Positions 1-40,631 of a DNA stretch of 40,631 nt are shown piece after piece; the stretch's first letter is position 1, and the number at the start of each line of letters is the position of its first letter. The stretch spans positions 1 to 40,631 of the IMG/VR virus record IMGVR_UViG_3300042197_003187; one strand, written 5' to 3'. The translations under genes and the position numbers were made by a program. This stretch comes from a virus. The notes under the pieces were generated by a model, which worked only from the letters and a program-made list of their open reading frames with translations, was not told the DNA's origin and searched no databases.

Positions 1-1844
1 GAACCAGCAGGAGCAAATCGGACAAACGCGCCGTTTTGAATTGAACTAATAGTTGTTATTGCATCAACGCCAGCGCCACCTCCCCTTACTTCTAAATTAG
101 TGGCAGGAATCGTAGTGCCAATCCCTAGTCGGCCTGTCGCGGTTAGACGGGCTTTTTCAGTGGTTACATAAGCACTTCCATTCCACGTTTGCGTGGCAAA
201 AGTAAGGTCCGAATCAGCGGGTTGCGGACCTGAACCGGCCACCCCAATCTCAGCGGTATAGTTGTTGTTTGTGTTTGGGCCAACACTTCGAAGGCGAATT
301 TTGTAGTCGGTGCTTGTGGTTGCCACATAGTGCGAACCGACGCTGAGACTTCCGGCGTAAACATCTAACTTTTCGCCAGGCGAACTAGTCCCTATGCCTA
401 CGTTGCCGCTGGAGTCGATGCGCAGGCGTTCGGTACCATCCTTGTTAATAGCAAAATCACCGCCAGATGTTGCATTCAGGAAATAAGAAGCAATCGACGG
501 ATAAGTAATCTTGACTTGATTTCCAGCATTGCTTTCAATTGTTAACGGCGAGCCAGGGCTTGTAGTGCCCACCCCTACCGCTCCTGCCGAAGTAATCCTA
601 AAAAGCTCGGCGCTGTTATTTCTTACGACAAGACTATCGGTAAGTGCGCCTCTGCCAAAATACATGTTAGTGGAATACCCACCCTGAAAAGTTATGCCGT
701 TCAGTAGTGAAGCGTCTCCACCATTGCCAGCAAAGAAGCCAACATTGTCGGCAACCGTTGTTGATGTTGATAGGGACTGAACAGTGCCAACGACGTGGAG
801 CCTCTGACTAGGCGAAGATGTCCCCACGCCTACGAGGCCAGCGGACGTGATACGCAGGCGTTCGGTGCTGCCGTTTCCGCCGTCCACTCCGATTGTGTAG
901 GCACCACCCGCAACGACTCCAGTTTGAGCAGCGCCTACACCTTGATAAGTTATCTGCGTAATAGGAGCAGAAGCGGATGACAAATGAAGTAGCTGAAGAG
1001 GTGTGTCAATTCCAATGGCTACTCGATTGTTGACAGCATCAACATAAAATGTGTTGCTGTCCACGTTGACGTTCCCACTTGCATCAACGAAGAGGCGGCC
1101 AGTCCCATTAGTTGCTACCGCTACTTGGTCTGCGCCGGGGGAGTAAATGCCGGTGTTGGTGTCGCCAGTAAAAGTAAGCGTTGGTGCGCCAGCGGTTCCA
1201 AGCGCGTGACTGACGACGCCCGTGGTTTGAACTGTCTGGCTGCCGAAATCAGGACTAATCTTGGTGCCAGCAATCGCGGCGCTTGAATTAATATCTGCGT
1301 TGACGATGGTATCATTTCTAATCATCGTGCTGGTCACTGTTTCACTATCACCAGTAGTGACAATGGTGCCATTCACATCAGGCAGTGTGATCGTCTTGTC
1401 GGACGCAACTGACGCCGGGCCCTGCAGGGCGATGTAATTGGTACCGTTCGCAGTGGTCTCGCGGAAGCGCACCTGCTGCTGGTTGTCCATAACCAGCGCA
1501 CCAGTCATCACGTCGCCGTTCACATCGACGAACGTGCCGCTCTCGCTGCGCCACGCTGATCCATCCCAGATCTTGAGCACGTAGGTGCCCCCGGTGGTAT
1601 CGAGCCATTGCTCACCCACGCTGTTGCCCGTTGCACCGCCGCTGGCAGGCGAGACATTGGGTGCCGTAGTGCCAACATGCACCGGGCCTACTTTCACCAG
1701 GCCGCCAGTGCTGTCTTTGAAGAACAGACCGGGGCTTGCACTATTTGTATTGATTGCGGGGCGACCGTCAACAAGTCCTGCGGGAAGGGGGCGCTTGTTT
1801 GCGGTGCTGCTGCGGAGAAGTTGCAGGGGATTAACGCTGGACAT
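1..1844 (-). CDS. Tail fiber protein, 3' part missing (runs off left edge)
   Basis: One reading frame stays open for 614 codons from an ATG at 1844 to the left edge, so the C-terminus lies outside the window. The N-terminus (NPLQLLRSSTANKRPLPAGL, then SPGLFFKDSTGGLVKVGPVH and GEQWLDTT) is of the kind that starts many marine phage fibers. Downstream are about five spaced motifs such as RITSAGLVGVGTSSP, RITSAGAVGVGTTSP, RIDSSGNVGIGTSSP and TATGRLGIGTTIP, which are typical of beta-rich trimeric fiber shafts. AAGGA sits directly against the ATG, which is closer than usual, so the exact start is uncertain. It follows the 1178-aa fiber gene by about 60 bases. The likely role is host-receptor contact at the tail tip. 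The receptor cannot be read from the sequence. Confidence 0.85.
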   Translation of the reverse strand, partial: MSSVNPLQLLRSSTANKRPLPAGLVDGRPAINTNSASPGLFFKDSTGGLVKVGPVHVGTTAPNVSPASGGATGNSVGEQWLDTTGGTYVLKIWDGSAWRSESGTFVDVNGDVMTGALVMDNQQQVRFRETTANGTNYIALQGPASVASDKTITLPDVNGTIVTTGDSETVTSTMIRNDTIVNADINSSAAIAGTKISPDFGSQTVQTTGVVSHALGTAGAPTLTFTGDTNTGIYSPGADQVAVATNGTGRLFVDASGNVNVDSNTFYVDAVNNRVAIGIDTPLQLLHLSSASAPITQITYQGVGAAQTGVVAGGAYTIGVDGGNGSTERLRITSAGLVGVGTSSPSQRLHVVGTVQSLSTSTTVADNVGFFAGNGGDASLLNGITFQGGYSTNMYFGRGALTDSLVVRNNSAELFRITSAGAVGVGTTSPGSPLTIESNAGNQVKITYPSIASYFLNATSGGDFAINKDGTERLRIDSSGNVGIGTSSPGEKLDVYAGSLSVGSHYVATTSTDYKIRLRSVGPNTNNNYTAEIGVAGSGPQPADSDLTFATQTWNGSAYVTTEKARLTATGRLGIGTTIPATNLEVRGGGAGVDAITTISSIQNGAFVRFAPAG

Positions 1845-1852
1845 TCCTTAAC

Positions 1853-1865
1853 GCCCCTCAGGGGC
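1853..1865 (-). other. Small GC hairpin between the two fiber genes
   Basis: Perfect 5-bp inverted repeat GCCCC-TGA-GGGGC in the 61-base gap between the stop of the long fiber gene and the next fiber start. There is no T-run after it on the minus strand, so it is not a convincing terminator. It could slow ribosomes or polymerase between the two genes. Confidence 0.3.
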
Positions 1866-1905
1866 CGGAAGTTACCTCTGCAGACTAGCGATTATGCGCT
1901 GAAGC

Positions 1906-4900
1906 CTAAAATGTACCATCATCTAAATCGCTTGTTAGTGCTAAAGTGCCTGACGCATTAGGCAAAGATACTGTGTTATCAGCAGTTGGATCAACAGCGG
2001 AAAGCGTTGTTTCGTAAGCGTCCTCGGTGCTTCCTTCAAAAACAAGAGCGGCGGTTGATGACAGGGCAATGTTGCCTGTCATTGTTCCGCCACTTGTCAC
2101 AAGTGCGTCATAAGTAGCCCACTGAAGTCCAGTCGCAGTGCCGCTATTAGCTTTAAGGATAAATCCGTTAGTACCTACCGCAAGCTTTGAAAGTACATTG
2201 GTGCCAGAGCCAGCAATTAAGTCACCTTTGGCATAACTTGTAAGTCCTGTGCCGCCTACGGTTGTTGCAAGCGTCCCACTTGTGATATTCGTGGCAATAC
2301 GGCACTCGCTACTTACTTCTTCAATCGCCGCCTGAACGTTTGTGCTAGAAATCTGACCGGCGGGCGTAAATGAAACTTGTGTAGCGACCTGAGCGATATA
2401 GGCGTCAGACGATTCAATACGAACCCATGCAGTACCCGTGGAAAGAATTAGGTCGGGCGGCAGTAATGCAACTGTCGGCGCGGGACTTGTACCTGTGCCC
2501 GCGTTGCTGACAATGACAAAGTAATTCTGGTTTGTAGCGCTAGCCGCAGGCAATGGATTGCCAACGCTGAGGCCAAGTGAAGCACCATCCGCAGTGACGG
2601 ACGCAATTTGATTGGTATTGGCGTCGTAGGTACCTGCAAAGATGACAGTACCCGCAGTAATGCCAACAGGCTGCCAAACGTTGCCGTCCCACATGTAGAC
2701 GGTACGTTCCAGCGGATTCAGGAAGAACTGACCAATAAACTCAGCAGACGGAATCGTGGAGCCAATTTGCGCCGTAGAGTAATCAGCAAGCTTGGCGGCA
2801 GTAACGCTGTCATTCGCCAGTGCGGATGAGCCAAATGTGCCCGTGGCAATTTTGCTGGCATCCAGGCTCGGGATGTCGGCGGCGAGCAGTGATGCACCAG
2901 CGGTGACATGACCCTGAGCGTCAAATGTAATCTTTGTCGCCGTGCCAGCAGTAACACTATTGCTATGGTTCAGCGTCCCCGTACTGACTGACAAACCAGT
3001 GCCGGGAACAACAGCGCCCTTGGCTACGCTTGTTGCATCAGGCAGATCGGCAGGAACAAGAGCGCGGAAGGTCGGTGATGCTGCATCTCCTGCAGCCGGA
3101 CCAGCGAATACGCGATTCGCCGTTTGAGTGTCGAGCGTTGTTGTAATTTCAGCGGTATAAGGGTCTGGATAGGCGACAGAGAAAGTAAGCGGTGAAGAAT
3201 CAATAAATGTCAGCGAACCAAGCGAAGCCTGACGCAGCCATGCAGTGCCATCCCAGGTGTATTCAATCGCCGTGGCCGTATTGATCCATTGCTGGCCAAT
3301 AAAAGCACCAGAGCCAGAGGGGCTTGCGTCAGCAACAATCGCAGCGGAGTTGTCTGCCAGTTTTGCTGCAGTTACTCCATCATTGATTATCTTTGCTGTA
3401 GTGACTGAATCAGTAGCGAGCTTTGCGTTGGTGACAACGCCATCGCTAATCGTTGCAGCAAATGAACCAGTACCCGAGCCTGTTACATCACCGGTGAGCG
3501 TGATCGTCTGATCACCTGTATTAGTACCAGAGCTAGTGCCGCTAAACGTGCCGCTGAAGGTTCCATTTTGGGTTGCCAGCGTGCCCAGGCCCAGGGTGTT
3601 GCGCTGAGCAGCAGCATCAGCATCGTCGATCAACGCACGGCCCGCCGCAGTCAGCGTGATCTCTTCGACTGCCCCGGCGCCGGCAGACGAACGACCCAGC
3701 ACTCGATCAGTGCTGCTGACGTTCTGCAGCTTGTCGTAAGTGACCGCACTCGAGGCGAGCTTGGCTGTGGTAACAGCGCCTGCCCCGAGAGCGGTTGCAT
3801 CAACAGCTCCGGAGGCTAGCTTTGCTGTCGTTACAGCGCCAGTGGCAAGCTTTGCAGCAGTGACGGCTGCATCAACCAATTCGGCGGTGTTAACCGCGCC
3901 ATCGCCGATCTGCCCAACCGTAATCGAGTTGGCTGCAATCTTGGCGCCAGGAATTGAACCGTCAGCAAGATTGAGCTTGCCAGCAGCGATGGTTGCATCA
4001 GCAATTTTGGCGTTAGTGACTGCTCCATCGCCAAGCTTGGCTGTAGTGACAGCATCATCTGCGAGCTTCGCGCTCGTGACAGCAAGATTGAGAATGGCAC
4101 CAGAATCAACAGCGTTATCCGCAAGCTCGGAGGCGCCAATAGCATTAGGTGCGACTTGAGATGCGGTGATTGAATCAGTCGCAATCTTTGCTGAAGTTAC
4201 TGAGCCATCAGCGATTTTGGTAGTAGTAACGGCGGAGTCAGCAAGCTCGCTTGCTTGAACTGCACCCGCCGCGATTTGTACGCTCGTGACCGAATCGTTG
4301 ACGAGTTTGGCGCCAGGTACTGAGCCATCTGCTAGGTTCAGCTTGCCTGCGCTGATTGAGGCATTGGCGATCTTGGTATCAGTAACCGAAAGATCGCCAA
4401 GTTTTGCTGTTGTTACAGCATCATTAGCAAGCTTGGCCTCAGTAACAGCGAGTGCTTGAATTGCTGCTGTATCAACGGCGTTGTCAGCGAGCTCGGAGGC
4501 ACCTACCGCTCCAGATGCAATTTGCGCTGCAGTGATTGCGTCAGTGGCGATCTTGGATGAAGAAACTGCACCGTCGGATAATTTTGCTGCTGTAACTGCA
4601 GCATCAGCTAGCTCGCTTGTTGCAACTGAGGCTGCTCCGAGCTGCGCCGTAGTAATGGAATCGGCGGCAATTTTTGCTCCTGGTACGGAGCCATCACTAA
4701 GGTTTAGCTTGCTGTAGGTAATTGTAGATGCTGCAATCTTATCATTTGTGACTGCTAGATCACCAAGTTTGGTTGTTGTTACCGCACCACCGGCGAGCTT
4801 CGCCTCACTAACAGCGAGTGCTTGAATTGCTGCTGTATCAACTGCGTTATCGGCGAGCTCGGAAGCCCCCACCGCACTCGGTGCGATTTGGGTGGCTGTG

Positions 4901-5442
4901 ACACTATCGGTTGCGAGTTTTGCGGTAGTAACTGCACCATCAGCTATTTTGGCCGTGCTGATACTGCCGTCTGCATAGGCTGCAGTACCGAGCGCAGTAA
5001 CTTTGGCGGTAGTGACTGCACCATCGGCCAGCTTGCCCGTGGTGACTTGTAGATCGCCGATACCAGCTAAAACTTGCTGATAGGCGCTACCATTGAAAAT
5101 CTGAAGATTGCTAGTGCTGGTATTGAAATAACCGCGCCCTTCAAAGTTATTGGTTGTCGGAGTAGTAGTCTGAACAGCAATAGAGCTATCGGCAGCAAGC
5201 TTTGTCGCGGTTATCGCGCCATCAGCAAGCGCAGCAGAGCCCAGTTTTGTAACACTGGTTTGATCAAGCTTGGCGAGGTCAATCTCACCATTGTCAACTA
5301 GGTCAATACCTGCGGCTACTAGATCCTTTGCGGTGACTTTCTTGGTTTCGCTGGCGGATATATCAGCAATAGGCAGTACGTCCGTAGCTGCAATGCCCGC
5401 TTTAGACAGTGCGTTTAATTGCGTAATGCGCTGATCAGCCAC
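1906..5442 (-). CDS. Long repetitive tail fiber protein (1178 aa)
   Basis: Starts at GTG 5442, with GGAG seven bases upstream as ribosome binding site. Residues about 130-560 are tandem 10-residue repeats of the form A-x-D-x-[VI]-T-x-x-K-[LI]. They are arranged in three 122-residue super-repeats (about 177-298, 299-420, 421-542). After that come linker segments (TFSGTFSGTSSGTNTGDQ, ASGTLALTSDL) and a C-terminal domain with the pattern common in marine phage fibers. The composition is extremely rich in Ala, Thr and Val with almost no aromatics in the repeat region, which suggests a rigid trimeric shaft. It sits after the tail tip genes and before a second fiber gene. I infer a shaft or side-fiber protein. 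No enzyme motif was seen. Confidence 0.85.
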   Translation of the reverse strand: MADQRITQLNALSKAGIAATDVLPIADISASETKKVTAKDLVAAGIDLVDNGEIDLAKLDQTSVTKLGSAALADGAITATKLAADSSIAVQTTTPTTNNFEGRGYFNTSTSNLQIFNGSAYQQVLAGIGDLQVTTGKLADGAVTTAKVTALGTAAYADGSISTAKIADGAVTTAKLATDSVTATQIAPSAVGASELADNAVDTAAIQALAVSEAKLAGGAVTTTKLGDLAVTNDKIAASTITYSKLNLSDGSVPGAKIAADSITTAQLGAASVATSELADAAVTAAKLSDGAVSSSKIATDAITAAQIASGAVGASELADNAVDTAAIQALAVTEAKLANDAVTTAKLGDLSVTDTKIANASISAGKLNLADGSVPGAKLVNDSVTSVQIAAGAVQASELADSAVTTTKIADGSVTSAKIATDSITASQVAPNAIGASELADNAVDSGAILNLAVTSAKLADDAVTTAKLGDGAVTNAKIADATIAAGKLNLADGSIPGAKIAANSITVGQIGDGAVNTAELVDAAVTAAKLATGAVTTAKLASGAVDATALGAGAVTTAKLASSAVTYDKLQNVSSTDRVLGRSSAGAGAVEEITLTAAGRALIDDADAAAQRNTLGLGTLATQNGTFSGTFSGTSSGTNTGDQTITLTGDVTGSGTGSFAATISDGVVTNAKLATDSVTTAKIINDGVTAAKLADNSAAIVADASPSGSGAFIGQQWINTATAIEYTWDGTAWLRQASLGSLTFIDSSPLTFSVAYPDPYTAEITTTLDTQTANRVFAGPAAGDAASPTFRALVPADLPDATSVAKGAVVPGTGLSVSTGTLNHSNSVTAGTATKITFDAQGHVTAGASLLAADIPSLDASKIATGTFGSSALANDSVTAAKLADYSTAQIGSTIPSAEFIGQFFLNPLERTVYMWDGNVWQPVGITAGTVIFAGTYDANTNQIASVTADGASLGLSVGNPLPAASATNQNYFVIVSNAGTGTSPAPTVALLPPDLILSTGTAWVRIESSDAYIAQVATQVSFTPAGQISSTNVQAAIEEVSSECRIATNITSGTLATTVGGTGLTSYAKGDLIAGSGTNVLSKLAVGTNGFILKANSGTATGLQWATYDALVTSGGTMTGNIALSSTAALVFEGSTEDAYETTLSAVDPTADNTVSLPNASGTLALTSDLDDGTF
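3817..4914 (-). repeat. Three 366-bp in-frame tandem super-repeats in the fiber gene
   Basis: Three consecutive blocks of 122 codons align without gaps. Each runs from an ATDS/ATDA start through GASELADNAVD and a 12-residue variant unit (NLSDGSVPGAKI, NLADGSVPGAKL, NLADGSIPGAKI) to the next block. At the DNA level, near-identical stretches recur 366 bases apart, for example around 4454 and 4820. The super-unit is eleven 10-residue repeats plus one 12-residue unit. Confidence 0.9.
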
Positions 5443-5473
5443 CGTGCAACTCCATCACAGGATATGAGCCAGT

Positions 5474-6349
5474 CTAGTCATCGACTTCTTGGAGCAAGAA
5501 GTCAACGGATTGCTGCAAGCGAATCCGATCGTCGTCTTCCTTGAGGATATACCCGGCGGGCTCGCCGATCAGCAGGCGTACCTCTCCCGTAGTAACAAAA
5601 TCGATGCTGCACTCGATAAGGCTATCAGCATTAAGAGTAATACCAGCGCGTGTAACTAGCGCGGTCATTTCGTAATAAATTGAGTCTACTGAAGCATCTA
5701 AACTACTATCAGTAACATAAAGTGCTAAGTCAAATTCACTACCTATATCGACCCGTTGGATAAGTTGAAGCATTAGAAGTGGTGTTTCTTTGATGCCCGT
5801 GCTTTCGTAATCGAACAAGCAATCAATGCTGCCGCCGCCACTTATGAGGCCAGCGTTGTACTGTTTCTTAAACTTATCGCTGAGCGTAGTTACTTCGAGT
5901 GTTTCTCGATCTGAATTAAATGTGTACCCCGTAACATTTCCGAGTACATTGGCACGTAAGTCACGCACCGTGTACTCAATATCTAGTGGCTCTCCAGTGA
6001 ATGCGTACAGTGCTATTTCGTTAGCACGTACATTGTTAACCGCGTCCTCAAATGAGTTGAAGAAACGCAGGCCACCTGCTCCGTTTACATTGACGTACGC
6101 GCTAATACCGGTTTCGACCGTTGCAGAATCCCAGGCAGAAGCAGGAAAACAAACAAGACCACGCGGATCTTGCGTTGAAATTTCAAGTCTGTCGCCAGTG
6201 AGCAGATTATCTAAGGCCGTAGAGAAGCCAAGGCGGTTCAAATAAGTATTGACGTCATCAGGGCCGATGCGATCAGCTAGCTGACCATAGTCTTGCTTGG
6301 CGCCACGGCGCAAACGGATGTTACCCTTATAGCCAAGAAAGACTGCCAT
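5474..6349 (-). CDS. Tail-associated structural protein (291 aa)
   Basis: ATG start two bases after the stop of the 143-aa gene. The sequence is mostly predicted beta structure with no signal peptide or membrane helix. It opens with MAVFLGYKGNIRLRRG and ends in an acidic tail (FLLQEVDD). A segment near residues 130-150 (DIEYTVRDLRANVLGNVTGY) and the overall layout recall tail tube or tip adaptor proteins with paired beta domains. Proteins of this size between the J-like protein and fibers occur in cyanophages. I do not recognise a named family. By position it is probably part of the tail tip or fiber attachment. Confidence 0.7.
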   Translation of the reverse strand: MAVFLGYKGNIRLRRGAKQDYGQLADRIGPDDVNTYLNRLGFSTALDNLLTGDRLEISTQDPRGLVCFPASAWDSATVETGISAYVNVNGAGGLRFFNSFEDAVNNVRANEIALYAFTGEPLDIEYTVRDLRANVLGNVTGYTFNSDRETLEVTTLSDKFKKQYNAGLISGGGSIDCLFDYESTGIKETPLLMLQLIQRVDIGSEFDLALYVTDSSLDASVDSIYYEMTALVTRAGITLNADSLIECSIDFVTTGEVRLLIGEPAGYILKEDDDRIRLQQSVDFLLQEVDD

Positions 6350-6351
6350 CG

Positions 6352-6783
6352 TTAGGAAATGACTTCGATAAAGTCTCCATCCATTGTGAACTGGATGGGC
6401 ACTACGCTCAACTCTCCAGTGCTAACGCTGACCTGAGCGCTTGTAATGTAGGCGTTGAATCGAATGTCATCAGCAGCGCCGCCGCCCACATTCAAGTCAA
6501 GCAGCACGCGATCGGTCTCGGCAACAGCGCCGGTGCGCATCACCTTAGTCAGCAGGTCGGTGAATTGAGTAAGTGTTGCGCTCTCACCGCTCTCGAGGCG
6601 GTAGTACATCAGGGTTGCGCTGCCGGTAGCGCCTTTGACGCCAGGCGTAAATGTATTGACAGCGCTATCAATCGCATTGGTGTTCAGCAGTTCGACGGTC
6701 GTATCAAGTGACCAGTCGCGAATTTTGGCGACTGGCTTGCCGTTGAAAACCAGAGAACCGCTACGCCCGGTGTAAAAGCCCAT
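6352..6783 (-). CDS. Tail tube-like structural protein (143 aa)
   Basis: Begins MGFYTGRSGSLVFNGKPVAK. It contains patterns usual in small tail tube or tube-like proteins: an early KIRDWSLDTTVELLNT strand pair, a central GVKGATGSATLMYYR segment, and a final segment ending in PIQFTMDGDFIEV. It lies 20 bases after the J-like gene and two bases before the 291-aa gene, so the three are probably co-translated. The real tube protein of this phage is more likely the 336-aa gene near 18 kb. This one may form an extra ring at the tip or carry fibers. The function is inferred from position and fold-like pattern only. Confidence 0.65.
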   Translation of the reverse strand: MGFYTGRSGSLVFNGKPVAKIRDWSLDTTVELLNTNAIDSAVNTFTPGVKGATGSATLMYYRLESGESATLTQFTDLLTKVMRTGAVAETDRVLLDLNVGGGAADDIRFNAYITSAQVSVSTGELSVVPIQFTMDGDFIEVIS

Positions 6784-6803
6784 GACAGAAAGACCCGCTA
6801 CGC

Positions 6804-9800
6804 TCAGGTTAGCGGGTTGAACAGACCGTCGCTGAAGTCAGCTATCAGGCTTTGACCGCTTGAGTCGCAAGGGTGTTCAGTCGCGCGAATGCTAATTTCG
6901 CCCTCTTCATCCATTTGAACTTCAATTACACGAAATACACGCTTTTCCCTGACTGCTGTACCGAGTACAAATAGCCATCCAGCATAAACGGCAAGGCTGC
7001 TGGCTGTGTTATTTGTTACGGACGCAGTAGTACTTATTACAGCTTGACCGCTCTTGTAAAGCAGCACATTGTAAGTACCATTTGGGACGGTTGAAGCAAG
7101 CGGGACGTTTAGCGCGCCACCCGTTTCTACCTGTCCGCTGTAAATGCTCTGCCAGCTTTGCTGGCCGTTATCGACGTAAATGTAGGCGCCAGGATATAAG
7201 GGACTGTCTGTAGGGAAAGTCTGAAATTCAATGTTCCTTCGTATATGACGCCTTTGCTGGCACAGTAATTTGCCATACATAATGGCTTGACTGCGATTGG
7301 TTACGTATTGTGATAGATCAAATGTTTGGCGAATGGCGGTAGTCTCTGTGACGCCCTTTAGTGAGATGTCAATGCTTGCATTACGTGGAAACACGCCATC
7401 GCGCTCTGTGTTTCGATAGATGACCGTAGCGATTAGATCTTGCACACTGCTACCGTAATCAATAAATTCTTCTCTGTATGAACCCTCTAATATGTTGCCT
7501 GCCGTAAACATCGCAGTAATCGGTACTGTTCTCTTGATTAACCCAGCATTGTCACAGGGCACTGCGGGAATCAGTGTCTCCTTGCCGCCAATGCGCCCAA
7601 GCTCGAGCAGGCTGTAAGGCGCCACCTCTGCCCAGAACTGCCGCCACGATGCAGGTTCAGCAATTACGCCATCAAAGAACAAATAATTCCGCTGGCAGAA
7701 ACGCTTTGCTTTTGCTAGCGCCACAAGATCAATGCCAGCGATGTTGGCATATTGACCAATACCATCAACTCGATCAATGATTGTGTCTAAGAACACCTCT
7801 GGTAAATAGCTCGTTGGAGCGTTGGGCGTGGCACTGTAAGTACCATCATTATTAAGCGAGCGCACCAGCTTGCCCTTGTTGACGAATACGGACATTGAAC
7901 GCAAATCTTGCACGCCTTGGCCGCTGTAGATATTAAAGCCAAGCATAGAAAGATCTTTGTATAGCGATGGATAATTGGTAAATGCTTCCACACTCTGTTC
8001 CGTAACAGCTTTAATTTCCAGCTCGGGGCCGTTGTCAAAACTGAAACTCAGTTGCGTATCAGAACGCATGGAAAACAAGCCCCATTCATCCAGCTCAGAT
8101 GGGTTGCGGTTAAGGGGGGCAAGGTAGCCATTCCTACTTCTAAGCCTGCCACGAAAAGTAAACATACCGCCCGCCGGTCCATTTACTGATCTGGTGTTGC
8201 CTGAATTTTCTATGTAAGCAAAATCCACAAGGCCGTGATAGCGCATTTCGGCAGCAGTTTCAGCAATGGGTTCAAACTTGAATTGCCAATTACCTATGTT
8301 GTCTTCTGCAATAAATTTCAGCGAAATATAGGAATCGTTGTCACTGCCTCGGCGGATGACAAAGATTCTGGGGACACGGGTCCATGGAGCTGGTGACGTT
8401 TGATTTGTGCGGCGATACAGCACCCAGAAGAACATAGAACGGAGCTTTATACCATTGTCGCTGTCCTTGTAATTATCCATGGACACTTCGCCATATTGCT
8501 TTTGTCGACCTTGTACGCGCTTAAATACACGCGCCTTAAGTGCAAAGTCAACAACGCGGCATTGAGTAATCGTTTCGTAAGCGGCTTCCTCAATCTTGAC
8601 CAGACATTTCGTATTGAAAAAGTCGTTTTCTAATTCGGGATTCTTTAGAACGCTTTCATAATACGTGCGCTCCTCTATCTTTGTGTTGATCTGATTCTGC
8701 CAGTTGCTATTTCTTGCTTCTGTTTCTGCTACGTTGATATTATTTGCATCGCCGTACAAACGAGAAATTTCTTCTTGAAGACTTGCCTGTTGCCGCAGAA
8801 GAGATTTGCGATCACTGCGCAGATTTCCGCCTGTTGGCGTAGTGAAACCATACTGCCTAACTGCTTCGTCTAGTTTCGCTTGAAGATTCTTTAGGCGACT
8901 GTTAATGCTATTGATCTCACTGCGCCATTGCCTTATCTTGTCTCTGTTTCGATTGTTGCTATTTTTATCTAATTCGTCATCAATGAAACCCTGCAAGTCC
9001 TTGCGACGCGCACGAGCGTTTTCTACTTTCTGCGCAAAGCTAATAACAACAGGATCAAATGAGCTACCGTCGTCATTGGCGATTTGTTCAATCTCGGCAA
9101 CAGTCCATCTTTTGTCGCGCAGATCTTCAATCTGGTTGATAAGTCCGTTGATCTGGGTAAGTCGAGTACTAGCAGAGTCTTGGATTCCCGGCTTGAGAAT
9201 CGGAAGACTTGTCGTAAGCAGTCGCGTAAGCTCGGCGATCTCGGCGTTTAACCGAAGAATTTCGTTCTGCGCTTCTTCTTCGTTTTGTTTGAAATTAACA
9301 GTGTTGTAGTCTTCCTCAGGGCAGATACCTGACTGAACACACTCAAACGTGATATTGATTGCATCATTGTCTAGCTCTAAATCATTGACAGGGCCAACAA
9401 CGCGTAAATGCACGCTACCGAGCTTATAAGTACTGGCAACATCAATATTGCTGAGCAGTGTACGGCGCAACTCAGATGCGGCTTGGCGTACATCACTGGC
9501 TCCATTGCTCACCAACGCCTTGAAGCGCATCGTAAAACGATGTCCGACTGGCACCACGGTGCGAGAGTTGTTAAGCCTGTTTTCTGGCCAATAGTCAAAA
9601 ACTCTGCCGAGGTTATCTGAACCGATACGATTGCTTAGTTCTATACCGAGTTCAGCATTGGTAGCTTTGCCTTTATCGTCTCTATCGTAATAGCGCACAT
9701 TGATTGGTATAGGAGCAAAGACTCCACACTTAGTGAGCGTTGACGGAGAAAAAGCTTGACTAAAACCGTCTTCGCGCTGTGCTCCAGCAAGATTGGCGCG

Positions 9801-10445
9801 ATATACGAATGCAGTGCTTGGTTCGGTCGTCTGCGTAGGGTCTACGCCTACGTTGGCGCGAGGGCGTAGGTTATTGAACCGTATGTTCCCATTCTGACTT
9901 AAATAAAGCCAGCTTCGTTGTGCGCTGAACTGCCTAAGTGGAATTTGGCCAAACGCAATACGCTCAACGTCAATATCTTCAGGTCTGATACTTGATGCGC
10001 CAATCACCGCCAGCATTTGCATGAATTGGCTAGAGCCAAAGCTTTGAACGGCAGACCAAACAAGAGAAGTCGCTACTCGAACACCACCGGTTTGATTTTG
10101 ATCAGTATTGCAATATACAAGATTGACGGGATCGCCATACTTGGCAAGCTCTTGTGCCGAATTAAAACCAAAGCGTGGAGCAAATGATTGATCGCGTCTA
10201 CGGCGTTGATTCTGCTGTGAAGGAAGCTCAGGCTTGGGGGCTAGAAGCGCAGCGCCAACTTGAAACAGAACGCCAATGATCGTCATTACGATGGCGACCG
10301 TTTCCCAGTTCTGCGGAGTTGCAAGCTTGTCGGCAGGAAGGCGCGTGTGATCAAACTGCGCTTGAGCGAATTCAAGATACTCAGCTTCGCTGATGCCCAG
10401 CTCCCTGATGAGCTGATGTTCGTAAGGCAGCAGACGACGCTTCAT
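6804..10445 (-). CDS. Tail tip / host-specificity protein, J-like (1213 aa)
   Basis: Large protein in the place of lambda J, directly after the K-like gene with a 4-base ATGA overlap. Residues about 48-69 form one strong hydrophobic helix (VAIVMTIIGVLFQVGAALLA) followed by a basic run (QRRRRRD-like), as in other phage tip proteins with an N-terminal membrane-active segment. Residues about 380-600 are charged and coiled-coil-like (NEILRLNAEIAELTRLL and similar). The C-terminal half is beta-rich and resembles the tail-hub and fibronectin-like parts of J proteins (FQTFPTDSPLYPGAYIYVD). The probable job is to close the tail tip, contact the host envelope and trigger DNA ejection. The coiled coil between the hub halves is an unusual insertion. 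Base composition is lower in GC than the head genes. Confidence 0.8.
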   Translation of the reverse strand: MKRRLLPYEHQLIRELGISEAEYLEFAQAQFDHTRLPADKLATPQNWETVAIVMTIIGVLFQVGAALLAPKPELPSQQNQRRRRDQSFAPRFGFNSAQELAKYGDPVNLVYCNTDQNQTGGVRVATSLVWSAVQSFGSSQFMQMLAVIGASSIRPEDIDVERIAFGQIPLRQFSAQRSWLYLSQNGNIRFNNLRPRANVGVDPTQTTEPSTAFVYRANLAGAQREDGFSQAFSPSTLTKCGVFAPIPINVRYYDRDDKGKATNAELGIELSNRIGSDNLGRVFDYWPENRLNNSRTVVPVGHRFTMRFKALVSNGASDVRQAASELRRTLLSNIDVASTYKLGSVHLRVVGPVNDLELDNDAINITFECVQSGICPEEDYNTVNFKQNEEEAQNEILRLNAEIAELTRLLTTSLPILKPGIQDSASTRLTQINGLINQIEDLRDKRWTVAEIEQIANDDGSSFDPVVISFAQKVENARARRKDLQGFIDDELDKNSNNRNRDKIRQWRSEINSINSRLKNLQAKLDEAVRQYGFTTPTGGNLRSDRKSLLRQQASLQEEISRLYGDANNINVAETEARNSNWQNQINTKIEERTYYESVLKNPELENDFFNTKCLVKIEEAAYETITQCRVVDFALKARVFKRVQGRQKQYGEVSMDNYKDSDNGIKLRSMFFWVLYRRTNQTSPAPWTRVPRIFVIRRGSDNDSYISLKFIAEDNIGNWQFKFEPIAETAAEMRYHGLVDFAYIENSGNTRSVNGPAGGMFTFRGRLRSRNGYLAPLNRNPSELDEWGLFSMRSDTQLSFSFDNGPELEIKAVTEQSVEAFTNYPSLYKDLSMLGFNIYSGQGVQDLRSMSVFVNKGKLVRSLNNDGTYSATPNAPTSYLPEVFLDTIIDRVDGIGQYANIAGIDLVALAKAKRFCQRNYLFFDGVIAEPASWRQFWAEVAPYSLLELGRIGGKETLIPAVPCDNAGLIKRTVPITAMFTAGNILEGSYREEFIDYGSSVQDLIATVIYRNTERDGVFPRNASIDISLKGVTETTAIRQTFDLSQYVTNRSQAIMYGKLLCQQRRHIRRNIEFQTFPTDSPLYPGAYIYVDNGQQSWQSIYSGQVETGGALNVPLASTVPNGTYNVLLYKSGQAVISTTASVTNNTASSLAVYAGWLFVLGTAVREKRVFRVIEVQMDEEGEISIRATEHPCDSSGQSLIADFSDGLFNPLT

Positions 10446-10822
10446 TTGTGCAACCGAAAATAGTGACCAGTACCTTCAGGAATCGGAGCGAGAACTACGC
10501 CCGACTTTTCGGTGATGAACAACACGTTGCCATCATCCAATACTGTACCCATGGCACCTCCACTTGAGCCAGGCAGCAGCACAACCGCGTGAAGCTCAGG
10601 ACCATCCAACCTCGTGCCATTTTCAAGCAGCCACTTGGCCATGACTCGGCGAGGAAAAGTTTCGTCGGTATAGCGTTGAAAGTACCAAGCGAAGTCAGGA
10701 GTGTGATCGTAGTAACCCAAGCGACGCCTAACTTCAGCAAAAAGCAAGCAGCAGTCAACCGTTCCAGAACCATCACCAGGCCGAGCGCCCCATGCACGCT
10801 TCAGCCCGATCAGGTCATTCAT
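10442..10822 (-). CDS. Tail assembly protein K-like, NlpC/P60-type fold (126 aa)
   Basis: Sits between the L-like and J-like genes, overlapping both by 4 bases (ATGA), as lambda K does. GSGTVDCCLLFAEV near residues 18-31 looks like the catalytic-cysteine segment of NlpC/P60 peptidases. The segment GGAMGTVLDDGNVLFITEKSG resembles the strand pair that normally begins with the catalytic histidine, but the aligned position appears to be Met. A later GHYFRL ends the domain. It is either a diverged peptidase using another histidine, or an inactive structural form that only helps tip assembly. The family assignment combines motif and synteny. Confidence 0.7.
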   Translation of the reverse strand: MNDLIGLKRAWGARPGDGSGTVDCCLLFAEVRRRLGYYDHTPDFAWYFQRYTDETFPRRVMAKWLLENGTRLDGPELHAVVLLPGSSGGAMGTVLDDGNVLFITEKSGVVLAPIPEGTGHYFRLHK

Positions 10823-11280
10823 CGCAAGTACAGTTCGCTATTGAGGGGCAATGGGCCAACAAGATCTTTGGTCAGTGTGCGAGCTGGAAACGCACTACCG
10901 ACGCTATCAATAGCCGATCTGAAACGCAACTCGATAGTTGTTTCACTGTAACTGGCTCCGATGCCTAAATAGTAGTCCGACATAGGAGTAATGATTTGAT
11001 CGGATGAGTTAAGCCAAGCTGTTGTAAATGTGAGCTGACTAAGCCTGTTGCCGTTTGCTTGCTCAACTAACCGCAGTGCTACTTCAATGTTAGGGAACAA
11101 AATTCGCAAAGTTTCGTTATCGCCATTCAGCGAAGCAAGTGAGCCTTCTGCGCGGAAGGGCGCAAAGTCATACGATTCACTTAAATAAGAACTTGATTGT
11201 CCAATGAAGTAATTTTGATAGCGAAGCGTTTGCACGCCAGCAACAAGCTTGAAATACTGAGCTATGCGTATTTCAGACAT
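10819..11280 (-). CDS. Minor tail protein, L-position (153 aa)
   Basis: Starts at ATG 11280, sharing one base with the preceding stop (TGATG). Starts MSEIRIAQYFKLVAGVQTLRY and contains DYYLGIGASYSETTIELRFR and a final PLPLNSELYLR. It is a small beta-rich protein without the cysteines of lambda L. Its position, tape measure then M-position then this gene then K-like, matches the lambda tail order, so a role in tail tip assembly is likely. The identity is from synteny. I do not recognise a motif that proves the family. Confidence 0.65.
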   Translation of the reverse strand: MSEIRIAQYFKLVAGVQTLRYQNYFIGQSSSYLSESYDFAPFRAEGSLASLNGDNETLRILFPNIEVALRLVEQANGNRLSQLTFTTAWLNSSDQIITPMSDYYLGIGASYSETTIELRFRSAIDSVGSAFPARTLTKDLVGPLPLNSELYLR

Positions 11281-11669
11281 CAGTAATCGAGCTCACCGAG
11301 AAGCGTGATTGTAATACTGCTTAAGCCATTGAACACGGACTTGATGTCGGGCGGGCCCGAGTACTCCCACTTGATCTGAGTAGGGGCCTGTAGCCTTGTT
11401 CGCAGGCTTGCGTCCATACCAGCAAACAGTTCGGCGGGCAGCGTAAAGCGATCAAAACCTCCTCGAGTACTATTGTAGTGATCAATTAGTGCAATTGTGA
11501 CACTATCTTTTACGTTGTTAAAGCTGAGCTGCAACTCGTGTCCGTAGGCGCGATTACCGAAAGCTCTTTTTACGATGGCGCCAGATAATGCCCTGTAGCT
11601 TTTTGTTGGGTACTGCCCAGGGCGAAAACTACGCTCCGAAGGCTTAATGCTAGGAAATTGTGCAGCCAT
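11280..11669 (-). CDS. Minor tail protein, M-position (129 aa)
   Basis: ATG at 11669 overlaps the tape measure stop by one base. The sequence (SFRPGQYPTKSYRALSGAIV, then KWEYSGPPDIKSVFNGL) is of a type found directly after tape measure genes in siphophages. The KWEYSGPP segment resembles KWEYPTPP in the gp10-like protein encoded at 19372-19743, which hints at a related tail-completion fold. It probably links the tape measure C-terminus and tube to the tip complex. No enzyme signature. Confidence 0.65.
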   Translation of the reverse strand: MAAQFPSIKPSERSFRPGQYPTKSYRALSGAIVKRAFGNRAYGHELQLSFNNVKDSVTIALIDHYNSTRGGFDRFTLPAELFAGMDASLRTRLQAPTQIKWEYSGPPDIKSVFNGLSSITITLLGELDY

Positions 11670-14600
11670 CAGCGGAGTCCAACGCGGCCACGAGTGCCTG
11701 GGCTTTGCTGCAGTTTATCGAGTGTCATTGACATACCTCGTTTTGCGCCATCGCGTGCAGCATCACGACGAGTAGCGGCCATGGCGGCCTCGAGCTGATC
11801 GCGGCTCACGTACTCGACGCCACCAATGCTGGTGGTCTCAAAGCTCATGTTGAGGGTTGGAGCTCCACCCATGCTTCCGCCCCCGGAAGCCATTGCCTCA
11901 CGAAGACCATTTGCGTCCACTCCAAGGCGGCCACTGGCAGAGCGGCGGAGAGGCATGATTGCCTCAGGACCAGCCTCACCCATCAGTCCGGTGCGTTGAA
12001 CGCCACCATCGGCGAATTTGAAGAGAGTTGGCGAGGCTACAACAGCATTAGTGAACGCACCTCCATTAGCAAACGCAGTCACATTATTCGCAAAATAAGC
12101 GCCGTTCTCTGCCAGACCACTCAGCATGTCCGAAACATTCCCAGCTCCAGTAGTAATTCCAGTTGTTGTCGCCTTGCCCATTGAGCCAGGCAGGGCAGGC
12201 TTGCTAGCGCCTCCTGCACCACCAAGCAGTCCTGCAAACATTTTTGCAATGCCAATAGCAACATACATGCCAATCATTCGCGTGCCTTCTTTAACTAAGA
12301 TATTGCCTACATCTTTCAGAAAGCCTGCAAATATCTCTTTTGCTGTTGTGGTTCCCTCAACTAGACCACTAATACCGTTGGCCAAAGAATTTCCGATAGC
12401 ATCTCCTATACTTTGTGACACATTAATAGCGACTGTTTCTAAATCTTTAAGCTGTGTTTCCATTGAGGCAATAAAGCCTTTGATTTTTTGCCCGGGCTCG
12501 GTTTGAGCCGCAGCCCGCGCGTCTTCGGCAGCAGCCGCTTCTGCGCCAGCACTGCTAACACCACCGATCTGCTTGCGGAGTCGCTCGATCTCGGCAAGCG
12601 CCGCAGCTAGTTGCTTTTCTAGTTCTTCTTTTTCTTTACCTGTAGCACCGTTAATTTTTTGGTTAAGTTGATCACGCAGCTGAATCTCAGTAGTTAACTG
12701 GGTGTTAAGTTCTGCTGTGAGGCGATTAACTTCGCGTCTAATGTTTAGCTTAGCTAGTTCAGCGGCTATGAGTTCGGGAGCGACACCTTCATATGTTAGA
12801 CGATTGCGCAGCTTTAGTGCTTCTATTTCATTGTAAGTGTCGCGCGCTTGTGTGCGTAGTTGCGTTATTACATTTGTGGCTTGTTCAGCCGCGAGTATGC
12901 GCTGCTTTAGTATAGCCTCTTGAGCTATATTCTGTAGGTACACACCATACTGCTTATTTACACTATCGATTGCTTTTGCTCTTTCAGCTTCGCTTAGCTT
13001 CGTTTGGTCAGCGATTCCTTTAAGGATCTGTTGACGTTCTCGGTTGGCTGTTGCAAGCTGCGTCAGTCGGCTAACCTCATTAGCGGTTCGCTCTGGGTTG
13101 AAAGCATCCGCTGTGCTGCTTGCAATCGCGTCATATGTGTAGCGCAACTCGATTAGGCGATCCTGATATTGCTCCAGGGCGACCTGGGGGAACGCCGCTT
13201 TGGCGATCTGATCGAAGGCTTCAGCGGTGTTCGCTTCGGTGAGCGCGGCCTGCAAAGAGCGGAGGCGCTCCATGGCGCCGGCCAGGCTGCGAACGGCCTC
13301 GGCATAGCGCTGGGCTGCGGCAGCTGCTTCTGGCATCGCAGCGCCGGCAGCCGGAGCAGCGGTGGCTGCGGGTGCTGCAGCGCGGCCACCGCCCGGGCTG
13401 GCGACTGATGTGCCAAGACCATGCAGGAATAAGTTGCCGGTTTGCAATGAGGTGGCTTGCCAGCCGCCGTCGCCGCCCCAGGAGGGGGTGCCGACAGGCG
13501 TGGGTACCAGGGTGCCGGCAGGGACTGCGATGTCGATGGCGCCACCGCCGGAGCGCTTGGCGTGCACAGCCTGTTCTTTAGCCAGCGCCTTGCGGAGCTC
13601 GGCCTCGTTGAACATGTTTTTGACGTCGATATTGGCGTTGCTGAGCTGGATGTACTCGAGGCCTTGACCTTGCCAGGCCTTGATGATGGCCGTGGCCTCG
13701 TCGATGACGGCCTGCTTGTTGCCTGTTGGGCTGCGGATGTCGAGGTGAGGGCCGGTGCTGCGGCCTGTGCTGCCCACTTGGAAGCCGGCAGCGACGCCGG
13801 GAGCTGCAGCAGTGGTGCCGCCAGCAGCACGCTGCCGCGCGTCCGCCGAGTCGCGTTCGTAGTCGGCGGATTTCTTGCGGAGCTCGGCGATCTTCTTTTC
13901 GGTCTCGTAGCGGTAGTCGCTGATGGCCTTTTCAAGGTTTGTGACCTCGATGGCGATGGTCTTCTTGGCAGCTTCGATCTCGAGCTCGCCGCGCTCGCGG
14001 GTGGCGATGTAATTGTTGAGCGCCTCGAGAGCGGCGCGGGAGGCACCTTCCTCGCCCTCGATGAGTTTGGCGTTGGCCTTCTCGATCTGCTTGATGCGGA
14101 GCTCGCCGGCAGCGCGGAAGATTTCTACTTCCTTTTGGGCTAAGGCTTGGCGTTGCTGGAATAGGTCGCTCTCGAGCTGACGACGTAGCTCGAAGATTTC
14201 TTTCTCGAGATTGACGCGGTTAGTGGCTTGGAGCTTGATGTCCTCGGCGGCACGTTCACGATCGCGCTGCGCATCGACGCCGCGGAGCTGGGCTTTGATT
14301 TTGGCCTCTTCGGATTGCAGCCCTTTAAGGACTTGGCGTGAGCGCTCTTCAAAGCGCCCGGCCTCGGAGCCGGACAGTGCATTCCAGAATTCGCCCCAGC
14401 TTTGGATGCCGGGCTTGAGTTCGTAGCGTATTTGATTGATCTTTTTGCGTACTTCTTCTAGTTGATCGATGTTGCGGCTGTAATTGGCGTCAACGATTGC
14501 GCGTTCAAAGTCGCGTGCAGCTTTAGTTGCGCTGTCAGCTGTATCGCCTACATCTTTGTACGTGGTCTGCAAGCGGCGCAGTGCTTCGACGGCCCGGGCA

Positions 14601-16588
14601 TTGGAGCGCTGATCTTCCTGAGCACGCTGGTAGCGACCGAGGGCGTCAACGATGACAGCGATGCCGATTTGAATGGCGGCGACCCAGCCAAGGGAGGCGA
14701 GGATCGACGCGCCGGCGGCTTTGGCGCCCGCGCCGAGACCGCGGAAGCCAGCGGCGAGTCCGTTGAGTTTCGCGCCTGAAGCTATGGCCTCTTTGCCAAC
14801 AGTGAACAGCTCAATACCTAGCGCTTTCAGTGCGGCTGCTACCGCAGGAATAGCGGCGGCTGGACCTACAAGAGCGGTAGCTAAGCCAGCGAGTACAACA
14901 ATTAGCTTACCAAGTGCTACTACGACTGTGGCTATAACAGCTACAAGTCCGCCTAAGGCTGTGCCTAAACCACCTACAGCGGGTATTACACTACCAAGTA
15001 TAAAACGACCAAATAGTACTAACTGTGTGGCGGCGTCGAGGCCGACGCGCTTGAGGAGGCCAAGGACGGCGGCGACCTCGGAGAAATACTGGACGGCCGG
15101 GGTGTTTAGGAAGCGGGCGTAGAAGTTGAAGAGTGTGGCCACGCTCGGGGCGAGGGCGCCTACCACGCTGGCGATGTTGGCGAGGGCGGATGCGAGAGCC
15201 TCGAATGTGCCGACTTTGATGTTGACGAAGGCCTCGGCGATGTTCTTGAAGGCATCGACGAGGATCAGCGCAGTGGGCTTCAGTGCTTCGATGGCCTGCG
15301 ACAGAGCACCGACGGTGCGCTGTGCGACTTGCTCGAGCTCGGCAAAGCCACGTTGGGCGACGGAAGCGGCGGCACTGGCTGCGGCGCTGGGGTCGCCGGC
15401 GCCGAGACCGGTGCGGCCGGCGGTGAGACCGGTGATGAGCTGCCCTGCACGGCCGATAGCAGCGCCTGCACCGGAAGCGATGTCGAAAAGCTGTGTCCGA
15501 ATGCGGAATAGGGACTCGAAGACCGCGGTGAGGCCCGCGAGCAGTGGATCCAGCAAGCCACGGCCGAAGTTTTGGCCGATGAGCTCACCGAGGTCGGCGA
15601 TGTTGGAGACGACGCCGGAGAAGCCCTCGGCGGCGATTTTTTGGCCGGCGACGGCTGCGGCGAGGCGGTCCTCGAGGAATTTGACGACGCCGCCGACCTC
15701 GCTCTTGGCCTTGGCGATGTCTTGGCTACGAATACCAAGGGAAGTGGCCAGTCTCGAGTCATCGGTGATCTGTCCTCGGAGAATCGAGCCAATTTCTTGG
15801 TTGGCCTGATATAGGGGTAGGCCAAAAGTGCCTAGCGCGGCGGAAAAGCTTATGGCTAGATCTTCTGCATCCTTAAGCCCTCCTCCTATTTGACCAACTT
15901 GAGAAGCGACGATGCCAAAGACTTCGATGACGTCGTTGGAGGTGACACCAGCGAGGGCGATGGACCGCTCTCGGATGGAATCGATGTTCTTGTTGACCGC
16001 GCCAGTCAGCGAAACGATCTTCTGGTAGGGATCGGTGATCTCACGACCGTTGGCGAAGACTCGGTTAGTAGAGGCGAGAGTTGTTTGAGTTTTTAGAATA
16101 GTCTCGCGTAGCTTAATCTCGCGTCCGATCGTGTTGTTGAAGAAGCCGTTCCACGCGGCTTGAAGTACTCCGACTGCTTCTTTAATCGCGAACGTGGCAA
16201 GGCCTACTTTCGCTAAGGCATTGATGAGCTGCCCACCCTTACCTGCCGCAAACTCTAGGCTGTTAGCTAGTATGCTGCCCGCTTTTGCGTTCTCTTTTAG
16301 TCCGATACCTGCTTTAGCTGCCGACGCGGTGCTTTTAGCTAGTTTTTCATATTGTTCAATTTTATCGCTTAGACCTGGGACTTTTTTACTAAAACTGTAG
16401 AACGTTTTAATGTTATTGGTAGCTGATTTTATATCACCTGTAAGGCTGCTAAAGCTTTTGTTGAGCGACCTAAGATCAATGTTTAGCTTCCGCTCTCGGG
16501 TTGCCTTGTCCGCAACCTGCTCTACCTGCTTCAGACTGCGCTCGGCTGCCTGAGTCTCAGCTATTACGTTGAGCCGAAAATCAGACAC
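11669..16588 (-). CDS. Tape measure protein with embedded peptidase-like segment (1639 aa)
   Basis: The length implies a long tail. N-terminal residues about 1-90 and large parts of 650-930 and 1100-1330 are charged helical coil. Residues about 530-600 and 620-655 hold several Ala/Gly/Val-rich hydrophobic helices. Residues about 930-1065 form a different domain with GRSTGPHLDIR and RSGGGAIDIAVPAGT. These resemble M23 or M15 cell-wall peptidase motifs, although the M23 HLH triad reads HLD. The C-terminal region (SIGDAIGNSLANGISGLVEG) is typical for tape measures, as is the position after the G/GT genes. It sets tail length and probably helps penetrate peptidoglycan. Stretches of clearly lower GC alternate with GC-rich stretches inside the gene (low near 12640-13140, 14780-15020 and 16150-16480), as if patched by recombination. 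Confidence 0.92.
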   Translation of the reverse strand: MSDFRLNVIAETQAAERSLKQVEQVADKATRERKLNIDLRSLNKSFSSLTGDIKSATNNIKTFYSFSKKVPGLSDKIEQYEKLAKSTASAAKAGIGLKENAKAGSILANSLEFAAGKGGQLINALAKVGLATFAIKEAVGVLQAAWNGFFNNTIGREIKLRETILKTQTTLASTNRVFANGREITDPYQKIVSLTGAVNKNIDSIRERSIALAGVTSNDVIEVFGIVASQVGQIGGGLKDAEDLAISFSAALGTFGLPLYQANQEIGSILRGQITDDSRLATSLGIRSQDIAKAKSEVGGVVKFLEDRLAAAVAGQKIAAEGFSGVVSNIADLGELIGQNFGRGLLDPLLAGLTAVFESLFRIRTQLFDIASGAGAAIGRAGQLITGLTAGRTGLGAGDPSAAASAAASVAQRGFAELEQVAQRTVGALSQAIEALKPTALILVDAFKNIAEAFVNIKVGTFEALASALANIASVVGALAPSVATLFNFYARFLNTPAVQYFSEVAAVLGLLKRVGLDAATQLVLFGRFILGSVIPAVGGLGTALGGLVAVIATVVVALGKLIVVLAGLATALVGPAAAIPAVAAALKALGIELFTVGKEAIASGAKLNGLAAGFRGLGAGAKAAGASILASLGWVAAIQIGIAVIVDALGRYQRAQEDQRSNARAVEALRRLQTTYKDVGDTADSATKAARDFERAIVDANYSRNIDQLEEVRKKINQIRYELKPGIQSWGEFWNALSGSEAGRFEERSRQVLKGLQSEEAKIKAQLRGVDAQRDRERAAEDIKLQATNRVNLEKEIFELRRQLESDLFQQRQALAQKEVEIFRAAGELRIKQIEKANAKLIEGEEGASRAALEALNNYIATRERGELEIEAAKKTIAIEVTNLEKAISDYRYETEKKIAELRKKSADYERDSADARQRAAGGTTAAAPGVAAGFQVGSTGRSTGPHLDIRSPTGNKQAVIDEATAIIKAWQGQGLEYIQLSNANIDVKNMFNEAELRKALAKEQAVHAKRSGGGAIDIAVPAGTLVPTPVGTPSWGGDGGWQATSLQTGNLFLHGLGTSVASPGGGRAAAPAATAAPAAGAAMPEAAAAAQRYAEAVRSLAGAMERLRSLQAALTEANTAEAFDQIAKAAFPQVALEQYQDRLIELRYTYDAIASSTADAFNPERTANEVSRLTQLATANRERQQILKGIADQTKLSEAERAKAIDSVNKQYGVYLQNIAQEAILKQRILAAEQATNVITQLRTQARDTYNEIEALKLRNRLTYEGVAPELIAAELAKLNIRREVNRLTAELNTQLTTEIQLRDQLNQKINGATGKEKEELEKQLAAALAEIERLRKQIGGVSSAGAEAAAAEDARAAAQTEPGQKIKGFIASMETQLKDLETVAINVSQSIGDAIGNSLANGISGLVEGTTTAKEIFAGFLKDVGNILVKEGTRMIGMYVAIGIAKMFAGLLGGAGGASKPALPGSMGKATTTGITTGAGNVSDMLSGLAENGAYFANNVTAFANGGAFTNAVVASPTLFKFADGGVQRTGLMGEAGPEAIMPLRRSASGRLGVDANGLREAMASGGGSMGGAPTLNMSFETTSIGGVEYVSRDQLEAAMAATRRDAARDGAKRGMSMTLDKLQQSPGTRGRVGLR

Positions 16589-16612
16589 GAGTCGTTATGC
16601 GCTACTCGTATG

Positions 16613-17098
16613 TTACGCAGGGTCAGAGGCACCGGCAGCAAGCGCGGCGTAGACGTGCAGAGGTACCCGACGTGTGCGCACGAGCTCGGAGAGGATGAAC
16701 TTCGTGGGGGCGTCGGGGCCATCGGCAGTGGCCGATGCAGGTTTCCAATCGGGGAAGGGTAGGAAGTCGCGCGGTTGCGCTTTGGGCGCGGAGCGCTTCG
16801 AGCCTGAGAAGCCATGCGCGATCTGAATGAGCACCGCGGTGAGGCGTGCGGTGCTCATGCTCTGCGTGTTGGCCAGACCGCGATCAAGGTCATCGATCTG
16901 GCGCAGCAGCCAGCGGATTGTGCTGATAGGGGTGCGGAGGAAGCTTGCCGGTGTGAAATCTCCACCTACCGGAGAGGCGCGAAGGCGGAAGTAGACCGAG
17001 TCCCAGTCCGCCAGCGGAGCACGGAGGACGTCCTCGGCGTTCTTCAGGATTTGCTCGGGGGTGGGCTGAACTCGGGCTCCGCCTCCGGTTCTTTTCCC
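16613..17098 (-). CDS. Tail chaperone T portion, made only as GT fusion by -1 frameshift
   Basis: This frame stays open from the slippery site at 17092-17098 to a stop at 16613, just upstream of the tape measure. It has no usable start near its beginning. The first ATG (16858) is deep inside, after TPEQILKNAEDVLRAPLADW and TPISTIRWLLRQIDDLDRGL. Reading GGG AAA at the heptamer joins it in frame to residue 165 of the G protein and gives a GT fusion of about 324 aa. This is the classic arrangement of lambda-type tail assembly chaperones between the tail tube and tape measure genes. The fusion normally coats the tape measure and recruits tube subunits during tail assembly, then leaves. Confidence 0.85.
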   Translation of the reverse strand, partial: GKRTGGGARVQPTPEQILKNAEDVLRAPLADWDSVYFRLRASPVGGDFTPASFLRTPISTIRWLLRQIDDLDRGLANTQSMSTARLTAVLIQIAHGFSGSKRSAPKAQPRDFLPFPDWKPASATADGPDAPTKFILSELVRTRRVPLHVYAALAAGASDPA

Positions 17099-17586
17099 TC
17101 CGCAGTGGGCCAGCCATCGCGCTCCCAGGTGAGCAGCTCGAAGATCTGCTCCATCAGCCGGGTGGGGATGGCCTCGGTGTCGGCCTCGGTCCAGTCGTCG
17201 AGCTTCTGCCAGTCCTTGGAGCGGGGGAGCTTGGCTTCGCCGCGGTACTGCATGAAGAGAGTGACGAAGGCCACCTGCTGCTCGACGGCGCCGACCGAGT
17301 CGCGCTGCAGTTCTTCAAGGTCGCCGGCATAGTCGTAGAGGAGCTCTTGGTCGTTCTCGGCAGAGCTGCTCAGCAGGTCGATTGCTTCTTTGGTTGTGAT
17401 GCCTTTATCTTTAGCGATTCGCTGCGCGAGCTTGATAGAGCGAAAGGTCGATTTAGATTGTTTGCGACCTAGCGCTTCGATGCCTTTAGCTTCGCCGGGT
17501 ACCAAGTCGTGGTAAACAGGAAAGCGGAAAGGTCCAATCTCGTGGTACTCCTCGGGTGAAAAGAGTAGCGACGCGTATTTAGACAT
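17044..17586 (-). CDS. Tail assembly chaperone G (180 aa)
   Basis: Start chosen at ATG 17586 (MSKYASLLFSPEEY), which overlaps the preceding stop by 8 bases. A longer frame to 17658 would overlap the 77-aa gene with unlikely sequence. The protein is acidic and helical (KEAIDLLSSSAENDQELLYD, GDLEELQRDSVGAVEQQVAF) with a low-complexity C-terminus (EPEAEPEFSPPPSKS). A GGGAAAA heptamer lies at codons 163-165. About 15 codons follow it before the zero-frame stop, so most ribosomes make G and a minority make GT. Gene order and the frameshift site identify it as the lambda G equivalent. Confidence 0.85.
   Translation of the reverse strand: MSKYASLLFSPEEYHEIGPFRFPVYHDLVPGEAKGIEALGRKQSKSTFRSIKLAQRIAKDKGITTKEAIDLLSSSAENDQELLYDYAGDLEELQRDSVGAVEQQVAFVTLFMQYRGEAKLPRSKDWQKLDDWTEADTEAIPTRLMEQIFELLTWERDGWPTAEGKEPEAEPEFSPPPSKS
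17092..17098 (-). other. Programmed -1 frameshift site GGGAAAA (G/GT)
   Basis: The zero frame reads GAG GGA AAA GAA, giving a canonical X XXY YYZ heptamer G GGA AAA. After slipping, the -1 frame reads GGG AAA AGA ACC and stays open for about 160 codons to 16613. The heptamer lies in the correct phase between a G-like and a T-like frame, between tube and tape measure genes. Confidence 0.88.
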
Positions 17587-17812
17587 CGGTGAGCGGTAGA
17601 TCGATGGACCAGGACCTGAAGGGCTCAGCTTGATTGACGAGCTCGTCAGGTAGTTCAACCATCACGCTAGCAGCTTCATACGCCAGGCGTATAGACTTAA
17701 ACGGGATCAGGGGCTCCAAGTACAAGGCGCCGCAGTGAAGGGTGTCGCCCTGTACTTGGCAGTTCACTGCATAGACCATGTGGGCGGCATCCATTAAGAG
17801 GTCGTGTTGCAT
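17579..17812 (-). CDS. Small protein between tail tube and tail chaperone genes (77 aa)
   Basis: ATG at 17812. The stop overlaps the G start by 8 bases (ATGTCTAA). The sequence MQHDLLMDAAHMVYAVNCQV, then ALYLEPLIPFKSIRLAYEAA, looks like a compact alpha/beta protein with no signal or membrane segment. It lies 12 bases downstream of the T-run of a strong terminator, so it is expressed by read-through with the G/GT/tape measure genes or from an unseen promoter. Tight coupling to G suggests a role in tail assembly. I do not recognise the family. Confidence 0.65.
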   Translation of the reverse strand: MQHDLLMDAAHMVYAVNCQVQGDTLHCGALYLEPLIPFKSIRLAYEAASVMVELPDELVNQAEPFRSWSIDLPLTDV

Positions 17813-17824
17813 CGTGGTGATAAC

Positions 17825-17848
17825 AAAAAAGCCCCGCGGTGGCGGGGC
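17825..17848 (-). terminator. Intrinsic terminator after the tail tube gene
   Basis: On the minus strand GCCCCGC-CACC-GCGGGGC forms a perfect 7-bp GC stem with a 4-base loop, followed directly by six T residues. It begins about 30 bases after the stop of the 336-aa tube gene. It probably lowers expression of the downstream tail chaperone and tape measure genes relative to the highly needed tube protein. Confidence 0.88.
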
Positions 17849-17878
17849 AGGGTAGTTGGCTCGAGCTCAGTCTGACCG

Positions 17879-18889
17879 TTAGGCGGTCGTGAAGAGGGTG
17901 GTGAAGCCTTGAAGGGGGAACAGCACGCCGCTGGCAGAAGGGTTGCCGCTGTTGTCGAGGGCCTGCTTGATGGCACCGTCAGCCACAACTAGGCGATAGA
18001 TGGTCGCAGCGGTGAGGTTGGACGAGGGGTTGATGGTGACCACGTTGCTAGCCAGGGATACGGCAGCAGGCACACGGACACCGGTGGAAGCGACCTCGAG
18101 GCGGAAGCCACCACCATCGGCTTGACCCAGGAACAGCTGAGTCAGCGCGGTGCTGCCATCACTGGTGTAGGTGACGGTGAGGTTGTCACCAACAGCGACC
18201 GAGCCCGCGTTGTTGGCGGGAACCGTGGCATAGCGGCGGGTGCCGGAGCTAGGCGCGGTGAAGAGCAGGCTTGACTGCACGCCACCGAAGGCCAGGGCGG
18301 TGGAGCCGGCGTCGTAGCGGCCGAAGACTGGACGACCTCGGGACATCAGGTCGAAGGAGACCTCGGTGAGACCCTCAGCGGTGAGATTCTCGTTGTAATT
18401 CATCACAACGGCGTTGAAGCCGGTGAAGTCATAGATGTAGTCGCCGCTGGTGCCATTTTCCTGGCCGAGTTCCTTAAGGAATTCGACATAGATCTCGTAG
18501 TCTTTGTTGTAACGGGCCTTTTCGATGAGAGCAAAGCCCTCTTCGTAGTTGCCACGGAACTGTGGGCAATTCTGTCCAGCAGGGATACCCGTGTCCTTGA
18601 GGAAATAGGCCGTCACAGAGGCCTGCACGGTGGAGCCGGTGATCAGCGAGTCACCCCAACCGTTGTCACCCAGGAGGCGGAACTCCTGGTTGGTGTCGTT
18701 GATGGCGAAAGTGGTGTTGCTGACGCCCTGGAGCTCGACGTAGCGGGAGCCGGCGTCCAGTGCGGGCAGGGTGATCATGCCGGCGGTGTCGCGGGTAGCG
18801 AAGTAGCGGCAGGGCGGCGTCAGGTCCACGGCGCGGACGAGGGTCCGGTGAGCCTTGTGGAACGACAGCCCGATGGCGTAGTCGGCCAT
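17879..18889 (-). CDS. Major tail tube protein with C-terminal Ig-like domain (336 aa)
   Basis: Starts MADYAIGLSFHKAHRTLVRA. Residues 1 to about 200 are a beta-rich tube domain that includes NYEEGFALIEKARYNKDYEI and GLTEVSFDLMSRGRPVFGRY. Residues about 215-336 form a separate domain with DNLTVTYTSDGSTALTQLF and TIYRLVVADGAIKQALDNSG, a pattern seen in Ig-like or SwmB-like surface domains. Many siphophage tube proteins carry such a decorating domain. It sits between tail completion genes and the tail chaperones, and a strong terminator directly follows it, as expected for a high-copy structural protein. Assignment by order and pattern. Confidence 0.8.
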   Translation of the reverse strand: MADYAIGLSFHKAHRTLVRAVDLTPPCRYFATRDTAGMITLPALDAGSRYVELQGVSNTTFAINDTNQEFRLLGDNGWGDSLITGSTVQASVTAYFLKDTGIPAGQNCPQFRGNYEEGFALIEKARYNKDYEIYVEFLKELGQENGTSGDYIYDFTGFNAVVMNYNENLTAEGLTEVSFDLMSRGRPVFGRYDAGSTALAFGGVQSSLLFTAPSSGTRRYATVPANNAGSVAVGDNLTVTYTSDGSTALTQLFLGQADGGGFRLEVASTGVRVPAAVSLASNVVTINPSSNLTAATIYRLVVADGAIKQALDNSGNPSASGVLFPLQGFTTLFTTA

Positions 18890-18901
18890 GGTTGGGACTC
18901 C

Positions 18902-19375
18902 TTAGGGGATCGGGGGGTTCAGAACGGGGCCCAGGATGGACACCGTCAAGGCCTCGTAGGTGGCCTCGGTCCGGGGTGTGTGCGTGGCACTGTCCCGGGG
19001 AAAGGTGCGTGCCAGGCGGCGGCTGATGTCCAGCAGCGTGACGGGCATGCGGGTGCCTTTGCGGGTGCCGTAGTTCGTGAAACGAACAGGCCAGCGCTCG
19101 AAGGACACGATGGCTCCAACGGAGCCGGGGGAGACGATCTCGGGCACATCGGTGATGACGCACTCGATGCCGGTAACGACCCAGTCCGACGGGACCATGG
19201 CCTCGCCGACAACGTAGACCGCGGGGATGCGGGTGTTGTTCGGCAACGTGTAGTAGCCGGGCCAGCTGGCTTGGGAGCGGAGCGTTGTGCCGTCGGCCTC
19301 GTAGAGGTCGAGGATGTAGCGCTCGATGGTGGTGCGCAGTGAGCGCACCTGGGGACAGCTGGTCGAGATCGTCAT
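18902..19375 (-). CDS. Tail terminator/completion protein, gpU-position (157 aa)
   Basis: ATG at 19375, overlapping the gp10-like stop by 4 bases (ATGA), and ending 12 bases before the tube gene. The protein (RTTIERYILDLYEADGTTLR, RIPAVYVVGEAMVPSDWVVT, KGTRMPVTLLDISRRLARTF) is alpha/beta with no membrane segment. The slot directly before the tube gene is normally held by the protein that caps the tube at the head side. The function is inferred from synteny. Confidence 0.65.
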   Translation of the reverse strand: MTISTSCPQVRSLRTTIERYILDLYEADGTTLRSQASWPGYYTLPNNTRIPAVYVVGEAMVPSDWVVTGIECVITDVPEIVSPGSVGAIVSFERWPVRFTNYGTRKGTRMPVTLLDISRRLARTFPRDSATHTPRTEATYEALTVSILGPVLNPPIP

Positions 19376-19743
19376 GACTGCTCAGCGCGGAGGGCGTTGC
19401 GCAGAAAGAGGTCGAACTGGGCGGGGGCTTCCTCAAGAGGGGCTTTTGTCCAGGGGCGACCGGGGAAGCGGAGGCCGGTTACGGCAACTCCGCCCTCGTG
19501 GACCTGGGCGGCATATTCCACCGGCCAGGTGAAGGTGATCGAGCCATCAGGATTGACGACGCGAGTCTGGCTGGCGCGGAGGCGGCCTGTATCCACGATG
19601 TCCCGCACCTTGGGGGGTGTGGGGTACTCCCACTTGACAGAGGAGATCTCTGTCGTGAAGCGGGTGTCGAGCCAGGTAGCGAGCTGCCGGGTCGCTTGCG
19701 CAGTGGCAGCGCGTAGCTGGGCATCAAGCGGGCGCCTAGCCAC
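19372..19743 (-). CDS. HK97 gp10-like head-tail/tail completion protein (123 aa)
   Basis: Start set at GTG 19743, whose GTGGCTAG overlaps the upstream stop by 8 bases. An upstream extension would run through the 134-aa gene in a poor frame. The order RPLDAQLRAATAQATRQLA, VRDIVDTGRLRASQTRVVNP, TWPVEYAAQVHEGGV matches the HK97 gp10-like pattern: a helix, a dTGxLrxS segment, then Y-A-x-x-x-H-E-G. It belongs to the connector/tail completion set. The KWEYPTPP segment is shared with the M-position protein near 11.4 kb. Confidence 0.75.
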   Translation of the reverse strand: MARRPLDAQLRAATAQATRQLATWLDTRFTTEISSVKWEYPTPPKVRDIVDTGRLRASQTRVVNPDGSITFTWPVEYAAQVHEGGVAVTGLRFPGRPWTKAPLEEAPAQFDLFLRNALRAEQS

Positions 19744-20140
19744 TGATCGAACCTCCGATAACGCGGAACGTGCCTTGGATGGACTGGCGGATGTCTTGGT
19801 AGGCAGCGCTGTCCATGTCGAGGTCGAAAACGAGCTCGAAGCGGCCGCGGTAGCCATTGATGATGGCTTCCGCTTGACTGCCGTTGGTGATCCGGGTGTC
19901 CAGACGGTCGGGGCTCAGAAGGCGTCCGCTGCAGCGGTAGCTGGAGTTGTCGACGCCCGGCTGACCGTTCCAAGCAGGAGCTTCGAGTTTGAGGGCAGCC
20001 AGGTATTCGACGGTCTCGAGCGTCTGCACGGTGTTGCCGGTGTCCGCGTCGGTGCTGAGCGTGGTTCCGCCGACCTCGAACGCCAACTGGGCATTGCCCC
20101 AGGGGGCGTAGTTGGCGATCGTGGCAGCGGAGATGGCCAT
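19736..20140 (-). CDS. Head closure/connector-type protein (134 aa)
   Basis: Starts MAISAATIANYAPWGNAQLA and ends FRVIGGSISG. Beta-rich middle part (DNSSYRCSGRLLSPDRLDTR, GYRGRFELVFDLDMDSAAYQ). It lies two bases after the DUF4054-like connector and overlaps the gp10-like gene by 8 bases. In this gene order the slot is normally a head-tail stopper or neck protein. I see no motif that proves it. Confidence 0.6.
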   Translation of the reverse strand: MAISAATIANYAPWGNAQLAFEVGGTTLSTDADTGNTVQTLETVEYLAALKLEAPAWNGQPGVDNSSYRCSGRLLSPDRLDTRITNGSQAEAIINGYRGRFELVFDLDMDSAAYQDIRQSIQGTFRVIGGSISG

Positions 20141-20142
20141 GG

Positions 20143-20451
20143 CTACAGCGCGAAGCCGGATAGGGCGAGATTGCCTTTGAGGCGCTCGTACTCCTGGCCA
20201 TAAAGGCTGGCGTTCAGACCGGTGCCGAGAGGCTGACCTGCCTGGCTGCCGACCTGAAGGCCGACCTGCATGACGCGGGTGGAGAGGATGTGAGCCGCCA
20301 GATAACTGACGGCCTCGGTGTGAACAGTGCCCCAGTTGGCCGCGGGGGTGGAGCGGCCCGCCTCCGTGAGTGCGCTTTGGACTACGGCGAGGGCAAGCTC
20401 ACCGAACTCGGGAAAGCGGATAAGGAACTCGTTGGAGGTGGGGACTGCCAT
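20143..20451 (-). CDS. Head-tail adaptor, DUF4054-like (102 aa)
   Basis: Begins MAVPTSNEFLIRFPEFGELA, continues with a conserved-type W at TPAANWGTVHTEAVSYLAAH, and ends with a short helix (EYERLKGNLALSGFAL). This F-x-x-x-F-P-E-F then helix then YL-AH pattern is that of small helical head-tail connectors of the DUF4054/gp6-like kind that sit under the portal. ATG 20451 shares one base with the preceding stop (TGATG), so translation is coupled. Confidence 0.7.
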   Translation of the reverse strand: MAVPTSNEFLIRFPEFGELALAVVQSALTEAGRSTPAANWGTVHTEAVSYLAAHILSTRVMQVGLQVGSQAGQPLGTGLNASLYGQEYERLKGNLALSGFAL

Positions 20452-20864
20452 CAGCCGTTGCCCTCTGTGATGGCAGCGATGCGCTTGCTGATGGTGTTAC
20501 GAACGCGGATGCGTTGCTCACCGGACTCCCAGCGCTTGAGCTGAGCGACGTCGAAGCTGTCTTCCACGAGGCGTAGGGCCTGGGTCACAGGCATGTCCGC
20601 GATGGAATCCACGTCAGCGACTGCTGCGGGGTCCGCCACAAAAGACTGCTCTTCTTCGACACGCAGGGCGCCGAGTTTGAGCATGTTCTTGACGACGTCG
20701 TAGCCCTTGATCTGCTCCCACACGTTCTCGGGGAAGTCGCGGTTGACACCGGACTTCACCTGGATGCTTTCCGGTTGTCCGTTGTGTTGGACAAACGAGA
20801 AGCCAATCGTGCACTCGGGGTCCATCGGAGGACTTTCGAGTTCGGGGCGATAGACGAGGATCAT
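20451..20864 (-). CDS. Hypothetical head-region protein (137 aa)
   Basis: Start chosen at ATG 20864 (MILVYRPELESPPMDPECTI). The frame extends further upstream but only over the end of the capsid gene. The N-terminal half (CTIGFSFVQHNGQPESIQVK, then FPENVWEQIKGYDVVKNMLK) reads like a short beta hairpin and helix. The C-terminal half is helical and charged, with KRWESGEQRIRVRNTISKRI. It follows the major capsid gene, where many phages have a small head or connector protein. The N-terminal part recalls small phage proteins that keep a W-E-x-I-K segment. No function assigned. Confidence 0.65.
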   Translation of the reverse strand: MILVYRPELESPPMDPECTIGFSFVQHNGQPESIQVKSGVNRDFPENVWEQIKGYDVVKNMLKLGALRVEEEQSFVADPAAVADVDSIADMPVTQALRLVEDSFDVAQLKRWESGEQRIRVRNTISKRIAAITEGNG

Positions 20865-20907
20865 GATCAGAGAGGTGAAAGAGCCAACAAAGCAAGCGCG
20901 GAGCTGC

Positions 20908-20924
20908 AGGCCTGGATCAGGCCT
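20908..20924 (-). other. Hairpin at the major capsid stop codon
   Basis: AGGCCTG-ATC-CAGGCCT is a perfect 7-bp inverted repeat that includes the TGA stop of the capsid gene. No T-run follows it. It may act as an attenuator or an mRNA-end stabiliser behind the most highly expressed head gene. Confidence 0.35.
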
Positions 20925-21834
20925 TCTCGAGCACGATGGCGCTCTTGGGGTAGTAGAGCGCGAGGCCGCCGATGCGCGCGTGGGCGGCGACGGTGAACTC
21001 GAGCTCGGCACGCACGGGCGGGAAGAACTCGAGGGGCTGCGGAACGTGCAGCTGCAGCTTGTCGGGGCTGCGGTCGTAGCAGATCACGCGGTCCTTCGAG
21101 AGGACGCCGCCGGACTTGGAGGCTTCGAGCTCGTTGATGGGCTCGATGGCGGTGATCATGGGGTTGGTGCGCAGGAAGAACTCCATCACCGTGGTGTCGG
21201 AGGTGGTGCTGCGCGGGGTGGTGGAGATGATGCGGTACACGTTGTAGGGCACCAGCATCGTGTTGGGCATCTCCTTCATGTTGCTGTTCTGCACGATCCG
21301 CGTGGCGGGCTCGTTGAGCAGTTGCAGCATCTCGTCGGTGGTGATGTCCGCGGTGTCGAACCAATGGTCCGGCACCAGCTTGTCCACCTGGTTGTTGTTG
21401 AAGAAGCCTTTCATGCCGGAGGGGGCATCGCCGAAGTAGGCGATCTCCTGCACTTTCTCCTCGTAGGCGCGGCGCACGGCGTTGGCGCGGCGCTGCTCCA
21501 GGTTCATGCCGGGCACCATGGCGGCGGCACGGGTTTCCTGGACGGTGTAGGCGAAGGAAGCGCCGAGGCTGCGAACCGGGTGGGTGACTTCCTTGCGGAG
21601 CACGTCAGCGCGGGGCAGGTCCTGGGCTTTGTCGCCGATCACCTTCATCGAGCCTTGCTTGTCGAAGACGCGATAGGTGAAGGAATCAGCGCCGTTGCCG
21701 ACCTCGGAGGAGACGGGGATAACAGTGCTGTACTTGATGTCGGCGTACTCGACTTCAAACGCGCGGGCCAGGATGGATTCCAGCTCGCGGGCAAGAAAGA
21801 GGCCGACCGAGTCGTTACGGATTTCGGTGGTCAT
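20917..21834 (-). CDS. Major capsid protein (305 aa)
   Basis: Start at ATG 21834 (MTTEIRNDSVGLFLARELES), with GGAG eight bases upstream. The longer frame to 21915 lies over the upstream gene. It has an N-terminal helical arm, then FAYTVQETRAAAMVPGMNLE and YEEKVQEIAYFGDAPSGMKG, a GLxN-like FFNNNQ segment, and a C-terminal beta part ending ARIGGLALYYPKSAIVLEKA. This is the layout of HK97-fold capsid proteins of the DUF2184-like group. It follows the protease/scaffold and cement-like genes, the usual head order. It builds the icosahedral shell. Confidence 0.88.
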   Translation of the reverse strand: MTTEIRNDSVGLFLARELESILARAFEVEYADIKYSTVIPVSSEVGNGADSFTYRVFDKQGSMKVIGDKAQDLPRADVLRKEVTHPVRSLGASFAYTVQETRAAAMVPGMNLEQRRANAVRRAYEEKVQEIAYFGDAPSGMKGFFNNNQVDKLVPDHWFDTADITTDEMLQLLNEPATRIVQNSNMKEMPNTMLVPYNVYRIISTTPRSTTSDTTVMEFFLRTNPMITAIEPINELEASKSGGVLSKDRVICYDRSPDKLQLHVPQPLEFFPPVRAELEFTVAAHARIGGLALYYPKSAIVLEKA

Positions 21835-21850
21835 GGGAGGGGCTCCGGGA

Positions 21851-22471
21851 TCAGGTGTCGGCGGTGAAGGTGATCCCCGGGATGTCGATCTCGAGGAGGA
21901 CCAGGCCGGCGCCACTGGTTTCAGACAGCCAGCGAGCTCCGCCAGTCATGGCGAAGGTCTTGTTGGCCACGGCGGTCTTGGTGAAGCGACCCACGTAGGC
22001 ACCGGTGACGGTGGACGAGTGGTCGACGCCAAAGAAGCGCACTGCGTCACCGAGGGCGATGGCGGCGGTGCTGTAGACCCAGACGACGCCTTTGGAGACG
22101 ACGTTCATGGTCTTGCCGTCGGGGTAGCCCACGCGGAGGGAGCCGTCGCCGATGACGTTGGTGGGGTTGGGGGTGTAGGCGGAGCTGCCGCCGACGCCCT
22201 CGAAGGTCAGACCGTCAACAGCGAGGCCCACAACGCCGGTGCCGCTGGTGGCCAGCAGGACGGCGAAGGGATCGTTACCAACGGGGTCGTTGTCGGTGGC
22301 AACCAGGGAGCCGAAGGGGATGGCGACGCCGGACTGGTTGTAGTAGCTGCGGGACACATAGGCCTGCAGGTCAGCGATCATGCCCTCGTGGCCCACGGTC
22401 AGCTCCAGGGGATAGCTGCCTTGAGCACCGGTCGGGTTGCTGACAACGGTGGGGGTGAAAGAAACGGCCAT
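21851..22471 (-). CDS. Head cement/decoration protein (206 aa)
   Basis: Starts MAVSFTPTVVSNPTGAQGSY and has many short beta strands: SRSYYNQSGVAIPFGSLVAT, a GVVGLAVDGLTF segment, GYPDGKTMNVVSKGVVWVYS, GDAVRFFGVDHSS. This pattern, with Y-N-x-S-G-x-I-P-F-G and V-x-x-K-G-x-V-W-V, fits phage structural cement proteins that bind the capsid exterior and stabilise it after expansion. It lies between the protease/scaffold gene and the capsid gene, a frequent position for them. Confidence 0.75.
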   Translation of the reverse strand: MAVSFTPTVVSNPTGAQGSYPLELTVGHEGMIADLQAYVSRSYYNQSGVAIPFGSLVATDNDPVGNDPFAVLLATSGTGVVGLAVDGLTFEGVGGSSAYTPNPTNVIGDGSLRVGYPDGKTMNVVSKGVVWVYSTAAIALGDAVRFFGVDHSSTVTGAYVGRFTKTAVANKTFAMTGGARWLSETSGAGLVLLEIDIPGITFTADT

Positions 22472-22483
22472 TGGAGGTACTCC

Positions 22484-23761
22484 TTACTTGGTGGCGGTGA
22501 GGGGACGTTTCCAGGCGTCAACCGTGCGGCTGCGGTAGGCAGCGATGGGGTTGGCGGTGGACTGGCCGGCACCTTTCAGCGCATCACGCAGGGCGGTGGT
22601 GCTGTCGGCGCGGTCGGAATCGGCGTCCTCTTTGGTCTCCTCGTCGCCTTCGGCGGAGTCGTCCTCGGAGTCGGCGTCTTCGTCGCCTTCGGCGTCAGCG
22701 CGAGCGGCGAGGATGCCTTCAACCACGCCCTGGATGTAGGCGGGTTCGGCGTCTCCGCGCGGGGCGGAGCCGGTGAGGTTCTCGAAGGCCTGTACGTACA
22801 GGGAGGCGTCGTCGATGCCGTCGAACTTGAAGTCCTCGGTGAACGCGGGGGCGAGTCGCTGCAGCGTGGCGAGGCGCTCGGCGACGAGCTGGTCGAGCTC
22901 GGCGGTATCGATGCGGGCTTCGGTGGAGGCAGCGAGCTGCTCCTCGAGAGCGTCGGCGCGACCTTCAGCGGCCTCTTTGTCGTAGGCCAGAGCGTCGAAA
23001 TCGGCCTGCAGAGAATCGAGCTTGGTGGCAAGCTCGTCGCGCTCGGTGGTGAGGGCTTGCAGTTGGCGCCCCATGTCCCGGGAGTAGGACTGGACCGCGC
23101 TGGCTGCTTCTGCGGGCAGATCGATCTCCAGGCCGTCGAGTTTGACGGTTGCCATAACGGGAGATGCAGTTGAACTGGACTGGGGCGCCATTTCGTGCTC
23201 GGGGAAGGCGGCTACAGCATCGGCTGCATCCATTCGGTCGAGCAAGAGTCGTACCTCCGGGCCAGCCCGGCCGCGGGGGACAATGGCGATGTGGTTCACC
23301 CGGATGTTGCGCTGGACGCCGGCGTACTCTTCGCCCTCGGGGGTGATCCCGGGGGTCGGGTCGAAGTCGACTTTGTAGCCGGCGGATACCTCGGTGGCAT
23401 CCTTGCGCTTGATCTTCTCGATGGCGTCGGCGTCGGTGACGACGAGCGCGACTTCGACAAAACCGTCGTTGTACCGGACCTGGCTACCGGAGTAGCCGAC
23501 CTGGAACTGTTTGGTGTTGGCGGAGTCGAGAAGAACAGGTGGGTGACCCCACGTTGCGGGCTTCATGCCGAACGTGGAGAGGGAGTCCGGGCTACTGACC
23601 TCCTCCGGAGGGCGGTATTCACGGACTTGGGAGCCATCAGCACGGCGGTAGAGCTGTGTGCCCGAGCGGGCAGCACGGCACCAGACCCGGAGGTAGCCCT
23701 CTGGGGTGGTCTCGCTGCCAGTTATGGGAGCGAAGTCGTACCTGGATACTGATGTTTCCAT
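22484..23761 (-). CDS. Prohead protease (DUF2213-type) fused to scaffold (425 aa)
   Basis: Residues 1 to about 190 match DUF2213 prohead protease architecture: EGYLRVWCRAARSGTQLYRR, then TWGHPPV, DATEVSAGYKVDFD (Ser126) and VNHIAIVPRGRAGPEVRLL (His157). The Ser/His pair is the expected catalytic centre of this herpes-assemblin-like group. Residues about 220-300 are coiled coil (LQALTTERDELATKLDSLQA) and residues 355-390 are very acidic, as in scaffolds. An internal ATG at 23155 (MATVKLDGLEIDLP) could give a scaffold-only product, as in lambda C/Nu3, although no ribosome binding site is obvious. It shapes the prohead and then cleaves scaffold and possibly other head contents. Confidence 0.85.
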   Translation of the reverse strand: METSVSRYDFAPITGSETTPEGYLRVWCRAARSGTQLYRRADGSQVREYRPPEEVSSPDSLSTFGMKPATWGHPPVLLDSANTKQFQVGYSGSQVRYNDGFVEVALVVTDADAIEKIKRKDATEVSAGYKVDFDPTPGITPEGEEYAGVQRNIRVNHIAIVPRGRAGPEVRLLLDRMDAADAVAAFPEHEMAPQSSSTASPVMATVKLDGLEIDLPAEAASAVQSYSRDMGRQLQALTTERDELATKLDSLQADFDALAYDKEAAEGRADALEEQLAASTEARIDTAELDQLVAERLATLQRLAPAFTEDFKFDGIDDASLYVQAFENLTGSAPRGDAEPAYIQGVVEGILAARADAEGDEDADSEDDSAEGDEETKEDADSDRADSTTALRDALKGAGQSTANPIAAYRSRTVDAWKRPLTATK

Positions 23762-24039
23762 GCTTAAGAGCTTACCGGTTCTTGTGCGTTTGGTTAGGTT
23801 TATGCACAGAGCGGTTACAGCACTTGGCGATTCATAGGCAGCTGACTTTGTGTAGGCGCATTAGAGCGCTACGGGAGTACCACAAGCTTACGCAGTTTGA
23901 AGTTGCAGAGAGACTGGGGATTAGTCAAGCTGCATATTCGAGGTTAGAGAAAGGTGAGGTAGAGGTTTCAGTAATGAAGTTGATAGCGCTGAGCGAAGTC
24001 TATGATGTAAGGCTGCAGGAGCTTGTAAAAGATATTTGA
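23752..24039 (+). CDS. XRE-family HTH regulator on the opposite strand
   Basis: RIRALREYHKLTQFEVAERL followed by GISQAAYSRLEKGEVEVSVM is a textbook XRE/Cro-type helix-turn-helix, with the LTQ...VAE.LGIS...YSRLE pattern. The only in-frame ATG is 23752, but the 32 residues before the domain are unconvincing. TTG at 23848 or 23824 would give a minimal 64-72 aa protein and leave a promoter gap from the protease gene. It is alone on the plus strand within a minus-strand head operon. It diverges from the protease gene and ends exactly against the stop of the 421-aa gene (TGATCA). Its base composition is AT-richer than its neighbours, which suggests later insertion. Possible roles are control of late genes or of a host promoter. 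Confidence 0.75.
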   Translation: MFPCLRAYRFLCVWLGLCTERLQHLAIHRQLTLCRRIRALREYHKLTQFEVAERLGISQAAYSRLEKGEVEVSVMKLIALSEVYDVRLQELVKDI

Positions 24040-25305
24040 TCAGACGATTTCGAACCAGGCCAGATCGAGGAACAGTTTGGCGGCGTCGTTGGTGGGAACA
24101 GCTGCAATGAGGAGGACGTCGCTGGTGCCGGAGATGGTGCGGCCAAGCTGGAAGTTGAAGTCCGTGATGCTGCCGAGGTCGAGGGACGACGAGCTCGTGA
24201 GGTAGCCGCCGGCGATCTCGGTGCCACCGGTGAAGCTGCTGATGGTGGTGTTGTACTGGACGTTGTTGTTGAAGTGCGTGGACCAGGTACCGCCTGTGAT
24301 GGTGGGGTTCAGGAGTACCTGGTACTGGACGATGTCGAGCTTGTTGTTGGTGGTCTGCTCGACAGCGGCGCTGACATTGGAGGGGACGATCACGCTGTCC
24401 AGGCGCGTGCTGTTGAGGCGGATCGCCATGATTGGGTAGCTGGTGCCAGCGGTCGCGAGCGTGATGGCGGTAGATCCGGTGGAGAGGTTGTAGCGGCGGC
24501 TGAAGCCTTCGTATCCGCCCTCGGAGGCGACGGTGGCGCAGATCTGCTTGGCGGTTGCGGAAGCGGCGGTGGTGCCTGTGTTCTCGATCTCCTGGCGGAG
24601 GGGGAGAACAGCGGTGGTCATGTAGCTGGTCGTGTTGATGTTGTCGCCGTGGAAGGTGTGGGCGATCACCATGCGGCCGTCGACGACGAAGCCGCAGCGG
24701 ACGTCGCCGACGCCAAGCCACTCGATGTCGATCCAGGAGATCTGGGTTTTGGCGAGGTCTAGGGTGCGGCCGGACAGGCCTGTGCCGTCGAGCTTGTCAC
24801 CGTTCCAGTCGGCTTGGGCGATGCGGGTGTTGACCACACTGCCAGTGACGTAGCTGCGGCGGACGAGGTAGGTGGTGGTGCCGTCGCTCTCGAGGTAGAT
24901 GCCGTTCTGGGTGCTGAAGTAGCCGATGCGTTGGCGCAGGTTGGCCTGGGCAGTGGCGAAGGCGAAGGACGTCATCACCAGCAGTGATTTGCCGGGCTGG
25001 TAGGGGAAGACGCGCTTGGTTTCGCGATAGACGTAGGCGCCGGATGTGGTGGGAACGGTGAGATTGATGGAGCTTTCGTTAGCGACGTATGTCTTAGAGG
25101 CGCCACCGTTTAGTGCAGTGTCCCATTTGTCGTTTTCTTGATAGCGATGCTGGCTATCGAAGATGGTGAATGGGGAGCTGGTGCGGAGGCGACCAAAGGC
25201 GTCTCCGCTGGTACCGGTATTGGCGAGTACGGGTACTGGGTATTCAACGTCGCCGCGAACGTACTCGAGTTCGTAGCGATCATTGTTGACGATTCGTTGG
25301 CCCAT
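24040..25305 (-). CDS. Virion structural protein, head region (421 aa)
   Basis: Begins MGQRIVNNDRYELEYVRGDV. A segment GDAFGRLRTSSPFTIFDSQH near residues 34-53 is of a type I associate with structural proteins of marine phages, followed by RYQENDKW. The rest is beta-rich with TTTYLVRRSYVTGSVVNTRI and SWIDIEWLGVGDVRCGFVVD, consistent with a jelly-roll or lectin-like sandwich. It has no signal peptide or enzyme motif. It is the last gene of the accessory block before the protease, 35 bases after the kinase-like frame. It may be a capsid fiber or an outer head protein. Function inferred. Confidence 0.7.
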   Translation of the reverse strand: MGQRIVNNDRYELEYVRGDVEYPVPVLANTGTSGDAFGRLRTSSPFTIFDSQHRYQENDKWDTALNGGASKTYVANESSINLTVPTTSGAYVYRETKRVFPYQPGKSLLVMTSFAFATAQANLRQRIGYFSTQNGIYLESDGTTTYLVRRSYVTGSVVNTRIAQADWNGDKLDGTGLSGRTLDLAKTQISWIDIEWLGVGDVRCGFVVDGRMVIAHTFHGDNINTTSYMTTAVLPLRQEIENTGTTAASATAKQICATVASEGGYEGFSRRYNLSTGSTAITLATAGTSYPIMAIRLNSTRLDSVIVPSNVSAAVEQTTNNKLDIVQYQVLLNPTITGGTWSTHFNNNVQYNTTISSFTGGTEIAGGYLTSSSSLDLGSITDFNFQLGRTISGTSDVLLIAAVPTNDAAKLFLDLAWFEIV

Positions 25306-25340
25306 GGATAGATAGCTCTGTTGCTATCAGGCTACGAGCG

Positions 25341-26786
25341 CTACAGCGGGGTACCGAAGGGCTGCCGGCGCTCGCGGGCGCGACGGGCGGCGCGCTCGGG
25401 CTCTAGGGCTCGTTGCAGCTGCGGAACTTTGACCCCGAGAGCTTTGGCTGCCTCGCTCATGTTGATGAGCCCGCGCTCCATGGCTTGGCGCGGAGCTGTA
25501 CGGGCGTTGGCCGTCAGGATACGGCGGGTCAGGCCGGGGATGCGGGGTTGATCGGCACCGCTGACGAAGCGGGAGCGGGGTATGCGGTCCTCCGCGAGGA
25601 GTTCGCGCTCGAGTGCGTCGTGGTAGCGCTTGACTGCGATCTCAAAGCGCTCGGTGTTGTCTGCGCCGCCGTAGGTAGCAAGTGCTTTTGCCTGCTTTTC
25701 TACGTTAGCTAATACGCCTTTGTATTTGTTAGTAAAATCAGCGCCGCGTGAGCTAAAACCTAAGAAGTCGGGAAGCCTACCCATATCGTACATCAAATTC
25801 ATTACGCCGTTGCGATAGTGTGCTGGCTGCCTGCCGTCGTGTAGTTCTGTGGCGTAGCCGAAGTCGATCAATGCTACTTTTTTGCTCTTAGCATTAACCA
25901 TGAGATTTCCGTTATGGATGTCTCCGTGGGCTAAGCCGGCTGTGTGTAGCTTGCGGAACTCGCGCGCGATTTTTGTTTTAACAATTAGTGGTGCATTTGA
26001 AGCGTTACCGTATGAGTCGCGGTATTCCTTACCCAAAGTCTTGTAGCCCTTCATATGGGTCAGTACGAGAGTCTGCGATCTGACTTCGCCATCGATGTCT
26101 CTGACTGCTTGCATACGCAACGGCGAAGGAACATTGACGCCAGCATGATCAGCTAGATCCAAGCGCCTGAACTCGCTGGCTACATCGTCCTCGTCGCCGT
26201 TGCGGAACAGTTTGATGCCGTACTTCTCGGATGGGTGAACGAAGTAGGTGCCAAAAGCTCCTGCACCTGCTTGGCAGCGTGGTTGGTTGACGTAGCCTCC
26301 CGCAGATGCGAGGCCCTGGCTGCCGGTAGACACCAAGGCGAGGGCGTGCATAGCCCCGGTGGAAAGGCCGTACCAATCGGTATCGGCGTCAAATTTCCCC
26401 GGGGCTTGGGTCTTTCCCAGGCCACCGCCGCATTCAGCAGCGCGGCGGCGCTGGTTGATCTGGTCCTGGACATCCCACGTCTGGCCTCCTGCGAGGGCTT
26501 CGTCGACGAGGCGCTGAGCTTCGTCCTCGGTGAGCTTGGGGTTGTTCAGCTTGTTGGCGGGGTTTTTGTCCCACGCCTCTTTGGTCATGTACTTACTGGC
26601 GATGGCGGCACCTCCTGCTACTACGCCTGCGACGAGAGCGACTTTAGCAGCTGTTTTGAGGGTTTCTGCTGTTATACCGCTTGCGTTTTTAGTGCATTTG
26701 TGCGCTTTGGGGATGTGGGAATTGCCGCAGGGCTTCCCCGGGCCGCCGGAGGGGGCGTCGTTCCTTACCAGGCCGAGGACTTTCCC
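25341..26786 (-). CDS. Kinase-like cargo protein, probably made by -1 frameshift from the preceding gene
   Basis: The frame is open from 26852 to the stop at 25341. Only two GTG codons (26852, 26834) could start it. Neither has a ribosome binding site and both lie inside the 239-aa gene. It joins that gene in the -1 frame at GGGAAAG 26780-26786, giving a predicted 714-aa fusion. Numbering from 26852, the order is: motif CGNSHIPKAHKC (42-53), hydrophobic helix VALVAGVVAGGAAIAS (71-86), a linker, then a kinase-like domain with glycine-rich GAGAFGT (196-202), Lys214, Glu227, HGDIHNGN (309-316) and DFG (330-332). These match Bud32/RIO/LPS-kinase-like enzymes and all catalytic residues are present. 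The domain is AT-richer than its surroundings. Substrate unknown. Head-operon location suggests virion delivery. Confidence 0.8.
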   Translation of the reverse strand, partial: GKVLGLVRNDAPSGGPGKPCGNSHIPKAHKCTKNASGITAETLKTAAKVALVAGVVAGGAAIASKYMTKEAWDKNPANKLNNPKLTEDEAQRLVDEALAGGQTWDVQDQINQRRRAAECGGGLGKTQAPGKFDADTDWYGLSTGAMHALALVSTGSQGLASAGGYVNQPRCQAGAGAFGTYFVHPSEKYGIKLFRNGDEDDVASEFRRLDLADHAGVNVPSPLRMQAVRDIDGEVRSQTLVLTHMKGYKTLGKEYRDSYGNASNAPLIVKTKIAREFRKLHTAGLAHGDIHNGNLMVNAKSKKVALIDFGYATELHDGRQPAHYRNGVMNLMYDMGRLPDFLGFSSRGADFTNKYKGVLANVEKQAKALATYGGADNTERFEIAVKRYHDALERELLAEDRIPRSRFVSGADQPRIPGLTRRILTANARTAPRQAMERGLINMSEAAKALGVKVPQLQRALEPERAARRARERRQPFGTPL

Positions 26787-27484
26787 GGCGTAAGCGCGTC
26801 GTCGCGGCGGGATACCTTGCCGCTGCAGCGCCACTTGGTGCGCGACAAGCACAGCGGAGTGTTGCGATCGGGCCCGCTGCAGTCCTTGCCGTGGGACTTC
26901 ATGTCGCCGAAGCTGCGGGCGCAGTAGCGGTCGCCTTTGGCGGTGCCGGGGGCGATGGTGTAGCCCTTAGCGCCGTAGCGGACGCGGTTCTTGCGGCCGG
27001 TCTCGGGGTTGGTGACGGTCTTGGAGTACTTCTTGCCGTCCTCGGCGTCGAAGCCTGCTGCCCAAACGTCGGTTTTGGAGCTCACCATGACAGGGGCGCC
27101 GGTGCGCTCCTTGCGTGGGTCTTCGCGGCGCTTGCGGGCGACGAGGCGGCGGCGCTCAGCAGGGGAAAGCGCCATCGCTTTGGCGGCCGGGAGGCATTTG
27201 GGCTTGCCTTCGCCCTCGGTGCGGTCGCCACAGGAGCCGAGGATGCGGCCGGTGCTGCTCATGCGCACCCACTTCTCCTTGAACCACTTGTCGAGGGCGT
27301 CGTTACGGAAGGTGCCGCCGCGCTTTTTGTACTCGCGGACCATCCAGGCGTTGGCGTAGGCGCTCGGGTAGATCTTGAACTTGCGTTTGGCCTCGGCTTT
27401 GACAGCGGCGTGCAGCTTGGCGTCGGCGAAAACGACCCCGCGGGCATCGGCGCGTAGGCGCAGGGTCGCGGGGGTGAGGTTCAT
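26765..27484 (-). CDS. Basic Cys-containing protein upstream of a frameshift (239 aa)
   Basis: ATG 27484 overlaps the previous stop by 4 bases. Residues about 36-76 (FKIYPSAYANAWMVREYKKR, DKWFKEKWVRM) and 85-120 (CGD...KPKCLPAAKAMALSPAE, then ERRRLVARKRRED) follow a pattern I associate with small basic proteins, DUF5872-like, in phages and giant viruses. Residues about 186-223 hold a second Cys cluster (DRYCARSFGDM, NTPLCLSRTKWRCSGK). Residues 136-145 carry SKTDVWAAGF, shared with two neighbours. The protein has at least seven cysteines and a high charge, so nucleic acid or metal binding is possible. The short tail after RCSGK contains GGGAAAG four codons before the last sense codon. Confidence 0.75.
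   Translation of the reverse strand: MNLTPATLRLRADARGVVFADAKLHAAVKAEAKRKFKIYPSAYANAWMVREYKKRGGTFRNDALDKWFKEKWVRMSSTGRILGSCGDRTEGEGKPKCLPAAKAMALSPAERRRLVARKRREDPRKERTGAPVMVSSKTDVWAAGFDAEDGKKYSKTVTNPETGRKNRVRYGAKGYTIAPGTAKGDRYCARSFGDMKSHGKDCSGPDRNTPLCLSRTKWRCSGKVSRRDDALTPGKSSAW
26780..26786 (-). other. Predicted -1 frameshift site GGGAAAG in the cargo block
   Basis: The zero frame reads CCG GGA AAG TCC and reaches TAA four codons later. The heptamer G GGA AAG is the same slippery sequence known from lambda G/GT. The -1 frame (GGG AAA GTC CTC) is open for a further 479 codons and encodes the kinase-like protein. GC-rich sequence directly downstream (CCGGCGGCCCGGGG) could form a stimulatory structure. 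I have not folded it. Confidence 0.72.
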
Positions 27485-28224
27485 GGCTCGAAGCCGGCGG
27501 CCCAGACGGAATCGGAGCGCTTGGTTTTAGCTGCGCCCTTGCGGGTGGTCTTGCTGCCGCTCTTGTAGCCCATCTTGTTGAGGGTGCCGTAGATGTAGGC
27601 GGCGGCGCGTTCGCCTTTGAGGCCCCTGGCTGCAGCCTGTTTAGCGAGCTCGGCTTCCATCGCGGCAACTTTGGTACCGCGGGGATCCATGCGGGATTCG
27701 CTGTCGTTCGACATGGAGTCCAGACCCGGGGGGCGTTTGGCGGAGGGGCCACGATAAAGGCGCTCAAGGGAGGCGCGCTGCCTGGAGCGACGTGCTGTCC
27801 GGGCCATGGAGGCGGCGCCTACGGCGGTGCCGATGGCACTACCGCCTGCGCTGATTGCGCGGAAGGTGGCTTCCTTCTTCAGGCGAGCTTTGCCTGCTGC
27901 ACTGCTGGTTTCTTGTGCTTTGGCAAAGGTGTTGAGGGCGCCGGCTGCTTTGAACGCAGTGCTGGCCGCGCCAAAACCGGCGACCAGGCCTGAACCGCCG
28001 CCTGCGGCCAGACCAGCGAGAGGTGCGAGGGCACCGGCGGCCGCTGCGACGTTTGCAGCGGTGCGGAGACGCTGGGCGGCCTTGGTGTTAGGGGTGACGT
28101 TGCCGCGCTTGTACTGCTGTGGCTGCACTTTCTGCGCCGCACCCTTGGTGCACTTTTCGCCCTCGGAGATGGATCCGCGGCCACATTTGAGGTCGAGACG
28201 GATGGAGGCTGGAGTCAGGGTCAT
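27481..28224 (-). CDS. Basic Ala/Gly-rich protein with CGxxxI motif (247 aa)
   Basis: Starts MTLTPASIRLDLKCGRGSIS, with the motif CGRGSISEGEKC at residues 14-25. Residues about 57-100 are hydrophobic and Ala/Gly-rich (AANVAAAAGALAPLAGLAAG), followed by GSAIGTAVGAASMA, so one to three membrane-active helices are possible. The C-terminal third is basic with GERAAAYIYGTLNKMGYKSG, a helical pattern also seen in small phage and host proteins, and ends in SDSVWAAGFEP. It lies three bases after the 241-aa gene and overlaps the next by 4 bases. No enzyme domain. It may be an internal head or membrane-targeting protein. Confidence 0.72.
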   Translation of the reverse strand: MTLTPASIRLDLKCGRGSISEGEKCTKGAAQKVQPQQYKRGNVTPNTKAAQRLRTAANVAAAAGALAPLAGLAAGGGSGLVAGFGAASTAFKAAGALNTFAKAQETSSAAGKARLKKEATFRAISAGGSAIGTAVGAASMARTARRSRQRASLERLYRGPSAKRPPGLDSMSNDSESRMDPRGTKVAAMEAELAKQAAARGLKGERAAAYIYGTLNKMGYKSGSKTTRKGAAKTKRSDSVWAAGFEP

Positions 28225-28227
28225 GGC

Positions 28228-28953
28228 TCAGACGTCGTAGGTGCTGGAGCTGGAGGAGAAGCCATCCGCCCATACATTAGAGGTGTTTTTTCGTAGGATT
28301 TTGTCTATTTCCCCTGCTTGTTTAATAGAAAGATTAGTCAGCTCCTGACGTGAAGCTCCTTTAGCTTTCGCTTTTTCGTACTGTTTCTTCCACTTAGGAT
28401 TCATAGCTTTAATCTCAGCCTGTGCTGCTCGGCTGTTCGCACGATTGCGCTTATAGGCTCGCACCACTTTTTGAACAGGGTTTACTTTCTGCGCCGCACC
28501 CTTGGTGCACTTTTCGCCCTCGGAGATGGAGCCCTTGCCACATTTGAGGTCGAGACGCTCGGCGGCATCAAGGCGGGCTCGGATGTAGGTGGTGCTGCGG
28601 TCCTGAATGCCGAGCTCGCAGGCATCGAGGTACTCGAGGGGGCTGAGCGAGTCGCCGCGCTTGCGCATCGGGCCACAGTTGCCGTCGCATTTGCCACCCT
28701 TCTTGCTGCTGCAACCGCACTCGGCGTCCATGGGCTTCTTGCCGTAGGCGCCATCCATGGGCGCCTTGGTTGCCTTGGAGCCCTTAGCGCTGCGCTTGCG
28801 GGAATGGCCAGGCTGCATGGCCATGTCCATCTCCTCTTCTTCCTCTTCGCCCTCCTCGGGCTCCATGTTGCGAGAGCGGGCGGCCATGGCGCGGCCTTCG
28901 CGGATGCCCTTCTCGTAGGCCTCGGATTTGTAACGGCGGGCGGTGGCGGGCAT
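28228..28953 (-). CDS. Acidic/basic Cys-rich protein with CGxxxI motif (241 aa)
   Basis: Start chosen at ATG 28953 (MPATARRYKSEAYEKGIREG). An upstream in-frame start at 29025 would add 24 poor residues. The order is: a basic helix, an acid run (EPEEGEEEEEEMDM), a Lys-rich stretch, a Cys cluster (AECGCSSKKGGKCDGNCG), then SPLEYLDACELGIQDRSTTY, the motif CGKGSISEGEKC, a basic helical part and a C-terminal NVWADGF motif. It is the first minus-strand gene after the head morphogenesis gene and the small plus-strand gene. Its last third is AT-richer than the first two thirds, which suggests a mosaic origin. Function unknown. Confidence 0.72.
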   Translation of the reverse strand: MPATARRYKSEAYEKGIREGRAMAARSRNMEPEEGEEEEEEMDMAMQPGHSRKRSAKGSKATKAPMDGAYGKKPMDAECGCSSKKGGKCDGNCGPMRKRGDSLSPLEYLDACELGIQDRSTTYIRARLDAAERLDLKCGKGSISEGEKCTKGAAQKVNPVQKVVRAYKRNRANSRAAQAEIKAMNPKWKKQYEKAKAKGASRQELTNLSIKQAGEIDKILRKNTSNVWADGFSSSSSTYDV

Positions 28954-28998
28954 GGCTAAGAGCCCCGAGTATTGCTTCACACAGCGTAGCTGCTCTGT

Positions 28999-29004
28999 GT
29001 TATA
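28999..29004 (-). promoter_or_regulatory. Possible minus-strand -10 element TATAAC
   Basis: TATAAC lies 46 bases upstream of the 28953 start, in the 87-bp gap between divergent genes. The matching -35 region is weak. A promoter here would let the 24-29 kb block be expressed apart from the portal genes. Confidence 0.3.
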
Positions 29005-29040
29005 GGGGCCGATAGGCTGAAGCAACTGTGGGTCTAAACC

Positions 29041-29280
29041 ATGAACTTGCTTCGACTGGTCGCTGGGAGTGGTGCAACTTCTGGGTTGCTAATTGGACAG
29101 CTTGTATTTGCTACTTTCTTTGTAGGTTCGTGTGAGCTGCCTAACCTATTGAACAGAGGTAGCGCTAATGCGTGCCTCGATAGGTGGATGACTACAGCTG
29201 CGCTGTTCTTTCCATCTGGTGTGGCAGGTACTGGTGCGAATGTCGCTCTCGACAAAGCCAAGCGACGCTTTCTGGGCTGA
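29041..29280 (+). CDS. Small two-helix membrane protein on the plus strand (79 aa)
   Basis: MNLLRLVAGSGATSGLLIGQ leads into a first hydrophobic segment ending LVFATFFVGSC. A short loop with C and W (SANACLDRW) follows, then a second hydrophobic segment (TTAALFFPSGVAGTGANVAL) and a basic tail (KAKRRFLG). VGSC near residue 31 is a weak lipobox-like site. Small proteins with this layout are common in cyanophages. It ends exactly against the stop of the minus-strand head morphogenesis gene at TGATCA, as the XRE gene does. The overlapping minus-strand frame has no recognisable features. It could be a holin-like or envelope protein, but nothing proves lysis. Confidence 0.6.
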   Translation: MNLLRLVAGSGATSGLLIGQLVFATFFVGSCELPNLLNRGSANACLDRWMTTAALFFPSGVAGTGANVALDKAKRRFLG

Positions 29281-30144
29281 TCAATCGAACGGCTGAGGGG
29301 CGAACTGCTCGAAGACTGCGGCTTTGTTGAGGTCAGCGGGGCCGACGGTCGGCACCCGGGAGACTTCCTCGCGATGGCGGCGAGGAAGAGCTGCGTACTC
29401 GGGGTCGATGGCAGCAATCTCGGGGTCCCAGGGTGCTAGGTAGCAGCGGCAGCGCGGGTGGGCTGGTGCATTAGTACTAGCGCGCCTGTAGATGCGGCCG
29501 GCGCGGGCGTTGCAGATGGGGCAGGTGCGGTCGTCGCTTGTGGCATACCACATGACGAGGTCAATGCCGTTAGCGGCGTAGTACTGGTTGCTGGCGGAGT
29601 TGTAAGCGCGGAGCGACTCGGTGCGGGCGATGACGTCGGCGCGGGATTTCACCACGCCGAGGCGCAGGCGCAGGTCGTTGGTGATGGCGTCGGTGGGGCG
29701 GCCTTCGGCGATGCCCTGGGCAACGAGCTCGGTGGCGGTGGTGGCGAAAGCTTCACCGTGGCGGCGGAGATAGCCGCGGGCCTGTGCTGCGGCGGCCACG
29801 GTGGCCTCGATGGGGATCGAAACGTCGATGCGCCGTCGATCGGGGGCGATGTCGCGCAGAAGTTCTCGGGCGACGCCGGTGCCGCTGCGTTCGGAACTGC
29901 GCAGGAGGCTACGTAGGACACGGTCGTAGCCGTCAGTGCGGTCCGGGCGGAAGGCGGGGATCAGCTGGCGGAACTCTTGGAGGAGGGCGACGTTGCGGTC
30001 GGCGGCTGGCGTGCCGCTGCGCAGCTGAATGCGGGTGCGGCGGAGGAGGCGATTGAAGCTGGTATCGAGGATGCGGTTGAACTGGGTGATGGTGACGTCC
30101 TCGGAGCGACGGAGGGCGGAGTTGTAGCGCTCAAGGAGTTGCAT
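29281..30144 (-). CDS. Head morphogenesis protein, SPP1 gp7/Mu F-like (287 aa)
   Basis: ATG 30144 shares one base with the stop of the 1148-aa gene (TAATG). The N-terminal two-thirds is helical (LLERYNSALRRSEDVTITQF and onward). The C-terminal part carries the family signature: SRADVIARTESLRAYNSASN, then MWYATSDDRTCPICNARAG (Cys208, Cys211) and a HPRCRCYLAPWD segment (His229, Cys232, Cys234), which likely bind zinc. In this family the protein works with the portal in proheads and is often injected with DNA. In most relatives this gene directly follows the portal. Here the 1148-aa gene is inserted between them. Confidence 0.88.
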   Translation of the reverse strand: MQLLERYNSALRRSEDVTITQFNRILDTSFNRLLRRTRIQLRSGTPAADRNVALLQEFRQLIPAFRPDRTDGYDRVLRSLLRSSERSGTGVARELLRDIAPDRRRIDVSIPIEATVAAAAQARGYLRRHGEAFATTATELVAQGIAEGRPTDAITNDLRLRLGVVKSRADVIARTESLRAYNSASNQYYAANGIDLVMWYATSDDRTCPICNARAGRIYRRASTNAPAHPRCRCYLAPWDPEIAAIDPEYAALPRRHREEVSRVPTVGPADLNKAAVFEQFAPQPFD

Positions 30145-33100
30145 TAGGTGGGGCGCCGTAAGTCTTGACGTACTGCTTCGTGAAACGCTAGCAAGTCTTT
30201 TTGAGTGAGTGCTTCTCCTTTGCTTATCTTTGTTTGTAGTGCTTTTTTGCGGTTTGCCATTGCGGTGTATAGCGGCGTATTCGTGTCTTTTGCTGCACTC
30301 ATTAAGTTGTTTATATCGGATAGGCCGTTTTTAGCTGTAGCGCCAGCATTACCGAAGTCTATTATCTTTACGTCATTGCCTTTAGTTAGGACATTACCCA
30401 TGTGTAGGTCACCATGGGAATAGCCTAGACGGTGCATCTTTTCTACTTCACGTAAAGCTCCTTGTACAGCTTTACCGCGCTGCTCAGATGTAAGCGATTT
30501 AACCGTGTCGTAGCCTTTTAGGTAGTCCATCATGACTACGCCTTTATTCGGGTCTGCGTTGTGGATTTTAGGAACGCTGATACCTGCAGCGTGCAGGGCG
30601 TTCTGTGTGTTTACCTCGTTAGCAAAGGCCGCTTTGTCTACTTTACCTTTAGGCGTCTTAATTACGTACTTATCGTCTTGCGAAATCCAGGTGCGACCGC
30701 TGACGCCCTCGGTGAGGTACTTGGCTCCCTGAGGCGGGTTGTTTTTGTCAAATGGTTTCGCGTTAGCAAATATGCGTTGGGCAGCTGGTGTCCATTTAGG
30801 AGCAGTGATCGCTAAGGCAGCAGCACCGGCAGCGGCAGCGGCGAGGGCTAAGCGCTTATTGCTACCGCCCTCTTTAGGCTTTTTTGCGGTCGCTGTGCCT
30901 CCAGCAGTCTTGCTGCAGTTGTGTGCTTTGGGTATGTGAGAAGCACCGCAGGGTTTGCCTGTAGCTGCGTCGGCACGGTCACCCCGGATCAGACCCGCCA
31001 TGTATCCCATCTGCTCCTCGGGGATCTTGGTGAACTTGCCCTGGTTCTTCAGCGCCCACAGGCGGTCGGTCTTCAACCCAGTGATGGCCTGGAAGCCCAT
31101 GCCCTCATAGATCGATTTACGCTTGGCGCCTTTGCCGTCGTCCTTGTGGGGGACTGCGAAAAGGACAGCGTTCTCGGGGAGCATCTCCAGCTGCGATTGG
31201 TACATCGCCTTGGTTGTGCGGATCAGCTGCTTGGCCTGGGCGCTGGGCATGCCACCGGCAGCGTCGTACTTGCTGTCGATCGTGAAGCCGAGGCCGTACT
31301 GGGGGAACTTGCTGACGTTGCCTTTGCGCTCTGAACCAAAAGTCAGAAGGCTGTCGCCGATGGACCCCACCGAGAGGTGGGTGCCGTTGGGGGTCACCCA
31401 GGTGGAGAAGTTGTTCTTGATGTCGACAGCGCGAATCTGCGAGCCCTGAGCACGGAGCGCCATGTGGGCGGCGGCGAGCTTGGCATCGCCGACTAACTGA
31501 CGCGCAGGATCGCGGAACTTCTCAGGCAACTTGTCGAGGCCCTCTTTGACTTGCGGAGCCGAGAGGCCTCGGATGGCTTTCTGGCTGAGGGACGGTACCA
31601 GCGTTTGGCGCTGCTTGTAGGCGAGGAGGCCGCCAACGGTAAGAGCAGCGCCGGCGGCTGCGACGGCTAGGGCTGCACCGGTGCGGGCCGAGGGCTTACC
31701 GCTCTCGGTGGGCTGTGCAGTTGCAGCGGCGCCTCCGCTCTTCCGGCACTCATGTGCTTTCGGGATGTGCGAGGCGCCGCAGGGCTTTCCCTCGGCGTCG
31801 ATGCGGGCGTCGCCGCGTTGGCGGCGAGCGATCTCGGAGCGGGCGGCGCGGTAGGAGGCCTCGAGGCTCATGTCCTCCCCGCGGCGCTGGGCGGCTTCGC
31901 GGAGGGTGCGGGCAAGGTCGGTGATTTGGGCCTGGGGGCTGCGGCGGCCCCGGGGTGGGGTAGTCGGAGCCGCGGCGCGGGTGCTGGTGGCGGGCTGGCC
32001 TGCGGCCTGAACCGGCACCAGGCGCTCGAAGCCGTTCTGCTGCAAATAGCGGGTGGCATCAGCGAGACCGGTGATGTCGCGGCCGGCGAGCTCGGAGGCA
32101 GCGGTGCGTGTCTCTCGATCCGAGAGGCTGAAGGTGCTGCTGCCGCTTACCTGGCGGGCGAAGTACTCCTTCGAGATGGCGTCGCTGAGGCCTTGACCAA
32201 TGCGGCTGGTGACGTTCTCGGGCTTCGCCAAGCGCTGAGCGAGGTAGCGAGCGTGACCGATGCGGGCGCTATTGAGTAGATCGCTGTAGCCAGCGCGGCG
32301 CTGCTCTGTAGGTATGGCGACGCCGGGCGTCTGGCGAACTTCGTCGGCGATGCGACCGAAGTACTGGTCAAACCCGTCTCGGGTCTCGCGGTAGATGCGG
32401 TTAGCGAGCTCGGTTCGGCTCACTGCGGCTTCCCGGGTGCGCGGAGCGGCACCGAGGATCTGATTCAGGTTGCCGACAGCGCGTTCGCGAACGTTCTCGG
32501 GGAAGTTGGCAGTGCTGGGGCCGACGAGGCGGTTGAGAAAGCGCGTGCGAGCTTCGGCGTCGTTGATGTTGACGCCCTGCTGACGGGCAAGAGCTTGCAG
32601 GCTGGCAGCTTCGCGGTTCAGCGAGCTCGTGAGGGCGCGGCGGACGTCGGTGTCAGTAGCACCGGCGCCTAGGCGAAAACCAAACTGCCGCGACAGGTAT
32701 TCGTGGGTGGCGGGCTCGGAGAAGGTGCTGCCATCACCAGCACCGGCGGCATTGGTGCGCTTGGTGCTCCAGAAGGCTTCGAGACTCTGCTGCCGCCAGG
32801 TTTCTGCGTTGGCACCGCGGGCGGCTGCACTGACGTCGACAGCGCCGACGCGATTGAGCAGCACGCGGGCGTTGCCGTAGTCGGTTGCGCGGCGCTCGAG
32901 CTCGGTGGGGGTGCGAAGCAGTGCGGCACTGAGGGCTGCGGGTCCTGTGGCGGCCTCGGTGGCAGCGCGAGCCGCGGCAGCCCCGGCGGCTGCGGCACCG
33001 GCGGCCCGGCGTTCAGCGCGGGCGCCGCGGATGCCCGGGGTGGCATCCAGGATGCGGTTGATGCCGGCAGCAACGGCGTCGTCGATCTGGCGGCCCACGC

Positions 33101-33590
33101 CGTCGCGGTAGAAGGGGGCCTTCTTGAGTTGGCTGTGGGTGAACAGGCCGAAGCCGACTACAGCGAGAGCAGCGGCGATGCCGCCGGCGCGGCGCTCGAG
33201 CTGGGCTTGGAGGGCCTTCTTGCGCTGCAGGTCGCCCGGGGTGGCTTTGACGATGCCGCGGACGATGGCGCGTTTGCCGCCTTCGATCTCGGAGAAGCTG
33301 CCTTTGCGGACGCCCTTGCCTAGGCGCTTGACGCCGCGCTCGATGTTGGCCAGGCCACTGACGGGGTCGGTGCGGACGGCGCGCAGGTGGGGGTCAGGGC
33401 CCTTGCCCTCTAGGCGGCAATCCCAGTTGGGTGGGATGCAACGGCCGCCACATTTGACGTTGGGTGGGTTGCAATCGACGCCGCGGGCTGTTTTACCGGT
33501 GCGGCTGCGGGCTGTGGCGTCGAGGCGAGCTTTTGTCGCCAGGTAGGCCGCGGTGCGGAAGCCTTCGGGAGTGGTGTTGCGGAGTGTCAC
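30144..33590 (-). CDS. Multidomain cargo-like protein with GNAT-like and kinase-like modules (1148 aa)
   Basis: GTG start at 33590, three bases after the portal stop, with GAGGGG upstream. Three sections each begin with the motif C-G-x-x-x-I-[SP]-x(4)-C. Section 1: CGGRCIPPNWDC (47-58), hydrophobic helix 136-150, then long Ala/Arg-rich helices to about 590. Section 2: CGASHIPKAHEC (604-615), helix 638-656, then a segment 720-860 with KSIYEGMGF, which resembles the end of a GNAT acetyltransferase. Section 3: CGASHIPKAHNC (881-892), helix 913-930, then a kinase-like domain with EGVSGRTW, Lys978, Glu992, HGDLHMGN (1059-1066) and DFG (1078-1080). The kinase DNA is AT-richer than the rest. It reads like a polyprotein of packaged modules. 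The activities are predicted only. Confidence 0.8.
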   Translation of the reverse strand: MTLRNTTPEGFRTAAYLATKARLDATARSRTGKTARGVDCNPPNVKCGGRCIPPNWDCRLEGKGPDPHLRAVRTDPVSGLANIERGVKRLGKGVRKGSFSEIEGGKRAIVRGIVKATPGDLQRKKALQAQLERRAGGIAAALAVVGFGLFTHSQLKKAPFYRDGVGRQIDDAVAAGINRILDATPGIRGARAERRAAGAAAAGAAAARAATEAATGPAALSAALLRTPTELERRATDYGNARVLLNRVGAVDVSAAARGANAETWRQQSLEAFWSTKRTNAAGAGDGSTFSEPATHEYLSRQFGFRLGAGATDTDVRRALTSSLNREAASLQALARQQGVNINDAEARTRFLNRLVGPSTANFPENVRERAVGNLNQILGAAPRTREAAVSRTELANRIYRETRDGFDQYFGRIADEVRQTPGVAIPTEQRRAGYSDLLNSARIGHARYLAQRLAKPENVTSRIGQGLSDAISKEYFARQVSGSSTFSLSDRETRTAASELAGRDITGLADATRYLQQNGFERLVPVQAAGQPATSTRAAAPTTPPRGRRSPQAQITDLARTLREAAQRRGEDMSLEASYRAARSEIARRQRGDARIDAEGKPCGASHIPKAHECRKSGGAAATAQPTESGKPSARTGAALAVAAAGAALTVGGLLAYKQRQTLVPSLSQKAIRGLSAPQVKEGLDKLPEKFRDPARQLVGDAKLAAAHMALRAQGSQIRAVDIKNNFSTWVTPNGTHLSVGSIGDSLLTFGSERKGNVSKFPQYGLGFTIDSKYDAAGGMPSAQAKQLIRTTKAMYQSQLEMLPENAVLFAVPHKDDGKGAKRKSIYEGMGFQAITGLKTDRLWALKNQGKFTKIPEEQMGYMAGLIRGDRADAATGKPCGASHIPKAHNCSKTAGGTATAKKPKEGGSNKRLALAAAAAGAAALAITAPKWTPAAQRIFANAKPFDKNNPPQGAKYLTEGVSGRTWISQDDKYVIKTPKGKVDKAAFANEVNTQNALHAAGISVPKIHNADPNKGVVMMDYLKGYDTVKSLTSEQRGKAVQGALREVEKMHRLGYSHGDLHMGNVLTKGNDVKIIDFGNAGATAKNGLSDINNLMSAAKDTNTPLYTAMANRKKALQTKISKGEALTQKDLLAFHEAVRQDLRRPT

Positions 33591-33593
33591 TGA

Positions 33594-35432
33594 TCAGTAC
33601 CCCTCGTTGTAGGCGCGGAAGGCGTCGGCCTCGGCGTCGGGCACTGGTGAAAGCCCTGCCACATTCTGACCGGGAAAGAAGTGCTGGACGGCGACTTTGG
33701 CGGCGCGGAGTGAGTTGAAGCCGGTGGTGTAGGGGCCATCGGTGATGGCACTGTCCAGGGCGAACCGTGCTCGGTAGAGCTTTCGTGCTCGGGTGCGGTG
33801 GGGGCCAAGGATCAGCACAGGGGCTGCGGCGCTGCTGTCGATGCGCTGGCCGTCGGGGCCGACGAGTGGGCCGGCTACGACGTCGCCGTGGCGGTGCGTG
33901 ATGCGGATGCGCAGGCCCTCGGCGTCGGCGAAGAGGGCGTCGCCGCGGTCACCTTCGGCGGGAGGCAGAATACCGCCTTCGGCGGCAGGTTCTCCCTCGG
34001 TGGGTGTGGCTTCGCCCTCGGGGAGCTCCGCGGGTTGCTGGGCGGCCTGCAGTTGGGCGTCGTAGCCCGCCATCTGCGACTGGAACTGGGCGTCGGTGCT
34101 GGCGATGAGCTGCTGGGTGACGGCTTCGTTGAGTTTTGTATCGATTGAGTACTCGGTGCCGCCGAAACGGGACTCGCGGACCTCCAGGGGGTTCAAAACA
34201 CCGAGCTGGATGTACTGGGCGTCGGAAGCTGCCTTGAGTTGGTGGAGCTCAGCCTTCTCTTTCTCGGTCTGGGTGAAGACCGAGGGGAACATCACCGACC
34301 AGGACTCGGGGATGCGACCGCGGGTTGGTCCTTCACGTGAGGCGAAGATGTAGGTGAAGACCTCGGTGATTGGGGTGCGGCAGTAGACCTCTTGCCACTG
34401 CTCAACGAGGGAGGACCAGATGCGCTCTTCGAAGCGTCCTTCTTTGCCGAGGCCACCGGGCGAGTCGCCCATGAGGATGGAGGCGGGCCATCCGGTAGCG
34501 GCCTGAAGATCCTTGATGAAGGGATCGGTTGCGGTGGCAATGTTGCTCAGAGCGCGGTTGATGAAGCTGATCTCTTCTTCGACGTCGACCACCATGCCGC
34601 CGTAGACGCTGCGGCTCAGGTTGTTGGCTTCGAGGCGCTTACGTAGGTCGGACTCGTTGCCGGCGGCGATGCGGTTGAACAGTCCGGGAATCTTGTGAAC
34701 GAAGACGTCCGAGTCGGAGGTCATCGACTCGAGGCCGGACATGGCGGTCTCGTAGCGCTTGAAGGCGTTCCAGATGAGCTGCAGAACGGACTGGCCCCAG
34801 CCGGTGTTGCGGGAGCGGAGGTTCCAGGGCAGGTAGAGGCCGTCGAAGCGGGCGACGCGGGTGTGGTGAACGCGGATGTTGACGTAGCCGCTGGTCTGCT
34901 CGGGGGTGATGCGCTGGCTGGTGGTGATGCGGTAGTGCGAAGGACGGGAGTAGTCGGTGATGGAGAAGTCCTCGGGGATCAACTCGTGGCGCGAAAGTGG
35001 GATGTAACCGCGAATGGCGCGGATGCGGTTGAGCTCGACAGGCTCATCGGGTTGGCCGCCGTCGTCGATCAGAAGGACAAGCCCGGCGCCGCCATAGAGG
35101 CGCTGGAGTTTGATGACTTCGGAGAGGGCGAAGTGGAACTGGGAAGCTTGCAGGAACTGGTTGAAGCCAGTGAGAAGGTCGGAGTTATCTGAGGCGGCGT
35201 CGCCACCGAGGGCGATGGTGGGGCGGTGGCGGAGGATCTCGTCGCCGATGGCGTCGACGTAGCGGCGCGGGATGCCGTTGGTGTAAAGGTATTCGAGTTC
35301 TGCTTCGGTTAGAAGTGTCTGAAAGCGGACACTTGTGGCGACTGTTTTATCTTTTGACGGGACACCTAGGCCTGTTAGCGCATTAACTAATGCACCATCA
35401 TTCCGGAAATTGTCTGAAGGTGCGGTAGCCAT
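33594..35432 (-). CDS. Portal protein, DUF1073 type with C-terminal extension (612 aa)
   Basis: ATG at 35432 (MATAPSDNFRNDGALVNALT). The core has LEYLYTNGIPRRYVDAIGDE, then LQRLYGGAGLVLLIDDGGQP, SRNTGWGQSVLQLIWNAFKR and SDSDVFVHKIPGLFNRIAAG, the pattern of the DUF1073 portal family (gp1-like). It forms the dodecameric DNA entry ring. Residues about 466-497 are a Pro/Glu/Ala linker, and residues about 498-612 form an extra domain (EGLRIRITHRHGDV, then YTTGFNSLRAAKVAVQHFFP) that core portals lack. It diverges from the HNH gene across a 217-bp control region and is followed within three bases by the 1148-aa gene. Confidence 0.88.
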   Translation of the reverse strand: MATAPSDNFRNDGALVNALTGLGVPSKDKTVATSVRFQTLLTEAELEYLYTNGIPRRYVDAIGDEILRHRPTIALGGDAASDNSDLLTGFNQFLQASQFHFALSEVIKLQRLYGGAGLVLLIDDGGQPDEPVELNRIRAIRGYIPLSRHELIPEDFSITDYSRPSHYRITTSQRITPEQTSGYVNIRVHHTRVARFDGLYLPWNLRSRNTGWGQSVLQLIWNAFKRYETAMSGLESMTSDSDVFVHKIPGLFNRIAAGNESDLRKRLEANNLSRSVYGGMVVDVEEEISFINRALSNIATATDPFIKDLQAATGWPASILMGDSPGGLGKEGRFEERIWSSLVEQWQEVYCRTPITEVFTYIFASREGPTRGRIPESWSVMFPSVFTQTEKEKAELHQLKAASDAQYIQLGVLNPLEVRESRFGGTEYSIDTKLNEAVTQQLIASTDAQFQSQMAGYDAQLQAAQQPAELPEGEATPTEGEPAAEGGILPPAEGDRGDALFADAEGLRIRITHRHGDVVAGPLVGPDGQRIDSSAAAPVLILGPHRTRARKLYRARFALDSAITDGPYTTGFNSLRAAKVAVQHFFPGQNVAGLSPVPDAEADAFRAYNEGY

Positions 35433-35473
35433 GGCGCAAGCAGGCTCGGGGAGAGCTGTTGCCAGCGTAGCGG

Positions 35474-35479
35474 TTTATA
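35474..35479 (-). promoter_or_regulatory. Possible -10 element for the portal operon
   Basis: TATAAA on the minus strand, 41 bases upstream of the portal ATG. No clear -35 is seen. The expected -35 position falls within the inverted copy of the 20-bp repeat (35492-35511), so a factor bound there could act on this promoter. Confidence 0.35.
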
Positions 35480-35491
35480 GCGAGAGCTCAT

Positions 35492-35511
35492 ACACATCAG
35501 TTACCAGATGC
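35492..35511 (-). repeat. Inverted fifth copy of the 20-bp repeat
   Basis: Read on the minus strand this is GCATCTGGTAACTG plus six diverged bases. Its first 12 bases match unit 4 of the direct array exactly, and it matches unit 3 in the GGTAACTG core. It faces the portal gene, whereas the direct array faces the HNH gene. Confidence 0.8.
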
Positions 35512-35515
35512 AAGT

Positions 35516-35595
35516 GCATTTGGTAACGTACTTGAGCATCTGGTAACGTACATCTGTATCCGGTAACTGACTTCTGCATCTGGTAACGTACTTGT
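35516..35595 (+). repeat. Four tandem 20-bp iteron-like repeats
   Basis: Four head-to-tail units at exact 20-bp spacing begin at 35516, 35536, 35556 and 35576. The common part is GCATCTGGTAACGTAC. Differences are few (GCATTT in unit 1; GTATCC and CTGAC in unit 3). The spacing is close to two helical turns, so bound proteins would line up on one face. The array ends 7 bases before a TTGACA element. It is a likely binding array for a regulator or for a packaging or replication protein. Confidence 0.9.
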
Positions 35596-35602
35596 GCGGG
35601 GG

Positions 35603-35641
35603 TTGACAGGTGGCTGAATCGCTAGCCTGGAGCAGCCACCT
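35603..35641 (+). promoter_or_regulatory. TTGACA element and 9-bp hairpin before the HNH gene
   Basis: TTGACA at 35603-35608 is a perfect -35 hexamer. The best -10 candidate is poor (TAGCCT at 35623, short spacing). An inverted repeat AGGTGGCTG (35608-35616) and CAGCCACCT (35633-35641) flanks it and ends 8 bases before the HNH ATG. The hairpin could hide the start in mRNA or be a dyad operator. Confidence 0.5.
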
Positions 35642-35649
35642 ACCAGGGC

Positions 35650-35979
35650 ATGGTTGACCATCGGATTGATGGATCACGTCTCCTGACCAAACGGCAAGCC
35701 AAGCAGCAATTCCGCGAAGGGATCCTCAACAGCTGGGGGTCCCTTTGTGCGTACTGCGGGCAGCCAGGGGACACGCTGGATCATGTGCGTCCGCGGTGTC
35801 GTGGAGGGCGTAGCGACCGCACGAACCTGGTCTGCTGCTGCGGTCCGTGCAATCGGGCAAAAGGTAGTGAGATGGACTGGCAGCGCTGGTTCAGACAGCA
35901 GAGCTGGTGGTCCTCTCACAGAGAAGACGCGATCCGGCTCTGGGTAGGTGAAGCGACTCAGGGGTGGGCAGCCGCCTGA
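35650..35979 (+). CDS. HNH endonuclease next to terminase (109 aa)
   Basis: ATG at 35650. Zinc-binding pairs C33AYC36 and C64GPC67 enclose the HNH core: D44H45 (TLDHVRPRC), N59 (RTNLVCCC) and N68 (CNRAKG) in the last position. This is the compact HNH form found beside terminase genes in many phages, where it works with TerL in DNA packaging and cos cleavage. Unusually, it is on the strand opposite to terS/terL and the portal gene. It converges with terL and diverges from the portal. A free-standing homing endonuclease is an alternative. The iteron array in front of it suggests its own control. Confidence 0.88.
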   Translation: MVDHRIDGSRLLTKRQAKQQFREGILNSWGSLCAYCGQPGDTLDHVRPRCRGGRSDRTNLVCCCGPCNRAKGSEMDWQRWFRQQSWWSSHREDAIRLWVGEATQGWAAA

Positions 35980-35982
35980 GTC
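35955..35982. terminator. Possible bidirectional hairpin at the HNH/terL convergence
   Basis: GACTCAGG (35955-35962) pairs with CCTGAGTC (35975-35982) across the HNH stop. A second short dyad, CGGTG-TTTA-CACCG, lies at 36013-36026. Neither has a clear T-run. Termination between the convergent genes is needed but only weakly supported here. Confidence 0.35.
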
Positions 35983-36037
35983 ACCTGCGAGGCGTTCCGC
36001 TGCCGACGCTCTCGGTGTTTACACCGTAGCGCATGTG

Positions 36038-37441
36038 TTAGATGTTGTCGAAGAAGCTGGCAGTAGCCGGTGTCTCCGGGATGAGTGCACAGGCGAAGGC
36101 GAGTGCCATAACAGTGTCGTCATGGGCACCACTTACGGCTTGGCGAGCGCCGCTTTCCTGTTGCTGAAACGCGCGGAGCTCGTCAGCGATTATGCCTGGC
36201 GGAAACACAAGCTCATCGCGCTCGAGCAGGTACAGGATGCGGTCGGTGGCGACGTTCTTGGAAGGGCGGCTCGTGCTGAACGTTTCGATGGCGTAGTTTG
36301 GTAGGACGTGCTGTAGCGCTTCGGCGATGACAGAGCCCATCGCTTGTTTCTCTACAATTACGCGTTGCGGCATGTAGTCTTCGATTAGGGTTTTTACATG
36401 CTTCAAGCTGTAATCTGTACTTTTACCATTTTCACGGTACATGCCAACGACCTCGTAAGGCGTGGTGGTGATATCCAGCACCATTGCTACGAAGTAGTCG
36501 TTTCCGCCGGCGTTGGGGTCAATACCGATTACGTAGCTGCGGTTAATGGAGCCGCACTCGCGCCAGTGGCCGCGGGAGGCGCGAGAGATCAGATCGTTGG
36601 GGTAGATCTGGGTGTCAGTCGCACCAAACTGCAGCTCGTACTCGGAGTTCCATGCCGCGAGCGTCATCCGGCGCGACTCGCGGGTGCGGCGGGCCCAGTC
36701 GGGGTCGGCGCCGTAGATCGGGTGCTGGGAATAGTGGATGGCCACCTTGTTCCAGTCGCCTTCGTCGGCGTGCCAGAGCTGTCCGAACCAATCGAGCTCG
36801 GTGTCAGGGGTGGACACCACAATCACTTTCGCCGCGTCGCCCACCATGGACAGCGTGGGCATGGCACCGCGGTAGATCTCGGCGGCGCCCTCGAGGAAGG
36901 CCGCTTCGTCCATGAAGAGGACGGAGCAGCTGGGGATGCCGCGAGCGGCGCGGGGTGAGGCGGGGAGAAAGTACAACGTGCCGCGACCCTCGAAGGCGAG
37001 CTGTGTGTTGCTGTCGGTGAGGTAGCGGACGGTTTCGCCGCGGAGGCTGTTGGCCATGGCACGCACGCGGCGGCCGAGTTCGGAGGCGTCCTGCTGCGTT
37101 TTGGAGAAGACCACAGCGGCGAAGCCGCGCTCGGTGAGGGCGCGGCAGAGCAGGTAGTTGCAGACGGTCTCGGAGACGCCGGTCTGGCGGGACTTGTTGA
37201 CGAGGGTGTTGGGGTGCTCGTTGATGGAGCGGATCAGATCGATCTGGTAGGCATAAGGGTCGAACGGCGCGACGGTGCCACTGGTGCGGATCCAGGTGCG
37301 TCGTGCGAACGACGGCCAGTCGGAGACGGCGGGCAGTGTCGAGGCGGTGCCAGCCTCGTAAAGAGCGGCGCGGGCTTGGCGGCGGGCCAGCTCGGTTTGG
37401 AGGCGTTCGACGCGCTTGCGGAGCGTGGAGACGGAAGGCAT
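36038..37441 (-). CDS. terL: Terminase large subunit (467 aa)
   Basis: The ATG shares one base with the terS stop (TGATG). ATPase domain: Walker A-like NKSRQTGVSET (82-92), Walker B VLFMDEA (174-180) with the catalytic Glu179, and a coupling motif VVSTPDT (208-214). Nuclease domain: GIDPNAGGNDY (Asp308), VIVEKQAMG (Glu364) and GAHDDTVMAL (Asp441/Asp442), the RNase H-like acidic centre. Both domains look intact and the length is normal for the family. It docks on the portal, pumps DNA into the prohead and cuts the concatemer. It converges with the HNH gene. Confidence 0.95.
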   Translation of the reverse strand: MPSVSTLRKRVERLQTELARRQARAALYEAGTASTLPAVSDWPSFARRTWIRTSGTVAPFDPYAYQIDLIRSINEHPNTLVNKSRQTGVSETVCNYLLCRALTERGFAAVVFSKTQQDASELGRRVRAMANSLRGETVRYLTDSNTQLAFEGRGTLYFLPASPRAARGIPSCSVLFMDEAAFLEGAAEIYRGAMPTLSMVGDAAKVIVVSTPDTELDWFGQLWHADEGDWNKVAIHYSQHPIYGADPDWARRTRESRRMTLAAWNSEYELQFGATDTQIYPNDLISRASRGHWRECGSINRSYVIGIDPNAGGNDYFVAMVLDITTTPYEVVGMYRENGKSTDYSLKHVKTLIEDYMPQRVIVEKQAMGSVIAEALQHVLPNYAIETFSTSRPSKNVATDRILYLLERDELVFPPGIIADELRAFQQQESGARQAVSGAHDDTVMALAFACALIPETPATASFFDNI

Positions 37442-37935
37442 CAGCTGTCGAAGTCCGCGGGGTCAGCGGAGGGGAGCAGCAGGTCGTCATCGTCCTCGGG
37501 ATCAGGCGCGGCGGAGGGAGCGTCCGCGGCGGCGTCGTGAGTGGCGGTGAGGCGGAGTAGCTGGCGCTCGAGGTCGGCGATCTGGCGCTCGAGGATGCGG
37601 CGCTCCTGGTAGGCCTGGGCGCCGCTCATCAGGGTGCGGGCGGCAGAGATGCGGTCGGCAGCGCGGGCGTCCTCGTCGTTGATGATGCTGTCGAGGACGC
37701 TGATGGCGGCGGGGATGGTGCTGATGTTCATGCCGCCGGTCTCGGAGAGGAGCTCCTGTTGGATCCGGGCGATGGCTTGTTGGACAGCGGGGCGCTGGCG
37801 CCAGGTGTAGACGGACTTCTCACTGACGCCGATTTTGCGGGCGGTTTCGCGGATGGTGGTGCCCCGGGCGAGCAGGGTGGCGGCGACGCGTTGTCGCTCG
37901 TTGAGACCGTCAGAGCCGTAAACGCGATTGGCCAC
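37441..37935 (-). CDS. terS: Terminase small subunit (164 aa)
   Basis: GTG start at 37935 (MANRVYGSDGLNERQRVAAT). Residues about 10-58 are a helix-turn-helix DNA-binding domain (RGTTIRETARKIGVSEKSVY, then TWRQRPAVQQAI). Residues about 95-140 are a coiled-coil oligomerisation region (AQAYQERRILERQIADLERQ), and the C-terminus is acidic (PDPEDDDDLLL). This is the usual TerS layout: DNA recognition, ring formation, then a tail that contacts TerL or portal. It is followed by terL with translational coupling. A good -10 box lies 28 bases upstream of the start. Confidence 0.9.
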   Translation of the reverse strand: MANRVYGSDGLNERQRVAATLLARGTTIRETARKIGVSEKSVYTWRQRPAVQQAIARIQQELLSETGGMNISTIPAAISVLDSIINDEDARAADRISAARTLMSGAQAYQERRILERQIADLERQLLRLTATHDAAADAPSAAPDPEDDDDLLLPSADPADFDS

Positions 37936-37962
37936 CGCTGCTGTTTGTTCCGATATGTTCAG

Positions 37963-37968
37963 ATTATA
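37963..37968 (-). promoter_or_regulatory. Candidate late promoter -10 TATAAT before terS
   Basis: Perfect TATAAT in the 62-bp gap between dcd and terS. Upstream TTCAAA (19-bp spacer) is a 4/6 match to a -35. Transcription would start about 20 bases before the GTG of terS, so this could launch the packaging and structural genes. Confidence 0.5.
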
Positions 37969-37997
37969 GGTGAAAAGTACCGGTGGTTTTGAAGTTG

Positions 37998-38606
37998 TCA
38001 GATGCGGGCGGTGACGACGCGCTCGGGTTGGTCTTGGTACTTGCCGGCGCGGGTTTCGTAGCAGGTGGCGCAGGGAGCTCCGCGGAAGAAGAGCGCCTGG
38101 ACAATGCCTTCATCGGTGTAGATGCGGCAGGGGGAGCTGGAGCTGTTGCTGAGCTCGAGCGTGAGGTGGCCGTGCCAGCCGGCTTCGCCGGGGGTGGTGT
38201 TGGCGATGACGCCGCAGCGCGCGTAAGTACTTTTACCGATAAAGAGGGCGGTGATGTCGGCGGGTAGGGCTAGGTGCTCGATGGCGACGCCGAGGCCGTA
38301 GCTGTGGGCTGGGAGCACGAAGTAGGAGTCGCCCTCGGGGGTGTGGTGGAGCGGGGCGGGGGTGAGGTGTGCGGGGTTGAAGTCCTTCGGGTCGACGACG
38401 GCGTGGTGGTCGGTGTCACCCTCGCGCAGCGGTTGGAAGGTGTAAAACTCGCGGGGGCTTAGGCGCAGGTCGTAGCCGTAGCTGGAGAGGCCGTAGCTGA
38501 GGACGCGACGCTCGTCGCGGCGGGTGCGGACGAGGGCGGGGATGAAGGGTGTGATCATGCCGGCCTCGGTGGCGAGGGCGGTGATTTCGGTGTCGGAGAG
38601 GATCAT
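37998..38606 (-). CDS. dcd: dCTP deaminase (202 aa)
   Basis: Starts MILSDTEITALATEAGMITP. The family motifs are intact: LSYGLSSYGYDLRLS (36-50), GKSTYARCGVIANTT (124-138), and GWHGHLTLELSN (143-154), whose Glu151 is the expected catalytic residue, followed by DEGIVQALFF. Homotrimeric Dcd converts dCTP to dUTP, feeding dUMP for thymidylate synthesis. Together with ThyX, about 1.4 kb upstream, it would supply dTTP for phage DNA replication. Whether it is mono-functional or also hydrolyses dUTP cannot be told here. Confidence 0.93.
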   Translation of the reverse strand: MILSDTEITALATEAGMITPFIPALVRTRRDERRVLSYGLSSYGYDLRLSPREFYTFQPLREGDTDHHAVVDPKDFNPAHLTPAPLHHTPEGDSYFVLPAHSYGLGVAIEHLALPADITALFIGKSTYARCGVIANTTPGEAGWHGHLTLELSNSSSSPCRIYTDEGIVQALFFRGAPCATCYETRAGKYQDQPERVVTARI

Positions 38607-38625
38607 TAACGGCAGTGTTATGACG

Positions 38626-39108
38626 TTATGCGGCCAGGTAGAGGTCGCAGTCGTGGGCGAAGGTGGGGTCAGTTGCGGCCTCGGGGAAGCCGAAGGAGCA
38701 GTGGGTGCCGCTCCAGTGTGAGCAGGTTGCGCAGGTTGGGCCGGGGGCGTGGGAGCTGCGAGCGGAGGTGCGACGGGGGATGTCGGGGCGGACGGTGGGG
38801 AAGGTGCGGCCGAGGCGGATGTTGCAGATGGATTGGCGGCTGCAGTTGTAGAGGGGGGCGAGTGCGTGGTCAGAGAGGGGGGAGAGAAGGATGGTGGCGA
38901 TGTCGTTCTCGGTGAGGCCGCGGGGGCTGTAGGGGGTGGCGCGGGGTTGGTAGGCGGGGCGGTCAGGGAGGGGGCCGTCGAGGGTGGTCCAGCGGTGGGT
39001 GCAGGAGCGGCAGGCGTGGCGGCGGCGGGTGGTGCCGTTGCGGAGGGTGTTCGTGCGAAGGACGAAGGTGGAGGTGCTGCCGCACTCGGGGCAGGGGAGG
39101 GGGGTCAC
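38626..39108 (-). CDS. Zinc-ribbon/HTH protein with three Cys clusters (160 aa)
   Basis: GTG at 39108 overlaps the upstream stop as GTGA. A longer frame to 39135 adds only residues lying over the 57-aa gene. The N-terminal zinc ribbon C6xxC9 ... C33xxC36 (PCPECGSTSTFVLRT, RHACRSCTHRW) resembles NrdR-type ribbons but without the ATP cone. The middle part (LTENDIATILLSPLSDHALA, then YNCSRQSICNIRLGR) looks like a helix-turn-helix. The C-terminus has CATCSHW, HCSFGFPEA and DCDLY, a second Cys module common in cyanophage small proteins. It is likely a DNA-binding regulator. It sits between thyX and dcd, so control of nucleotide genes is possible. Confidence 0.75.
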   Translation of the reverse strand: MTPLPCPECGSTSTFVLRTNTLRNGTTRRRHACRSCTHRWTTLDGPLPDRPAYQPRATPYSPRGLTENDIATILLSPLSDHALAPLYNCSRQSICNIRLGRTFPTVRPDIPRRTSARSSHAPGPTCATCSHWSGTHCSFGFPEAATDPTFAHDCDLYLAA

Positions 39109-39278
39109 TGGGTGAGGGTTTCGGCGAGGGCCCATTGAGCGCGAAGGATGTCTTCGAAGCAGCGCTCGAGGAGAGGGGCGGTGCCGGCGTATTCGAAGGC
39201 GCCGTCAGGGCCATCGTGGAGGGTCCAGCGGTAGTAGCCGTCCTCGGTGGAGCGGATGGTGATGAGGAGGGGGTTCAT
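39105..39278 (-). CDS. Small protein between thyX and the zinc-ribbon gene (57 aa)
   Basis: Too short for a 60-codon cutoff, but well supported. ATG 39278 overlaps the thyX stop (ATGA) and its TGA overlaps the next GTG (GTGA), so three genes form a chain of 4-base overlaps. The product (MNPLLITIRSTEDGYYRWTL ... LLERCFEDILRAQWALAETL) reads as a beta hairpin followed by a helix. No known motif. It is probably co-translated with thyX. Confidence 0.75.
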   Translation of the reverse strand: MNPLLITIRSTEDGYYRWTLHDGPDGAFEYAGTAPLLERCFEDILRAQWALAETLTQ

Positions 39279-40003
39279 GGTGCAAGGCGTGCTTTATGGA
39301 GGCGCGAGGCGCCGTACCAGGAGGCGATCTCGGGGGCCCACGCTTCGAGGTGGGGCCACATCAGATCGCAGAGGGCTTGGATCTCGAGTTGGGCGTCGCG
39401 CTTTGCGCGGAGATCCATGAAGTGCAGTAGCGAGCGCAGGTTGAAGGACACCACGAAGTCCTGGCGGATTGCGTAGGGGATGATGTCCCGGGCGTGCTCT
39501 TCGCTGAAGCCGTCCTCGAGGGCGAGCTTGTAGCGGCCGGCGGAGTCGATGCAGATGATCCGGTGGATCATGCGCTGGTCTTCGGTGTACTCGTACTTCT
39601 TGCCCTGGCGGTCTCGGTAGGTGCCTACGGGGCGGAGGTAGAAGACTTCTTCGACGTCGCGCGCGCCCGTGCAGACATCGAGGATGCGTTTGCCTGTGTA
39701 GCGGCCGGATTGGACGTCGAAGCTGACGCCGACGCGGTGGGTGCGGGCTTGCTGCATCACCGAGTGGGGGAAGCCGCCGACGTTGAAGGTGATGGCGGGG
39801 TGCTCGAGGGGGCCGTAGTGACCGCGCTCGCCGGCGAGGAGGTGCTTGATGAGGAGGGAGCCGGCCTCGGATTCACTCGGGGGCTCCTCGTCGAAGACGA
39901 AGTTCTCGGAGTAGTCCTGGTGCATGGCCCACCAGCAGAGGGTCTGGGGGTGTTCGGTGCGGTTAAGCACCTCAACGCGGAGGTGTGGGTCGATAAGAGG
40001 CAT
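39275..40003 (-). CDS. thyX: Flavin-dependent thymidylate synthase (242 aa)
   Basis: Start chosen at ATG 40003 (MPLIDPHLRVEVLNRTEHPQ). The frame is open 70 codons further, but that part overlaps the 78-aa gene and is not ThyX-like. The signature reads QARTHRVGVSFDVQSGRY at residues 85-102, a variant of the classic RHRx7S motif seen in cyanophage-type ThyX. HYGPLEHPAITF (62-73) and QDFVVSFNLRSLLHFMDLR (181-199) complete the flavin and dUMP sites. It methylates dUMP to dTMP using FAD, NADPH and methylene-tetrahydrofolate. It partners with the dCTP deaminase encoded about 0.7 kb downstream. Confidence 0.93.
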   Translation of the reverse strand: MPLIDPHLRVEVLNRTEHPQTLCWWAMHQDYSENFVFDEEPPSESEAGSLLIKHLLAGERGHYGPLEHPAITFNVGGFPHSVMQQARTHRVGVSFDVQSGRYTGKRILDVCTGARDVEEVFYLRPVGTYRDRQGKKYEYTEDQRMIHRIICIDSAGRYKLALEDGFSEEHARDIIPYAIRQDFVVSFNLRSLLHFMDLRAKRDAQLEIQALCDLMWPHLEAWAPEIASWYGASRLHKARLAP

Positions 40004-40011
40004 GTGAAGTT

Positions 40012-40030
40012 CTAATTTGGCGGAAATTAG
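40012..40030 (-). promoter_or_regulatory. AT-rich hairpin just upstream of thyX
   Basis: CTAATTT-CCGCC-AAATTAG is a perfect 7-bp dyad that ends 8 bases before the thyX ATG, in the 61-bp gap after the 78-aa gene. It could be an operator or an mRNA structure that limits thyX translation, which would explain why no clear ribosome binding site is seen. Confidence 0.4.
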
Positions 40031-40064
40031 GAGTTGACTGGGAGAAGGCTGGAGGTGGGATGGA

Positions 40065-40301
40065 CTACTGGGCTTCAAGTTCGGCAGCGATGGCAAGGAG
40101 TTCATTGCGTACCCTGAGTTCTGCTGCGTGAGCTTGAACGATCGACCCCCACGGTGTTTTCTGCTCAGGCGGCACCACCTGATCCGCAGCAGCGCGAAGG
40201 GCGGCGGCAACACCGCAAAGTTCTGCTGTTGTCACTTCCCATTCCGAGTGATTTAAAAAGGCGGACCATACTGCCTGTGCAGCGGGTGAAAGTTCAGTCA
40301 T
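40065..40301 (-). CDS. Small conserved cyanophage-type protein (78 aa)
   Basis: MTELSPAAQAVWSAFLNHSE ... CGVAAALRAAADQVVPPEQK ... RVRNELLAIAAELEAQ. The SPAAQAV start, the ALRAAADQVVP middle and the RxELLAIAxELE end are a recurring small-protein pattern in picocyanobacteria and their phages, often present in several copies per genome. ATG 40301 overlaps the preceding stop by 8 bases. All-helical and soluble. Function unknown. Confidence 0.8.
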   Translation of the reverse strand: MTELSPAAQAVWSAFLNHSEWEVTTAELCGVAAALRAAADQVVPPEQKTPWGSIVQAHAAELRVRNELLAIAAELEAQ

Positions 40302-40497
40302 AAGGCATTTCTTCCATGTAAAGGTTGTTGATCCACTTAATCACGTTGTTAAGTGCTGGATAGTTACGCTTAAAAGATTCAGCCGCTTGAACATTTAGAG
40401 AGCTGACTCCATTCTCCAGATCACTTTGAAGCGCATCATCAAGCCTGTCGCAGATCTGTTCCAACAACAGTTGACGGGGAGTGATTTCAATCATAGG
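40294..40497 (-). CDS. Small hypothetical protein (67 aa)
   Basis: Start set at ATG 40497 (MIEITPRQLLLEQICDRLDD), 17 bases after the stop of the partial gene at the right edge. A longer TTG-started frame to 40605 would overlap that gene and is less likely. Mostly helical (NVQAAESFKRNYPALNNVIK, then WINNLYMEEMPYD). No motif recognised. Overlaps the next gene by 8 bases. Confidence 0.65.
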   Translation of the reverse strand, partial: PMIEITPRQLLLEQICDRLDDALQSDLENGVSSLNVQAAESFKRNYPALNNVIKWINNLYMEEMPYD

Positions 40498-40514
40498 AAG
40501 AGAGGTTGATCGGA

Positions 40515-40631
40515 CTACTTGCCCCAGCGGGCGAGAACAGCGCGGGCAAAACAATGTTGCTGAGTAGGCCAAGGGCCTTGATCTTGACTCGCAGACCAAG
40601 ACCAAAGATCACTCAGCTCTTCATCCGTTGG
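40515..40631 (-). CDS. C-terminal fragment of a gene entering from the right edge
   Basis: 38 codons are open from the right edge to TAG at 40515. They read PTDEELSDLWSWSASQD, then GPWPTQQHCFARAVLARWGK. A PTDEEL...LW...FARAVLARWG ending is a recurrent C-terminal module in marine cyanophage proteins of different sizes, so the rest of the gene cannot be predicted. It is the upstream neighbour of the small early-type genes. Confidence 0.75.
   Translation of the reverse strand, partial: PTDEELSDLWSWSASQDQGPWPTQQHCFARAVLARWGK

Follow-up and report, generated by a model that had tools for sequence, protein, structure and literature searches.

Why does a gene for a protein of 1148 residues stand between the portal gene and the MuF/SPP1 gp7-like gene of a viral head module, and what might its product do there? 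The question is posed by a viral DNA of 40,631 nucleotides (IMG/VR record IMGVR_UViG_3300042197_003187, positions 1 to 40,631), which we call the window. An earlier note on this DNA had described the gene as inserted between its neighbors and had taken its product for a polyprotein of effector modules that could be cut apart during head maturation.

Genomic setting of the polyprotein gene

The window has an ordinary siphovirus order around this gene. On the minus strand, genes for the small and large terminase subunits are followed by the portal, polyprotein and MuF genes; downstream of MuF come small head-module genes, a virion structural protein, a DUF2213 protease, the major capsid protein and tail genes. 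Several of these products share two short motifs treated below, a cysteine tag, CGxxxI(P/A/S)xxxxC, and R-x-D. The genes concerned are:

33594..35432, minus strand: portal gene (PF06381, E = 1.5e-52), with R-x-D at residues 10 and 496
30144..33590, minus strand: tagged polyprotein gene, GTG start, 1148 aa
29281..30144, minus strand: MuF/SPP1 gp7-like gene (PF04233, E = 2.2e-15), with neither a tag nor an N-terminal R-x-D
28228..29025, minus strand: tagged head-module gene A, CGKGSISEGEKC at residue 162
27481..28224, minus strand: tagged head-module gene B, leader MTLTPASIRLD, tag CGRGSISEGEKC at residue 14
26765..27484, minus strand: DUF5872 protein gene, leader as in gene B (MNLTPATLRLRAD), without a tag
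25341..26852, minus strand: separate tagged kinase gene, 503 aa, R-x-D at 30, tag CGNSHIPKAHKC at 42, then a helix
22484..23761, minus strand: DUF2213 head maturation protease/scaffold gene, six R-x-D-[AS] sites inside; candidate R-x-D protease
20917..21834, minus strand: major capsid protein gene, N-terminus MTTEIRND

Pfam matches to portal and MuF proteins on either side bear out the placement in the head module, and both junctions are as tight as had been noted: the portal gene lies 3 bases upstream, and the overlap with the MuF gene is a single base (TAATG). The gene is not an insertion, however, but is conserved in its lineage, being carried by all 76 related loci that we fetched in a scan of 2.9 million viral contigs. 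The order of portal, polyprotein gene and MuF was kept wherever the neighbors were covered in these loci. Three adjoining head-module proteins of the window (26765-29025) have a VWA[AD]GF motif in common, near the C-terminus in two of them. The MuF gene is interrupted at residue 232 by some 275 additional aa in two related loci (L020:9738-11486 and L057:3797-5536); in L020 this stretch matched PF14890, an intein splicing domain, with a score below the Pfam cut-off (E = 2.9e-6).

No relative of the core was found in 84,980 species genomes, and tblastn searches of 50,697 phage records with the polyprotein, its N-terminus and the tag returned no relative. The nearest cultured portal is that of the Synechococcus siphovirus S-CBS4 (39%), followed by that of the Aphanizomenon phage CL131. 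These portals, our one guide to the host given that no core relative was found in those genomes, make a cyanobacterial host likely, and the virus is most likely a cyanobacterial siphovirus.

Architecture of the polyprotein

The features located within the polyprotein gene are, from its start:

31782..33590, minus strand: conserved all-alpha core, residues 1-603 (33-row alignment; AlphaFold2 mean pLDDT 76)
33519..33527, minus strand: R-x-D site 1 (RLD, residues 22-24), candidate leader cleavage site, kept in 45 of 45 relatives
33417..33473, minus strand: tag 1, four-cysteine form, residues 40-58 (C-x6-CGGRCIPPNWDC)
33132..33188, minus strand: hydrophobic helix in the core, about residues 135-153 (hydropathy, AlphaFold2)
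31797..31817, minus strand: R-x-D site 2 (RGDARID, residues 592-598), candidate cut before tag 2
31746..31781, minus strand: tag 2 (CGASHIPKAHEC, residues 604-615)
31611..31676, minus strand: Ala/Gly-rich hydrophobic helix 2, about residues 639-660
30972..31592, minus strand: GNAT-like cargo domain, about residues 667-873 (AlphaFold2 and Foldseek; separate tagged homologues)
30969..30986, minus strand: R-x-D site 3 (RGDRAD, residues 869-874), candidate cut before tag 3
30915..30950, minus strand: tag 3 (CGASHIPKAHNC, residues 881-892)
30792..30851, minus strand: Ala-rich hydrophobic helix 3, about residues 914-933
30291..30740, minus strand: RIO/ABC1-like kinase cargo domain, about residues 951-1100 (Pfam, catalytic residues)

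The threefold repeat of motif, helix and domain that had been read from the sequence is correct as to its elements, with all three motifs (CGGRCIPPNWDC at 47, CGASHIPKAHEC at 604, CGASHIPKAHNC at 881) and the helices present, and the long first section is helical in the AlphaFold2 model as expected. The three sections are not equal, however: the first is a conserved core with a four-cysteine tag, and only the second and third are exchangeable. The first repeat is also looser than the earlier note had it, since its helix starts about 88 residues past the tag, compared to about 33-35 residues in both cargo sections. No significant match to the core emerged among viral structures in a fold search; the core probably docks near the portal.

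Of the two folds that had been anticipated for the cargo domains, the kinase was recovered and the GNAT-like one probably so. The kinase matched Pfam RIO1 at 37.9 bits (cut-off 22; E = 1.8e-9), with the catalytic K, E, HxD...N and DFG intact (residues 976-1080; HGDLHMGN at 1059-1066, IDFG at 1077-1080). The separate 503-aa kinase (25341-26852) likewise has HGDIHNGN and IDFG, so that HxD..N and DFG are intact in both kinase genes of the window, as they are in 15 of the 16 tagged relatives that have them. We regard the kinase identity, read from these signatures, as well supported. For the other module, the AlphaFold2 model was confident over module residues 64-270, and most of the leading PDB matches are GNAT folds (ICL2 C-terminal domain, AtaT, NatB, NatC), the best Foldseek E-value being a weak 2.7e-3. 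The same module aligned by hhalign with separate tagged genes of two related loci, L098 and L072 (99.4% and 98.6%). An alignment of 18 sequences, read by eye, contained no conserved G-x-G of an acetyl-CoA P-loop past the fourth strand. A GNAT fold is therefore likely from the models; the fold matches are weak but consistent with the GNAT-like region first proposed, and it is the acetyl-CoA loop that is not conserved. The modular effector architecture holds, with unrelated enzyme-type domains standing behind the tags.

Exchange of cargo modules among relatives

Comparison of the related loci indicated that the cargo varies behind a constant core. Among 62 complete polyprotein genes, 14 have one tag, 32 have two and 16 have three, and behind the conserved core stand no, one or two exchangeable cargo modules. 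Kinase, GNAT-like, LRAT/NlpC and weakly supported metallopeptidase-like domains occur as cargo in the relatives, some of which pair domains in one polypeptide (GNAT with LRAT, and other pairs). A cargo of about 550 aa in three loci (L053, L073, L075) had no Pfam match.

The boundaries of exchange coincide with the modules. Between the window and two loci (L013, L011), DNA is 85-87% identical through the portal and core and about 60 bases are kept at the tag; there is no DNA match over the cargo, and identity resumes at the MuF start codon. Two others (L007, L009) lack the kinase module alone, and precisely. In L012, the kinase module is far closer to that of the window (dN 0.075) than the core is (dN 0.49), which is what the exchange of a cassette would produce. 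Against the nearest relatives, dN/dS was 0.02-0.17 in most comparisons of modules, reflecting purifying selection, with the kinase module (0.03-0.09) in the most constrained group.

A cysteine tag shared by fused and separate proteins

Each module follows the same layout: R-x-D, then CGxxxI(P/A/S)xxxxC, nearly always an Ala/Gly-rich hydrophobic helix, and then an enzyme domain. The pattern CGxxxIxxxxxC occurs six times in the window proteome, in four genes within an 8.2-kb block (25341-33590), compared to 0.004 per window in shuffled proteins. Three of these copies belong to separate genes (the 503-aa kinase and head-module genes A and B); in the relatives, separate tagged genes encode an ADP-ribosyltransferase (L097), GNAT-like proteins (L098, L072) and a kinase. 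For an unbiased scan, we used a degenerate DNA pattern for CGxxHIPxxHxC over the 2.9 million viral contigs, and its matches were almost only to the polyprotein family. A hydrophobic helix stands behind 115 of the 119 in-frame tags with enough sequence in that scan; by a stricter measure, 53% of 118 distinct tags had a best 19-residue hydropathy of at least 1.6, compared to 1-2% of control windows. One contig from the pattern scan (L133) had no capsid or protease relative and was set aside.

The cysteines of the tag are paired: the first and twelfth positions (C1 and C12) always occur together, and C5 occurs only with C(-7) (63 of 63). All eight cysteines of the polyprotein fall within tags. 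We rejected the view that the tag is nothing but a zinc knuckle, as many tags have no ligands at positions 5 and 10 and C1 and C12 are invariant. A DNA recombination sequence was likewise rejected: the GKPCGASHIPKAH common to tags 2 and 3 is written in different synonymous codons, with 43 of 60 bases identical over a wider stretch. Identical peptides from different codons indicate that the constraint acts on the protein.

Two further arrangements were observed. A separate two-tag protein with a kinase after its second tag (L172:9439-11871) forms a second small polyprotein outside the portal-MuF gap. A 105-kb contig (L135) has five related tags in two adjacent proteins, without the hydrophobic helix and with no detectable MuF gene.

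R-x-D as a candidate cleavage site

Of 222 cargo tags, 98% have R-x-D in the 25 residues before them, as do 88% of core tags, compared to 5.7% of control windows, in counts that were made on the sequences in which the motif was first noticed and that are not independent, the motif being partly inherited with the tag. For this reason, the weight of the R-x-D case rests on proteins unrelated to one another and on the phages S-CBS4 and CL131. In the head proteins of the window, R-x-D-[AS] was observed 21 times against 4.1 expected (z = 8.8), compared to two times against 4.2 expected in its other proteins (z = -1.1). The control patterns D-x-R, K-x-D and R-x-E showed no enrichment in the head proteins; E-x-R was mildly enriched (z = 2.8). 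Eight of 11 head proteins and 2 of 19 others have an N-terminal R-x-D (p = 0.001); the motif lies at residues 6-10 in the capsid protein, protease and portal, and is kept across the relatives of the portal, capsid, protease and polyprotein; it is absent from MuF.

Head proteins of S-CBS4 and CL131 were also enriched (z = 4.1 and 5.7, respectively), as was the 'tail/other' group of CL131 (z = 5.2), which included the tagged gp45, gp47 and gp48. Two DUF2213 phages of other hosts, Magia and AbTJ, showed no R-x-D enrichment. We therefore rejected R-x-D as a general DUF2213 property; its specificity would be particular to the protease clade of the window.

The simplest reading is that R-x-D marks a putative cleavage site of the head protease. 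Prohead proteases of T4 and SPN3US cut after x-x-E, namely A-x-E in SPN3US and I-T-E or L-T-E in T4 Alt, which loses six N-terminal residues to such a cut (PMC5694885). We propose a site other than the I/L-x-E of T4, since R-x-D is enriched and R-x-E is not. The cuts predicted earlier near residues 600 and 880 are supported circumstantially, given that R-x-D-A sites stand there (592-599 and 872-875) and the motif is enriched in head proteins only; the sites themselves are present, and it is their cleavage that we infer.

Tagged proteins of cultured cyanophages

Pattern reading of genomes, the one method by which these tags were found, also revealed them in two cultured cyanophages. In Aphanizomenon phage vB_AphaS-CL131 (MG209611), gp48 (1811 aa) has five tags, four of them preceded by R-x-D, together with esterase/lipase-like domains and hydrophobic helices; three more proteins, gp44, gp45 and gp47, also carry the tag. 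CL131 gp12 (L198:7947-12128) is a fusion of portal, inorganic pyrophosphatase (InPase) and MuF of 1393 aa, and four of its eight R-x-D sites (21, 503, 753, 983) are near domain boundaries. LC-MS/MS of CL131 virions identified 23 proteins, including the portal fusion, from fully tryptic peptides only (PMC6293099).

Planktothrix phage PaV-LD (NC_016564) has the four-cysteine tag in seven proteins, in several of which R-x-D precedes it. Two of the tagged proteins were labeled virion proteins by the depositors, the tagged ORF079R (L231:3749-5524) has two ADP-ribosyltransferase-like stretches, and PHROG 16619 (minor head protein) spans the tag region. The PaV-LD tags mostly have no hydrophobic helix, indicating that the helix is not essential to the tag.

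Proposed function and alternative explanations

From the architecture, the tag, the R-x-D statistics, the cassette exchange and the purifying selection, all read from sequence, we infer packaging, cleavage, injection, targets and host as follows. With a probability of about 0.55, the gene encodes a head-module polyprotein that would carry host-directed effectors into the virion by tag-dependent packaging, R-x-D cleavage and delivery with the DNA. Each cargo module consists of an R-x-D leader, a CGxxxIPxxxxC tag, a hydrophobic helix and an enzyme, here GNAT-like and then a kinase. The tag, with or without the leader, would be a shared label that brings cargo into the prohead, whether it is part of the chain or has a gene of its own. 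Cuts after R-x-D would most likely be made by the DUF2213 maturation protease; they would remove the leaders from the portal, the capsid protein and the cargo, and free the cargo modules from the chain. DNA and cargo would then reach the cell together; the helix would insert into the membrane or cross it, and the delivered modules would modify host proteins early in infection. We give slightly less than an even chance to the broader proposal that cyanobacterial siphoviruses share this delivery code, in which a protease-cut R-x-D leader and a cysteine-loop tag would recruit any attached protein, whether from separate genes or from chains of up to five modules that are cut, as a phage counterpart of viral polyproteins.

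The same motifs might instead serve assembly, with the polyprotein packaged and delivered whole, and R-x-D and the tag binding scaffold, capsid protein or portal without being cut. The position of the N-terminal R-x-D very near the ends of the capsid protein, protease and portal is what a docking motif would look like, and the lack of enrichment in other DUF2213 phages also fits. We nonetheless consider this explanation less likely, as R-x-D-[AS] occurs within the scaffold region of the protease, close to the portal C-terminus and at domain boundaries of the unrelated CL131 fusion, which is a cleavage pattern, and R-x-D has the x-x-acidic form of known prohead protease sites (PMC5694885).

It is less probable still that the modules act late in the producing cell, for example in takeover, superinfection exclusion or lysis timing, without delivery to the next host. 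A late-gene location alone is no proof of packaging, and the protein could be held in the membrane of the producing cell by its hydrophobic helices; against this, the tag clusters in the head module, R-x-D is common to capsid, portal and protease, and PaV-LD provides two tagged proteins with a virion label. Least probable is a purely structural role, in which the tag is a zinc-binding or disulfide element stabilizing head proteins and the apparent enzymes have decayed into structural domains. The paired cysteines, their confinement to tags and the GNAT-like domain without a clear acetyl-CoA loop would suit this role, but the kinase signatures are intact in both genes and nearly all tagged relatives, the kinase is under strong constraint, and the cargo is swapped like effectors, unlike structural parts.

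Comparison with known systems

If polyprotein delivery is correct, it would explain how unrelated effectors reach the virion. A shared tag and candidate cleavage motif would make packaged effectors recognizable in cyanophages, whose head-module genes are mostly unannotated, and would offer a simple rule for finding deliverable cyanophage kinases, acetyltransferases, ADP-ribosyltransferases and esterases; if the tag is a packaging label, it would constitute a concrete, testable delivery code. In a limited literature search, we found no prior description of the tag, the R-x-D motif or the plug-in polyprotein form.

The closest cultured counterparts are those described above. CL131 gp48 and gp12 resemble the polyprotein in their tags, R-x-D leaders and helices, and in the R-x-D sites near the domain boundaries of gp12; they differ in having other effectors, no homologous core and another gene location, and are annotated only as hypothetical or portal proteins. 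PaV-LD shares the four-cysteine tags and some upstream R-x-D motifs, but on separate genes and mostly without the helix. MuF polymorphic toxins (Jamet et al., 2017; PMC5576092) have variable C-terminal effectors as well, and these are delivered from the portal-MuF region of the phage head. In those toxins MuF is fused N-terminally to the toxin, whereas here MuF is separate and untagged and the carrier is a different, helical core; Pfam detected no MuF domain in the 1148-aa polyprotein.

Polyvalent proteins of phages and conjugative elements combine unrelated enzymes, kinases and GNATs among them, are predicted to be packaged and injected, and are suspected of cassette-like recombination; few are reported from cyanophages (Iyer et al., 2017; PMC5512222). 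Like them, the polyprotein is a large multidomain protein encoded among late virion genes, beside portal and MuF, and has at least two unrelated enzymatic domains (the kinase by Pfam, the GNAT-like fold more weakly). It differs in that a shared tag and an R-x-D leader recur ahead of each module. It had no match to the polyvalent-specific Pfam domains, and polyvalent kinases have an insert between the conserved H and D (PMC5512222) that is absent from HGDLHMGN and HGDIHNGN here.

T4 internal proteins have only their capsid targeting sequence in common (PMC3012670), and DarB of P1 has an N-terminal packaging signal (PMC9024508). As in the T4 internal proteins and Alt, where diverse cargo aimed at the host bears one short targeting sequence cut at an x-x-acidic site (by gp21), a short sequence is shared here by unrelated cargo (kinase, GNAT-like, LRAT, ADP-ribosyltransferase and unassigned proteins) and would direct it to the capsid. 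T4 uses I/L-x-E and its own targeting sequence, whereas R-x-D and CGxxxIPxxxxC are found here, with several cargoes in one chain. These parallels suggest that the polyprotein is of the polyvalent or injected-effector kind, with a logic resembling that of the T4 capsid targeting sequence (PMC5512222, PMC3012670, PMC9024508).

Follow-up and report, generated by a model that had tools for sequence, protein, structure and literature searches.

A direct-repeat array upstream of the portal gene keeps its place and helical phase while its unit sequence changes between related phages

The repeat array and its neighbourhood

The window analysed here is the whole of a 40,631 bp IMG/VR virus record, and it contains a short row of direct repeats between the portal gene and a divergent gene for an HNH endonuclease, with the two terminase genes beyond (Table 1). 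Four direct units follow one another at an exact 20-bp phase over 35515–35594 (starts at 35515/35516, 35535/35536, 35555/35556 and 35575/35576), and Tandem Repeats Finder reports the row as 35515–35597, with a period of 20, 4.2 copies, 76% matches and a score of 103. A first-pass annotation, made from the letters of the window, had described four units that share one sequence at this spacing. The phasing is exact as it said, but the sharing was slightly overstated: GCATCTGGTAACGTAC is present without change in two of the four units, while the unit at 35516 has one mismatch and that at 35556 has four. Matches to the unit with three mismatches or fewer number four in the window against 0.19 expected from shuffling, and at a lag of 20 the array matches itself at 48 of 63 positions, where the best shuffle reached 31.

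On the portal side the row is closed by an inverted copy, which matches the unit at 13 of 16 bases. It had been placed at 35492–35511, of which positions 35492–35495 fall outside it. At the other end the array had been said to abut a TTGACA in front of the HNH gene. The hexamer is present, stands in the 20-bp register of the array and may be a degenerate fifth unit; five units can be fitted, and TGTCAAC is held in register in several relatives with the same type of unit (type A, below). As a promoter element it is less convincing, since only 14 bp separate it from the HNH −10-like TAGCCT, as against 16–18 bp, and the promoter scan found none.

Table 1. Features at the array locus, in coordinates of the window
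Feature	Position	Strand	Remarks
Portal protein	33594..35432	−	first gene of structural operon; PF06381, 1.5e-52
Portal −10-like element	35464..35469	−	TACGCT; TANNNT about here in nearly all relatives
−35-like YATGA element	35487..35492	−	TATGAG; 17 bp from portal −10; read from sequence
Inverted copy	35496..35511	−	GCATCTGGTAACTGAT; head-to-head dyad with unit 1; shuffle p=0.002
Direct unit 1	35516..35531	+	GCATTTGGTAACGTAC
Direct unit 2	35536..35551	+	GCATCTGGTAACGTAC
Direct unit 3	35556..35571	+	GTATCCGGTAACTGAC; 4 mismatches
Direct unit 4	35576..35591	+	GCATCTGGTAACGTAC
Possible degenerate fifth unit	35596..35611	+	in 20-bp register; contains TTGACA (35603–35608)
HNH −10-like element	35623..35628	+	TAGCCT; TANNCT in many relatives; read from sequence
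HNH endonuclease	35650..35979	+	divergent neighbour; PF14279/PF01844
Terminase large subunit (TerL)	36038..37441	−	PF17289/PF03237
Terminase small subunit (TerS)	37441..37935	−	N-terminal HTH; PHROG terminase small subunit

The unit was also sought elsewhere, as the first-pass annotation had proposed, and it proved to be confined to the array: no further unit was found in the whole window, and relatives as long as 66 kb showed no type A unit outside it. Of 30 matches to a two-unit pattern in 2.9 million IMG/VR contigs, 29 lie at the array locus of this phage family. The exception, contig L322, carries two units in unrelated DNA outside the family and may be a chance match, of which a rough estimate expects about one. 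Neither Rfam nor phage DNA gave a match. Further into the structural operon, two proteins of the window show kinase-like catalytic loops by eye, HGDLHMGNVL...IIDFG in that encoded at 30144–33590 and HGDIHNGNLMV...LIDFG in that encoded at 25341–26852.

Conservation of the array among relatives

The comparison covered about 100 IMG/VR relatives from an uncultured family of cyanobacterial viruses, drawn from overlapping sets of loci obtained with a portal query (80 loci), an HNH query (70) and a type J portal query (80). Among isolates, Synechococcus phage S-CBS4 comes closest, with a portal protein 39% identical over 63%; its TerS and TerL genes are turned, and no HNH gene lies between TerL and portal. 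A search for portal relatives in bacterial genomes found none. The long relatives encode a sigma-70-like factor and an AbrB-like protein (PF14250), with which a cyanobacterial host fits. The sigma-70-like factor (L156:12297-13187 and its orthologues in long relatives; phrog_351, 1.9e-54) spans regions 1.2–4, with region 2 conserved and region 4 divergent, and is a candidate late sigma factor.

Long relatives that include this region share the order TerS–TerL–(reversed HNH)–array–portal. Across most of the family the array has four or five direct units with a period of 20 or 21 bp and, in most types, a portal-side inverted copy, while the letters of the units fall into about ten types. Self-match upstream of the portal gene is significant at a lag of 20 in types A and C and at a lag of 21 in types B, E, F, G, H, J, L and N (p 0.005–0.02 against shuffles in both cases). 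It is not significant in six array-less loci or in types D, K and M, which we therefore rejected as array types. The inverted copy reaches significance in most type A loci, in types C, F, G and J and in the type E locus L041, has p=0.078 in the type E locus L045, and is visible in L024, L027 and type B; it was not detected in L013, L021 or L037. Some lineages without a detectable array still keep the portal −10-like element, and the array is thus not indispensable. A lack of conservation in relatives, which the first-pass annotation had named as counting against its proposal, is not seen in that simple form: the place and the phase are kept, the letters are not.

Replacement of the unit letters

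Read on the portal strand, examples of the units are GTTACCAGATRC for type A, CTAACATGTTGYGC for type B, TGTCACACACC and CTAACACG for type C, TCTAAACTCGTG for type E, TCTAAATTSTTG for type F, CTCTAAGTTTTTG for type G, TCGATCTTTCTGCA for type J and GCCCATGTTYGTG for type N. Type B is nested within type A in the portal tree, where L021 is its sister (support 100/99), and three changes are needed to account for type A. The pair formed by L034 (type B) and L021 (type A) is mostly 83–93% identical over TerS, TerL and HNH but only 39–48% identical in the array. Flanks so similar around unrelated units imply that the letters were replaced locally, while phase and place stayed. A row that is kept while its letters are swapped wholesale suggests the binding site of a regulator whose identity keeps changing.

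Within type A the core GTTACCAGAT is constant and the spacers between units vary. This indicates sequence-specific reading, and it bears on the notion that the array is simply phased, intrinsically curved DNA whose sequence is neutral. Repeats of any sequence at two helical turns would add up their bends, and a phase that outlasts its letters fits curvature; a core held fixed between variable spacers speaks against it, and we consider curvature very improbable.

A different explanation for the exchange of letters is homing, in which the array would belong to the neighbouring nuclease genes or be their target, and the nucleases would cut there and co-convert the flanking DNA. In L069 the segment from −199 to −52 of its relative L067 has been swapped for a block with an HNH-type gene, with sharp borders and flanks 94–95% identical. 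This gene (L069:4720-5187, 155 aa, phrog_374 6e-29 by profile match) is a second and different HNH-type gene. Reading of the sequence places apparently similar HNH-type genes at or beside the array position in L056 and in L055, whose flanks are 92–93% identical to those of L054. The shuffle test left no significant array in L055 or L069. Against homing, type N carries the array without a nuclease gene, and the type A core has remained constant over a large divergence, for which a positive binding function is needed. Homing as the source of the new letters is accordingly quite improbable.

Association with the putative portal promoter

The first-pass annotation proposed that a factor bound at the array could switch between the HNH and portal directions. 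The portal half of that proposal fits the comparison. A TANNNT element lies about 31–38 bp ahead of the portal start codon in nearly all types, array-bearing or not (type N has just a TAATAA-like element at this position), and the array stands directly upstream of it in nearly every array-bearing lineage. The HNH half does not fit. The array stands at different distances from the HNH −10-like element in different types, and in the type N loci L289, L284 and L294 the TerL stop is followed by the array and then by the portal gene, with no HNH gene. An array that persists without HNH belongs with the portal side, and we rejected an operator of the divergent HNH gene as its function.

In type A, the last GTTACC of the direct core lies 52 bp from the portal −10-like element in the window, 30 bp from it in L024 and 14 bp from it in L037; the differences correspond to about one and two units. 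We read this as a shift of the array edge nearest the promoter in roughly whole-unit steps relative to the portal −10, from few events in three length classes. With the conserved portal −10 as reference, the inverted copy of the window covers about −39 to −54. It therefore abuts the −35 position and does not overlap it as first described; in L024, L027 and types E, F, G and J a copy does lie on the −35/spacer region or near it. Type B and much of type A retain the YATGA −35-like element, and there is no −35 consensus across unit types.

Candidate binding proteins

If the array is read sequence-specifically, its reader must vary with the unit type and stay the same throughout type A. The first-pass annotation had named TerS, an XRE protein (23752–24039) and a zinc-ribbon protein (38626–39108) as possible binders, and these were examined through covariation with the unit type. 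None of the three follows the units. TerS is near-identical in L021 and L034, whose units are unrelated; its HTH is common to types A and C, and the L021 TerS is type F-like beside a type A array. The same pair speaks against the zinc-ribbon protein, and the recognition helix of the XRE protein (SQAAYSRLE) is near-invariant across all unit types. A second XRE protein has a helix nearly alike in types A and C, and also among F, G and J, and is disfavoured. The sigma factor lacks support as the reader because its region 4 varies within type A. Families present in array-bearing genomes and absent from array-less ones comprise the second XRE protein and two small proteins without DNA-binding evidence.

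A 130-aa HTH protein, possibly with an RHH-like C-terminal half, is the least excluded candidate reader on these comparisons. Its gene lies about 8–9 kb upstream of the portal gene in type A phages, and its helix SRQRILQ(L/M)(M/L)Q is kept in diverse members of that type, in which the whole protein is 58–75% identical, and differs in types C, F, G and J. The helix reads SRQC in the G003 clade, whose units keep the type A core, and the protein was not found in two partial genomes. An AlphaFold model (pLDDT 84, pTM 0.51) has an N-terminal helix-turn-helix and matched no PDB or viral fold at E<=0.001.

Alternative readings as a replication origin or packaging site

Iteron origins typically have units of this size at a phase of 20–21 bp, four or five direct and one inverted, at a single location. 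Several phased direct repeats of about 17–22 bp at one locus are what is found here, and an iteron-type origin bound by a replication initiator (or a second origin or fork barrier like SPP1 oriR) is the main rival explanation and the one that explains the repeat design best. The PrimPol–helicase also offers some support, since its helicase half separates type A from all other types, being 92–98% identical within type A and 33–40% between A and the others. However, between types C and J, whose units are unrelated, the helicase is 95% identical and the C-terminal winged helix 82%, which disfavours this protein as the reader. The array region has 46–52% GC, not below another nearby stretch, inside TerL (36300–36540 of the window), and no AT-rich unwinding element is evident beside it; the extrema of detrended GC skew do not fall consistently at the array, and lineages without a detectable array exist. 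We hold an origin to be unlikely. In the PrimPol–helicase itself (for example L156:6587-9349 and L164:435-3149, both on the minus strand) the helicase half has been exchanged as a block, while the N-terminal primase domain is 54–70% identical.

Two known systems resemble the array in this respect. The oriR of SPP1 consists of intergenic direct repeats that lie well away from the gene of the initiator (PMC6316719), and the likeness of the gp38-bound oriR and oriL to our array lies there; the array here differs in showing no AT-rich unwinding element and in the exchange of its letters between relatives. In the PLE satellites of Vibrio cholerae, iterons and the DNA-binding domain of the RepA initiator covary as modules (PMC8263062). 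There too iteron-like sites are swapped modularly between close relatives, but in our phages no examined protein convincingly covaries with the units.

The first-pass annotation offered as its alternative a packaging site comparable to the R-sites of lambda cosB, that is, a pac or cosB-like sequence read by TerS. Lambda-type cosB, with its R-sites for gpNu1, is likewise a set of several terminase-proximal sites near the head genes, and an HNH gene adjoining terminase is typical of cos phages; the array lies between TerL and portal, with multiple sites in a single copy per genome. The near-identity of TerS in L021 and L034, and the TerS HTH shared by types A and C, disfavour this alternative. 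Specificity in the TerS of HK97 comes from terminal protein segments and not from a classical HTH (PMC11331095), but L021 and L034 hardly differ at the C-terminus of TerS either. Full-size contigs break at different places and dozens span the array, so that in the contigs no genome end is visible there. The array differs from cosB in these respects and in its exact two-turn phasing, and a packaging site is improbable. Contigs L016, L017 and L018, from different samples, all begin at portal codon 8, probably where assembly stopped at the variable array, the alternative being a physical end.

A putative operator of the late promoter

In the reading we favour, to which we give a probability of roughly 0.4, the array serves the late promoter as a multi-site operator and is recognised by a putative phage protein that switches specificity. 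The four or five direct sites, at 20–21 bp or about two helical turns, lie on one face of the DNA. A phage-encoded DNA-binding protein would fill them cooperatively, head to tail, and the filled sites would control the start of late transcription at the portal-led structural operon. The simplest form of control would be to cover the −35 region from the inverted copy, where that copy lies over or close to it; sites far upstream fit activation or looping equally well. The specificity of the protein would have changed several times, and the array would have followed. An operator of this kind would explain the place of the array, its single occurrence, the same-face phasing, the inverted copy at the promoter end, the independence from HNH and the dispensability. 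A likeness is found in BldC of Streptomyces, reported to fill direct-repeat operators as cooperative multimers (PMC5859096). Head-to-tail direct repeats as a regulator site would be common to both; the putative site described here differs in its phage locus, its inverted end copy and its swapped specificity.

Late-gene control in this cyanobacterial siphovirus group is undescribed as far as we found. A kept design with exchanged letters offers a natural series for the change of regulator and operator specificity, and points to genes for first tests; should the array prove to be an origin or a packaging site, the series would document the turnover of those specificities. A further and rather doubtful step is that a regulator, or an initiator, and its array form an exchangeable address, in which specificity switches repeatedly while the place, number and helical phase of the sites are held. 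If this is true, the set of late operons that a phage can control would vary between close relatives, much as in heteroimmunity, though acting at the late promoter and in a family in which no prophage was found.
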